From assembly GCA_944389195.1 (NCBI GenBank), contig CALXLM010000005.1:1-48945 (forward strand): a stretch of 48,945 bases of DNA. Direction: 5' to 3'. Positions 1 through 48,945 of the stretch are shown here, piece by piece. Source of the stretch: an uncultured Opitutales bacterium. Its GTDB lineage: Bacteria > Verrucomicrobiota > Verrucomicrobiia > Opitutales > Intestinicryptomonadaceae. The notes beneath the pieces are model-generated. The model did no database searches, was not told the origin of the DNA, and saw only the letters and a program-made list of their open reading frames with translations. Every line of letters begins with the position of its first letter. The stretch's first letter is position 1. The position numbers and the translations under genes were made by a program.

Positions 1-183
1 CTTGCGGAAACGATAAGCGAATGGTTTGCGCCGATAATAAGAATGTGGAGATTTACAAAAAATAACGGAATAACGGAAGGCTTCCACCGCAAGATGAAGT
101 TGATACAACGCAGAGCCTATGGATACAGAAACTTTGAAAATTACAGACTGAGAGTGCTCGTAGAATGCGGGGTGAATCTATGA
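1..183 (+). CDS. ISL3-family transposase, C-terminal fragment
   Basis: Sixty residues in frame 1 end at the TGA at 181-183; the start lies before the window. The fragment carries the C-terminal signature of ISL3-type DDE transposases: a tryptophan-rich helix followed by NNGITEGFH, KMKLIQRRAYG and NYRLRVLV. In this family that segment holds the last part of the catalytic domain, including the final acidic residue (the E of NGITEGFH). The enzyme catalyses cut-and-paste movement of the element. Nothing suggests that this end is broken. Whether the whole gene is intact cannot be judged here. Confidence 0.85.
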   Translation, partial: LAETISEWFAPIIRMWRFTKNNGITEGFHRKMKLIQRRAYGYRNFENYRLRVLVECGVNL

Positions 184-236
184 AAGACAAATCTAAAAAA
201 TCAACCTATTCCACAACCTTTGGTATTGACCCCATT
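1..236 (+). mobile_element. ISL3-family insertion sequence, 3' part only
   Basis: The window opens inside an insertion sequence. The transposase C-terminus ends at 183. It is followed at about 201-233 by a stretch with the core ttggtattgac, which resembles the terminal inverted repeats I know from ISL3-type elements. The left end lies outside the window, so the inverted repeat and target-site duplication cannot be checked. The element ends about 70 bases from a tRNA-Ser gene. The right boundary is approximate. Confidence 0.6.
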
Positions 237-301
237 TTTAGCGCATTGCAGCTTTTTTCTTAAGACTGTCTAACACTCTTGCAGTGTGAAAGTTACAAAC
301 G

Positions 302-388
302 CGGAGAGGGAGGGATTCGAACCCCCGGTCCGCTTTCGCGGACATCTGATTTCGAGTCAGATACGATCGACCACTCTGACACCTCTCC
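302..388 (-). tRNA. tRNA-Ser (anticodon CGA)
   Basis: An 87-nt cloverleaf can be folded on the minus strand. The acceptor stem GGAGAGG (388-382) pairs with CCTCTCC (309-303) and the discriminator base is G (302). The anticodon loop CTCGAAA (356-350) gives anticodon CGA, reading UCG. A long variable arm with a gtccgc/gcggac stem marks a class II tRNA, as expected for serine. The T loop is TTCGAAT. The 3' CCA is not encoded, since GCG follows. It lies just beyond the ISL3 end. Confidence 0.95.
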
Positions 389-453
389 TTTTAAAGATAA
401 AACTGCTACTTCTTTTATTTTTTTCGTCAATACTTTTTTATCTTTTTTATATG

Positions 454-1050
454 TCAAAATCCCCATTTGCCGTTGACTACGGCTATTATACTTTCAGCTG
501 ATGTCGGGTGTGTGGTAATGGACATGCTTCTGCATATCCTTTGGGGACTATTGCAGTCATAACATTTGTCGGCATGTATTGCGCATGGCGTGCTTAAGCC
601 GAGCCTCTTGGCATTTAACGGAGCCGCTATGTTTTTTGCGCGCCATATCGCCTTTTCCAGATTTTCTTCAAATTTGTTCGTCCCGCATATGTATATTACT
701 TTTTCGCGCCGCGGACCGTATATCGCTCCGGATATCCTGTTCCCCCTCCCGTCTATATTTACTATCTCGCCGGTCTCCGATATCGCGTTTACTCCTAAAA
801 TATATACTTTGGCGAGTGCGGCATTCTCAAAGTTTTCCGCCGATCTATCGATAGCATGCCAATATACGGTATTATTTTCTTTTAAAGTTTCGTACACTTT
901 TAGCTCGGTTAGCGAAACTGATCCGCCCATGCCGACAGTAGTACCTATTATTTCCTTCCTTAAATATTCTTGTAATTTTTCGGCAGAATCAAAACGAAAT
1001 GTTTTAAATCCGTTCCGTTCGAAATTTTTAAGCGCATTGTCTATATTCAT
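454..1050 (-). CDS. LUD-domain protein (LutC/YkgG-like, lactate-utilisation family)
   Basis: A 198-residue cytoplasmic protein made of a single LUD domain (formerly DUF162). The N-terminal part has the family motif GMGGSVSLTEL (about residues 40-50). A central IDGRGNRISG segment and a C-terminal cysteine cluster (CAIHADKCYDC, about residues 155-165) are typical of the stand-alone LUD proteins of anaerobes. LutC relatives belong to lactate oxidation complexes, but no lutA or lutB partner is nearby, so the substrate is open. ATG start, with an AT-rich upstream region and no clear Shine-Dalgarno sequence. It is transcribed towards the tRNA gene. The family call is firm and the function is not. 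Confidence 0.8.
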   Translation of the reverse strand: MNIDNALKNFERNGFKTFRFDSAEKLQEYLRKEIIGTTVGMGGSVSLTELKVYETLKENNTVYWHAIDRSAENFENAALAKVYILGVNAISETGEIVNIDGRGNRISGAIYGPRREKVIYICGTNKFEENLEKAIWRAKNIAAPLNAKRLGLSTPCAIHADKCYDCNSPQRICRSMSITTHPTSAESIIAVVNGKWGF

Positions 1051-1364
1051 ACCGTTAATTTTTACTCATTTGCAGCTTAGTCGAGCTTAAAATCAACGTT
1101 TGAAACATCTAATTTATAGAATAAGTAAAAAAATGTTGTAATTTTTTCTGAAAGCGTTGTTATATAAAAAGAATTCGGCAATGTCGAAATCCGCATCTGC
1201 CTTTTTTAGTGCGGTTTATCATTCTCCATCGTCCTTGTCGACATGCCTCGCATACCGCAGCCCCGGGGGGATGCGGACTTTGCGTTTGCGGCGCATATGC
1301 GCCGCGCCACCTGTGGAATACGAAACTCCCCCCGCAAATCAATATATACATCATAAATAAAAAC
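1051..1364. other. Divergent intergenic region between the LUD gene and the RG-rich protein gene
   Basis: No convincing gene. The first 120 bases are AT-rich and should hold promoters for both divergent genes. On the plus strand ttgtaa (near 1137) and tatata (near 1160) are possible but non-optimal promoter elements. The stretch 1200-1340 is GC-rich, and its open frames, including an upstream in-frame extension of the next gene, have the composition of noncoding DNA. Confidence 0.5.
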
Positions 1365-2207
1365 ATGGAAGAGAATCAAAATATCGAACCCGCAGCGCAA
1401 GTCCCGGAAGCAGACCCGGCAGAAGAAGTATCAACGCCTTCGCAAGCGGCCGCAGAACAAAGCGAAGAAATCCAGCAACCTGAAGTAAAAATCCATCGAA
1501 AAAACGGCAGGAACCGTTCCGGAAGGCGCGGTATTTCCTCTGTTTCAAGACAGTCCGCCTCGGATTCTTGCGGCGAACTTGAAAATCCGGCGGAATTCCA
1601 CGAAAAACTTAGCGGTTCAAACGTGTCGGGTTATGGCGATAAAACTGGGAATTCCCCTGATTTCCACCGCCAAAAACGCGAACGCAGGGAACGCGGCGAC
1701 AGGCGCCGTGATCATCAGCGCAGCGAAAACACCGGAGAGGCCGCCGGAGAATCTTCTCCAGAAACTGAAGATTCAGCCGCTGATGCTGGAACCGGCGAAG
1801 TTTCCGTTTTGAATAATTCTTCCGAACGCAGGGGACCTTCGTTTGAAAGCAGAAAGTTCATACCCCGTGCAGTCGAGGTGGAATTGTCAGACCGCCGCCC
1901 GAAAATGGCTCACATCGATGAAATCAACGACGGCGTGGTTTCTTATAGCTCGGAGGACAATAAGTGCTCGATTTCTTTGTTCGACCGCATAAGAAACATA
2001 ATAAAATCTATTTTCGGTAAGAAAGAGGATTCTAAAAGGCGTTTTACCAAAAAAGGCGGCAAAAAAAACTGGAAGGGCAACCGCGATAACGGCAAGCGTT
2101 CCGGCGGGTACGTTAAAAACGGAAAACCCGGATACGGCAATAGGCGCCGTTTCAACGACAGGCGTCCCAGCGGCGGCAAGCCTCGCGGAGGTAATGCCGA
2201 TAAATAA
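1365..2207 (+). CDS. Basic, low-complexity RG/KG-rich protein of unknown function
   Basis: Not recognised. From the ATG at 1365 the product is 280 residues. The N-terminus is acidic (E/Q/P/A-rich, about residues 1-45). A long charged stretch rich in R, E, S and G follows, then a short ordered-looking helix, LFDRIRNIIKSIFGKK (about residues 205-220). The last 60 residues are strongly basic and built from K, R, G and N with GGKK, NRDNGKRSGG and NRRRFNDRR-like pieces. This resembles disordered RNA-binding tails, so nucleic-acid or ribosome binding is a guess. An upstream in-frame start at 1209 would add 52 residues of intergenic-looking sequence and is rejected. A hairpin terminator follows directly. 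Confidence 0.65.
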   Translation: MEENQNIEPAAQVPEADPAEEVSTPSQAAAEQSEEIQQPEVKIHRKNGRNRSGRRGISSVSRQSASDSCGELENPAEFHEKLSGSNVSGYGDKTGNSPDFHRQKRERRERGDRRRDHQRSENTGEAAGESSPETEDSAADAGTGEVSVLNNSSERRGPSFESRKFIPRAVEVELSDRRPKMAHIDEINDGVVSYSSEDNKCSISLFDRIRNIIKSIFGKKEDSKRRFTKKGGKKNWKGNRDNGKRSGGYVKNGKPGYGNRRRFNDRRPSGGKPRGGNADK

Positions 2208-2230
2208 TCAGGGTTTTATATTGATATTCC

Positions 2231-2273
2231 AAAATACGGGCGGCGGGTGTAAACCGCGCCCGTATTTTGTTTT
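2231..2273 (+). terminator. Rho-independent terminator after the RG-rich gene
   Basis: An 11-bp stem (aaatacgggcg at 2232-2242 with its complement at 2257-2267) closes a GC-rich loop and is followed by a T-rich tract. It lies 24 bases after the stop codon. Confidence 0.8.
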
Positions 2274-2545
2274 AGGCAAACTTATTTATTATTATGCGGC
2301 AAACGGCTTTATTGTAGGCTTTGTTAGTGCGGTAATGCGGGTAAATTTTGTGCCTGTTATTTCGTTATAATATTTTGCGGTCCATGGAGGAGAAACGTGC
2401 GCAATTTTTTTTAATCTATGGCATTTCAAATTTATTGTAACTCTTTAGCATTAGGGCAGTTTTTAGCGAGTTGAAGCGGCATGTAATTCGGGAGATACGG
2501 CTATCATTGCATTGGCGGTGGATAATGCGTCGCGCTGCTTTTGCT
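2274..2545. other. Intergenic region without a recognisable gene
   Basis: AT-rich spacer between a plus-strand terminator and the 3' end of a minus-strand gene. A perfect tataat occurs at 2366-2371 but has no good -35 at 16-18 bases. It is followed at 2384 by an 18-codon open frame (MEEKRAQ...) of doubtful reality. Nothing else is supported. Confidence 0.4.
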
Positions 2546-4072
2546 TTAATTGATTTTTTCTTGCCGGGATAAATTCTCGAACAGGCGTTTCATTTTTTTT
2601 GTTCTGAAAGAGTTTATTTCCTCCAGTTGTCCCGGTTTTAGATAGGATTCATTCAATTTTACAAAACGTTCTCCCAATTTGTCGGCCTGCAATATAACCT
2701 TTTGCAGACGCATTTTCAGTTCCGGCGCTTTTGAAATTTCGTATGTGGGTGAATTGTATTCAAATTCTATTTCCTTATACATAAGGTAGTTTATTCTGAT
2801 GTCTAACATCATGCGGTAGTGTTCGAATTCGCCGGGGTTTTTTGATGGAGTTAATCTGTCGAAGCCGTGTTTCAATGCGGCTATATCTTTTATCAGCTGC
2901 CCGACGGCTGTTCCGTTTGCGTCGCTGCCGCGCCGGACTACGGTTTGAGGAAGCTTGAAATATTCTAAAAATGTACGCGCATCTCCGGGCGGCAAGCCGT
3001 AGCGTTCTTCCGCGTAGGAGAGTATGAATTTTTCGGTGTCCAGCGCGTTGCTGTCCGCTGCCGCTTTGCAGAATGCGTCGATCAATATTTGGAAGCCCGA
3101 CATCGGATAAACTTGGCGCATGGGATACATCTCTAAAATTTCGTATCCGGTATCGTAGTGGAATCCGTAAATTCCGCTGGTTGACCACGACGTCTGTATA
3201 ATGCCATCGTAGCCATGCGATCGGGCAAAGGGGATAAATACGGCGATATTGTTAAAGTGGTTCATCCAATTTACAAGATATGCGTTGTCCGGCGAAGAGC
3301 GCATTGCGGACGCCCCCCACACTTTGGCGTCAAGTTTGAAAAGGTTTTCCAAGTTGCCGAATCTGTCCGGGGCCCAGCCGTAATTCCAGTCCACATACAC
3401 GAGGTTCTTTGGAAGCTCGTGGGCGACTTTGGGGTATTTCAATATGATGTCCGCCCAGATAATCGGAGTTTTCCCCAATTCTTCGGCAATTTCGCACATG
3501 GCTTTTACATAATCGACAAAGAGGCGCGACTTGTCCCTTTTAGAGCATTTTTTGCATTTGCCCAGCAAATATGTTTCGTCGGCGCCTATATGGAAGTATT
3601 TTGACGGGTGAAGCTTCGCCACTTCGCCGAATATTTCTCTAAAGACCTTTTTGGCTGCTTCTATTTTTAGCGGACAAACCTGCGATATTTCCTTGTTGTC
3701 TTCCCTCAGATTAGAATACCGGTCGTGTCTCAGGATATATTCGCAATGCCCGAAACAGTTCTGCAGGGGAATCACATCGATGCCGAGCGAAGCGCAATGC
3801 CGCACGATTTCATTTACGTCTTCGCGGCTGTAGGCGAGGCTGTTGCACAGGGTTGCGTGTTTTTTAAACGGGAATGTTGCCTCGTACTCTATGATGAGCG
3901 CGTTTATGCCCTTCTTGGACAAATCCGAGGCGAACTTTTTTATGGCGGAAACCGTCATGACCTGCACGCGGCAATCGATGTAAAAGGCTTTGACGGAAAA
4001 GTCGGCAGATTTTCCATAGGCGCTGATAAAAATAAACAGCAAGCTTGTGAAAAAAAGAAATAGTTTGCGCAT
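2546..4072 (-). CDS. Secreted GH20-like beta-N-acetylhexosaminidase
   Basis: From the ATG at 4072 (MRKLFLFFTS...) the product is 508 residues with a signal peptide of about 20 residues; an upstream in-frame start would bury that signal and is rejected. The body is a (beta/alpha)8 domain. HIGADET (about residues 180-186) is the GH20 signature, in which the Asp-Glu pair positions the substrate N-acetyl group and donates the proton. NCFGHCEY and later tryptophans (IIWAD, YVDWNYGW) fit the -1 subsite wall. The usual N-terminal GH20b domain seems absent, which is common in divergent members. It probably removes terminal GlcNAc or GalNAc from host or dietary glycans outside the cytoplasm. It diverges from a second secreted glycosidase. 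The family is fairly sure, the substrate is not. Confidence 0.8.
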   Translation of the reverse strand: MRKLFLFFTSLLFIFISAYGKSADFSVKAFYIDCRVQVMTVSAIKKFASDLSKKGINALIIEYEATFPFKKHATLCNSLAYSREDVNEIVRHCASLGIDVIPLQNCFGHCEYILRHDRYSNLREDNKEISQVCPLKIEAAKKVFREIFGEVAKLHPSKYFHIGADETYLLGKCKKCSKRDKSRLFVDYVKAMCEIAEELGKTPIIWADIILKYPKVAHELPKNLVYVDWNYGWAPDRFGNLENLFKLDAKVWGASAMRSSPDNAYLVNWMNHFNNIAVFIPFARSHGYDGIIQTSWSTSGIYGFHYDTGYEILEMYPMRQVYPMSGFQILIDAFCKAAADSNALDTEKFILSYAEERYGLPPGDARTFLEYFKLPQTVVRRGSDANGTAVGQLIKDIAALKHGFDRLTPSKNPGEFEHYRMMLDIRINYLMYKEIEFEYNSPTYEISKAPELKMRLQKVILQADKLGERFVKLNESYLKPGQLEEINSFRTKKMKRLFENLSRQEKIN

Positions 4073-4162
4073 ATATGTGGGTTTGCAGGTGAGTATATCG
4101 ATTTGAAAAGTCAAAGCCCGGCGGCGAGGTGGGATATTCTTGCGAATGGACAAATTATGTAA

Positions 4163-4286
4163 AGACTAAAATATTTCGCAGTTTGATGATGCATGTGTTC
4201 GTGAGGGCTGCGGGTTTATTCGTATTGCATTTGCAGTTGGGCATGCCTTTTGGGTTTTTACCTTGAATGTTTATAGTCTTTAGTCT
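4163..4286. promoter_or_regulatory. Divergent promoter region with repeated AGACTAAA-type sites
   Basis: The octamer agactaaa lies at 4163-4170, and its inverse tttagtct at 4279-4286 is part of a tandem tagtct repeat (4274-4279 and 4281-4286, 7-base period). The sites flank the spacer between the two divergent glycosidase genes. The downstream pair overlaps a possible -10 (tatagt, 4272-4277) of the plus-strand gene. Regulation of both genes by one factor is an inference. Confidence 0.35.
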
Positions 4287-4300
4287 ATATGGGACATAAT

Positions 4301-7300
4301 ATGAAAAGTATTGTTGCTATATTGGTTGCCTTTGTGTGGGCGGCGGCGTTTCTTTCTCCGATATTGCACGCGCAGAATTTTGATCGTTTTAAAATTCTCG
4401 ACAAGGGGGTAATAGATTATAATTCGCATTATTTCCAGACGGAATTTGGTTCTACATATCAGCAGAGCGCATTAAAATCCCCCAAAATCTCCAAAACCGG
4501 CGATTCGTACGAGATTTCGGGAGACTACGTTGCTGGAGAGAAAACATACAAGTTTGTTGAAAGGGTGACGAAAGCCTCGGGGGGCATAGATTACGAGTCT
4601 TCTGTAAGTTCCGAACAGAAGGTTGACGGAGGCTTCGCTTTTGTGCTTTACATGCCTTCAAAGCTGTACCTCGGCAAAATATGGATAGACGACAAACAGT
4701 TCGAACAAAAGTCTCAAGGCAAGTTCCTTGCGCGTAAGATTAGGGTTGTTGGGTGGCATTCGACGCTTGAGATTAGCGGAGAGTTTGAATGCGAGGTTGC
4801 GCGCGAAAAAAGGCAGTCCAAGAGAAATTGGGGAGTGAACGATAATGTTAGAATCGTTATAAAATATTTGAGGGAGTCTGACAATTTATATTCGCTCAAG
4901 TTAAAGCTCCGCAACATAGGCAACTTTGTGGGGTATGCAAAGTTTGCTAAAAAAAGCCTTTCGCCTTTGGATCTTCCGCTGCCGGACGGTGAGGTTTCTT
5001 TTGTGTGCACAAATTACAATATTGCAAAAGGCGCAAACGGCATTGTGATACCCGCTGGGCAGAGCGCCAGCATAGGGGGATCAAAGAAGAGGGCGAATTT
5101 TTTGGAAATACTTAACGGTTTCGATTCGGCTCCAGCAGCCGAAGGCGTCTGGGGAAGGGTGACGGTTAATTACGACGGCGGCGTTTCGGAGACGTTTGAG
5201 ATTACTAAGGCGAATTCCGGAGCCATATCGGCTGAGACTCCGCCTGCAGGCGCCACTGTGGCTTGGCGCGGGGAATGGAAGGACAAAAAAGTGGCTCTGT
5301 ACTCCACGGAAATCCCCCTTTCCGGCAGGCCCGTGAAATCGGTAAGGCTTGCCAACGAAAGCGGTTCGGTATGGAAAGTCGCAGCTGCGACTTATTCGGC
5401 GAATATGCTCGGGGCGATTCCCAACGAGGAGTATTTTATAATGCAAAATGATTTGTACGCTCCGATTGTAAATAAGCGTCCGGCGAAGAAAGGCTCCATA
5501 CTCGACATGTCTTGGACTCTCGACGCTCCTGCCGGCAAATACGGGAGGGTGAAGCCTGCGGACGGATATTTCACGTTTGAAAAGGCCCCCGATAAGAAAG
5601 TGCGCTTTTACGGAGCCAACAATTGTTTTACTGCCAACGCCCCTTCGCACGAAGACGCCGTAAGCATGGTTGAACAATATGCGGCGCTCGGCTTCAACAT
5701 AGTCCGCATACACCACTACGACCAGCTTTGCACAACCTCCGCCAACGGCGATTCGGCGCAGCTCAACGAGGAAGTAATGGACAGGTTCGACTTCATGTTC
5801 AACGAGTTTAAAAAACGCGGCATATACGTCACACTGGATTTTTACACCACCAGAAAGCTTTTGCGCAAGGAATATGCCGACATCGACTATGAAGGCGACA
5901 ATATGAAATTGGTTTTTGCCGCTTCGGACATGGGCGTGGAAAACCTTTGCAGGTTTATCGGCAACATATTGAACCATGTAAACAAATATACCGGAATAGC
6001 ATATAAGGACGACCCCGCGCTCTTTTCGGCGTGCGTGCGCAACGAGTCGTCGTATATAGGCAAGAGCAATTTTATGCTTCGCACTCCGATGGACGTTGAG
6101 GCGATGGAGCCGAAATACGAAAAATGGCTTGCCTCCAACAAGTCCAAATGGGAGGGCAGAAAGGAAAACGAGTTGTGGCAGCTGTTCATGCTCGATTCGT
6201 ACGACGAAACGCACGGAAAACTCGTCAAGGCCATAAAAGCAGCGTCTCCGGATTTGCTTATCACCGACCAAAACCACTGGGGCGGCTTCATGACAAAGGC
6301 TATGTCCAAAAATTACGATTTTGCCTGCCAAAACGCCTACTACGGACATCCGGCATATATGGAAAGAAAATATACCGTTCCTATGGAGATTAGGAGCGAT
6401 CCCCCTATAAATTCACACGGGGGCAGCACGGTGAGCGCGTTCGTAGCCGGCATATTTGGCAAGCCGCTCATGATGTCCGAATGGAACTATCTTAACCCGA
6501 ACCCGTATTGTTCGCAGGGGGCATTCCTTGTAGGGGCATACGGGGCCCTCAATGATGTGGGGGCATTGTGCTATTTCGCATATTCGCATGCCGAGTCTTC
6601 AATAACGAAAAACACCCTTCTTTCGGGGTTCGATTTCGCGAGCAATCCGATATTGTCGCTTTCGCACAGGGCGGCGGTGATGATGTATCTCCGCGGAGAT
6701 GTGAAGTCAGCAACGGTTTCATTCCCGATTCCGCTTCTGACCAATTTTTACAGAAACGGATCCACCGACGGGTGGGCAGGCAGCATAAACACTTATACAT
6801 ATTTGTCCCTCGTCGGCAGGGTGGGGCACCTTTTGGCAGACGACATAGAAAGCGTCAAGGTGCCGGAGAACGCCGCCGCCGTGCTGATGTCTGAGGAAGC
6901 GTGGAAGTCGGCCAAATTTTCGGTTCCTGCCTACGACATATTCTCGCGTGGGAAATTTCTTGAGGAGATCGCCTCAAATGTTAATCTCGACAAAGGCAAA
7001 ATCGACCTTAAGAACAATACTTTCACAAGCTCCACGGGAGAGCTTTTCATGGACGTTAAAAACGTCTGCTGGAAGGCCATAACTCCGAAGACCGAGGCGT
7101 TTGCGCTTCTCGAGGGGCAGAAACTGAAGGGGGCGTTTGCGGCGTCTGTAAAGTCGTCAAAATCGCAGGCGTCCGTTTTGATATCGTCTTACGACGGCAA
7201 GGAGCTTTCCAAAAGCGGCCGCATACTCATATTGCATTTGACTGACGTCATGAATTCGCGCCAGAAGTTTGCCACCGCAAATATGGACGTTGTTTTGAGT

Positions 7301-7528
7301 TGGGGCGCAAATTTTTCCGACGAAAATCCGATTCTCGTTCGTGATGGAAAGGTGCAAATAACGGTGAACCAGCCTCTTGAAGGGTTTAAACTCTATGCCG
7401 TCGACACGGACGGCGAAAGGCTCTTTGAAGTTCCGATCCGCAGGGCCGGAAATATGAGTGTTCTAAATCTTTCGGTACACAACAAGAAGGGTAGCGTGCT
7501 GGCCTACGAACTCGTAAGGGAAAATTAG
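4301..7528 (+). CDS. Large secreted clan GH-A glycoside hydrolase (GH5-like)
   Basis: From the ATG at 4301 the product is 1075 residues with a clear signal peptide (MKSIVAILVAFVWAAAFLSP); an ATG four codons earlier is also possible. An N-terminal beta-rich part of about 400 residues precedes a (beta/alpha)8 domain that begins at FYGANNCFT (about residue 435). The catalytic pair of clan GH-A is visible: acid/base Glu in VRNESS (about residue 582) and nucleophile Glu in MSEWNYL (about residue 727). IVRIHHYDQ fits the beta-3 strand of this clan. The last 250 residues look like all-beta accessory domains. It is probably an exo- or endo-acting enzyme on plant or host glycans; the substrate cannot be read. 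It diverges from the GH20-like gene. Confidence 0.8.
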   Translation: MKSIVAILVAFVWAAAFLSPILHAQNFDRFKILDKGVIDYNSHYFQTEFGSTYQQSALKSPKISKTGDSYEISGDYVAGEKTYKFVERVTKASGGIDYESSVSSEQKVDGGFAFVLYMPSKLYLGKIWIDDKQFEQKSQGKFLARKIRVVGWHSTLEISGEFECEVAREKRQSKRNWGVNDNVRIVIKYLRESDNLYSLKLKLRNIGNFVGYAKFAKKSLSPLDLPLPDGEVSFVCTNYNIAKGANGIVIPAGQSASIGGSKKRANFLEILNGFDSAPAAEGVWGRVTVNYDGGVSETFEITKANSGAISAETPPAGATVAWRGEWKDKKVALYSTEIPLSGRPVKSVRLANESGSVWKVAAATYSANMLGAIPNEEYFIMQNDLYAPIVNKRPAKKGSILDMSWTLDAPAGKYGRVKPADGYFTFEKAPDKKVRFYGANNCFTANAPSHEDAVSMVEQYAALGFNIVRIHHYDQLCTTSANGDSAQLNEEVMDRFDFMFNEFKKRGIYVTLDFYTTRKLLRKEYADIDYEGDNMKLVFAASDMGVENLCRFIGNILNHVNKYTGIAYKDDPALFSACVRNESSYIGKSNFMLRTPMDVEAMEPKYEKWLASNKSKWEGRKENELWQLFMLDSYDETHGKLVKAIKAASPDLLITDQNHWGGFMTKAMSKNYDFACQNAYYGHPAYMERKYTVPMEIRSDPPINSHGGSTVSAFVAGIFGKPLMMSEWNYLNPNPYCSQGAFLVGAYGALNDVGALCYFAYSHAESSITKNTLLSGFDFASNPILSLSHRAAVMMYLRGDVKSATVSFPIPLLTNFYRNGSTDGWAGSINTYTYLSLVGRVGHLLADDIESVKVPENAAAVLMSEEAWKSAKFSVPAYDIFSRGKFLEEIASNVNLDKGKIDLKNNTFTSSTGELFMDVKNVCWKAITPKTEAFALLEGQKLKGAFAASVKSSKSQASVLISSYDGKELSKSGRILILHLTDVMNSRQKFATANMDVVLSWGANFSDENPILVRDGKVQITVNQPLEGFKLYAVDTDGERLFEVPIRRAGNMSVLNLSVHNKKGSVLAYELVREN

Positions 7529-7577
7529 ATCGCACCGTGCCACAGGTGCGGGGCGAATCGCCCGTTTTTGATTTTCA

Positions 7578-7619
7578 ATGCCGGTTTCAATTTTGCGGAG
7601 CCGGCGTTTTTTTTGTTTT
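7578..7619 (+). terminator. Probable terminator after the large glycosidase gene
   Basis: A gccgg/ccggc stem around a loop is followed by eight T residues (about 7609-7616). It lies about 50 bases downstream of the stop codon, in the gap between two convergent genes. Confidence 0.6.
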
Positions 7620-7761
7620 GGGGCGTTTTCGCCGGCTGTTTGTGCTCCGCCATAGGCTTGTACCCGCGAAACTTCCGAGGCAAAGCAGCAATTTTAATGC
7701 AATAAACCGTGGTTTCCGATAAAAAATTGTGCCAACGTTTCCTTTAAGGGCGCCGAAGGCG

Positions 7762-8739
7762 TCAGCATACGAGATCTTCGAAATCAGAAAATGACGCGGA
7801 AAAACCTCCTGGTTTCCCCTTGCAAATAACGCCCACCGCATCGTGCGAATGCAGGCTTTCAAGGTGTATACAGGCTATTTCAAAGTCTTTTATTCGCTTG
7901 TCTGAATTAAATTCCCCGTAAAGCAGCCTTGTTGCGTCCTCGATAAACTTTGCGTATGCGCCGTTCAGTTCGGCAAAAGCCTGCTCGTCCTCGCGGCGCA
8001 CCATGGCCTGGGTTTCGGTCTTAAGCGCTTTGAGGCAGAGCGAGTGCATGTCTTCCACAGACACATGTGCGTCCTTTTCTATCTCCGCGCTCACGCGGGC
8101 CTTGCTTCTTTGCGAGTGGGGCACGCAATAGACGTTGCGCGTCCGGCGGGCGTGCTCGCTCAATTCGGCGGAACATGGGCAGGCCGACGAATATATAAAA
8201 TCGAAATGTATTATCTTTCTGAAAATATCCAAATCGTCTATAAAGCCTTCGTATGCGCATTTGTAGTATTGCCATGCGCTATGTTCGCTTCGCAGACTTT
8301 TTTGAAGTATGGGATATTCAAACGAAAGTTTTATTCTTGCCCGCGACGTATTGAGCTGCTCTTTCATCAGCACGAGGACTTCACCGAGCGTATCAGGCGT
8401 AAATATTCTGTCTGAAAACGAGTAGAATACCCTCATGATACGCGACATGTTGATGCCTTTAGAGTCGGCGGCAAGCGATACCGTGGCCGTCACGGAGGCT
8501 TGAAGTTCGCGCACGTCGCAGTTCCCAGTGAGAAACTTTATGGGAAGTTTGAAATTGTGCATGCCGACCTGCATAATCGGAACGTTTGCGCCGCGTATAG
8601 CGTCTTTTGGGGCGTTTTGCACGTCGGGCAGGGAAAGCCGGTATGTGCTGTCGACAGAAAATTTTTCCTCATATTCGGCTTTTGGAGGGTCGTGGCGTAC
8701 CTCTGATTTGCTTTGCGTTCTGTTTTCGGATTTGCTCAT
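7762..8739 (-). CDS. folE2: GTP cyclohydrolase FolE2 (type IB)
   Basis: 325 residues. FolE2 converts GTP to 7,8-dihydroneopterin triphosphate, the first step of folate and of preQ0/queuosine synthesis; unlike FolE1 it can use metals other than zinc. Diagnostic pieces are the DSKGINMSR motif, SACPCSAELS with the catalytic Cys, and the PHSQRS motif. The first 40 residues are a charged extension. No other folate or queuosine gene adjoins, although a tgt gene lies 22 kb away in this window. A 214-base spacer separates it from the upstream sensor gene on the same strand, so it probably has its own promoter. It ends in a convergent arrangement with the large glycosidase. Confidence 0.95.
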   Translation of the reverse strand: MSKSENRTQSKSEVRHDPPKAEYEEKFSVDSTYRLSLPDVQNAPKDAIRGANVPIMQVGMHNFKLPIKFLTGNCDVRELQASVTATVSLAADSKGINMSRIMRVFYSFSDRIFTPDTLGEVLVLMKEQLNTSRARIKLSFEYPILQKSLRSEHSAWQYYKCAYEGFIDDLDIFRKIIHFDFIYSSACPCSAELSEHARRTRNVYCVPHSQRSKARVSAEIEKDAHVSVEDMHSLCLKALKTETQAMVRREDEQAFAELNGAYAKFIEDATRLLYGEFNSDKRIKDFEIACIHLESLHSHDAVGVICKGKPGGFSASFSDFEDLVC

Positions 8740-8953
8740 CTCGATAAAATCAAAGGGGAGAATAATCTTTTGTTCGGCAAATATGGCAAGCTTATAATTT
8801 TATCTTGGGGTAATGCCCGTGGCGTTCATTCGGCAAGTTTTGCTTTGTTATATGTTATCAGCCGATTGGCGTCTTTGCAATTCCAAAATGCGGCAATGAA
8901 AAGAGATACTTCAGAGGGCGGCGCGGCGCTTGTAGATGGCGGTTTTTAACGTT

Positions 8954-10372
8954 TTATTCGGTAGCGGGGGCCTCGGTTTCCGGAAACATAACAACTATGT
9001 ATGCAACTTCGCCGTTTTGGTTCAATAGCGGCTTATATGATATTTCGCGAAGTTTGCCGTTGATCACCATGCGTTTGACTGTTTCGTTTTTTGTTTCGAT
9101 TGCGGTTTTAAGCATGCAATCTGAGTCGCTGGGGGGGGTGCCGCAAATCGGGTTAAAATCCCTGTAGTCCGAAATGTTGCAGGGTTTTTCCCCGATTATT
9201 TTTGCGGCGGCGTCATTTGCACTTTTTATATTGCCGTCGCCGTCGAACAGCAAGATGGGAAAATCCAGAGATTTCAATATCATCGACTTTTGCAGGTAGT
9301 TTTCCCTAAGTTTTTCGTATGAAACTTTTCTATCTTGCGCTATTTGTATTATTTTCGATACATTTAGAACCGTGTTTTTATCAAGTTCTGAAAACTTTCT
9401 GCGGTTTTTCAAACATTCCACGCATAGAAATCCGGGAGTTTCCCCATCGAAAAGCATTCCGAATATAATCGCCGATTTTACTTCCGACTCTTTCAATGCT
9501 GTCAGTACGGCGTCGAACTCCGGTTCCGTTTTTTCATCTGAACAGTCGTATATTAAAATGTTTTGGGATAGTATGTTTTCGTAAAATTTGGAGGTTTTGT
9601 TTATTTCATGCTTCGCCACCGGAAACTTTGTCGAATTTCCGCAACATTCGGCCAATATCGACGCGCTTCCGGTGCCGGAGTTGAATGAATAAACGGCGGC
9701 GCGGTCGGCGCCGAGCCACTTTGTTATGTTTTCAAGCAACAAACCGGTAAAATTGTCGAATCCCTTGTCTTGGGCTATCATTTGCAAGGCTATTCTGTAT
9801 ATTTTCTCGTGCTCGAGAAGTGTGTCGGCGCGCTTTTGCCTTTCGTGCCGTTCGGTGGTGTTTTCGCACGATATGAGGTATGTTCCGATTCCGAAAAGCT
9901 CTTCAGGGAGGGGCTTTACACGGGTTTCAAAATGTTGTCCTGCGGAGTTTGAAGCGTCGAATTCGAAATCCGCGCATTGCAGGGCGGTATCCGATATCTC
10001 CCTAAACGCGCGTTTGTAAAGCTTCTCCTCTTTCGGTCCGAATTCCCTGAGCCTTTTTGACTTTGCAAATAATGGAGTTTTAAACCGCTGGTAAACAATT
10101 TCGCCGTCTCCTGAAACAACCGCAAATTCACAGGGAAGATCGTCAAAAATGCGCTCGAGCTTTTTTTGCACAAGCAGGGATTTTTTCAAGCGCCGCGCGC
10201 ATGCGGCGCAGACCGCCGCCAATGCCGCAAAAAGCGTTAAAAACACAAGGATTATCGTTTGGTTTGAAATCGAGCCTTCGGGTTCTGCAAGCTGTGAATC
10301 TCCTGCCGTTGCCGACAATCCGGTTAAAAATGCCGCTGCAAATATAACCGTTTTTTTTATGTTAATATCCAT
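8954..10372 (-). CDS. Orphan membrane PAS-GAF-PAS sensor without an output domain
   Basis: 472 residues. An N-terminal hydrophobic segment (about 8-23, signal-like) and a second membrane span (about 39-60) anchor it. A PAS-like domain follows (about 72-170, starting IFDDLPCEFAVVSGDGEI), then a helical linker (TERHERQKRADTLLEHEKIY), a GAF domain (about 205-340) and a second PAS domain (about 350-465, FPILLFDGDGNIKSAN). The protein stops there: no histidine kinase, GGDEF, EAL or HTH region is present, and no kinase gene adjoins. It resembles the sensory half of verrucomicrobial hybrid kinases. It could act by protein contact or be a shortened kinase. The domain calls are moderately sure and the role is unknown. 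Confidence 0.65.
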   Translation of the reverse strand: MDINIKKTVIFAAAFLTGLSATAGDSQLAEPEGSISNQTIILVFLTLFAALAAVCAACARRLKKSLLVQKKLERIFDDLPCEFAVVSGDGEIVYQRFKTPLFAKSKRLREFGPKEEKLYKRAFREISDTALQCADFEFDASNSAGQHFETRVKPLPEELFGIGTYLISCENTTERHERQKRADTLLEHEKIYRIALQMIAQDKGFDNFTGLLLENITKWLGADRAAVYSFNSGTGSASILAECCGNSTKFPVAKHEINKTSKFYENILSQNILIYDCSDEKTEPEFDAVLTALKESEVKSAIIFGMLFDGETPGFLCVECLKNRRKFSELDKNTVLNVSKIIQIAQDRKVSYEKLRENYLQKSMILKSLDFPILLFDGDGNIKSANDAAAKIIGEKPCNISDYRDFNPICGTPPSDSDCMLKTAIETKNETVKRMVINGKLREISYKPLLNQNGEVAYIVVMFPETEAPATE

Positions 10373-10593
10373 ATAACTTTTGTTTTGGAATATACCTATC
10401 CGTATTTCCCATTAAAACTAAAACATTGTCAACTTTAAACGGCTTTTTCGTTTAACTAAGCCGTATCTGCGGCGTTTCGTATTTTGTTATAGGGGTATTT
10501 TAAGGAGGGCGGATTTGCTTTTTTCCCCAGAGCTGATGCGCCTTTGCGGGGCTTTCATACATAAACGGAAATCAAAAAGTTATAAAATTGTTC

Positions 10594-10623
10594 TTGACGT
10601 GCGCCTTTTGCGCGGCATTATGG
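10594..10623 (+). promoter_or_regulatory. Candidate promoter for the HPr gene
   Basis: A ttgacg at 10594-10599 is followed after about 18 bases by ttatgg (10618-10623). The -35 is good and the -10 is poor. Start of transcription would leave a leader of roughly 22 bases before the ATG at 10653. Confidence 0.4.
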
Positions 10624-10652
10624 GCTACTTAATTTTTTAATATAAAGTGAAC

Positions 10653-10934
10653 ATGCCGCAATTAGAAATATCACGCGTTCTCGTCGTTCAAAATAAGATG
10701 GGCATACATGCCCGTCCAGCAGCGATGATTGTGCGCATATCGAACAAATATGCCAACTGCGAAGTCTGGGTCGAAAAAGACGGCGAGCAGGTTAACGGCA
10801 AAAGTATCATGAGCCTGATGATGCTCGCTGCCGGCAAAGGTTCAGAGGTGAGGTTTGTCGCAAGCGGCGACGACGCTTCGGCGATGCTCGACGAAATAGA
10901 AAACCTTTTCAACCGCAAGTTTGACGAGGAATAA
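10653..10934 (+). CDS. ptsH: Phosphocarrier protein HPr
   Basis: 93 residues from the ATG at 10653; a GTG two codons earlier is less likely. HPr relays phosphate from enzyme I to sugar-specific PTS proteins or, in many non-Firmicutes, to regulatory targets. The catalytic histidine is His19 in GIHARPA, and the regulatory serine of the HPr kinase site is Ser51 in GKSIMSLM. No enzyme I, HPr kinase or EII gene adjoins, so it may serve a regulatory PTS, as is common in bacteria without PTS sugar transport. A strong terminator follows. The gene converges on rpsA. Confidence 0.93.
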   Translation: MPQLEISRVLVVQNKMGIHARPAAMIVRISNKYANCEVWVEKDGEQVNGKSIMSLMMLAAGKGSEVRFVASGDDASAMLDEIENLFNRKFDEE

Positions 10935-10968
10935 GATAGGGCTTTCGCTTTTTTTATAAGCAGAGAAT

Positions 10969-10993
10969 CCCGCATATTTTTGCGGGTTTTTTT
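10969..10993 (+). terminator. Rho-independent terminator after ptsH
   Basis: The stem cccgca/tgcggg (10969-10974 with 10981-10986) closes an A/T loop and is followed by seven T residues. It lies 35 bases after the HPr stop. Confidence 0.85.
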
Positions 10994-11151
10994 GTCTGCG
11001 CGCCGTGGCTTTTGCGCCTGTTTGCCTCCAAGATCTCGCGCCGCGACTTGGGGGCGTGGCGGGGCTGGGTCGGCAAAATGCTGCAAGACAGAAATGCGTA
11101 CTGGCTTTCGTTGCGCTTCCAACGCTTTTAAATAGGAAAAAGCAAATAGAA

Positions 11152-11183
11152 TAAAAAAACGCGCCCAGAACGGACGCGTTTTT
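11152..11183 (-). terminator. Rho-independent terminator after rpsA
   Basis: A 10-bp stem (11157-11166 with 11072+100, that is 11172-11181, one G-T pair) has a 5-base loop and A/T runs on both sides, so it can stop transcription from either direction. It lies about 25 bases beyond the rpsA stop on the minus strand. Confidence 0.85.
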
Positions 11184-11208
11184 GCATGCGTTAAACGTAA
11201 CGCAGTAA

Positions 11209-12870
11209 TTATTCTTTTGTGGCCTCGTCGAGCAGGTCTCCCAGAGAGGTGAGATCCTGATCCTTCCGTATTTTTTCGAAGGCGGCGACTTCTTCGGCAA
11301 GCTTTTCGGCGTCGTATTGAGCGGCCTTGATGGAAAGGCCGATGCGGCGTTCGTCGCGGTCGATCTTGACCACGCGCGCGGTGACTTCGTCTCCGACTTT
11401 CAGGTGGTCTCTGATTTTTTCCACATGGTCTTCGCTGATTTGGCTTATATGCACAAGCCCGTCGATGTCGTTTTGGAGTTCGACAAACGCGCCGTAGTTG
11501 GTTATCTTGCTGACTTTTCCCTTTACGAGGTCGCCGATTCTGAACAGGGAGTCTATTTCCTCCCACGGATCAACAGTCAACTGTTTTATGCCGAGAGATA
11601 TGCGCTGGTTTTCGGGATCGACGACAAGAACGATGGCGTCAACCTCGTCGCCTTTCTTCAGCATTTCGCTCGGGTGGTTAATTTTACGCGTCCAGCTCAT
11701 GTCTGAAACGTGGACCATACCGTCGATGCCCTCTTCGAGCTCCACGAACGCGCCGTAGGTGGTGAGGTTTCTTACCTTGCCGCGGACGTGCGCGCCGACC
11801 GGATAGTTGTGGACGGCCATCTCCCACGGATTTTCCTCGAGCTGGCGCAGGCCGAGCGAAATCTTTTGCTCGTCCTTTGCTATGCTGAGAACGACCGCTT
11901 CCACTTCGTCTCCTACTTTAAGCACCTCCGAGGGTTTCGTTATGCGTTTTGTCCACGAGAATTCGGTTATGTGGACAAGCCCCTCGACGCCTTCTTCAAG
12001 CTCTATAAACGCCCCGTAATTTACGAGGTTTACAACTTTGCCGCGGACGCGCGCGCCGACCGGATACTTGCGCTCGATGTTGCCCCACGGGTTGGAGGTG
12101 GTCTGCTTGAGCCCCAGCGAAACGCGCTCGCGCTCCGTATCGACCTCTATTATCATTACCGAAAGCTCTTCGCCAACTTTTACCATTTCGCTCGGGTGGG
12201 AAATTCTTCCCCAGCTCATGTCCGTAATGTGGAGAAGCCCGTCGAGCCCGTCCAAATCTATGAATGCTCCGTAGTCGGTTATATTCTTTACTATACCCCT
12301 GCGTATGTCGCCCGGCTTTACTTCGGAGAGGAGTTTGCGGCGTTTTTCGGCGCGCTGCTCCTCTATGAGCTCGCGGCGCGAGACCACGATATTTTTGCGC
12401 TCAACATTGATTTTTACGACTTTGAAATCGTAGGTTTGCCCTACATACTGGTCTAAATTTTTCGGCGGTTGAACGTCTATTTGCGATGCGGGAAGGAACG
12501 AATCCACACCTATGCTTACGATGAGTCCGCCCTTTACTTTGGCCTTTACCCTGCCGGGCAGAATTGCGCCTTCGTGGCAGTTTGCCAATATTTCTTCCCA
12601 GTTCTTTTTCTGCTGGGCTTTGTCGTAGGAGATTACGGGATTGCCTTCGCGGTCTTCGAGCTTTTCAAGCAGAACTTCAATTTCCTGCCCGACCTGCACG
12701 TCGTTAATGTCGATAAATTCGCTTACCGGCACTACGCCCTCGCTTTTGCCGCCAATATCGACTACGACTTCATTTTGGCGGATTTCTATGATTTTGCCCT
12801 TTATTATAGAGCCCTGTTTGAGTTCGGCAAAACTGCTGTTGGCCAGCAATTCTTCCATTACGTTGTTCAT
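11209..12870 (-). CDS. rpsA: Small-subunit ribosomal protein S1
   Basis: 553 residues with six S1 (OB-fold) repeats starting near residues 20, 105, 190, 275, 360 and 445. Repeats 3-6 carry the classical YGAF(I/V)(D/E)L and GL(L/V)H(I/V) motifs that bind RNA; repeats 1-2 are divergent, as in E. coli where they dock to the ribosome. The length matches E. coli S1 (557). The protein recruits structured or leaderless-prone mRNAs to the 30S subunit. The ATG at 12870 has a good Shine-Dalgarno (aaggaaa) about five bases upstream, unusual for this window. A perfect 7-bp hairpin lies just upstream, fitting autoregulation by S1. A strong terminator follows. Confidence 0.97.
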   Translation of the reverse strand: MNNVMEELLANSSFAELKQGSIIKGKIIEIRQNEVVVDIGGKSEGVVPVSEFIDINDVQVGQEIEVLLEKLEDREGNPVISYDKAQQKKNWEEILANCHEGAILPGRVKAKVKGGLIVSIGVDSFLPASQIDVQPPKNLDQYVGQTYDFKVVKINVERKNIVVSRRELIEEQRAEKRRKLLSEVKPGDIRRGIVKNITDYGAFIDLDGLDGLLHITDMSWGRISHPSEMVKVGEELSVMIIEVDTERERVSLGLKQTTSNPWGNIERKYPVGARVRGKVVNLVNYGAFIELEEGVEGLVHITEFSWTKRITKPSEVLKVGDEVEAVVLSIAKDEQKISLGLRQLEENPWEMAVHNYPVGAHVRGKVRNLTTYGAFVELEEGIDGMVHVSDMSWTRKINHPSEMLKKGDEVDAIVLVVDPENQRISLGIKQLTVDPWEEIDSLFRIGDLVKGKVSKITNYGAFVELQNDIDGLVHISQISEDHVEKIRDHLKVGDEVTARVVKIDRDERRIGLSIKAAQYDAEKLAEEVAAFEKIRKDQDLTSLGDLLDEATKE

Positions 12871-12884
12871 TGTTTTCCTTGTGT

Positions 12885-12902
12885 CGTTTCCGGTTGGAAA
12901 CG
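12885..12902 (-). promoter_or_regulatory. Hairpin in the rpsA leader
   Basis: A perfect 7-bp stem (cgtttcc/ggaaacg) with a 4-base loop lies 15 bases before the rpsA start codon, next to the Shine-Dalgarno. Known rpsA leaders contain hairpins used in autogenous control. The role here is inferred from position only. Confidence 0.45.
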
Positions 12903-13204
12903 GGTTGATTGTTATTGTTTTAGTCGTGGAACGCGACCGTCGCGCCGCATCGATCTAAAAATAAAGGCTCGAAATTTATTCTATCGGGACCGTTGCGCAA
13001 GCCTTTTTTGAAAAAATCTCTTTCTTTTATAGCTGCTTGGAAATTTCAGCGAAAAAAACTTGTCCCGAAAACTTATTGCCTGAATCGTTAAAAAAATAGA
13101 AATAGCCGCTTCGGATTTAAGCGGCAGTTTCATGGCTAATCTTTTTTTAGTCAAAATATTTCAATAAAAATAAAAATAAAACAAAAGAATATTCGACTTT
13201 GCTC
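12903..13204. other. Divergent spacer between rpsA and the GH42-like gene
   Basis: No gene seen. The half near rpsA holds its promoter, not clearly recognisable, and upstream leader. The half from 13140 is extremely A/T-rich (runs of A and T around 13141-13190) and precedes the promoter of the glycosidase gene. Confidence 0.5.
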
Positions 13205-13233
13205 TTGACGAATTTTTATAGTTTGCAAATCAT
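13205..13233 (+). promoter_or_regulatory. Promoter of the GH42-like gene, predicted leaderless
   Basis: ttgacg (13205-13210), a 17-base spacer and aatcat (13228-13233). The ATG at 13240 lies 7 bases after the -10, where transcription would start, so the mRNA would have almost no leader. No Shine-Dalgarno is present. The -10 is imperfect. Confidence 0.45.
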
Positions 13234-13239
13234 TTTCAT

Positions 13240-15957
13240 ATGAAAGTGTCCGGCGTTTTTTTGGCGTGTTTTTCTGTTTTGTTTGCAGTTTCCGATATTT
13301 TTGGGGCTTCATACAAAGTCGAGTCGTTTAACGGCGTGCCGTTTGTGACGGTTGACGGGAAACCGGTCCGGTCTCGCCATTTTCTCGGTTGGATGGGCGG
13401 CGGCAAAAGCCCCGACATAGGGTCGGATTGGAGAGATTACCATCTCGACTTTTCGCATGCCGAGGATTCCGTCTGCGGAGGGATAAAAATCCTTGTGGGC
13501 AACGACGTTTCGGATTTGTACATATCGCGCCTCGAACTTGAGAATCTCGACGACGGTTCAAGGATTCCGCTTTACGATTTTTCCGCCTCGCCGTACGACA
13601 AATCAAAACTGTCGTGGCTTTTCCCCAAAGAGATAGACCCGCAACCGGTAATTTCGATAAAAAACGAAAACATTGGCGGAGAAAGCATATTGCATATAAA
13701 TAAAATACAAAAAGACCTTACCTGCGACAGGCTCGTTTTCCATCTGCGCCATTTCGAGATAAAAAAAGGCGTTAAGTACCGTTTTCACATTCGGGCAAAA
13801 ACCGATTTGCCGAGCAGACTGTACCTTATTTCATATATTTTAAGTCCATACGAAGTCATCGCCGAAAACCGAAAGTCCTTTCTTCTTAAGCAGGAGAAGA
13901 TTGCCGCCGATGCGGGCGTTGATTTTATCCATTTCGGGGTGCCGACTTTGTGGAACTTGCGCGACTTTTCGTCGATGCGCGAAATAGACAATGCGTTCAA
14001 CGCCGTCATAGCCGTCAATCCCGATGCGAAAATTATTGTTAGGATAGGCACCGAAAGCGAAGCCCACCGCCGCGCGCATCCCGACGAGGTTATGGTAGAT
14101 TCCGACGGGAAACCCATTACGCGGGGATACGACGGGGCCAACTATTCGTCTCCGTCGTCTAAAAGTTTTAGGGCTGCCGTCGCCGAGGGCGTGCGCAATA
14201 CGATAGAGTACATAGAGTCCAAATTTCCCGACAACATTGCCGGATACCACCCGTGCGGTGGGCAGTCGGGAGAATTTTTTTACGGGGCTTCGGGGCAATG
14301 GGAACTTGCCGGCTACGACAAGGCCACTTTGACCGCATGGCGCAAATGGCTTGCAAACAAGTATAAAACGCCTGAAGCCCTCCAGAAGGCTTGGAACTCC
14401 CCGAAGCTGACGCCTTTCAAGGCTGTCGAAGTGCCGGATAGCCGTGCGAGGCGCGAGGCCACGACGCATCTTATGAATCCCAAAGTCAATGCGCCGGCCA
14501 TTGATTTTAATACTTTTCTTCAGGACGAAATGGCCGACCATGTTCTCGGGATAGCGAAAGTCGTGCGCGAAACCACCAAAAAGCTTGGCGTTGACAGGCT
14601 TTCGCTGGTGTTTTTCGGATACGCCTACGAGCTGTCCGGCTATCCCAACGGCCCGGCGGTTTCCGGGCATTACGCGCTAAAGCGAATACTCGATTCGCCG
14701 TATGTCGACATAGCGTCGGGACCGATTTCATATTCTTTAAGGGGTTTGGGCGGCATGAAACTCACGATGAGCGCGGCCGACAGCTTTGCGAACTCGGGAA
14801 AAATGTGGTTCGACGAGGACGACAACCGCACATATCTGATTTGGACGAGCGGAACTCCGCTGCTTGTAGCCGATCCGGCGCAGCGCACGGTTGAGGACAC
14901 AAGGAAGGTCATGCGCCGCAATCTCGCCCAGCAAACTATCCGCAACCACGGCTCATGGTGGATGGATTTGTTCGGCGGCGGATGGTTCAACGACCCTGAA
15001 ATTTGGATTGAAATGAAAAAGTTCCGCAAAAGCGAACTCGATATGATAAGGCGCCCGCAGCCGTATAGGCCTCCCGTGGCGCTGATTCATTCCGACAGGG
15101 CCGTCATGCACATAGGCGGAAACCGCGCATCGCAGGTGACGTCGGCCCCGCTTTTGCACAGCAGCAGGATAGCCATGAGCAAATCGGGCATACCGTTCGG
15201 GCAATACATTTTGGAGGACATCTTGGAGAGGAAGTTTTCGGCAAAATTAAACGTCTTTTTGCTGGCATCTGCGCTTACTGCGCAGGAGCGCAAAACGCTT
15301 GCCGAAGTATCCGGACAGTCTGCGGCAATATGGTGTTGGACTCCCGGACTTGTCGATTTGGAAAAAGGCGATTTTTCTTGCGAAGCCGTCAAGGAACTTA
15401 CCGGATTCGACGTTTCGTGCGCCGGCGACACGGAGGCAACCGTTTATTCGACCAAGGAGGGGAGGGAGGCCGGTTTGCCGGAAAAATTCGGGCCGGGCGC
15501 AAAGATAAAGCCGCTGCTGGCGGTGGAGGCGCGTGAAGGCGACGTGGTTTTGGCTAAATATTCCAACGGCAAAAACGCCGTCGTTTTGAGGCGTGCGGGC
15601 GAAAAGTCCAAGATGTTTGTCGGCACGACGATGATACCCACGGAACTTTACCGCCATATGGCGGCGGTTTCGGGTTTGCACATCTATACAAAACAGCCCG
15701 CCGCAGTTTACGCAAACGGAGGGTATGTATCGGTGACTGCAAATTCGTCGGAGCCGCACGAAATAGACCTGGGGTACAAAAACAACGTTTACGACGCAGT
15801 TTCGGGAAAGCGCGTCGGCAAGGGGCCGGTTTTAAAATTCGACATGGAAAAGGGCGACGTAAAATTCTTGCGGCTCGGCAAGGGAAACGAGAGCGCCGAT
15901 AAAGCAGGTCGGCAGGTTCGAAAAGGCGAAGAAAAATCCGAAGCTGCCTCTCAATGA
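13240..15957 (+). CDS. Secreted GH42-like (clan GH-A) glycoside hydrolase
   Basis: 905 residues with a signal peptide (about 1-22, ending IFGAS). An N-terminal beta domain (about 25-200) precedes a (beta/alpha)8 domain (about 210-560) resembling GH42 beta-galactosidase-type enzymes. Candidate catalytic glutamates are in GGQSGEFFYG (about residue 345) and in MWFDEDD (about residue 525); both assignments are inferred from spacing. After it come a trimerisation/GATase-like region (about 590-800) and a short beta domain, the GH42 order. The C-terminus ends in a charged tail that overlaps the convergent DUF2752 gene by 7 bases. It probably releases galactose- or related sugar residues from glycans. 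The family call is moderate. Confidence 0.7.
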   Translation: MKVSGVFLACFSVLFAVSDIFGASYKVESFNGVPFVTVDGKPVRSRHFLGWMGGGKSPDIGSDWRDYHLDFSHAEDSVCGGIKILVGNDVSDLYISRLELENLDDGSRIPLYDFSASPYDKSKLSWLFPKEIDPQPVISIKNENIGGESILHINKIQKDLTCDRLVFHLRHFEIKKGVKYRFHIRAKTDLPSRLYLISYILSPYEVIAENRKSFLLKQEKIAADAGVDFIHFGVPTLWNLRDFSSMREIDNAFNAVIAVNPDAKIIVRIGTESEAHRRAHPDEVMVDSDGKPITRGYDGANYSSPSSKSFRAAVAEGVRNTIEYIESKFPDNIAGYHPCGGQSGEFFYGASGQWELAGYDKATLTAWRKWLANKYKTPEALQKAWNSPKLTPFKAVEVPDSRARREATTHLMNPKVNAPAIDFNTFLQDEMADHVLGIAKVVRETTKKLGVDRLSLVFFGYAYELSGYPNGPAVSGHYALKRILDSPYVDIASGPISYSLRGLGGMKLTMSAADSFANSGKMWFDEDDNRTYLIWTSGTPLLVADPAQRTVEDTRKVMRRNLAQQTIRNHGSWWMDLFGGGWFNDPEIWIEMKKFRKSELDMIRRPQPYRPPVALIHSDRAVMHIGGNRASQVTSAPLLHSSRIAMSKSGIPFGQYILEDILERKFSAKLNVFLLASALTAQERKTLAEVSGQSAAIWCWTPGLVDLEKGDFSCEAVKELTGFDVSCAGDTEATVYSTKEGREAGLPEKFGPGAKIKPLLAVEAREGDVVLAKYSNGKNAVVLRRAGEKSKMFVGTTMIPTELYRHMAAVSGLHIYTKQPAAVYANGGYVSVTANSSEPHEIDLGYKNNVYDAVSGKRVGKGPVLKFDMEKGDVKFLRLGKGNESADKAGRQVRKGEEKSEAASQ

Positions 15958-16307
15958 GGCGCCAGAAAAGAAAATTTATCTATATTTCTAAGGACCGTAA
16001 AAAGAACAAATGCTAAAAGTATAAATAAGCTGATAAACGGTATTCTGAAAATCGACGGAAAAAGCATCATTATCGGAACGAGAGGCAGCAGTATCACGGC
16101 GAGAATATTTTGCGAGGCGGCCTCCGCAATGTTTCCGTGCACGAGTGCATGCAGGGCCCTCAGCGTACCGCAGCCCGGGCAGTAAAGGTTTGTAAGGGCG
16201 TTTGTAGGGCACGGCGGGAAGAAAGCTTCCGTTGAAGGATCGAAAAGGTAGAGAACTATGAGCAGCGCGGAAAGTCCGGCAAGTATGAGCGCGTTTGAAA
16301 ATTTCAT
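15951..16307 (-). CDS. DUF2752 membrane protein
   Basis: 118 residues from the ATG at 16307; a TTG at 16319 would overlap the preceding stop and add four residues. Three hydrophobic segments (about 6-24, 68-86 and 90-108) and the family signature YCPGCGTLRALHALVHGN (about residues 43-60) identify DUF2752. The CxGC pair followed by a conserved His suggests a metal or redox site, but no function is established. It is the last gene of an operon with three CD225-like genes, a pairing I recognise from other bacterial genomes. Its 3' end overlaps the convergent GH42-like gene. Confidence 0.85.
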   Translation of the reverse strand: MKFSNALILAGLSALLIVLYLFDPSTEAFFPPCPTNALTNLYCPGCGTLRALHALVHGNIAEAASQNILAVILLPLVPIMMLFPSIFRIPFISLFILLAFVLFTVLRNIDKFSFLAPH

Positions 16308-16315
16308 GTTTCTTG

Positions 16316-16612
16316 TCAAATTTTCAGCGCGAGGCCGTCGATAAGCTGCGGAAGCATTTTTAACGTTATGCGTATGGCCCAGAAAATTAGGGCTACGTTT
16401 ATTATTGTCGCGGGTATCATTCCCCAGCGCGCCCAGGCCTTTGCCTTATCCGATTCCGCTTTTGCCGTCGCATCGTCGCCGGCAAGATGGGCCTTCAGCG
16501 CGTTCGATGAATGCTTAAGCCCGAACAGCGCAAAATAGTTCCCGAAAACGAAGAAGAAAAACATGCATTCCCCGTTTCCGTCGTCGAAACCGCCTTTGCT
16601 TTTCCCAGCCAT
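16316..16612 (-). CDS. CD225/dispanin-like small membrane protein (third copy, divergent)
   Basis: 98 residues from the ATG at 16612, which shares one base with the stop of the preceding gene (TGATG). It has the two-segment dispanin plan: a hydrophobic stretch FFFFVFGNYFALFGL (about 17-31), the loop pattern LAGDDATAKAESDKAKAWA, and a second membrane helix (about 66-86). The glycine-cysteine motif of the first helix seen in its two neighbours is lost, so it is a divergent member. A longer open frame upstream overlaps the neighbour out of frame and is rejected. Function unknown; bacterial CD225 proteins are related to IFITM-type membrane proteins. Confidence 0.65.
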   Translation of the reverse strand: MAGKSKGGFDDGNGECMFFFFVFGNYFALFGLKHSSNALKAHLAGDDATAKAESDKAKAWARWGMIPATIINVALIFWAIRITLKMLPQLIDGLALKI

Positions 16613-16854
16613 CAAAGCGCAACTGTAATCCATGCGGCGAGGTATGAGAATATCCCGATGATAACGGCGGCCGCCCCCCAGAATTTCGCCTTTTCCGCCG
16701 CCATCATGGCCTTTGCCGGATTGTCGAGCGCTATGTAAGTATTCGCCTTGCCTGCGAACACCACGGCTATCACGCCTATAGGAGGCCAGCAAAACAGGGT
16801 CGCCAATATTCCTATTATTAGGTAGTTTTGAATCTTTTTTTTGAGGTCTTCCAT
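16612..16854 (-). CDS. CD225/dispanin family protein (second copy)
   Basis: 80 residues from the ATG at 16854. Helix 1 (about 11-36) reads IIGILATLFCWPPIGVIAVV, followed by the family loop LDNPAKAMMAAEKAKFW and helix 2 (about 58-78). This is the complete CD225 domain: a re-entrant or membrane helix with Cys-aromatic-Pro-Pro, a basic/alanine-rich amphipathic loop, then a second helix. It begins 5 bases after the first copy ends and overlaps the third copy by one base, so the three are co-translated. Confidence 0.85.
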   Translation of the reverse strand: MEDLKKKIQNYLIIGILATLFCWPPIGVIAVVFAGKANTYIALDNPAKAMMAAEKAKFWGAAAVIIGIFSYLAAWITVAL

Positions 16855-16859
16855 TGCGT

Positions 16860-17144
16860 TTAAGGTGCTAAAAATATTCCGAACACAAGTACAATCGCCA
16901 TTATGAGGTATATCGCAAGGCTTGAAAAAAAGGAAATAAAAATCCAACCCTTTGCCGATTTTGACGCCTCAAGCGCGGCCGGCAGGTTCCCCCTGGCGAG
17001 CGACGCGTCAACCTTTGTGGCGTAGTATATTGACAGCAGCCCGAATGGCAGGCAACAAAAAAGCGTCGCGAGAATTCCCAAAAGGAAATGGTCGGGTATT
17101 TTATTTGTCTCTTCGCGGCAGGGCTCGTTGTGAAAAATGTCCAT
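16860..17144 (-). CDS. CD225/dispanin family protein (first copy)
   Basis: 94 residues, the first gene of the operon. After a polar N-terminus of 18 residues, helix 1 is FLLGILATLFCCLPFGLLSI (about 20-39), the loop is LARGNLPAALEASKSAKGW and helix 2 spans about 67-92. The motif ATLFCCLPFG is the classical CD225 signature, where the cysteines are palmitoylated in eukaryotic IFITM proteins; whether bacteria modify them is unknown. It diverges from the trp operon across a 180-base gap. Confidence 0.85.
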   Translation of the reverse strand: MDIFHNEPCREETNKIPDHFLLGILATLFCCLPFGLLSIYYATKVDASLARGNLPAALEASKSAKGWIFISFFSSLAIYLIMAIVLVFGIFLAP

Positions 17145-17323
17145 TTAAAGCGTTTTTATTTCGCGAAAATTTTGCATTATTGCAGTCGGATTGTCCAACA
17201 TTAATTTTCCCGCAACAAGGTGGCTGAATTAGTGTCCGCATGTGCGCGGCGCGTTTTTTCTTAGGCATTTTGCGGACTTTTTTATGACGGTTTCGGAAAC
17301 TGAAATTTAAAAATAAAAAAATC

Positions 17324-17351
17324 TTGACAATATTTGAAAAGAGAAAATAAC
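17324..17351 (+). promoter_or_regulatory. trp operon promoter
   Basis: A perfect ttgaca (17324-17329), a 16-base spacer and aataac (17346-17351). Transcription would start near 17358, about 15 bases before the leader peptide ATG. The surrounding DNA is A/T-rich. Confidence 0.65.
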
Positions 17352-17372
17352 GTCGCAACCGTATAAAAAAAT

Positions 17373-17414
17373 ATGAACAATTGGTGGTTCAGTAAAGGGT
17401 CGCATAGGGTTTAA
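17373..17414 (+). CDS. trpL: trp leader peptide with tandem Trp codons
   Basis: A 13-codon open frame reads MNNWWFSKGSHRV and stops at 17412-17414. Two adjacent TGG codons (17382-17387) in so short a frame, between a trp promoter and a terminator just before trpE, are the hallmark of transcription attenuation by ribosome stalling. It is too short for routine gene callers. The distance from the Trp codons to the antiterminator strand (17398) suits a stalled ribosome that leaves that strand free. Confidence 0.9.
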   Translation: MNNWWFSKGSHRV

Positions 17415-17441
17415 AAAACGGTTTTTAAACTTTGGGCGGCC
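17398..17441 (+). promoter_or_regulatory. trp attenuator: antiterminator structure
   Basis: ggtcgc (17398-17403) can pair with gcggcc (17436-17441), five Watson-Crick pairs and one G-U. The same gcggcc is the left arm of the terminator, so the two folds exclude each other. A 9-bp A/T hairpin (17409-17417 with 17422-17430) sits between the arms and would stack inside the antiterminator. A ribosome that reaches the leader stop covers 17398-17403 and lets the terminator form. Confidence 0.75.
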
Positions 17442-17464
17442 TTTTGTCTGGGCCGCTTTTTTTT
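17434..17464 (+). terminator. trp attenuator terminator
   Basis: The 6-bp GC stem gcggcc/ggccgc (17436-17441 with 17451-17456) has a 9-base loop and is followed by eight T residues (17457-17464). It ends 12 bases before the trpE start, so only read-through RNA can express the operon. Confidence 0.9.
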
Positions 17465-17476
17465 GCGCTCAACAAA

Positions 17477-18985
17477 ATGACACCAACATTAGAACAATTC
17501 AAGAAGTATGCGGCGGATTACAACGTGATTCCCGTTTTTATCGAGCTGCTTGCCGATTTTGAGACGCCCGTATCGGTGTTCGCAAAACTCGGCGGCATGG
17601 AAAACGCCTTTCTTTTCGAAAGCGCCGAAAACGTGGACAACTGGGGAAGATATTCGTTTATCGGCTGCAATCCGAAGGCGGTGTTCTCCCTTTCTGGAGG
17701 GCGGTCGAGGCTTGTTTTTTCTGGAGGCAGGACGGTCGAATCGGGTTCGGAAGGCGGGATTTCGGCGCTTTCGCCGCTGCGGGACTATCTGTCGTCGAGG
17801 AAGCCATGCCGCTTAAATGCGCTTCCCCGCTTTTTCGGCGGGGCGGTCGGATATTTCGGATACGAGTGCGTCGGGCTGTTCGAGCGCCTTCCGGCGCCGA
17901 AGGGCGAAGCGCGTTTTGACGACGCGTTTTTCGGGCTATACGACGACGTTGTGATTTTCGACAATCTTCGCCACACGGCAAAAATCGTCGCATGCGCGCA
18001 TATCGACGAATTCGGCTCTTTGGAGGAGGCTTACGAAGACGCGTGCGGGCGCGTCGGACGGCTTGCCGAAATATACAGGTCGCCGCGCGCGGAGGCCCAG
18101 CCGGCGCGCGACATAGGCCAAATACGCTTGCGTTCCAACATGACGCGCGACGAATTTTGCGACATGGTCGAAAGGGCCAAGGATTACATAAGGCGCGGAG
18201 AGGCAATTCAGATAGTTCCGTCTCAAAAGTTTTCCACTACGGCGCCGATAGATCCGCTTGCCGCGTACCGCGCGCTGAGGTTTATAAACCCGTCCCCTTA
18301 TATGTTCTGCCTTAAAATGGGCTCAAAACACCTTGTGGGATCGTCGCCCGAGACGCTTCTGCGCTTTTGCGACGGAAAGGCGCACGTGCGCCCGATAGCT
18401 GGGACGCGCAGGCGCGGAGCCGACGGGAACGAGGACATGCGCCTCGCTTCTGAACTTCTTTCGAACGAAAAGGAGCGCGCGGAACACCTTATGCTTGTGG
18501 ACCTCGGCCGCAACGACCTTTCAAGGTTTTGCGAGCCTGGCAGCGTCCAAGTAGGCGACTTTATGTCGGTGGAGAGGTATTCGCATGTCATGCATCTGGT
18601 TTCGGACGTTTCCGGCGAAGTGTCTCCGGGCGTCGACGCTTTCGACGCCCTTGCAGCCGCCTTTCCCGCCGGAACGCTCACTGGGGCCCCGAAAATACGG
18701 GCAATGGAGATAATCAACGAGCTGGAGCCCGAGCGCCGGGGCTGCTACGGTGGGGCGACGGGATATATCGGATACGACGGCAACATGGATTTGGCCATAA
18801 CGATAAGGACTCTGCAAATTTGCGGAGGAGTGACTTCTGTACAGGCTGGGGCCGGGATAGTGTACGATTCCGACGCGGAGGCCGAATACGAGGAGACGCG
18901 CATGAAGGCGATGGCGGTTGCAAAGGCGATAGAGGCCGCCCACAGGCTCGGGTCGCTCGACGTTTCGAAAATTGAAGGAAAATAG
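17477..18985 (+). CDS. trpE: Anthranilate synthase component I
   Basis: 502 residues from the ATG at 17477; an earlier in-frame start lies inside the attenuator and is rejected. TrpE makes anthranilate from chorismate with ammonia supplied by TrpG. The N-terminal domain has the FESAEN stretch that corresponds to the tryptophan-binding LLES motif, so feedback inhibition is likely. The chorismate-binding domain has PSPYMF, RPIAGTRRRG, LVDLGRND and PAGTLTGAPK. It is the first gene of the seven-gene operon and is separated from trpG by 3 bases. A separate trpG shows that it is not the fused TrpEG type. Confidence 0.96.
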   Translation: MTPTLEQFKKYAADYNVIPVFIELLADFETPVSVFAKLGGMENAFLFESAENVDNWGRYSFIGCNPKAVFSLSGGRSRLVFSGGRTVESGSEGGISALSPLRDYLSSRKPCRLNALPRFFGGAVGYFGYECVGLFERLPAPKGEARFDDAFFGLYDDVVIFDNLRHTAKIVACAHIDEFGSLEEAYEDACGRVGRLAEIYRSPRAEAQPARDIGQIRLRSNMTRDEFCDMVERAKDYIRRGEAIQIVPSQKFSTTAPIDPLAAYRALRFINPSPYMFCLKMGSKHLVGSSPETLLRFCDGKAHVRPIAGTRRRGADGNEDMRLASELLSNEKERAEHLMLVDLGRNDLSRFCEPGSVQVGDFMSVERYSHVMHLVSDVSGEVSPGVDAFDALAAAFPAGTLTGAPKIRAMEIINELEPERRGCYGGATGYIGYDGNMDLAITIRTLQICGGVTSVQAGAGIVYDSDAEAEYEETRMKAMAVAKAIEAAHRLGSLDVSKIEGK

Positions 18986-18988
18986 AAA

Positions 18989-19564
18989 ATGATACTTCTA
19001 ATAGACAATTACGATTCTTTCACATACAATCTTTCGCATTGCCTGCAAACGCTGGGCGCGGAGGTTTGCGTCGTCAGAAACGACGCCCGGACATGCGAAG
19101 AACTGTCGGAATTGGGCGCTGCTGCTGCTGTGGTTTCGCCCGGCCCAAGCTCTCCCGAGAACGCTGGCGTGAGTGTGGAGTTTGTGAGGCGCTTTGCCGG
19201 CAGAATCCCGATATTCGGCGTTTGTTTGGGAATGCAGTCTATCGGCTGCGCTTTCGGGGGCGTAATAACCGGCGCCAAAAGAATCATGCACGGCAAAGTG
19301 GACAGAATAGAGCATTCGGGAACCGGATGTTTCAGGGGAATAGCTTCGCCCATGGAGGTCGTAAGATACCATTCGCTCGCGGTCGACGCCGCTACTCTTC
19401 CCGCATGCCTGGAAATTACCGCAAGGTCCGGGGACGGCGAAATAATGGGGCTTCGGCATAAGAAGTATCTTGTCGAGGGGGTTCAATTCCATCCGGAGTC
19501 GATATTGACTTGCGGCGGCAAGCGCCTGTTGGCTAACTTTCTGTCGGAGGCGGGCGCGATATGA
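18989..19564 (+). CDS. trpG: Anthranilate synthase component II (glutamine amidotransferase)
   Basis: 191 residues. It releases ammonia from glutamine for TrpE. The class I amidotransferase triad is visible: nucleophile Cys in GVCLGMQ (about residue 78) and His-Glu in VQFHPES (about residues 168-170). The N-terminus LLIDNYDSFTYNL is typical of TrpG/PabA. No pab genes are in the window, so a shared role with folate synthesis cannot be excluded. It overlaps trpD by four bases (ATGA). Confidence 0.95.
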   Translation: MILLIDNYDSFTYNLSHCLQTLGAEVCVVRNDARTCEELSELGAAAAVVSPGPSSPENAGVSVEFVRRFAGRIPIFGVCLGMQSIGCAFGGVITGAKRIMHGKVDRIEHSGTGCFRGIASPMEVVRYHSLAVDAATLPACLEITARSGDGEIMGLRHKKYLVEGVQFHPESILTCGGKRLLANFLSEAGAI

Positions 19565-20589
19565 AAGGTGTGGCCGTGCAGAGGGCGCTGCGCAAGATTG
19601 TCGACGAACGCCAAGACCTTTCGTTTGACGAAAGCCGCTCCGTTTTCGACGGGATAATGGACGGGGAGGTTGACGAACATATATTGTCGGCTTTTCTGAC
19701 GGCGCTTAAAATGAAGGGAGAAACCGTCGAGGAGGTCGTCGGAGCCGCCTCCGCAATGCGGAAAAGGGCCGCGTTCATAGACGCCGGCGCGCGGCTTGCG
19801 ATAGACACATGCGGTACCGGCGGCGACGGCATGGGCACTTTCAACATATCCACGACTTCGGCTTTTATCGCAGCCGGCGCCGGCGTTTGCGTGGCAAAGC
19901 ACGGAAACCGCGCGGCTACGGGCAGGTGCGGATCCGGGGACGTGCTCGCCGCCCTCGGCTTCAATCTTGATGCGCGTCCGGAGCTCATGGAGCATTGCCT
20001 GCAAAAAAACGGCATAGCTTTTCTCTTCGCCCCGAAGATGCATCCCGCGATGCGCTACGCCGCGCGCGTGAGGAAATCCCTCGGTTTTAGGACAATTTTC
20101 AATATTCTTGGCCCGCTTGTAAACCCCGCCGGGGCGAAAGGACAGGTCGTGGGGGTTTTTGACGGCTCAATGACGGAGTTTGTTGCTGAATGCCTCAAAA
20201 TTCTCGGAGTGCGCCGCGCGTTTGTAGTCCACGGAGGTGACGGCTTGGACGAAATTTCCGTTTGCGCCCCGACAAAGGTAAGCCACTTGTCTGGAGGCCG
20301 AGTGAAAACTTACGAGTTTAATCCGCTGAAATATCTGCCTTCGTTTGCGCCTTTTTCGGATTTAAAGGGAGGAAGCCCCGAGGAAAACGCAAGAATGACT
20401 TTGGGGATATTGGAGGGAAAAATACGCGGCGGAGCCCGCTCCGTGAGCCTCCTAAACGCCGCTGCGGGAATCGTTGTCGGTGGGCTTGCCGACGATTTTG
20501 AAGACGCCTTGGCCCTTGCGGAAAAATCGATAGACAGCGGAGCGGCGCTGTCGAAACTTGAAACGCTTGTGGAGTTTTCAAGACAATGA
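19561..20589 (+). CDS. trpD: Anthranilate phosphoribosyltransferase
   Basis: 342 residues. It transfers the phosphoribosyl group of PRPP to anthranilate. The PRPP/Mg site appears as CGTGGDGMGTFNIST (about residues 82-96), KHGNRAAT is the anthranilate-side loop, and NILGPLVNPAG (about residues 180-190) is the second family motif. Length is normal. ATGA overlaps with both trpG and trpC indicate translational coupling. Confidence 0.96.
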   Translation: MKGVAVQRALRKIVDERQDLSFDESRSVFDGIMDGEVDEHILSAFLTALKMKGETVEEVVGAASAMRKRAAFIDAGARLAIDTCGTGGDGMGTFNISTTSAFIAAGAGVCVAKHGNRAATGRCGSGDVLAALGFNLDARPELMEHCLQKNGIAFLFAPKMHPAMRYAARVRKSLGFRTIFNILGPLVNPAGAKGQVVGVFDGSMTEFVAECLKILGVRRAFVVHGGDGLDEISVCAPTKVSHLSGGRVKTYEFNPLKYLPSFAPFSDLKGGSPEENARMTLGILEGKIRGGARSVSLLNAAAGIVVGGLADDFEDALALAEKSIDSGAALSKLETLVEFSRQ

Positions 20590-21374
20590 ACGGCATACTG
20601 AAAACAATTTGCGATAAAATAAAGCCGGAACTCGAGGAGAGAAAAAGAAAATTTCCTTTGGGCGATGTTCTTGCGCGCGCCGCGGCAGCGCCCGCCGCTC
20701 CGTCGTTTAGGAACTCCCTTTGTACGGAAGGCGGCAATCCGGCGGTCATAGCGGAGCTGAAGAAGGCGTCGCCGTCGGCCGGCATTATACGCGCCGATTT
20801 TAGGCCGCTTGAACTATGCGCGGAACTTGAGAATGCAGGGGCGGCGGCCCTTTCGGTCCTTACGGAAAGGAACTTTTTTCTCGGGGGAATGGAATATTTG
20901 GAGGGCGTGGCGCAAAAGGTCAAAATACCGGTTTTGAGAAAGGATTTCATATTCGACAAATATCAAATCGCCGAAGCGCGCGCGGCGGGGGCTTCGGCGG
21001 TATTGTTGATAGCAAAGGCGCTTTCCGCGTCGGAATACGCGGAACTTTCGGGATTCGCCAAAACCGTCGGCCTCGACGTGCTTTCCGAGGCTCACACCGA
21101 GTCGGAGGCGGAAATGCTTCTTGAAAACGGGGCAGATATAGTGGGGGTAAACTGCAGAAACCTCGAAAACTTCAAAATCGATTTTTCCGCCGCCGAACGT
21201 TTGCTTAAATTTTTGCCGAAAGGTACGGTCAAAGTGGCCGAAAGCGGAGTCGTTTCGCGGGAGACGCTTTTACGCGCGCGCGACGCCGGAGCGGACGCCG
21301 CTCTTGTGGGAAGCGCCCTGATGTCGGCCGAATCGCCCGCGGTGGAACTTAGAAAACTTTTGGGGGCTGTATGA
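20586..21374 (+). CDS. trpC: Indole-3-glycerol phosphate synthase
   Basis: 262 residues, a single (beta/alpha)8 domain not fused to TrpF. It closes the ring of CdRP to form indole-3-glycerol phosphate. Visible motifs are AELKKASPSAG (catalytic Lys and substrate loop, about residues 57-67), PVLRKDFIFD (catalytic Lys, about 115-124), VNCRNLENF and VAESGV with the phosphate-binding loop. The start overlaps the trpD stop by four bases. Confidence 0.96.
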   Translation: MNGILKTICDKIKPELEERKRKFPLGDVLARAAAAPAAPSFRNSLCTEGGNPAVIAELKKASPSAGIIRADFRPLELCAELENAGAAALSVLTERNFFLGGMEYLEGVAQKVKIPVLRKDFIFDKYQIAEARAAGASAVLLIAKALSASEYAELSGFAKTVGLDVLSEAHTESEAEMLLENGADIVGVNCRNLENFKIDFSAAERLLKFLPKGTVKVAESGVVSRETLLRARDAGADAALVGSALMSAESPAVELRKLLGAV

Positions 21375-21997
21375 AAATAAAAGTATGCGGAGTTTCAAAC
21401 ATGGCCGACGCCGTGGAAATTTCCCGAGCGGGAGCCGATTTTATAGGGGTGATTTTTGTCCCTGAAAGCCCGAGAAGAATCGGTTTTGCACAGGCGAAGG
21501 CATTGTCCGGCGCCAAAATGTCGGCAAGGCTTGTGGGCGTTTTCGCGGACGCGCCCGTTGACGACGTTTTAAGGGCGGTCGATGAATGCGGCCTTTACGC
21601 AGTGCAGCTTCACGGCTCGGAAAACGCTGGATATATCCGCGCTGTCGGGAGAAGCGGAGCGCGCGTTTGGAAGACGGTGTGGCTTTCGTCGCGCGGGGAC
21701 GTGTCGGCGGCGGCGGACATCGGGTGCGACATGCTTGTCGTCGACGCCGTCGCGGGCGGCCTCCGCGGGGGGACGGGGCGCCTTGCCGACTGGGATTTGG
21801 CGCGGGAATTGGCGGAAATGCGCGATATATTTCTCGCCGGCGGCATATCGTTTGAAAACGCCGCCGATGCAGTTTCCAGCGTAAACCCTTTCGGGCTCGA
21901 CTTCAACAGTTCCGTGGAAATTTCGCCCCGAAAGAAAGACACGGATAAAATCTCCAAATATTTAAAACACATAAAAAATCAAAATGAACGCGTTTAA
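21371..21997 (+). CDS. trpF: Phosphoribosylanthranilate isomerase
   Basis: 208 residues. It isomerises PRA to Cd[13 protein letters not shown] at the N-terminus carries the catalytic Cys; the catalytic Asp is in LVVDAVAGG (about residue 126), followed by the phosphate loops LAGGIS and SSVE. The C-terminus [16 protein letters not shown] deviates slightly from the usual DVSSGVE. Its end overlaps trpB by 14 bases. Confidence 0.94.
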
Positions 21998-23186
21998 ATA
22001 TACTAAAAACGGAAAATTCGGCGTCTATGGAGGCTGCTATGTCTCGGAGACCCTTATGGAAGCGTTAAAGGAACTCGACCGCCGGTTTGTGGAGGCAATG
22101 GCTGACAAATCGTTTATCGGCGAATATGCCTCCTTGCTCAGGGATTATGTGGGAAGGCCCTCGTCGCTTTACTTCGCGGAGCGCCTGACCGAATATTGCG
22201 GAGGCGCCCGCATTTATTTGAAGAGGGAGGACTTAAACCATACGGGGGCGCACAAGATAAACAACACCATCGGGCAGGCGCTGCTGGCCCGAAGAATGGG
22301 CAAAAGGAGGCTTATAGCGGAAACGGGCGCGGGAATGCACGGGGTCGCCACCGCAACCGTTGCGGCGCTTTTCGGAATGCCCTGCGAAGTTTTCATGGGG
22401 GCGGAGGATATTAGGAGGCAGTCCCAGAACGTGGCGAGAATGAAAATGCTCGGGGCGAAGCTCGTATCCGTAAACGGCGAACGCGGGGAGGCCACGCTAA
22501 AAGACGCAATGAACGAGGCCCTGCGCTATTGGACGGCGACGGTTGATGACACTTTTTACGTCATCGGAACCGCCGCAGGCCCCCATCCGTATCCGACAAT
22601 GGTAAGGGAGTTTCAGGCTGTGATAGGCCGCGAGGCGAAGGCGCAGATTTTGGAGAAATGCGGGCGCCTGCCGTCGCAGGTTGTCGCGTGCGTCGGTGGC
22701 GGAAGCAACGCAATCGGAATGTTCGAGCCGTTTATCGACGAGCCGTCGGTCGCGCTGTGCGGCGCCGAGGCGGCGGGAGCCGGAATAGAGACGGGGTTGC
22801 ATGCAGCGAGCTTGAGCGCCGGAAGCGTCGGAGTTTTGCACGGGAACAAAACCTATCTTTTACAGGACGAAAACGGCCAAATTTTAAACACGCATTCCGT
22901 TTCTGCGGGGCTCGATTATCCCGGAGTAGGCCCCGAACATTCGTTTTTAAAGGATTCCGGCCGCGCCTCGTACACCCCCATATGCGACGCGGAGGCAGTT
23001 GACGCTTTTTGTGCGCTTTGCAGGCTCGAGGGAATCATACCGGCTCTCGAGTCCTCGCACGCCGTCGCTTTGGCGATGAAAAATGCAAAAAAACTTTCGA
23101 GAGACGACATAATAGTGGTTTCGCTTTCTGGCAGGGGCGACAAGGACATGGATTCGGTTTCGGAATATTTAAATAAAAGGGCTTAA
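21984..23186 (+). CDS. trpB: Tryptophan synthase beta chain
   Basis: 400 residues, TrpB1 type. It joins indole and serine with PLP. The PLP lysine is Lys91 in HTGAHKINN, the phosphate loop is GGGSNAIG and the C-terminal SGRGDKD is normal. The active-site loop reads [11 protein letters not shown]: Met118 replaces the Gln (Salmonella Gln114, same offset as Lys91/Lys87) that is nearly invariant in TrpB and lies near the amino-acid carboxylate. The rest of the loop, including the general-acid Glu, is intact, so the enzyme is probably active. It lies 2 bases before trpA. Confidence 0.96.
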
Positions 23187-23188
23187 TT

Positions 23189-23992
23189 ATGACTTCGGAT
23201 TTGTTTAGAAAATTGCGCGGGCAAAATAGGGCGGCGCTTGTGGCGTTTATAACCTGCGGCGACCCTTGCATGGATTTTTCGGAAAGGCTGGCGGAGCGCA
23301 TTTGCGGCGCCGGCGCCGATATTGTGGAACTTGGGGTTCCGTTCTCCGACCCCATGGCCGACGGGAAGTCCATTCAGGCGTCGAGCAAGCGCGCGCTCGC
23401 GGGCGGAACGACATTTGCGGACGTTGCGGATATGGCCCGCAGATTGAGGGACAAGGGAGTTTCGAATCCGTTTGTGCTGTTTTCGTACTTTAATCCGGTT
23501 TTCAAATTCGGCGTGGAAAGGGCGGTAAAAAAATGCGCGGATTCGAAGATCGATTCCATGCTGATTGTGGATTTGCCCCTTGAGGAATCGGCGGAGGTCG
23601 CCGCCGCCGCGCGCCCCGCCGGGGTGGAGCTTATACCGATGGCCGCGCCGACGACCCCGCTAAAAAGGGTCGAGGAACTATCAAAAAACGGCTCCGGCTT
23701 TCTTTATTATGCGACGGTCGCGGGAGTGACCGGCGCGCGGGGTGCGCTTCCCGAAGGATTTGCATCGAGGCTTTGCGGAGTGCGGGGGGCCTCAAAACTT
23801 CCGGTTGCTGCAGGTTTCGGAATTTCAACTCCGGAAATGGCGCGCGCAGCGGCGCAAAACGCCGACGCGGTGGTAGTGGGAAGCAGGCTCGTCGACCTTG
23901 TCCACCGGACGCTTTCCGAAAAGGGCGAAGATGCCGCCATCAATGCGGCTGCGGATTTCATAGCCTCCCTTGCAGTGCAGATGGGGCGTTAA
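23189..23992 (+). CDS. trpA: Tryptophan synthase alpha chain
   Basis: 267 residues. It splits indole-3-glycerol phosphate and feeds indole to TrpB. The catalytic Glu is in VELGVPFSDP and the catalytic Asp in MADGKSIQ, where the family usually has LADGPTIQ. The loop-6 region YYATVAGVTGARG and the phosphate site VVVGSRLVD are present. It is the last gene of the operon. No strong terminator is seen before the next gene, which starts 122 bases on. Confidence 0.95.
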   Translation: MTSDLFRKLRGQNRAALVAFITCGDPCMDFSERLAERICGAGADIVELGVPFSDPMADGKSIQASSKRALAGGTTFADVADMARRLRDKGVSNPFVLFSYFNPVFKFGVERAVKKCADSKIDSMLIVDLPLEESAEVAAAARPAGVELIPMAAPTTPLKRVEELSKNGSGFLYYATVAGVTGARGALPEGFASRLCGVRGASKLPVAAGFGISTPEMARAAAQNADAVVVGSRLVDLVHRTLSEKGEDAAINAAADFIASLAVQMGR

Positions 23993-24114
23993 CCTGCGCG
24001 CCGGTACGCCGCTTGTAGTCGGGCTTTGTGCGGAACTGAATTTCGGGTCGAAAGTGTATTTTATTTTGCTTTTTTGGCGAAATGGAGTAATGTGCGCAGG
24101 TCATTATTCTTTTG

Positions 24115-26025
24115 ATGAAATATGTTTTGCCAATATTGGGGCGATGTATCGCCGCGCTTCCCGAAGCCGTAGTATCGGCGTTGTGCGTTTTTGCCGGTGC
24201 TTTAATATATTTCTTTCCGTTCGGAAGAATTAGGGTAGCGCATTCCAACATATCGCACGCCTTTCCGGAAATGGGACGCGCGGAACGCAGAAAAATAGCG
24301 TTCGAGTCGTGCCGCAGGATGGTTGAAATGGCGCTGTTCGTATTGGCAAGCCCGTATCTTTCCGCCGAGAATTTGCGCTCCAGAATTGTAATAAGCGATT
24401 TCGTATTGTCGGAACTCGAGAAGCTCGGTAGGTCGCCGCGCCCCGCCGTGCTTATGATTCCACATTTTTCAATGATGGAAACTATAACAATGTTTCCGAT
24501 TTTGGTGGACGCAAAGACGCCCCCGACGGGGGTATTTTACAGGCCGTTCGACAGCGCGTCCCTCGAAAGCTGGGTAAAGTCGAGCAGGCAGCGTTTCGGA
24601 ATAGAGCTTCTTTCCAGAAAAAAGGGCCTTTTTTCTGCCGTAAAATTTTTGCGTGAAAACGGGTGCGTTGCAGTATTGTTTGACCAAAAAACCTACAACG
24701 GGGCATGGACTCTGCTTTTGGACAGATTGTGCGTGACCACCGAGCTGCCCGGCATACTTGTGGAAAATTCGAAAGCCCGCTGCGCCTCGTTTTGGGCCAC
24801 GCGCACCGGCTTTTGGAGATCGCGCATAGACGGGCTGTTTTTCGAAGGCAAAACAAAGGAGGACATAACATTCGAGGGCAACGAATGGCTTTCCCAAAAA
24901 TTGCGCAACGACGAGACCGCGCGTTTCGATTGGCTTTGGCTGCATCGCAGGTGGCAGCTGCTCGGCGACGTTAAAAACGCGCTCGGGGTCCGCCCCGGCG
25001 GGGAAACGCTGGAAATTACCCTTTCCAAAAGGGGCTTGAGGGAGCTTCCGCGCACGACCCGCATATTTATCACGCCTCCGGATTCTTTCAGGGAGACGCT
25101 CGCTCTTTTGCCGCTTGTAAGACTTTTACGGCGTTCGCGCCCGGACGCGTCCGTGTCGCTGCTCGTTCAGGGCAAATACGCCGCCGCAGTGGGTCTTTTC
25201 GGCGTTGCCGACGAAATAATATCCGTTCCGAACCGGGAGGACGGATTTTTTGCCCGCGCCCGCGCATTTTGGCGGCTGAACGAACGCTATGCCGACATAC
25301 ATCTCGTGTTTCCGGATTCCCTTGCCGACGATTTGCAGTCTTTTTTGGCTGGGGCCGACCGCAGGCTGGCATTGGGGCGAAACCGCTTAAGGCTTTTTAT
25401 GAAAGGCGTCTTCAGGCCGGACGCCGCCCATTCGGCAGAGCACGTTTTATTGGAATACGAGGCTTTCATGCGGCATTTCGGACTTAAGGGGGATTTGGAT
25501 TTTTCTCCGTTCAAAACGCCCGGAAGCTTCCCTAAAAGCCGCAGGATTGCCGTCATGTGCGGCGGCGAGGGCGAGCACGCTTGGAACGCCGAAAAGTGGT
25601 GCGGGCTTATCCGCAGGCTGGCGGCGTCGGTCGGAGGGGCGAGTTTCGCAATATTCGGAGATGAAAGCGACTCGCGCATGGCGTTTGAGATTTTGAAAAA
25701 AGCGGATTTTGCGGAAATGGAAAATTTCGCCGGAAAATACTCGCTGGCCGAAAGTGCCGAGAAAATAGCCGAGTGCGAAGTTGCGGTGGGCACGGACTGC
25801 GCCGCATCGCATTTGGCCAACGCGCTGGGGGTAAAAACGGTGGCCATATACGGAGCCACAAATCCGCTCAGAAGGGGCTTCGCATTCAACGTTCCCCATG
25901 TGGAGATAGTTCCTGAAGGCTGTCCGATTCAGGGCGGCGGAAATGTTGGAGACGTCGGCGTGGACGATGTAGAATCCGCAGTTTTGTCTTTTATTAACAT
26001 GAATGAAGGGAAATGTCATGACTAA
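24115..26025 (+). CDS. Fusion of LpxL-type lipid A acyltransferase and GT9 heptosyltransferase
   Basis: 636 residues from the ATG at 24115. Residues 1-290 form a lipid A late-acyltransferase-like domain: an N-terminal membrane helix, then PHFSMMET (about residues 118-125), which gives the HX4E catalytic motif, and CVAVLFDQ. Residues 300-630 form a GT-B glycosyltransferase of family 9 (heptosyltransferase type), with the donor-site motif [14 protein letters not shown] and VAIYGATNP near the C-terminus. Both activities belong to lipopolysaccharide assembly at the cytoplasmic face. Elsewhere they are separate proteins, so one polypeptide would couple acylation and core glycosylation. It overlaps purT by 8 bases, which suggests coupled translation. 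Domain calls are firm; the acyl chain and sugar are unknown. Confidence 0.85.
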
Positions 26026-27202
26026 AATAGGTACTCCGTACAAGGCGAACTCCACAAAGGCGATGCTGCTCGGCAGCGGCGAGCTCGGCAGGGAAGTTGC
26101 CATAGAATTGAAGCGGTTGGGAGTGGAGGTCGTCGCGGTTGACAGGTATGCAAACGCTCCGGCAATGCAGGTTGCGGACCGCGCCCATGTAATTTCAATG
26201 CTCGATGCCGACGCGCTTGAAAAAGTCATTCTTGACGAAAAGCCCGACTACATCATTCCGGAAGTCGAAGCCATCGCCACAAAAAAGCTCCTCGAGCTTG
26301 AAGGCGCCGGATTCCGCGTTATCCCGACCGCAAAGGCCGTCAATTTTACCATGAACCGCGAGGGCATAAGGACTCTTGCGGCGGAAAAGCTCGGATTGAA
26401 AACGTCGCCCTACGCCTTTGCGTCCGACAGGCGGGAGTTTGAAGGCGCCATAAAAAAAATAGGCATGCCGTGCGTCGTGAAACCGATTATGAGTTCGTCC
26501 GGTCACGGCCAGAGCGTGGTGCGCTCGGAGGAGGATATGGATAGGGCGTGGGAGTATTCGCAATCGGGAGGACGTGCCGGAGGCGGGCGGGTAATCGTCG
26601 AGGGCTTTGTCGATTTCGATTACGAGATCACGCTGCTTACCGTCCGCCACAGCGGCGGAACTTCGTTTTGCGCGCCTATCGGGCACAGGCAGATCGACGG
26701 CGACTATCGGCAGAGCTGGCAGCCTTACCCTATGACCGAAAAGGCTCTTGAAAGCGCCAGGGACTGCGCAAAAAAAATAACGGATGCCCTCGGGGGATTC
26801 GGAATTTTCGGAGTCGAAATGTTCGTCAAGGGAGACGACGTTTTGTTTAGCGAGGTTTCTCCGAGGCCGCACGACACCGGCATGGTCACTATGATATCGC
26901 AGAACTTGTCGCAGTTTGCTTTGCACGCCCGCGCAATTTTGGGAATACCGATTGTAAAAATAGAAAATTACGGGCCGTCGGCAAGCAGGGCGGTTGTAGT
27001 GGAGGGAAAGTCGGACATGCTCGAGTATTCGGGGCTCGAGAAGGTTCTCGCCCGCCCCGGAACCGATATGCGCATCTTCGGAAAACCTTGCGTGGACGGA
27101 CACCGGAGAGTGGCGGTTCTGCTTGCGCGCGCCTCGACAATCGAGGAGGCTGACGCGGTGACAGCCGACATGCTTGGCGATTTTAAAGTTAAATTATGCT
27201 GA
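26018..27202 (+). CDS. purT: Formate-dependent phosphoribosylglycinamide formyltransferase 2
   Basis: 394 residues from the ATG at 26018; five residues of an earlier in-frame start are unneeded, and an aaggga Shine-Dalgarno precedes it. PurT uses formate and ATP to formylate GAR in purine synthesis, in place of folate-dependent PurN. ATP-grasp features are visible: [12 protein letters not shown] at the N-terminus, [11 protein letters not shown] (glycine loop), and [23 protein letters not shown] with the metal-binding acidic residues. A terminator follows. Confidence 0.96.
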
Positions 27203-27210
27203 CTAAAAAA

Positions 27211-27243
27211 GGCCGGTTCCCAAATTCCGGAACCCGTTTTTTT
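27211..27243 (+). terminator. Rho-independent terminator after purT
   Basis: The stem ggttcc/ggaacc (27215-27220 with 27229-27234) is followed by cg and seven T residues. It lies 9 bases after the purT stop. Confidence 0.8.
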
Positions 27244-27646
27244 ATCCTTTTTAAGTTTTCGGGCCGTATCGGAGGCGGTTTATTTCTGCTCTTTTGTGTG
27301 TGCTTTCACACCGGCGCTTTCGTTTTCGGCTTTTAATAAAAGCCGTTTAAGGCGGTTTTATTCCGCCGTGGAATTGCGTCTTCGGTTTCCATGTGCCGGT
27401 TTTGCGGCGCGTTTGGCATCTTAAAATGCGTGGAAAACGGCAGCCGCCGCCCTCATTAGGGCTTATGTCGCCGCGCGTGGGTTTCATGTCGCCGCGCAAC
27501 TATGTTTTAAGATTGAAGGCGGGCAGAGCGAATTGCTAAAAAAAGTTCGGCGCGCGTGCCGGCGCGTATTGCGAAAAGGCGAACGTTTCTTCTGCCTAAT
27601 AACCGTTTTGGAATGCGGCGCGGTTTTAAAAAAATACTTGCCGCAG
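27244..27646. other. Spacer between convergent genes, no gene seen
   Basis: About 400 bases lie between purT and the convergent acyltransferase fusion. They contain T-rich stretches and GC-rich pieces. The 12-mer atgtcgccgcgc occurs twice (27465-27476 and 27486-27497). Open frames here have no protein-like composition. Confidence 0.5.
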
Positions 27647-30154
27647 TTAAGAGAGCTTGCCGCAGGCTTTTTCCACTTCGTCGCGCACCCTTGAGGCGAA
27701 TTCAGCATACGATTCTCCGTCTTTCACCCCGATTGGCGGAAGATACTTTACGTTTATTTTTGCGCCGAAATTCGGGAGAGTCGCGTTCGATTTCACCGCC
27801 TCGTACGCGCCGGTGATTGCAACCGGTATCACGTCGACGTTCATTTCTTTTGCAAGTATTGCAAAGCTCTGTTTGAATTCCGCAACGTTTCCGTCCTTTG
27901 TCCTCGTGCCTTCGGGAAATATGACTACGCGGTTTCCCTCGCGCAGGGCCTGGGCGAGCTTTCTTATGGCGTCGACGACGTTGTCGTTAATGTCCATTAC
28001 AATTACGTTGCTGCGGTTGGCGTAGCTTCTGACGAGCCCGCTTCTTATAATGTTGCGGATTTTCGCAAAGAAGTACGTTTTGTAAACTTGCGTCTTTGTG
28101 AACGGAAGCGTTACGAAAAGGGCGTCGAGATAGCTCTGGTGGTTCGGGGCGAAAATTACGGGCTTGTCCGTATCGATGTTTTCCAGCCCTTCAAAATCCA
28201 CTTTATAGAAAAGCCGCACAAACAGCCTAAAAGCGTCTATCGACAAAAAATGGAAAAAGTTTGGTTTGGCGAGCTCGGGAGCGGGGCCGTTTTTTATTAT
28301 TTCCGGCCACGTAATGTTTTTGGCCTGTATTTCGAACGAATTGTCGCGGTTGTCGTCAACAAGCTGCGCAAATTCGCGGAGGGTCGGCTTCTTTTCGAAA
28401 TCCTTTTCGCACACCGACACCCCGTAATTTTCCTTTACATAGCATTGCATGGCGATTTTTCCGAGGGAGTCGAGCCCGAGGTCCATTTCCATGTGGGCGT
28501 CGGCCCTTACGGGCAGCGATATCTGGTCGGCGAGCACGGCCTTGAGGTCGCGGTATGTCTCCGATTCCGGTTCGGGTTTCGCGACTTCGGGTTCGGCGAG
28601 ATTTTTGCTGTCGATGTATGTGTGCAGCAGGTGGCGCCTGAGTTTGCCAACACGCGTTCTTGGAAGCTCGCCGGTCGTAAGAACGAACTTGATTATGCGC
28701 TTGTAGGACGCCGTCGCGCGGTTGTATGGAAGAACGAAATCGTTGCGGACCTTCTCTTCGGCGCCTTTCTTTCCCAGAGACTCGAGCATTTCGGGAGACA
28801 CTCTTATTACCGCTTGAAGGGTGTCGTCGTACATTAGAATACCCGACTCTAAAAGCTCGTCTCCTCCGAACCGTTTAAGTTGCGCCTCCATTTCGGCGGG
28901 GTTTATGTTTTTGCCGTTAGGGAGGACTATTATCTCCTTTCTTCTTCCGGTTATGAATATGTACCCGTCATCGTCGACGTATCCCAAATCGCCGGTGTAC
29001 AGCCAGCCGTTTTTTATGGATTCTGAAGTTTCCTCGGGGCGTTTGTAATATCCCTGCGTCACGTTTCCGCCCCTCACGATGATTTCGCCGTCCACTATCC
29101 TTATTTCGATTCCAGGCAGGGCCTGCCCGGGCGACCCCACCCTTACTTTGCCGATTCTCGGAAATGATATGATGGGCGCGCATTCAGTCATGCCGTACCC
29201 TTCGCATATTTCAAATCCGAGCGCGGTCAGGTCGCGCCATATGCGCTTGTCCAAAGCCGCCCCTCCGGATATCCAGAACTTTACATGTCCTCCGAACTTT
29301 TTGTGTATTGCGCCGAACACCGCCTTTGACACGACCTTGCAGTTGGCTATTCTTGCCGCATTGAACAGGGCGAGCGCTATTTTGGACGCCCTGATTTTCG
29401 CCATTATGTTAGAATGCAGAAGCTCGTAAAAGCGCGGCACGCTTATAATCATGTCAACCGGGTATTTTTGCAAAACTTCCGCTATGTCAGCCGGGGATAT
29501 CGTCCGCGGGAAAGAGAGCCTTCCGCCTATCGAAAGCGGCATTACGAGCGTTCCCATTAGGGGGAGTATGTGGTGGAACGGCAGCATTACCAAAACGCGC
29601 AAACCGTCCGTGTAATATTTCGCGTCCCTTACCGCCCGCATATTTGCGTGCATGTTCCCGAAGGTTAGCATTACTCCTTTGGGGTTTCCGGTGGTTCCCG
29701 ACGTGTACACTATGAGCGCCAGATCTCCGCTGTCGCGCTCAATCGTCCAACCGGGTTCTACGGCGCCTAAGTTTTCGCCCACAAACAAGTCCTCAAGAAC
29801 GACCGTGCGCGTTTGCACGCCGGATTTTTCCACAGCCGTTTTCGCCGTTTCGGCGTTTTCGCGCCCAACGCATATAGCGTCAGGTTCGGCGTCGGAAAGT
29901 ATGAACGCAACTTCCTCGGCATTGGATTTTGCGTCTATTGGCACAACCGTCGCTCCGTTGAGCCACGCCCCGTACATTGCGAACGCCCATTGCGGCGAGT
30001 TTTCGGCGAATATCGCTATTTTTTGAGCTCCGTCAGACTGCGGAAGCGCGCCGCGGGCCTTCAATATGCGCGAGTACGCGTCGGCGTACGAAAATTTAAA
30101 ATCGGTTCCGACCATGGCGTCGGATTTGAAGTCCTTCATTAGGATTACGTTCAT
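27647..30154 (-). CDS. Three-domain AMP ligase / acyl carrier / PlsC acyltransferase fusion
   Basis: 835 residues from the ATG at 30154, which overlaps the tgt stop by four bases (ATGA). Residues 1-520 are an acyl-adenylate-forming ligase: YTSGTTGNPKGVM (about 150), EGYGMTE and YTGDLGYVDDDG. Residues about 530-610 are an acyl carrier domain with the phosphopantetheine Ser in GLDSLG (about 562). Residues about 640-835 are a PlsC/LPLAT acyltransferase with NHQSYLD (HX4D, about 672) and FPEGTR (about 746). It resembles Aas (acyl-ACP synthetase plus lysophospholipid acyltransferase) but carries its own carrier, so it could activate a free fatty acid, load it in cis and pass it to a lysolipid. It is the last gene of purB-tgt-this operon. 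Confidence 0.88.
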   Translation of the reverse strand: MNVILMKDFKSDAMVGTDFKFSYADAYSRILKARGALPQSDGAQKIAIFAENSPQWAFAMYGAWLNGATVVPIDAKSNAEEVAFILSDAEPDAICVGRENAETAKTAVEKSGVQTRTVVLEDLFVGENLGAVEPGWTIERDSGDLALIVYTSGTTGNPKGVMLTFGNMHANMRAVRDAKYYTDGLRVLVMLPFHHILPLMGTLVMPLSIGGRLSFPRTISPADIAEVLQKYPVDMIISVPRFYELLHSNIMAKIRASKIALALFNAARIANCKVVSKAVFGAIHKKFGGHVKFWISGGAALDKRIWRDLTALGFEICEGYGMTECAPIISFPRIGKVRVGSPGQALPGIEIRIVDGEIIVRGGNVTQGYYKRPEETSESIKNGWLYTGDLGYVDDDGYIFITGRRKEIIVLPNGKNINPAEMEAQLKRFGGDELLESGILMYDDTLQAVIRVSPEMLESLGKKGAEEKVRNDFVLPYNRATASYKRIIKFVLTTGELPRTRVGKLRRHLLHTYIDSKNLAEPEVAKPEPESETYRDLKAVLADQISLPVRADAHMEMDLGLDSLGKIAMQCYVKENYGVSVCEKDFEKKPTLREFAQLVDDNRDNSFEIQAKNITWPEIIKNGPAPELAKPNFFHFLSIDAFRLFVRLFYKVDFEGLENIDTDKPVIFAPNHQSYLDALFVTLPFTKTQVYKTYFFAKIRNIIRSGLVRSYANRSNVIVMDINDNVVDAIRKLAQALREGNRVVIFPEGTRTKDGNVAEFKQSFAILAKEMNVDVIPVAITGAYEAVKSNATLPNFGAKINVKYLPPIGVKDGESYAEFASRVRDEVEKACGKLS

Positions 30155-31275
30155 TTTGCGTTTCCTTTCTCGTATCGGCAAATCCAGTCTGCGCTCCATT
30201 CGTCGAAATCCCCGATTTCGATGTGGCTTCTTGCCTGTTCAGTTAAAGCCTGAAAGAACCTGAGGTTGTGTATGGATAAAAGCGTGCATGCGAGCATTTC
30301 TTCGGCTTTCACAAGATGGCGGATGTATGCGCGCGAAAACTGCGATGCGTAGCTTGGTATTTCGGCATCCAAAGGGGCGGGGTCCTCGGCAAAGCGGGCG
30401 TTTTTCAGGTTAATTTGGCCGTCGAGGGTGAAAGCGCACGCATGCCGGGCCAGGCGCGTGGGCATCACGCAGTCGAACATGTCCGCACCGAGGGCGATCA
30501 TTTTCAATATTTGCGGCGGGGTTCCGACTCCCATTACGTATCTCGGCTTTTCGAAAGGAAGGCTTTTTACGCATGCTTCTACCTGTTCCAGCATTTCGGC
30601 TTCCGGCTCCCCCACGGAAACCCCGCCGATTGCATATCCGGGAAAGTCGAGTTCGGCCAGGCGTTTGGAGCATGCCTCGCGAATGTCCGCATGGCATCCC
30701 CCCTGGGCAATTGCAAATGAAAGTATGCCGTCTTCGGGCATTCCGAGCCTGGCGCATTCTTTTTTGCATCTTTCCGCCCAGCCGATAGTGCGCTCCACCG
30801 AACGCAGGCACTCTTTTCTTCCGCTCGGATACGGTATGCATTCGTCGAGAACCATGCAAATGTCCGAATTGAGATTGCGCTGTATGCGCATGCACGACTC
30901 CGGCGACAGGAACAGGCGCGCTCCGTCTATATGCGAGTTGAATTCTATTCCGTCGTCTCCGATTTTCCTGAGCTTTGAAAGGCTGAAAGCCTGAAACCCC
31001 CCGCTGTCGGTCAGTATGGGTCTATCCCATTTCATAAAACCGTGCAGCCCGCCGAATTTCGCAATGAGCTCGGAGGTGGGGCGTATGTTCAGGTGGTATG
31101 TGTTTCCGAGAATTATCTGCGTTCCGGTTTCCTCAATCTGGCGTGGTGTCAGGGCCTTTACCGTAGCCTGCGTTCCGACTGCCATAAAGACCGGAGTTTG
31201 CACTTCGCCGTGCGCCGTCTCAAGGCGCCCGCGCCTGGCTTCCGACTTTTCCGACTTCTTTATTATTTTAAACAT
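30151..31275 (-). CDS. tgt: tRNA-guanine transglycosylase lacking the zinc-site cysteines
   Basis: 374 residues. Tgt swaps guanine 34 of GUN-anticodon tRNAs for preQ1 in queuosine synthesis. General acid/base Asp in LTDSGGFQ, nucleophile Asp in MFDCVMPTR and GYAIGGVSVGE are present. The zinc site is not: where bacterial Tgt has CxCxxC, this protein has I306, S308 and S311 (DAEIPSYAS), with only His336 (SIHNLRFF) kept. The substrate loops are also variant: AIAQGG where VQGG or IQGS is usual, and RLARHA for RNARNG. The flanking FSRAYIRHL and the C-terminal helices are normal, so the gene is not decayed. Between purB (9 bases upstream) and the acyltransferase fusion. Confidence 0.92.
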   Translation of the reverse strand: MFKIIKKSEKSEARRGRLETAHGEVQTPVFMAVGTQATVKALTPRQIEETGTQIILGNTYHLNIRPTSELIAKFGGLHGFMKWDRPILTDSGGFQAFSLSKLRKIGDDGIEFNSHIDGARLFLSPESCMRIQRNLNSDICMVLDECIPYPSGRKECLRSVERTIGWAERCKKECARLGMPEDGILSFAIAQGGCHADIREACSKRLAELDFPGYAIGGVSVGEPEAEMLEQVEACVKSLPFEKPRYVMGVGTPPQILKMIALGADMFDCVMPTRLARHACAFTLDGQINLKNARFAEDPAPLDAEIPSYASQFSRAYIRHLVKAEEMLACTLLSIHNLRFFQALTEQARSHIEIGDFDEWSADWICRYEKGNAK

Positions 31276-31284
31276 TTCGGTGCC

Positions 31285-32703
31285 TCATAATATCGGCGCC
31301 GGGACATACGATTTGGCTTCGGGACATCCGTCGGCGAGTTTGTCGGCGCGGTCGCAGAAATCTTCGGTTTGCCTTTCCGCCATGCCTGTTTCCGAACTGC
31401 CCCTTTTTTCTATTTCGGAAAGCTCGCCGGCGTCGAGCGGAAGGCGCGGGTCGATGGCCAGCCTTTTCAGAAGGTCGTTTTCGGAAATTTTGCCTGAACG
31501 CATGTCGCTTGCGGTCGCAACGGCGTGCTCTTTGATAATTTCGTGGGCTTCTTCGCGTCCGGCTCCCTTCTTTACGGCGTTCATCATGATTGTTGTGGTG
31601 AGCAAAAACGGCATGTATTTGCGGCATTCCGCCTCCATGACGGAAGTGTTTACGGTCATCTGCCCGAGCACGGTTATGAATGTGTCGAGAAGGCCGTCGG
31701 TTGCGAAGAACGAGCCGGGCAAAACGACCCTGCGCACAACCGAGCACGATACGTCCCCCTCGTTCCATTGGTCGCCGGCAAGAGACGCCGCCATTTCAAG
31801 AAATCCCCTGAGTATAACATGAAATCCGTTTATGCGCTCGCAACTGCGCGAATTCATCTTGTGCGGCATCGCCGAAGAACCGGTTTGTCCTTTTGCAAAA
31901 CCCTCCCCGGCAAGCTCCGCGCCCGCCATTATGCGGAGGGTTTTTGCGAACGACGACGCGCCCGCCCCGAGCTGGTAGAGCCTTGAAACGCACTCGTAGT
32001 CGAAAGTGCGCGGATAAACCTGGCCGGTTGCGGCAATGTGGCGCTTTATGCCGAGATGTTCGCGGATTTTTTCGTCGAGCGCCTCGGCTTTTGAGGCGTC
32101 CCCTCCGAAAAGCGTAAGCTGGTCGAGCTGCGTTCCGACGGCGCCCTTCAATCCCCTTACGGGATATGTGTCTATTAGAAAGTCGACGTTTTCTACCGCC
32201 CTCAGCATGTCCTCGCCAAATTCCGCGAGGCGTTTGCCGAATGTCGTAAGTTGCGCAATCACGTTGTGCGTGCGCGCGGCCACTATTGTGGATTTGTGCT
32301 TCCGGGCCAATTTTGAAAGCGCGTACAGGGCCGCCGCAGCCTTCATTTTCATAACTTTTAGCGACTTGTAGATCTGGAGCTGTTCGACGCATTCGGTGAG
32401 GTCGCGGCTCGTCATTCCTTTATGTATGTGCTCGTATCCGGCAAGTTCGCAGAATTCCTCTATGCGCGCCTTGACGTCGTGGCGCGTTATTTTCTCGCGC
32501 TCGGTTATTTTGTCGAGGCGGACGGTTTTTTTTACTTTTTCGTACGAGGCTATTGCTTCGGAAGGTATGTCGAGCCCGAGATCCTTTTGGGCCTTCATTA
32601 CGGCTATCCATAAGTCGCGTTCGAGCAAAATTTTCCCCTCGGCGCTCCAAATGTCTTTGAGCGCTTTTGAGGCGTATCTTTCTGCCAAAATATCCGGTAT
32701 CAT
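31285..32703 (-). CDS. purB: Adenylosuccinate lyase
   Basis: 472 residues. PurB cleaves SAICAR to AICAR and adenylosuccinate to AMP. The fumarase/aspartase signature is GSSAMPHKMNS (about residues 285-295), with SAMPHK holding the flexible catalytic Ser loop. TSRDLTECV (about 98-106) and RTHNVIAQ (about 143-150), with the catalytic His, are also seen. The HKMNS form of the signature belongs to the longer, eukaryote-like PurB branch. It is the first gene of a three-gene operon and diverges from the pentapeptide gene across 72 bases. Confidence 0.94.
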   Translation of the reverse strand: MIPDILAERYASKALKDIWSAEGKILLERDLWIAVMKAQKDLGLDIPSEAIASYEKVKKTVRLDKITEREKITRHDVKARIEEFCELAGYEHIHKGMTSRDLTECVEQLQIYKSLKVMKMKAAAALYALSKLARKHKSTIVAARTHNVIAQLTTFGKRLAEFGEDMLRAVENVDFLIDTYPVRGLKGAVGTQLDQLTLFGGDASKAEALDEKIREHLGIKRHIAATGQVYPRTFDYECVSRLYQLGAGASSFAKTLRIMAGAELAGEGFAKGQTGSSAMPHKMNSRSCERINGFHVILRGFLEMAASLAGDQWNEGDVSCSVVRRVVLPGSFFATDGLLDTFITVLGQMTVNTSVMEAECRKYMPFLLTTTIMMNAVKKGAGREEAHEIIKEHAVATASDMRSGKISENDLLKRLAIDPRLPLDAGELSEIEKRGSSETGMAERQTEDFCDRADKLADGCPEAKSYVPAPIL

Positions 32704-32775
32704 AATTTCCGCAAATATTGGATTTTTCTTTCAACTTTAGAAGCTTTTTTTTAAATCTTTGTCCGAAACTTTATT

Positions 32776-33666
32776 ATGGCCGAGAAATATTACAAAGTTT
32801 TGGGCGGAAAAGCGAAGTCTTTATGCAAGCTGTTCGACTACACTCCGTACCTTCCTGCTGACGGCTCGCCGGGCGCGTGGCTCCCGCGTATCGACGGCGC
32901 CAAAATGCGTTCCGAGGGGTATTACGTATCCAAGCATTGGAATATGTGGTATTCGGAAGGCGCGCGCATATACGAGGCGGAATGCGAGGACGCCGACCCG
33001 GCCGGACGGTGCGGGGTGGAGGATCAAATTTGTTGCGGGCGCATAAGATTGCTTAAAGATGTCACAGAGGAGCTATTGCCGCTTTTGAAGGACGGGCGCT
33101 TCAATCTCGGCGAATCGAATACCGGCGAGCGCAATCTCGGCAGCTTCAATACGGGGGACCGCAACGACGGCAGCCGCAATACGGGCAGGCTGAACTGCGG
33201 CGATTTTAATACGGGCGACGCCAATACGGGCATTGACAACGTTGGCGACGGCAATAGGGGGAGCGGCAATGTCGGAAGCCGCAACATAGGGCATTCCAAC
33301 ACGGGCGACGGCAATGTCGGAAGCTATAATTCGGGGCATTTCAATAGCGGAAATTCAAACTCCGGCAGCTTCAACACGGGAAACCGCAATTCCGGCAAAT
33401 GGAACGTGGGAAACTACAATTCCGGATATTTCAACACTTCGGACGCTCCGTTCATGATGTTCAACAAACCGGTGGAAAATATTTCCCCCCGAGAAATAGT
33501 CCTTCCCAAATGGCTTAACAGACCCGACGCGAAATCGTCTTTCGAGTCGGCAAGCGAAGATGATTTGAGAAAGACACTTGAATTGCCCAATTTCGACTAT
33601 GCGGTTTTCGAGGAGATTACCGGAATTTCAAAATCCGACTTTGCAAGGAGGCTTGGCAGCCTGTGA
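32776..33666 (+). CDS. Asn-Gly pentapeptide-repeat protein (23 repeats), phage-type family
   Basis: 296 residues. A globular N-terminus (about 1-105, with YYVSKHWNMWY and a pair of cysteines) precedes 23 uninterrupted xxNxG pentapeptides (about residues 108-222, starting RFNLG and ending YFNTS). Asn occupies the central position in every unit, unlike the Leu/Phe-centred A(D/N)Lxx repeats of Qnr-type proteins; a stacked Asn ladder in a beta-helix is expected. The tail has MFNKP and LPNFDYAVFEEITGI, which I recognise from a family frequent in phages and prophages that joins an N-terminal domain to such repeats. No other phage gene is nearby. Function unknown. No signal peptide, so probably cytoplasmic. 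Confidence 0.8.
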   Translation: MAEKYYKVLGGKAKSLCKLFDYTPYLPADGSPGAWLPRIDGAKMRSEGYYVSKHWNMWYSEGARIYEAECEDADPAGRCGVEDQICCGRIRLLKDVTEELLPLLKDGRFNLGESNTGERNLGSFNTGDRNDGSRNTGRLNCGDFNTGDANTGIDNVGDGNRGSGNVGSRNIGHSNTGDGNVGSYNSGHFNSGNSNSGSFNTGNRNSGKWNVGNYNSGYFNTSDAPFMMFNKPVENISPREIVLPKWLNRPDAKSSFESASEDDLRKTLELPNFDYAVFEEITGISKSDFARRLGSL

Positions 33667-33680
33667 ATTGCCGCACGCCG

Positions 33681-33720
33681 CTGCGCTGGCGATGCTCGGG
33701 CTGCGCTGGCGATGCGCGGA
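33681..33720. repeat. Two-copy 20-bp tandem repeat
   Basis: The unit ctgcgctggcgatgctcggg (33681-33700) is repeated at 33701-33720 with two differences. It lies between the ends of two convergent genes and is probably a simple duplication. Confidence 0.9.
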
Positions 33721-33723
33721 AGG

Positions 33724-34692
33724 CTACGGGTTTACAACGTTTTTAGCTCTGCCTTCGCTCCACGATGCGAAATTGTCGAAAGCAGTTTCGATGAGGCGTT
33801 TTCTGGCCGCGAACGTCGTCCATGCGATGTGCGGCGTTATGTGGCAGTTGGGGGCGCCAATAAGAGGGTTCGACGACGGTGGCGGCTCCGACGATAGAAC
33901 GTCGAGGCCTGCTGCGCCGACCTTACCGCTTTTTAGCGCGTCAGCGAGGGCGCTCTCGTCGATGAGGGGGCCGCGCCCGGTGTTTATAATCCAGACGCCG
34001 TCCTTCATTTTAGAGATGTTTTCGGAATTGATTATTTCCCTTGTCGATTCTTTAAGGGGGCAGTTGAGGCTTATGATGTCGGAGGAGGCGAAAATTTCGT
34101 CCAGGGCGGCATACATGGCGGTTCCGTCAGAATCGCCGGGTTTCAGCCGCGGCGAAAATGCGAGCACACCCATGTTGAAGGCGCGCGCGATTTTTGCGGC
34201 GGCCCTGCCTATTGCCCCGTAGCCTATTATTCCAAGGGTGAGCCCCGATATTTCCGTAAGCCGGCCGAGGCAGAAACAAATGTCTGTAGACGCCGTCCAT
34301 TGGCCCCGTCGGACGGCCTCCGCGTGCTGCTCCGCCATTCCTGCGATGTTTAGAATATGCGCGAAAACCGACTGGGCGACGCTGTCGGTGCTGTACGCGG
34401 GAATATTAGTCACGTCTATGCCCCTTGCGCGCGCGGCGTCCAGGTCTATATTGTTGTATCCGGTGGCGAGAACGCCCACGTACCTTAAATTCGGAAGTTC
34501 GGAAAAATGCGCGCTGTTAAGCACCACTTTGTTTGTCAAGACGGCGTCGCTGTCGCGGCAGCGTTCAAAGACAAGTTCCGGCGGGGTTCTGTCGTATGCT
34601 TTCACTTCTGCGGCGGATTCGAATATCTTCCAGTCGAGATCGTCGCGCACGGTCGTGAAGCCGTCGAGTATTGCTATTTTATGCTTTTTCAT
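33724..34692 (-). CDS. D-2-hydroxyacid dehydrogenase (glycerate dehydrogenase type)
   Basis: 322 residues. NAD-dependent interconversion of a 2-keto acid and D-2-hydroxy acid, probably hydroxypyruvate/glycerate. The substrate domain holds VLATGYNNID and the NAD domain LGIIGYGAIGRAAAKIA (about residues 150-166). Catalytic Arg is in INTGRGPLID (about 238-247), Glu in LDVLSSEP (about 262-269) and His in ITPHIAWTT (about 286-294). Single gene, convergent with the pentapeptide gene and divergent from a HAD phosphatase, so a link to phosphoglycolate or glycerate metabolism is possible but not shown. Confidence 0.85.
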   Translation of the reverse strand: MKKHKIAILDGFTTVRDDLDWKIFESAAEVKAYDRTPPELVFERCRDSDAVLTNKVVLNSAHFSELPNLRYVGVLATGYNNIDLDAARARGIDVTNIPAYSTDSVAQSVFAHILNIAGMAEQHAEAVRRGQWTASTDICFCLGRLTEISGLTLGIIGYGAIGRAAAKIARAFNMGVLAFSPRLKPGDSDGTAMYAALDEIFASSDIISLNCPLKESTREIINSENISKMKDGVWIINTGRGPLIDESALADALKSGKVGAAGLDVLSSEPPPSSNPLIGAPNCHITPHIAWTTFAARKRLIETAFDNFASWSEGRAKNVVNP

Positions 34693-34756
34693 TATTGCGG
34701 ATTTTTATCTTGTTTTATTCAAAAGCCGGTTTTGTATTTTTTCCAACAAAATAACC

Positions 34757-35398
34757 ATGAAATATAAGTGCGTGATTTGGGATTGGAACGGAACTTTGCT
34801 CGACGACGCGGCATTGAGCGTCGAGGTGTTCAACAAAATGTGCCGAAATTTCGGTTTGCCGACTATAGCTCTCGACACATACCGGCGGGAATTTAAATTT
34901 CCCGTTTCAAAATTTTACGAGGAGCACGGCTACGACTTCTCAAAAATCGACTTTCAAGAGGTCGGGCGTTTCTATATTTCGGAGTACAACAAAAAGCGCT
35001 TCAAGTGCAGCCTTCAGCCCGGGGCGTACGATGCCATGAAAGAATTGCGGGCGCGCGGATGCAGGCAAAGCGTGCTGTCGGCATACGAGCGCAATTTCCT
35101 TGTAAAATGCGTGCTCCGCTTTGAGCTGGACGGCTTTCTCGATTGCGTTTACGGATTGGACAACATTCTTGCCGGGTCAAAAATTGAACTCGGCAAAAGG
35201 CTAATGGCCGAGCTTGGGGCCGATCCGTCCGAAACGATAATGGTCGGGGATACCGACCACGACAAGGCCGCCGCCGACGCGATGGGCGTGGATTGCGCGC
35301 TGCTTTCGGTAGGCCACATATGCGCGGAAAACCTCCGCAAGCTCGGCGTTCCGGTGTTTGATTCTCACGCCGAACTTTTGCGCCATTTGCTCGCCTGA
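34757..35398 (+). CDS. HAD-superfamily phosphatase (phosphoglycolate phosphatase-like)
   Basis: 213 residues from the ATG at 34757; the open frame extends far upstream, antisense to the dehydrogenase gene, and that part is rejected. Motif I is WDWNGTLLDD: the nucleophile Asp is present and Asn stands at the +2 position where most HAD phosphatases have Asp, a variant I recognise in this subfamily. Motif II is the Ser of VLSAYE, motif III a Lys around GSKIELGK, and motif IV is MVGDTDHD. A helical cap occupies about residues 15-80. Likely small phosphorylated metabolites. Diverges from the hydroxyacid dehydrogenase with a 64-base gap. Confidence 0.82.
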   Translation: MKYKCVIWDWNGTLLDDAALSVEVFNKMCRNFGLPTIALDTYRREFKFPVSKFYEEHGYDFSKIDFQEVGRFYISEYNKKRFKCSLQPGAYDAMKELRARGCRQSVLSAYERNFLVKCVLRFELDGFLDCVYGLDNILAGSKIELGKRLMAELGADPSETIMVGDTDHDKAAADAMGVDCALLSVGHICAENLRKLGVPVFDSHAELLRHLLA

Positions 35399-35749
35399 GG
35401 CGGCATGCGGGCAGGGCGCTTCGTTTCGGATGGGCTGCACATTTTTGATGGGCGTTTTAATACGGTTTCGAGAGACCGCAATGGCGACTCCGGTGTGGTT
35501 GGGGTTAAAATATTTGAAAAAAAGCTTGCCAAGGGCAAAGCTATTTCCAACCTATAAAAAGATAAGCGTTAGAGAGGGGAACGCCCGGACGGTTGTGTTT
35601 CGCCGTTGAGCGGATTTTTGCAACTGTCCTTGCCGCGACCTTTTCCGCAATCCCCGACAGGGGTTTCAACGGCGTCTTCGGCGGGTTGCCGCGGGCGCGG
35701 GTTCGGATCAGAACCCCGAAAATTGCGAAACGAGAAAGAAAAATATACA
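35399..35749 (+). other. rpsO upstream region (promoter and long leader)
   Basis: No gene. A tataaa at 35553-35558 could be a -10 but lacks a well-spaced -35. Between it and rpsO lie about 190 GC-rich bases able to fold, which would form a long 5' leader. S15 represses its own mRNA in many bacteria through such leaders, but I cannot match a known fold. An open frame through this region is an N-terminal extension of rpsO and is rejected. Confidence 0.45.
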
Positions 35750-36022
35750 ATGTCGGACCATAAAACAATAGACAAGGCGTCGATTATAAACGAATACCGT
35801 CTTGACGAGAAGGACACCGGTTCCTGCGAGGTGCAGATCGCCATATTAAGCGCGCGCATAGCGCACTTGACAAACCACCTTGCGGCCAACAAAAAGGATT
35901 TCCATTCGCGCCGCGGGCTCATTGCAATGACGAGCCGCCGCAGGAAACTTCTCGACTATCTGAAGAAACATTCGCTCGACCGCTACAACAGCATAATCCA
36001 GCGCTTGAAGCTCCGCAAATAA
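35750..36022 (+). CDS. rpsO: Small-subunit ribosomal protein S15
   Basis: 90 residues from the ATG at 35750. S15 binds the 16S rRNA central domain early in 30S assembly. The family motifs are [22 protein letters not shown] and [21 protein letters not shown] in pieces; the basic loop HSRRGL contacts helix 22. Length is standard (89-90). It is followed by pnp, the arrangement found in E. coli, with a hairpin in the gap. Confidence 0.97.
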
Positions 36023-36054
36023 TGTTTGTTGCGGCACATTAGGTTTTTCAATGG

Positions 36055-36081
36055 GACAAGCATAGTTTTCTATGGCTTGTC
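36055..36081 (+). promoter_or_regulatory. rpsO-pnp intergenic hairpin
   Basis: gacaagcatag (36055-36065) pairs with ctatggcttgtc (36070-36081): 11 base pairs, one bulged G, TTTT loop, followed by a T-rich stretch. In E. coli the same gap holds a terminator and an RNase III-cut hairpin through which PNPase controls its own mRNA. A similar role here is inferred from position. Confidence 0.6.
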
Positions 36082-36197
36082 TTATTTGTTTTCTGCGGCG
36101 CGGCGTGGGGATTTTTCCGCATGAGCGCCCGATAGGTTTTGAACACAGCCGAATTTGAACGTCCGATCCGTTCGCGGCACAATACGAAAGAAGCATA

Positions 36198-38348
36198 ATG
36201 GAACAGAAATACAGCGTAGAGGTGAAAGACCTCGGTATAAAAATCTCGACGGGAACTATAGCCAAGCAGGCGAACGGTTCCGTCACAATTAGTCTCGGGG
36301 AGACGACCCTGCTTGTAAACGCGACTGCCGCAGGCGCGCTGCGCGACGGACAGGACTTTTTCCCGCTCACGGTCGATTACCGCGAAACTTTTTCGGCAGC
36401 GGGAAAATTTCCCGGCGGTTATTTCAAGCGCGAAGGGCGTCCGAGCGAGAAGGAAATTTTAACATCCAGGCTCTGCGACCGCCCGCTCAGGCCGCTATTC
36501 CCGAAAGGGTTTATGAACGAGGTTCAGGTCATAGGGCTTTTGCTGTCGGCTGACATGGTGAACGAACCCGACATACTTATGGTAAACGGGGCGTCGGCCG
36601 CCATGCTCATTTCAGACATTCCGTGGAACGGCCCCGTCGGCTGCATCAGGCTCGGCGAGATAGACGGGCAGTTTATCGTCAATCCCACGCACGAGCAGAT
36701 GCTCGATTCCACACTCGACCTCATATACGTCGGCAACGAGCGGGAAATGATGATGATAGAGGGTTCTGCCGAACAGATTCCCGTGGACAGGTTTGTCGAG
36801 GCGCTCGAGTTCGCGCAGAATGAAATACAAAAGATAATAGAGGCCCAAAAGGAGCTTGCAAAACTTTGCGGAAAACAGAAGCGCGAGTTCCCGCTTGTAG
36901 TTTGCAAACCCGAAATTCTCGAGATGTGCAAGGAGTTTGTCGGAGGCCGCCTTCTCGATGCTGTTTTCCAGGACAACAAGCTCAAGAGGCAGGGCGACGT
37001 TGACGCTCTGATGAACGAGACCGCCGAAGCCGTGAAGGCAAAAGTGGGCGAGGAAAATTTCGATATGGCGCAAATAAAAATGGCTTTCGAAATTCTCCAG
37101 GAGGAAGTGTACCGCGAAAACATTCTCGACGCAGGCAAGCGCTGTGACGGCAGGACATACACCGATTTGCGCCCGATATGGTGCAAAACGAATGTGCTTC
37201 CGCGCGTGCACGGAAGCGCGATTTTCACGCGCGGCGAAACCCAGGCCCTCGTGATGACGACTCTCGGAACCAGCAAGGATTTTCAGGAGCTCGACGGGCT
37301 TACGGGCGGGACAAAGCAGAAATCGTTTATTCTGCACTACAATTTTCCGCCTTATTCCGTGGGTGAGACCGGGCGTTTCGGCACACCGGGACGCCGCGAA
37401 ATCGGGCATGGCGCGCTTGCTGAGCGTTCGCTTCTTCCTGTGCTTCCTTCCGAGGACGAGTTCCCCTATGCGATACGCGTCGTGTCTGAAATTATGGAGT
37501 CTAACGGTTCCACTTCCATGGCGTCGGTTTGCGGCGGCTGCCTCAGCCTGATGGACGCCGGAGTTCCGATAGAAACGCCCGTGGCGGGCATAAGCTGCGG
37601 CTTGGTGACGCGTTTCGACGCCGACGGAAAGCTTCTGAAACATGTAGTTCTCACCGACATCATAGGCGCAGAGGACCATTTTGGTGACATGGACTTCAAA
37701 ATTTGCGGCACCAAAAACGGCATAACGGGCTTCCAGCTCGACCTGAAAATACAGGGTCTGCCTATGGACATCGCAAAGGAGGCTATATACCGCAACCGCG
37801 ACACGCGCATGCAAATTCTCGAAATCATGCGCAAGGAAATAGAGAAACCCAACGCGGATCTGAAGCCGAGCGCTCCCCGCATAAAAACAATGCAAATAGA
37901 TCCCGACAAAATCGGCATGCTCATCGGTCCCGGCGGGAAGAACATACGCAGGATAGTCGAAGTTTCCGGCGCCCAGATCGACGTTGACGACGACAATCCC
38001 GGCCGCGTCCTCATTTACGCCACAAGCGCAGAGTCGATGGACAGGGCGGTTTCAGAGGTCGAGCTTGTGACGGGAGAAATAGAGGTCGGAAAGACCTACC
38101 GCGGAATAGTGCGTTCAATCAAGGAATTTGGCGCGTTTGTCGAATGCCTGCCCGGCAAAGAGGGGCTCGTGCATATTTCGGAGCTCGCCGACTTCCGGGT
38201 GAACAAAACCGAAGACGTATGCAAGCTCGGCGACGAGATAATCGTAAAGTGCATAGGCATAGACGATAAGGGGCGCGTGAAGCTGTCGCGCCGCGCGGCT
38301 CTTTGCGACCAGCAGGGAATTCCCTACGAATCGAAGAGCAGGCAATAA
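36198..38348 (+). CDS. pnp: Polynucleotide phosphorylase
   Basis: 716 residues. PNPase degrades RNA 3' to 5' with phosphate and is a degradosome component in many bacteria. Two RNase PH domains (about 1-230 and 320-555) flank a helical linker; [10 protein letters not shown] and the [19 protein letters not shown] piece carry phosphate- and RNA-binding residues. A KH domain (about 560-620, [16 protein letters not shown]) and an S1 domain (about 630-700, [16 protein letters not shown]) follow. Length is standard. A strong terminator lies 20 bases after the stop. Confidence 0.97.
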
Positions 38349-38368
38349 GTTCCAAGAGAATAAGCCTT

Positions 38369-38399
38369 AAAAAAGCCGCCCGTTCGGGTGGCTTTTTTT
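38369..38399 (+). terminator. Rho-independent terminator after pnp
   Basis: A GC-rich stem (agccgcccg with cgggtggct, one G-T pair) with a 2-base loop between an A run and seven T residues. Confidence 0.9.
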
Positions 38400-38752
38400 G
38401 TGGGCGGGTCGAGCGCAGAATGTATGGTGTTGACTCGATTGGCGAGGAAAAACCGCCGTTGCGTGCCGCTGCGGGCTCCGCGCGGCGAAAGGTTTGGCTG
38501 GAAGCTGGAAGGCATCGCGAATGTGAGAATGCATTTGTTGCTTAAAAAATATATGAAATGCGGGAACGCATCAAGGCGGGGGAAACATTCGGGGCGCGTG
38601 GAAAGACAGCGTAAACGGACGGCCTTTTTTGAGGGTCAAAAAATTTAGGTTGGCTTTTGCATGCGTTGGCAGGGCCACGGCGCGCGGAAAGTGCTTTTTA
38701 TTGTGTTAAATTTTACTTGAGATGCCGCTATTTGAGGATATTCACAAAAAGC
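38400..38752. other. Region upstream of the FAD oxidoreductase, no gene seen
   Basis: Mixed GC-rich sequence with no credible gene. At its end ttgaga (38717-38722) and tattca (38739-38744), 16 bases apart, may be the promoter of the next gene; the ATG at 38753 lies 8 bases after the -10, which again would give a nearly leaderless mRNA. The promoter is weak. Confidence 0.4.
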
Positions 38753-40717
38753 ATGAGTCGTTTAAATATAAGCCGTAGAAAGTTTATGAGCAGAAGTGCG
38801 ATGTCCGCATTCGGATATTCATTAATGGTTGACGTGCCGGCATCTGCCGCACAGAGCGCCGCGGCCGTAAGCGATTGCGGTAAAAAAATAGACGGCGCGC
38901 TTAACGGAGCGCCGTATTCGGAGGATTCCGAGGCGCGCATGGCGAAAAAATCAATAAACTGCGACGTTCTTGTCGCTGGGGGCGGCATGGCCGGCATATG
39001 CGCCGCATTGGCGGCGGCACGTAACGGTGCAAAAGTGGTTTTAGTGCAGGACCGTTCGCGGCTTGGCGGAAACGCCAGCAGCGAAATAAAAGTTCATCCT
39101 CTTGGCGTGGATTCAAGACGCTACGGATTTAGGGAGGGGGGCATTCTCGAGGAGCTCCTCTTAGAAAATGCCGTCAGAAACCCCCAGAATTCGTGGGAGG
39201 TTTGGGATTTGATGCTTTACGACAAATGCGTTTCAGAACCCAATATAACTTTGATACTTGACACTTTCGTATATCGAGCCGAAACCGAAAACGGCAGGAT
39301 AAGATGCGTCTATGCGCGTTCCGACAAAACTCTCAACATATATAAAATTACCGCAAGAAACTACATAGACTGCACCGGAGACAGCAGGCTCGCAATGGAG
39401 GCCGGCGCCGAACTGATGAGCGGAAGGGAGGGAAGCTCTAAGTATGGGGAGGACGAAGTTGTGCCGACTTATCCAATTGGCGGCCATATATGTTCTTCCA
39501 TTATGTTTACCACTCGTGTGTACGGCAGCCCAATGCCTTTTAAGGCGCCGTCTTGGGCTAAGAAAATCACGGCCGAAAATTTAAAGTTCCGCGATCCGCG
39601 CAAGTACGGATTCGACTACGGCTATTGGTTTATATCACACGGAGGTCTCGCCGACACCATAGGCGACAACGAGGTCATACGTTTTGAACTTCTTTCAACT
39701 GTTTTGGGCGTTTGGGACTATATAAAAAATAGCGGGAAATATCCCGAAACTGAAAACCGCGCCATCGACACCATTGGCATGATTCCCGGAAAGCGGGACA
39801 GTTTCAGAATAAAGGGATTAAAAGTTTTCAAACAGTTCGACATACGCGGCGATTGGAAGAAACAGCCGGATTCTGTCGGGGCCGTAGGCTGGAAGCTTGA
39901 GGACCAGCCGTCCGGGGGATTTTACGACACGAAAACGCCTCCCGCAATGCCGCACAGGGAAACTCCCCCGTTTAACATTCCTCTTTCTATACTTATATCG
40001 AAGGATTTTTCAAACCTGATGATGGCGGGCCGCAACATAAGCTGTTCGCACCTGGCGTTCTCGTGCTTGCGCGTAATAAAAACCGGGGCCGTTTCCGGTC
40101 AGGCCGCGGGCACGGCGGCCGCCGTGTCGGTTCGAGAAAATATGGATCCTTCCGATATTTTAAATATGCCTGACGCTCTTTCAGCGGTTCAGCAAACACT
40201 CTTGCGGGACGCGCAGCCGATTTTAAACATATCGAATTGCGATCCTGGCGATTTGGCGCGTTCGGCCGAGGCAACCGCAAGCGCCTCTGCCAATTCGACG
40301 CGGCCGCGCAACGTTTTGACGGGCGTCTTTATAGACAAACCCGGAAAAGCAGACAACAAATGGATTGCGCCTATAGCCGATAAACCGTGGATAAGGCTTG
40401 AATGGAAGGCCCCGCAAAAAATTTCGAAAGTCCTATTAAATCTGGATACGGGATATAGGTTTCTGACAATGTCTATGGAAACAAAATTCGCGGCGGCAAT
40501 TTTGAGAAAGCCGCAGCCCGAAACCTTGCGCGACTACAATTTGACGGGCGTTCTTTCGGACGGTTCAGAGAAAATTTTGGCCGAGGCTCGCGGCAACTAC
40601 CGCAAGCTTGTAGTTCACGAATTTGCGCCCGTGGAGCTAAAGGCGCTGCGCGTCGATTGCCTTGCCACATGCGGTTCGCCCGTTGCCTCTATATTTGAGA
40701 TTAGGGCGTACGCGTAA
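38753..40717 (+). CDS. Tat-exported FAD-dependent oxidoreductase (FAD_oxidored family)
   Basis: 654 residues from the ATG at 38753. The N-terminus SRLNISRRKFMSRS has a twin-arginine motif, followed by a hydrophobic stretch and A-x-A-type sites, so folded export with bound cofactor is likely. The Rossmann FAD motif CDVLVAGGGMAGICAALAAA (about residues 70-89) and RLGGNASSEI (about 100) are diagnostic of the FAD_oxidored family common in Verrucomicrobiota, Lentisphaerota and Planctomycetota. IDCTGDSRLA is the second flavin motif. Residues about 520-654 look like a beta-sandwich of F5/8 carbohydrate-binding type. Substrate unknown; sugar or polyol oxidation fits the neighbours. It is followed by 950 bases without a gene. 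Confidence 0.82.
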   Translation: MSRLNISRRKFMSRSAMSAFGYSLMVDVPASAAQSAAAVSDCGKKIDGALNGAPYSEDSEARMAKKSINCDVLVAGGGMAGICAALAAARNGAKVVLVQDRSRLGGNASSEIKVHPLGVDSRRYGFREGGILEELLLENAVRNPQNSWEVWDLMLYDKCVSEPNITLILDTFVYRAETENGRIRCVYARSDKTLNIYKITARNYIDCTGDSRLAMEAGAELMSGREGSSKYGEDEVVPTYPIGGHICSSIMFTTRVYGSPMPFKAPSWAKKITAENLKFRDPRKYGFDYGYWFISHGGLADTIGDNEVIRFELLSTVLGVWDYIKNSGKYPETENRAIDTIGMIPGKRDSFRIKGLKVFKQFDIRGDWKKQPDSVGAVGWKLEDQPSGGFYDTKTPPAMPHRETPPFNIPLSILISKDFSNLMMAGRNISCSHLAFSCLRVIKTGAVSGQAAGTAAAVSVRENMDPSDILNMPDALSAVQQTLLRDAQPILNISNCDPGDLARSAEATASASANSTRPRNVLTGVFIDKPGKADNKWIAPIADKPWIRLEWKAPQKISKVLLNLDTGYRFLTMSMETKFAAAILRKPQPETLRDYNLTGVLSDGSEKILAEARGNYRKLVVHEFAPVELKALRVDCLATCGSPVASIFEIRAYA

Positions 40718-41665
40718 TTGTGGCCGGCCGGCCCGCGGGCGTTCTCCGTTCGGGCGAACAAAGACCTTGCCCGCGGGGGGAGGGAGCCTGCGCGTGCGGA
40801 TTTTCGCGCGCCGTTGCGCGCGCCGCCAATTTTTTACACGGCGGAATTTACTGAAAAAATGGCTAATTGGGGGCAAGCCCGATTCTATGTCGGCCGTATG
40901 CGAGTGTGCACGGCTTGGCTTTTTTGCGCGCATAATGGGAGCGTTTTATTTCATGCGCCATGTTTTTTTTTAGCGTTTGCATTTGCTGCGGTGCTTATGC
41001 GCCTTTTTTATGTCCGCGTTTTTTTTTGTGCCTTTGGCTTTGCATGTTTCCAAGCGTCCTATTTTTTTCAAAGCCGTCCGACGCGACATAGCAAGTACGG
41101 GAATTTCAACCCCGCGTGCGGCTATCCGCCCGTCTACAGATTGAGCGTCAACCCGCTGCAATGTCCCGAAAAGCCAAACAGCAGCCTCCTACGGGCGCGC
41201 GGCGTCAGTCGCGCAAAGCAGCTTTTGGTCGGATGACGAATTTTGAATGTCCGGCTCCCTTTCAAAAGTGCAGCGCGCTGCGTTATCGAGCGGGGTTTCG
41301 GTTATTGCGAATTTTTCGGACTTCGAATGGCGCGCCGAAAACGTGAAAATCGCGCCTTGGGGCTGTGCTGCGGACGGCCTGACATGGCGGAGCGCCCGCC
41401 GTGGCTTTCGGTTTCGCGGCGGACGCGCGGTTGGAAGGTTAGGCGGCGGCGAAGTTTCGCGCCTTGCATGCGCCTCCGGCGCCTTTCGGATTCCAGCCAC
41501 GAAAAATTCGCATCTTCAAAAAATAAAATATTTTGACATATAAATAAAGTTTTGCATACCAAATGTTATAGTTTCTGCTTTGCCGCATGGGAAATATGCG
41601 GACGGGTCGTTCGCCCGGAAGAATTTCTTTGCCGTTTCGGAAGGGGGGGCTTTTGGCGGGAAAAT
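40718..41665. other. Long noncoding region with structured start
   Basis: No gene is supported in 948 bases. Just after the oxidoreductase stop lies a nested hairpin: cccgcgggc (40732-40740) pairs perfectly with 40769-40777 and encloses gttcg/cgaac (40748-40752 with 40755-40759). The rest alternates T-rich runs (about 40900-41070) and GC-rich DNA. A perfect ttgaca at 41533-41538 in an A/T-rich stretch is a likely -35 element for the next gene, though its -10 is unclear (tatagt at 41567-41572 is 28 bases away). Open frames here look random. Confidence 0.5.
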
Positions 41666-44089
41666 ATGGTGATTATGGGCGTTAAATTGAAGGAAAATTT
41701 GTCGTTTTTTTTAAAGTTGTCGGCACTGTTGTTGTCCTCTGCGGCTTTTTCCGCGCCAAAGGTTGCGCGCGTTCCGGAGCTTGCCGGGAAATCTATCGTC
41801 TTTGTGGAACGGAAGCAGTTCCCCCAAAACCACCATAATACCGCAAACATATTTCAATTCGGGGAAATCAACGAAGACGCTTGGAAAGCGTGCGCAGGAA
41901 TGTCAACTATGTACATGGTCGATTTCGACGCCAAAGGCGAGCCGTCAGCATTAAAAGTGTTGGCGCATTCGAAAGACGGCATCGTGCGGGATCCGGAAAT
42001 TTCTTACGATGCAAAAAAAGTCGTGTTTTCAATGCGGCTCGGACGCAGCGACTCCTACAGCATCTATGAAATAGACCTGCTTTCCGGGAAAACGGTTCGG
42101 CTTACGCACGTCGCCGAGGCTTGCGATATAGATCCCGTGTACACGGGGGACGGCTCCATCGTGTTCGCATCCACCCGGGCGGCGAAATATTGCGGATGCA
42201 ACAGGCATATAATGTGCAATCTGTATAAGATGGATTCCGACGGCTCGAATATAGTCCAAATAGGGAATTCGATAGAGTTCGAGCATACGCCGCATGTCCT
42301 ACGCGACGGCAGAATACTTTATACACGCTGGGAATATGTTGACAGAAACTTTTCCGGCGCGCAGGGGCTTTGGACGTGCAATCCGGACGGCACGGCGCAC
42401 GCCCTCTACTGGGGGCAGGAGACTAAGCAGCCGTGTTTCAACGCCGTCCAAATGCCGGATTCCACGACAGTCGCAGCCATATTGGGCTCGTGCCACAGCA
42501 TATCCTGGGGGGCGTTGGCGATAATCGACAGGAAAATAGGCGTCGAAGGCGAAAAAAGCGTGGTGAAAATATTTCCCGCCGACGCCCGAAAACTCATAGA
42601 CAAGCCCGGCGACGTTTTCGCAGACTCGATGAATGCGCTTAAACTCAAGTATGAAGACCCGGAGCCCCTGTCCGAAAAGCTCGTTTTGGTTTCGCGCACT
42701 GTTTCAGAGGGATCGCTCAAGATGGGTTTTTACCTTGTGAATATCGACTCAGGAGAGGAGCGGCTGATTGTTGAAGGGGAAGGTGGTTTGGGCATTTTCG
42801 ACCCAAAAATCGCCGCGGCCCGCCCATTGCCGCAGGCTTCCGTCGAAAGGCGCTCCTGGGAAAACGGCGCCAAAAGCCTCGTGTATATCGGCGACGTTTA
42901 CGAGGGCACCCACATGAAAGGTATAAAGCGCGGCGACATAAAGTGGATTCGCGTGGTGCAGGACCATTTCAAGCTGACGTACAGCTCGGGATGGTGGGAA
43001 AACGAAGGCTCTCAGGCGCCGGCAATGAACTTTGACGATTACGACCGCAAACAGCCGCTTGGAATAGTGCCTGTGCGAGAAGACGGCTCGGTGTTTTTCG
43101 AAGTGCCTGCCGACAAGTTTGTGTATCTGCAGGCCTTGGACGCAAACGGAGACATGCTGCAGACCATGCGCAGCGGATTTTCAGCGCTCCCTGGGGAAAT
43201 CGTCTCGTGCATCGGCTGCCACGAATCGCGCTTTTCGCCGCCGCCCATATCAGGACGCGCGTTCAAAAACGGCAAACCCGATAAAATAGATTCCTCGGGG
43301 CTTCCGGCTGAGGGCGAGTGCTTTTCGTATATTAAAACGGTCCAGCCGATTTTCGACAGGCATTGCCTGGGCTGTCACGATGTCGGAGGGAAGGGGTCGG
43401 GTAAACTCGTTCTCGCGGGCGACAGGGGGCTGGTGTTTAACCGCTCGTATTTGGAGCTGCACAGCAAAAAGTTCGTCAAAGCCATAGGGGCGGGGCCGGA
43501 CAAGGTCCAAGAGGCCAACACTTGGGGCGCGAAGCACAGCCCACTCGTCGCAAAAATACGCTCGGGGCACGGCGGAAAGCTTTCCGATGGGGAGTTTGCA
43601 GCCCTGCGCTTGTGGATTGATTTGAACGCCCCGTATTATTCAACCGAGGACTGCGCATATCCCGACAATCCCACGGGACGCTGCCCGCTATCGGCGGATG
43701 AAGTCGCAAAGCTTTTCGAATTGTGCGGAAAGGTTGCTCCCGTAAAAATTGTGTCGAAATGGATGGAGAAGCGCATAAAGGCGTCCGACTATAAATTCGA
43801 GGAGATTTCGTTCGACCGCCCCGAAACTTCATCCGTGCTAAAAGGCCTCGACCCCAAAAGTTCCAACTATGAAGCGGCGCTGGAAATAATAAAGCTTGGG
43901 TCCGCCCGGCTTGATGAAAAGCCGCGCGCAGACATGGACGGTTTTGAGGAAAGTTCCATTTCAAAATCGCGCCGCGAAAGGTTTTGGAAATTCGTTGCTT
44001 TGGAAAAGGCCGCGAGGCGTGCGCGTGGGGACGGCGAAAAAATTAGCGACCCTAAAACAATAAAGAACATTCCGCTAAAATCCGACTGA
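41666..44089 (+). CDS. HzsA-related secreted protein with two c-type haem motifs
   Basis: 807 residues from the ATG at 41666; the ATG at 41675 is nearly as likely. A signal peptide ends near AAFSA. Residues about 100-400 resemble a WD40/TolB-like beta-propeller (DPEISYDAKKVVFSM, DIDPVYTGDGSIVFAS). Two CxxCH motifs follow: CIGCH in the middle of the chain and CLGCH about 55 residues later, the second in a cytochrome-like context. The QPLGIVPVREDGSVFFEVPA stretch is typical of proteins named HzsA-related, after the alpha subunit of anammox hydrazine synthase. The relatives in Verrucomicrobiota and Planctomycetota have no hydrazine role. Electron transfer or sugar oxidation outside the cytoplasm is a guess. 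In frame, after its TGA, the reading frame stays open into the next remnant. Confidence 0.78.
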   Translation: MVIMGVKLKENLSFFLKLSALLLSSAAFSAPKVARVPELAGKSIVFVERKQFPQNHHNTANIFQFGEINEDAWKACAGMSTMYMVDFDAKGEPSALKVLAHSKDGIVRDPEISYDAKKVVFSMRLGRSDSYSIYEIDLLSGKTVRLTHVAEACDIDPVYTGDGSIVFASTRAAKYCGCNRHIMCNLYKMDSDGSNIVQIGNSIEFEHTPHVLRDGRILYTRWEYVDRNFSGAQGLWTCNPDGTAHALYWGQETKQPCFNAVQMPDSTTVAAILGSCHSISWGALAIIDRKIGVEGEKSVVKIFPADARKLIDKPGDVFADSMNALKLKYEDPEPLSEKLVLVSRTVSEGSLKMGFYLVNIDSGEERLIVEGEGGLGIFDPKIAAARPLPQASVERRSWENGAKSLVYIGDVYEGTHMKGIKRGDIKWIRVVQDHFKLTYSSGWWENEGSQAPAMNFDDYDRKQPLGIVPVREDGSVFFEVPADKFVYLQALDANGDMLQTMRSGFSALPGEIVSCIGCHESRFSPPPISGRAFKNGKPDKIDSSGLPAEGECFSYIKTVQPIFDRHCLGCHDVGGKGSGKLVLAGDRGLVFNRSYLELHSKKFVKAIGAGPDKVQEANTWGAKHSPLVAKIRSGHGGKLSDGEFAALRLWIDLNAPYYSTEDCAYPDNPTGRCPLSADEVAKLFELCGKVAPVKIVSKWMEKRIKASDYKFEEISFDRPETSSVLKGLDPKSSNYEAALEIIKLGSARLDEKPRADMDGFEESSISKSRRERFWKFVALEKAARRARGDGEKISDPKTIKNIPLKSD

Positions 44090-44212
44090 AGGCTTGGGCG
44101 CGCCGCCCAAATTTGCGGGCGCTTTCTCAGCCCGCTCTGCGGCGCGGGCACGTTTTGCTTATTCCCGTCATCCGTTTTTTATCAGCCGCATTTTCCCCGG
44201 ATATTTCTTCCA

Positions 44213-45049
44213 AGCGACTGGCGTTCTGCAATAATCAGGATTTATTGGGACGGCGAAGATACGCCGTCTGTAGAGTGCCCCATAGGGGATTTTTTCTGCA
44301 GCGGTTTTGGGCAATGTTCGCAGTTGTCGTCTCTTGCGGTGTGTCTGAATCCGGGTAGTGCGTTTAACTGTTATTGGAAAATGCCTTTCCGCAAAAGCGC
44401 CAAAATAACAGTTCAAAACCTATCCTCAAGAGACTTTAGACTGTACTACCAAATAAATTACGCGCTGGGGGCGGTCGGAGAGGACGAGGCTTATTTCCAT
44501 GCGCAGTTCAGGCGTTCAAATCCCGCAGTAGGATCGGTGTACACAATTCTCGACGGAGTTGTCGGAAGGGGACAGTATGTCGGCACTTATTTCGCATGGC
44601 GTTCTACATGCCGCGGTTGGTGGGGAGAGGGGGAAGTTAAATTCTATATGGATTCTGACGGCGATTATCCCACGATTTGCGGTACCGGACTCGAGGATTA
44701 CATCTGCGGTTCGTACAATTTCGACAAGGGCGGAAAATATACCGCGTTTACGACGCCATACAGCGGATTGCACGAGGTTATTTTGCCTACGCATGCGAAA
44801 GGCAGGGCTTATGCTGAAAACACAAAATTTGGCATGTACCGCTGGCATATTACCGATCCTGTTCGGTTTGATTCGAAGCTTAAGGTCACCGTGCAGGATT
44901 TGGGGTGGGGTGACAAGACATACAGAAAACAGAGCTCGGATATTGCAACCGTAGCGTATTGGTATCAGACGGAACCCCACGCGAAATTTCCTCCGTTGCC
45001 TCCGGTCGAACTGCTGAAAAACGAAGAATCGGTAAGCTCTAAAAAATGA
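44213..45049 (+). pseudogene. 5'-truncated DUF2961 (GH172-like) gene remnant
   Basis: DUF2961 homology starts abruptly at 44213 (SDWRSAIIRIYWDGED, then PIGDFF and NCYWKMPFRKSA) and runs to the stop at 45047-45049, including GTGLEDYICGSYNF. Intact members begin about 60-100 residues earlier with a strand-rich segment that is missing; only 123 bases separate this point from the HzsA-related stop. No ATG, GTG or TTG lies in frame before the TTG at 44324, which is inside the domain. The frame is otherwise intact and its stop overlaps the next start (ATGA). GH172 enzymes act on difructose anhydrides or D-arabinan. A deletion that removed the promoter and 5' end is the simplest reading; a short product from 44324 or 44384 is possible. 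Confidence 0.7.
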
Positions 45050-45735
45050 TGGGGTATCCGTCGCACTACAAAAAATATCCGAGATTTTTCGTTGCCGTAG
45101 ATTCTGTAGTTTTAGGCTTCGACAGGGGCGAACTTTACGTTCTCATAGCCCGGCGGTCGTATTCCCCTGAGAAGGGGAGTTGGGCTCTTATAGGAGAGTT
45201 TGTGCGTGGCGGTGAAAACGTGTCGGACGCGGCGCACAGAATTCTAAAGGAGATAACAGGGATATCTGATTTGTTTATGAGGCAGGTCGGCGCTTTCGGA
45301 GACGCCGACCGCGATTCGGGAGCGCGCGTTGTGACGGTGGCATACTACGCGCTTATAAACCGCAAAGACTACGACGAATCCCTAAGCGGCAAATATTCCG
45401 CACGCTGGGTAAGGATAAGCGAACCCCCTCCGCTTGTTTTCGACCACGGAAAAATTTTGGCCGCTGCAGTGCGCAAAATGCGTTGCGACGCCGCGGCGAG
45501 CGCCTCCGCCTTCAACCTCCTTCCGAAAGAGTTTACGCTGGCGAATTTAAAAAAACTTTTCGAAGCTATTTTCGGACGCACTCTCGACAAACGCAATTTT
45601 AGAAAGAAAATCGCGGAGTTGCCGTATATAAGGGCGCTGGATAAAAAAGACTACACCGAGTCAAAACGCGGCGCCATGCTATATACGTTCGATAAAAAAC
45701 TTTACGAAAAATACGGCAAGGCCAAGTTTCCGTAG
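45046..45735 (+). CDS. NUDIX-domain transcriptional regulator (NrtR/AraR-like)
   Basis: 229 residues. An N-terminal NUDIX-like domain (about 10-140: VAVDSVVLGFDRGELYVLIARR, GSWALIGEFVRGGENVSDAAHRIL read in pieces) is followed by a winged-helix domain (about 155-225: LPKEFTLANLKKLFEAI, then LDKRNFRKKIAEL). The Nudix box is degenerate, so ligand binding rather than hydrolysis is expected. This architecture belongs to NrtR-type regulators, which in Bacteroidota include regulators of arabinose use. The ATG overlaps the stop of the GH172-like remnant, so it was or is co-translated with that gene, fitting control of the local sugar locus. A glycosidase gene follows. Confidence 0.85.
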   Translation: MMGYPSHYKKYPRFFVAVDSVVLGFDRGELYVLIARRSYSPEKGSWALIGEFVRGGENVSDAAHRILKEITGISDLFMRQVGAFGDADRDSGARVVTVAYYALINRKDYDESLSGKYSARWVRISEPPPLVFDHGKILAAAVRKMRCDAAASASAFNLLPKEFTLANLKKLFEAIFGRTLDKRNFRKKIAELPYIRALDKKDYTESKRGAMLYTFDKKLYEKYGKAKFP

Positions 45736-45839
45736 AAGAAGTTTCCGGCTGGATTGCGCCTATGATATATTGTGTCATTATTGTATTCGTCTGGGCCTTT
45801 CGCATACATAATTATTCCTTAGTGTAATATTATTTTCGA

Positions 45840-45868
45840 TTGACCGGCAGGACAATTTTTTGTATCAT
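45840..45868 (+). promoter_or_regulatory. Promoter of the clan GH-A gene at 45876, predicted leaderless
   Basis: ttgacc (45840-45845), exactly 17 bases, then tatcat (45863-45868). The ATG at 45876 lies 7 bases after the -10, the usual distance to the transcription start. No Shine-Dalgarno is present. Confidence 0.6.
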
Positions 45869-45875
45869 CGTTATC

Positions 45876-47402
45876 ATGAAAAGAAATATATTGATGGCTT
45901 TAGGGTTGTTTTTTGCGGCGTGTGCGCACACTTTTGCACTTTACGAAAAAGTCGAGGAGCTTGAACCTTCGCTTCCTTTGCCGAACAGGCATTGGAAGGA
46001 AATAGGGCAAATAAGGCATATGTCTTCGGATCAAATAGTCGATTCGCGCATTTCGATAGGTTTCGAGTGCCTCGACCGCGATATTTTCGAACCGGACAAG
46101 GTTTACGACAAGCTTGCGGCAACCGGCATAAAATGGGCGCGCTGCCAGACGGGCTGGAGCAAGACCGAAAAACAGAAGGGAGTTTACGATTTTAAGTGGC
46201 TTGACGATATTGTTGACAATCTCATAAAGCGTGGAATAAAGCCGTGGTTTAACGTCGGGTTCGGGAACGGAATATATATGGGGGAAATGAAGAATCCCAC
46301 GGGAGTGGGATATGTGCCTCTGTATTTCGGAGAGGAGTGTTTGCAGGCCTGGAAAAATTATATAGACGCGCTTTCAAAGCATTTTAAGGGCAGGGTGCAG
46401 TATTTTGAAATCTGGAACGAGTCTAATGTAGACAGTTTTTGGCAGCCCGAGAAGGCCGACCCGAAGGCGTATGTAGAACTTGTAAAAATAACGGGAGACA
46501 TAATACGCAAAAATATCCCGGACGCTAAAATAGGTGCCGTAAACGCGGGGCACGTCGTAGTTTATACGGTTGACTTCTTTAAGCATGGTGGCGGCGGGCT
46601 AATCGACTTCTACGCCATACACCCGTATTGCGTAATTCCCGAGGAGAGGCACGACAACAATACGCGCTCGGCTCGCCAGATTTTTTCAAAGTACGCCCCC
46701 GGACGGCCGATATCGCTGTGGCAGGGAGAATCCGGGTTTGGGTCAGATTATCCCGTAGGCCACTACATGAGGCCGGTGACGTCGGGTGGCGAATATATGC
46801 AGGCCAAATGGATGCTGCGCCGCTACACGCTGGACCTCGGAAGCGGATACGGGCTGTCGTCACTATACCAGTGCGTGGACCTCAAGCCAGGCTACCAGAT
46901 GGCGAAGGGGGGCAAGCCGCTTTTTGCAAAGTACGGGCTTTTTGAAAACATAACGTACCGGCCAAAAAAAGCGGCGGAAATAATTAAAAACTATACCCCG
47001 ATTTTCGACAAAGACACGATTCCGTGCGCTCTTCCTGCCTTCGTCAACACCAGAAAGGCCGTGCCGGAGGGGGTCGGAGTTTCGAGGCTTGTGGACAGCG
47101 CAAAGCGCGTCGAGACTTTTACTCGTAAAGGATATCCGCTTTACGCATATTGGCTGGCCGAGGACATGCAGCTTCAGATGAAGCCCATAAAAAACGCGAG
47201 CCTGTACTATGTCGTAAACGATATGCCCATGAAAAATCCGGTGCTGATAGACACCATATCGGGTCGGGTTTTCAGATACGGTTCTAAGATTTTCGGAAGC
47301 GAAAACCATTCGTATATTATTGTCGGGATACCACTGGCGGATTATCCGATTATCATTACCGATTTTGAAGCCGTAAAGGATATTGTAAGTTTGAAGGATT
47401 AG
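45876..47402 (+). CDS. Secreted clan GH-A glycoside hydrolase (GH39/GH5-like)
   Basis: 508 residues from the ATG at 45876, with a signal peptide (MKRNILMALGLFFAACAHTF); 12 residues of an earlier frame start lie upstream of the promoter and are rejected. A (beta/alpha)8 domain carries the acid/base Glu182 in EIWNESNVDSF and the nucleophile Glu285 in LWQGESGFG, the clan GH-A pair. HPYCV after strand 6 fits GH39- or GH5-type enzymes. The last 100 residues form a beta-rich domain. Probably a beta-xylosidase/arabinosidase-like or related exo-enzyme; substrate uncertain. It is flanked by a NUDIX/wHTH regulator and an AraC-type regulator. Confidence 0.8.
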   Translation: MKRNILMALGLFFAACAHTFALYEKVEELEPSLPLPNRHWKEIGQIRHMSSDQIVDSRISIGFECLDRDIFEPDKVYDKLAATGIKWARCQTGWSKTEKQKGVYDFKWLDDIVDNLIKRGIKPWFNVGFGNGIYMGEMKNPTGVGYVPLYFGEECLQAWKNYIDALSKHFKGRVQYFEIWNESNVDSFWQPEKADPKAYVELVKITGDIIRKNIPDAKIGAVNAGHVVVYTVDFFKHGGGGLIDFYAIHPYCVIPEERHDNNTRSARQIFSKYAPGRPISLWQGESGFGSDYPVGHYMRPVTSGGEYMQAKWMLRRYTLDLGSGYGLSSLYQCVDLKPGYQMAKGGKPLFAKYGLFENITYRPKKAAEIIKNYTPIFDKDTIPCALPAFVNTRKAVPEGVGVSRLVDSAKRVETFTRKGYPLYAYWLAEDMQLQMKPIKNASLYYVVNDMPMKNPVLIDTISGRVFRYGSKIFGSENHSYIIVGIPLADYPIIITDFEAVKDIVSLKD

Positions 47403-47497
47403 GAGGGGGCGCTGATTTTATTTCCGCCCGCCATGCCGGTTTACGCGGCATTCCCCTGCTTTGGCAGGATTGCGCGGACTTGCGGCCGGCTTATCTG

Positions 47498-47527
47498 TTG
47501 ACATTGGGCTTCGGCTTGGAGTATAGA
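47498..47527 (+). promoter_or_regulatory. Promoter of the AraC-type gene, predicted leaderless
   Basis: A perfect ttgaca (47498-47503), an 18-base spacer and tataga (47522-47527). The ATG at 47535 begins 8 bases after the -10, so transcription would start at or next to the start codon. Confidence 0.65.
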
Positions 47528-47534
47528 GTCTAAC

Positions 47535-48449
47535 ATGTCGTCTTCAAAGAGTGTGGCATGGAAAATTTCCACAGAAAACAGGTTTCAGATTTTTCCGGAC
47601 GGGAGCGTTCAGATATATCTTACGGGACCAACTAAAATATTGCCCAGAGGGGCACTAAACTCTCCGGGCATTTTTTTCCCTCCGCGCGCGCTTTCGAACA
47701 TTATGGGAACGCGAGGGATAAGAACGGCGGCGATTACGTCTTATAGCGACTATTTCTACATTTCGCGCGGGGCGAAATCGGAATGTTTTACCGTTTCTTT
47801 CTGTTTGTCTGCCTCCGGTTATGCCGCAAAATTTGAAAAAAGTGCTTTTAAAATATCGGGCGGAGACGTTCTTCTGATACCGGCTGGCCTTTCTTGCGAC
47901 ACTTCCGCGGCGCGTGCGCGCATTATATGGTTTGAAATAGCGAAGACACCGTTTTGGCGGAATATTCTTGGAGCATCTCCCGTATGCAGAAAATCGTCAA
48001 ACTCGGCCAAGCTGGCGGTTCTGTCAGGCATGTATGCGGAGGAGCTTTATTCGGACAATCCTTCGGTTTACAATTTGACTGCGCTGTCCGCCCTCATTTC
48101 AAAGTTAATCGCCGGAGAATTTGTTAGGGACGTTCTATCGCCAAAGTGCGCACTCGGTTCAGTGGCCGATTTGGTGTGCGGTTCGCTTTCAGAAAATTGG
48201 ACCATCGATTCGATTTGCCGGAAAATCGGCGTCGGCAAGGCTAAATTAAATTCATTTTTTGTAAAAAATTACGGAGCTACGTTTTCAAAATTCCTGCTGG
48301 ACCGCCGTATGGAGCTTGCCGTTGAACTTTGCGAATCGGGAATGCCACTCGGAGAAATTGCCAAACGCACGGGGTTTTCATGCAGAAATGCGCTTTCGTT
48401 TTCGTTCAAAAGATATTTCGGTTTTCCCCCGTCGGGGTGCAGACGATAG
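47535..48449 (+). CDS. AraC-family transcriptional regulator
   Basis: 304 residues. The N-terminal 180 residues form a cupin-like ligand-sensing part (SECFTVSFCLSASG, FKISGGDVLLIPAG). The C-terminal 100 residues are the double helix-turn-helix: WTIDSICRKIGVGKAKLNSFF (first HTH, in pieces) and MPLGEIAKRTGFSCRNALSFSFKRYFGFPPS (second HTH with the conserved F-x-R-x-F-G-x-x-P ending). It likely senses a sugar and controls the adjacent glycosidase gene. A good promoter lies directly before it. It converges on aspS. Confidence 0.9.
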   Translation: MSSSKSVAWKISTENRFQIFPDGSVQIYLTGPTKILPRGALNSPGIFFPPRALSNIMGTRGIRTAAITSYSDYFYISRGAKSECFTVSFCLSASGYAAKFEKSAFKISGGDVLLIPAGLSCDTSAARARIIWFEIAKTPFWRNILGASPVCRKSSNSAKLAVLSGMYAEELYSDNPSVYNLTALSALISKLIAGEFVRDVLSPKCALGSVADLVCGSLSENWTIDSICRKIGVGKAKLNSFFVKNYGATFSKFLLDRRMELAVELCESGMPLGEIAKRTGFSCRNALSFSFKRYFGFPPSGCRR

Positions 48450-48556
48450 GCTCCTGTTTGCGCAATTCGCGCGGGCTTGCGTAAAATGCGCGCGCCCGCA
48501 TGCGGCGGAGGCGCGCGTAATGAGCGCCGCATAAAATTTTGCCCCGTGGGGGACGG
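48450..48556. other. Convergent spacer with GC-rich hairpin
   Basis: Between the AraC-type gene and aspS a strong stem (gcgcgcgcc near 48488 with ggcgcgcg near 48511) encloses a GC-rich loop. No T tract follows on either strand, so its role as terminator is uncertain. Confidence 0.5.
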
Positions 48557-48944
48557 CTATTTTTCGTCGGGAATGTCGAGGGATATATGGATGTCCTTCA
48601 GCTGCTTTTCCGTAACCTGCGACGGTGATTGCGCCATCAGGTCCTGCCCTTTTTGCGTTTTCGGGAACGCTATTATGTCGCGTATGCTCTGGCGGTTTGT
48701 GAGGATTGCGACGAGCCTGTCGAATCCGAGCGCTATTCCGCCGTGCGGAGGGGCGCCGAATTTAAATGCCTTTAGCATGTATCCGAAACGCGATTCCACA
48801 ACATCTGCCGGAATTTTTAGGACATCCTTGAATACCTTTTCCTGAACGGCCGGCTGGTGTATTCTGATGGAGCCGCCACCGAGCTCTGTTCCGTTCAAAA
48901 CGATGTCGTAATGCTGGCCGCGCACGCGCAGCGGATCGGAATCA
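48557..48944 (-). CDS. aspS: Aspartyl-tRNA synthetase, C-terminal part
   Basis: About 129 residues of the C-terminus lie in the window; the gene continues beyond its end. The enzyme charges tRNA-Asp, or tRNA-Asp and tRNA-Asn in non-discriminating forms. The bacterial AspRS piece DIVLNGTELGGGSIRIH is present, followed by class II motif 3 in GGIALGFDRLVAIL, with the ATP-binding Arg. The C-terminal tail ends DIPDEK. Which tRNA set is used cannot be judged from this part. Confidence 0.94.
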   Translation of the reverse strand, partial: DSDPLRVRGQHYDIVLNGTELGGGSIRIHQPAVQEKVFKDVLKIPADVVESRFGYMLKAFKFGAPPHGGIALGFDRLVAILTNRQSIRDIIAFPKTQKGQDLMAQSPSQVTEKQLKDIHISLDIPDEK

Positions 48945-48945
48945 A

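Follow-up and report, generated by a model that had tools for sequence, protein, structure and literature searches.

The CD225/dispanin family (PF04505) comprises, among others, the IFITM proteins and PRRT1/SynDIG4. The latter consists of a re-entrant helix and one transmembrane (TM) helix, and is bound to CNIH and to the M4 helix of GluA1 (PMC13262616). Bacterial members of the family were listed, without their gene context, in the dispanin paper, and transfer from bacteria to animals is thought to account for the animal proteins (PMC3282796). We found no paper in the open-access literature on DUF2752 (PF10825) or DUF4190, nor on the pairing of CD225 with DUF2752, although earlier notice elsewhere is possible. 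To our knowledge, no function has been settled for the bacterial CD225/dispanin proteins.

Four membrane-protein genes in tandem

In the window analyzed here, a stretch of 48,945 nucleotides from an uncultured Opitutales bacterium, four small membrane-protein genes lie head to tail on the minus strand between positions 17144 and 15951 (Table 1). All four reading frames are intact in the source genome. The gap between cdA and cdB is 5 bases, and cdB overlaps the third gene by 1 base, exactly the spacing that a first-pass annotation had claimed; the junction between the third gene and the DUF2752 gene is a 4-base overlap if the latter starts at TTG, or an 8-base gap if it starts at ATG. The 3' end of the DUF2752 gene falls within the last bases of a convergent gene, which ends at 15957. 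Chance can be excluded as the origin of this arrangement, because the gene order is kept both in related genomes and across the phylum. The family identities and the operon layout assigned in the same annotation are also borne out: cdA and cdB are the only genes of the genome above the Pfam cut-off for CD225 (27.1 bits), their matches span positions 3-67 of the 68 in PF04505 and include both hydrophobic segments, and the last gene encodes a DUF2752 protein in which the CPGCG motif is present. No RNA family was recognized by Rfam in the operon region, and scans of the region for promoters and terminators gave results near chance level.

Table 1. Features of the window discussed in the text, with their coordinates.
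Feature	Coordinates	Strand	Length	Properties
cdA, CD225/dispanin protein 1	16860..17144	-	94 aa	FCCLPFG segment; Pfam CD225 63.6 bits, E 1.9e-17, residues 17-81; orthologues within genus
cdB, CD225/dispanin protein 2	16612..16854	-	80 aa	ALDNPAKAMMA segment, FCWPP; Pfam CD225 53.9 bits, E 2e-14; same subtype in G004, G008
Third gene, divergent CD225 relative	16316..16612	-	98 aa	GNYFAL / WGLIPSTIIN-type conserved segments
DUF2752 gene	15951..16319 (TTG start) or 16307 (ATG start)	-	122 or 118 aa	Pfam DUF2752 63.9 bits, E 1.5e-17
trp attenuator-like leader (assigned from sequence features)	17373..17458	+		leader frame MNNWWFSKGSHRV, two adjacent Trp codons, then G+C hairpin and T-run
NxGxxNxG-repeat protein	32776..33666	+		Pentapeptide_2 (PF01469), 108 bits

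The DUF2752 protein has three predicted TM helices and Cys residues at positions 37, 47 and 50 of the 122-residue form. In the numbering of the 118-residue form, C33, C43, C46, G47, N67 and R107 are invariant across 25 diverse DUF2752 proteins. The N-terminus and loop 2 are rich in K+R, and the long Cys loop has few of them per residue; by these counts the N-terminus and loop 2 are probably inside the cell, and the Cys loop probably faces the periplasm. The AlphaFold2 model of the protein has a pLDDT of 94.9; no relative was found in the PDB by sequence or with Foldseek, and Foldseek/VIA-align comparisons of the model returned no relatives either.

The third protein had been described as a specialized copy that has lost the Cys-containing motif of the first helix, and a profile search against CD225 had been proposed as a check on its membership. 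In the direct search it reaches only 16.6 bits (E 0.009, positions 20-64 of PF04505), below the Pfam cut-off, and the corresponding proteins of its relatives score 18 to 24 bits. When its own profile is aligned to that of CD225, hhalign returns 97.5% (E 8.3e-12), while the same kind of comparison gives 1.3% for DUF2752 and 0.6% for DUF4190; used as a phylum-wide query, this profile also picks up weak matches that fall almost entirely on CD225 loci. By these profile comparisons the third protein is a true CD225 homologue, although it lies under the Pfam cut-off. The CC-x-P-x-G segment has been replaced in it by a GNYFAL-type segment; since seven other genomes have retained the NYFAL-type segment, the third gene represents a distinct subfamily rather than a decayed copy, in agreement with the proposed specialization. 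The loss of the Cys motif stands as a replacement of the segment, with two qualifications: 5 of 8 relatives have a Cys at a different place, and in cdB too the CC pair is reduced to a single Cys (FCWPP). Apart from Opitutales, a single Verrucomicrobiota genome was found to carry this third type.

The AlphaFold2 model of the third protein (pLDDT 81) has helices at residues 13-23, 28-43, 47-63 and 65-95: the first pair of helices is broken, and a middle helix is followed by a long final one. In outline this agrees with the re-entrant helix and TM helix of SynDIG4 (PMC13262616). Foldseek and VIA-align searches with this model found no convincing relative, and the SynDIG4 entries were absent from the matches; the best of these, DUF4398 (Z 8.9), was rejected as a generic helical match.

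Linkage of CD225 and DUF2752 genes across the phylum

We surveyed 288 genomes of the phylum, reading the genus and family counts from tables. CD225 is present in 51 of these genomes and DUF2752 in 146. Of the 59 clusters of CD225 genes, 40 have a DUF2752 gene no more than 0.9 kb away, always on the same strand (40/40) and in all cases but one downstream of the cluster (39/40); these 40 span 22 genera and 13 families, while the remaining 19 clusters are unlinked. With a target of ~2 kb and genomes of ~3.5 Mb, we estimate that well under one linked cluster would be expected by chance. The pair is thus conserved in related genomes, which is what the first-pass annotation had singled out for checking. 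The same site upstream of DUF2752 is also taken by GYF_2-DUF4190, zinc-ribbon-DUF4190 and zinc-ribbon-TM2 proteins. Among 150 DUF2752 loci listed, at least 29 have DUF4190 within 2.5 kb (28 on the same strand) and at least 15 have TM2; approximately 72 of the 150 have CD225, DUF4190 or TM2 nearby. Judged by this gene context, DUF2752 is a hub of small membrane-protein partners. The CD225 and DUF4190 profiles match each other at 90% in profile-profile comparison, so that the two families may be distant relatives; TM2, which shows no profile similarity to CD225, is not supported as its homologue.

The linkage could in principle reflect only the shared regulation of separate envelope-stress proteins, with CD225, TM2, DUF4190 and DUF2752 acting in parallel on the membrane and forming no complex. 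The partners are indeed interchangeable, DUF2752 and CD225 genes are in some cases found separately, and homologues of stlA, a salt-tolerance gene from a gut fosmid of Akkermansia-like type (PMC3861447), repeatedly have a TM2 gene next to them, a hint of stress islands. Against this explanation, the near-invariant order and the tight spacing of the genes exceed what co-regulation needs, and neither a stress promoter nor a regulator was found at the operon. We consider it rather unlikely.

Inheritance of the operon within the genus

In the source genome the operon is divergent from trpEGDCFBA, in a neighbourhood of rpsA, trp and carbohydrate genes. It adjoins trpE also in genus genomes G001 and G013, and is near rpsA in G004. 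In G008 only cdB is left, between rpsA and trpE. In G012 the third gene and DUF2752 alone are found, ~3 kb from trpE on the same contig, with CD225 on a separate one: the third type and DUF2752 stay neighbours even when CD225 is elsewhere. Seven of the 14 genus genomes are without both CD225 and DUF2752; in four of them (G002, G003, G007, G011), in which up to 1.5 kb upstream of trpE was read, there is no remnant of the operon there and the trp genes are kept. As read from these neighbourhoods, the history of the operon is one of vertical inheritance with repeated loss, at a fixed site beside trpE.

Such losses, like the reduction to cdB in G008, might be those of a relic, a decaying operon with no current role in the genus. 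This possibility appears remote, as the four frames of the source operon are intact, the invariant residues of DUF2752 are kept, and fresh CD225 duplicates are present in G001. In this genome (L045, 3325-3873, reversed strand) two near-identical tandem CD225 copies have their first ~60 residues in common; judged by this likeness, they are the product of a recent duplication or of gene conversion. As to domain content, the CD225 proteins of the sister genus and of G006 carry an N-terminal zinc ribbon (L051, L052, L047), as do the third-type proteins of the sister genus, while those of the source operon do not.

The proximity to trpE raises the question of whether the operon is a membrane module linked to tryptophan, serving transport or the control of the pathway. 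Besides the adjacency in G000, G001, G008 (cdB only) and G013, this idea finds some support in Nonomuraea, with its order DUF4190-CD225-DUF2752-trpC-trpB. On the other hand, the sister genus and the 40 other phylum loci that were read all lack a trp gene within ~2.5 kb, and the four genus genomes named above have trp genes with no operon; we therefore regard a tryptophan link as the least probable of the explanations considered. The Nonomuraea gerenzanensis genes (L115, 1916-5944) lie inside a trp operon, with DUF4190-like, CD225 and DUF2752 genes directly before trpC and trpB. Upstream of trpE in the window there is, by its sequence features, a trp attenuator-like leader (Table 1), which has no match in Rfam; a [MV]xxWW leader frame with hairpin and T-run occurs in 10 of the 10 genus genomes that have trpE. 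Elsewhere in the window lies a repeat protein of the Pentapeptide_2 type (Table 1), a repeat best known from mycobacterial PPE-MPTR proteins.

The fixed site also bears on the antiviral role at which the first-pass annotation had hinted. IFITMs act on viral membrane fusion, and few phages use fusion. By analogy with IFITM, to which they are linked by family, the CD225 proteins could stiffen or reshape the membrane and thereby block phage entry, with DUF2752 as a helper. CD225 proteins of mycobacteria, when introduced into human cells, restrict influenza virus (PMC4488726): this result shows that the CD225 fold is able to restrict a virus, and does not show that bacteria employ it in this way. 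The observations made here go against such a role. PADLOC gave no trustworthy match, the sole one being a weak DrmD match to cdB (E 0.011). The neighbours are housekeeping genes, and the operon occupies an orthologous site with lineage-specific losses instead of mobile islands, so that a defence island was rejected by site and neighbours. No paper linking CD225 to phage defence was found in the open-access literature. Patterns built from alignments found no CD225/DUF2752 relatives among 2.9 million viral contigs of IMG/VR, where a relative had to match the pattern in order to be seen. Overall, an antiviral barrier is in our opinion improbable. A phage-borne origin was likewise rejected, on account of the IMG/VR result and because the matches in phage records are unannotated, unverified faecal contigs, of which the one with both CD225 and DUF2752, L116 (MT839860), looks bacterial despite its phage label: it encodes an ABC transporter, CD225, DUF2752, and frames reading as pyrF, pyrK and pyrD.

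A candidate membrane complex and its likeness to known systems

The reading that we favour, at slightly less than even probability, is that the operon encodes one small heteromeric complex of the inner membrane, with DUF2752 as the core and the CD225 proteins as accessory subunits, whose contact we infer. The first-pass annotation had likewise suggested a hetero-oligomer, a plausible idea. The core would consist of three membrane helices and of a loop, probably facing the periplasm, that carries the three invariant Cys (C-x9-CPGCG) and an Arg, the invariant Asn and Arg lying within the later helices or next to them; the Cys site would be suited to metal binding or thiol chemistry, which is a guess. 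The CD225 proteins, which would combine a re-entrant pair of helices with a single TM helix, would pack around DUF2752, scaffolding or tuning it. In many relatives, cytoplasmic zinc ribbons or GYF domains on such subunits may tie the core to cytosolic partners; the operon described here is without them, and its three diverged paralogues might supply different subunits instead, the third protein being the one kept beside DUF2752. The role of the complex would be a dispensable one, in envelope upkeep or stress. Counting against the complex are the facts that linkage indicates shared use, not contact, that 19 CD225 clusters are unlinked, and that about half of the DUF2752 loci listed are without any of the three partner families; DUF2752 may act alone.

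The strict pairing with DUF2752 throughout the phylum, found also in Actinomycetota, names a testable partner for CD225, and offers an entry point to several uncharacterized families together (DUF2752, DUF4190). If the complex is real, DUF2752 would be the missing partner of the bacterial CD225 proteins. A broader generalization, to which we assign a rather low probability, would be that a DUF2752 complex with a three-Cys metal or redox site is widespread, and that bacterial CD225 proteins, along with the ancestors of IFITM and SynDIG, serve as its accessory subunits, CD225, DUF4190 and TM2 hairpins being exchangeable adaptors.

The pairs found outside the phylum, in Nonomuraea (Actinomycetota) and in a Bacillota-like faecal contig, are like the operon described here in having CD225 followed by DUF2752 on one strand; they differ in having a single CD225 and other flanking genes, and in the long Gly/Pro-rich N-terminus of the Nonomuraea CD225. 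A TM2-DUF2752-TM2 cluster of Streptomyces cadmiisoli (L119) is similar in that two-helix proteins flank DUF2752 on the same strand, but its TM2 has no profile similarity to CD225. With respect to DUF2752 (PF10825), the protein encoded here is a full match, with the CPGCG-x-x-RA motif and the LRN C-terminal segment; what sets it apart is that DUF2752 of this lineage is accompanied by as many as three or four genes of the CD225 type. With respect to the CD225/dispanin family, cdA and cdB match the full domain, with Cys-P-x-G in the first segment and KAK-x-W in the second, whereas the proteins of the operon have no N-terminal proline-rich or zinc-ribbon segment, occur as tandem paralogues joined with DUF2752, and include a third member under the cut-off. 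The CD225 profile matches PRRT1/SynDIG4 in the solved AMPA-receptor complexes with an E-value of 1.4e-16. The role of PRRT1/SynDIG4 as an accessory subunit of the AMPA receptor is the strongest outside support for a complex of the kind envisaged here, albeit with very different partners in animals.
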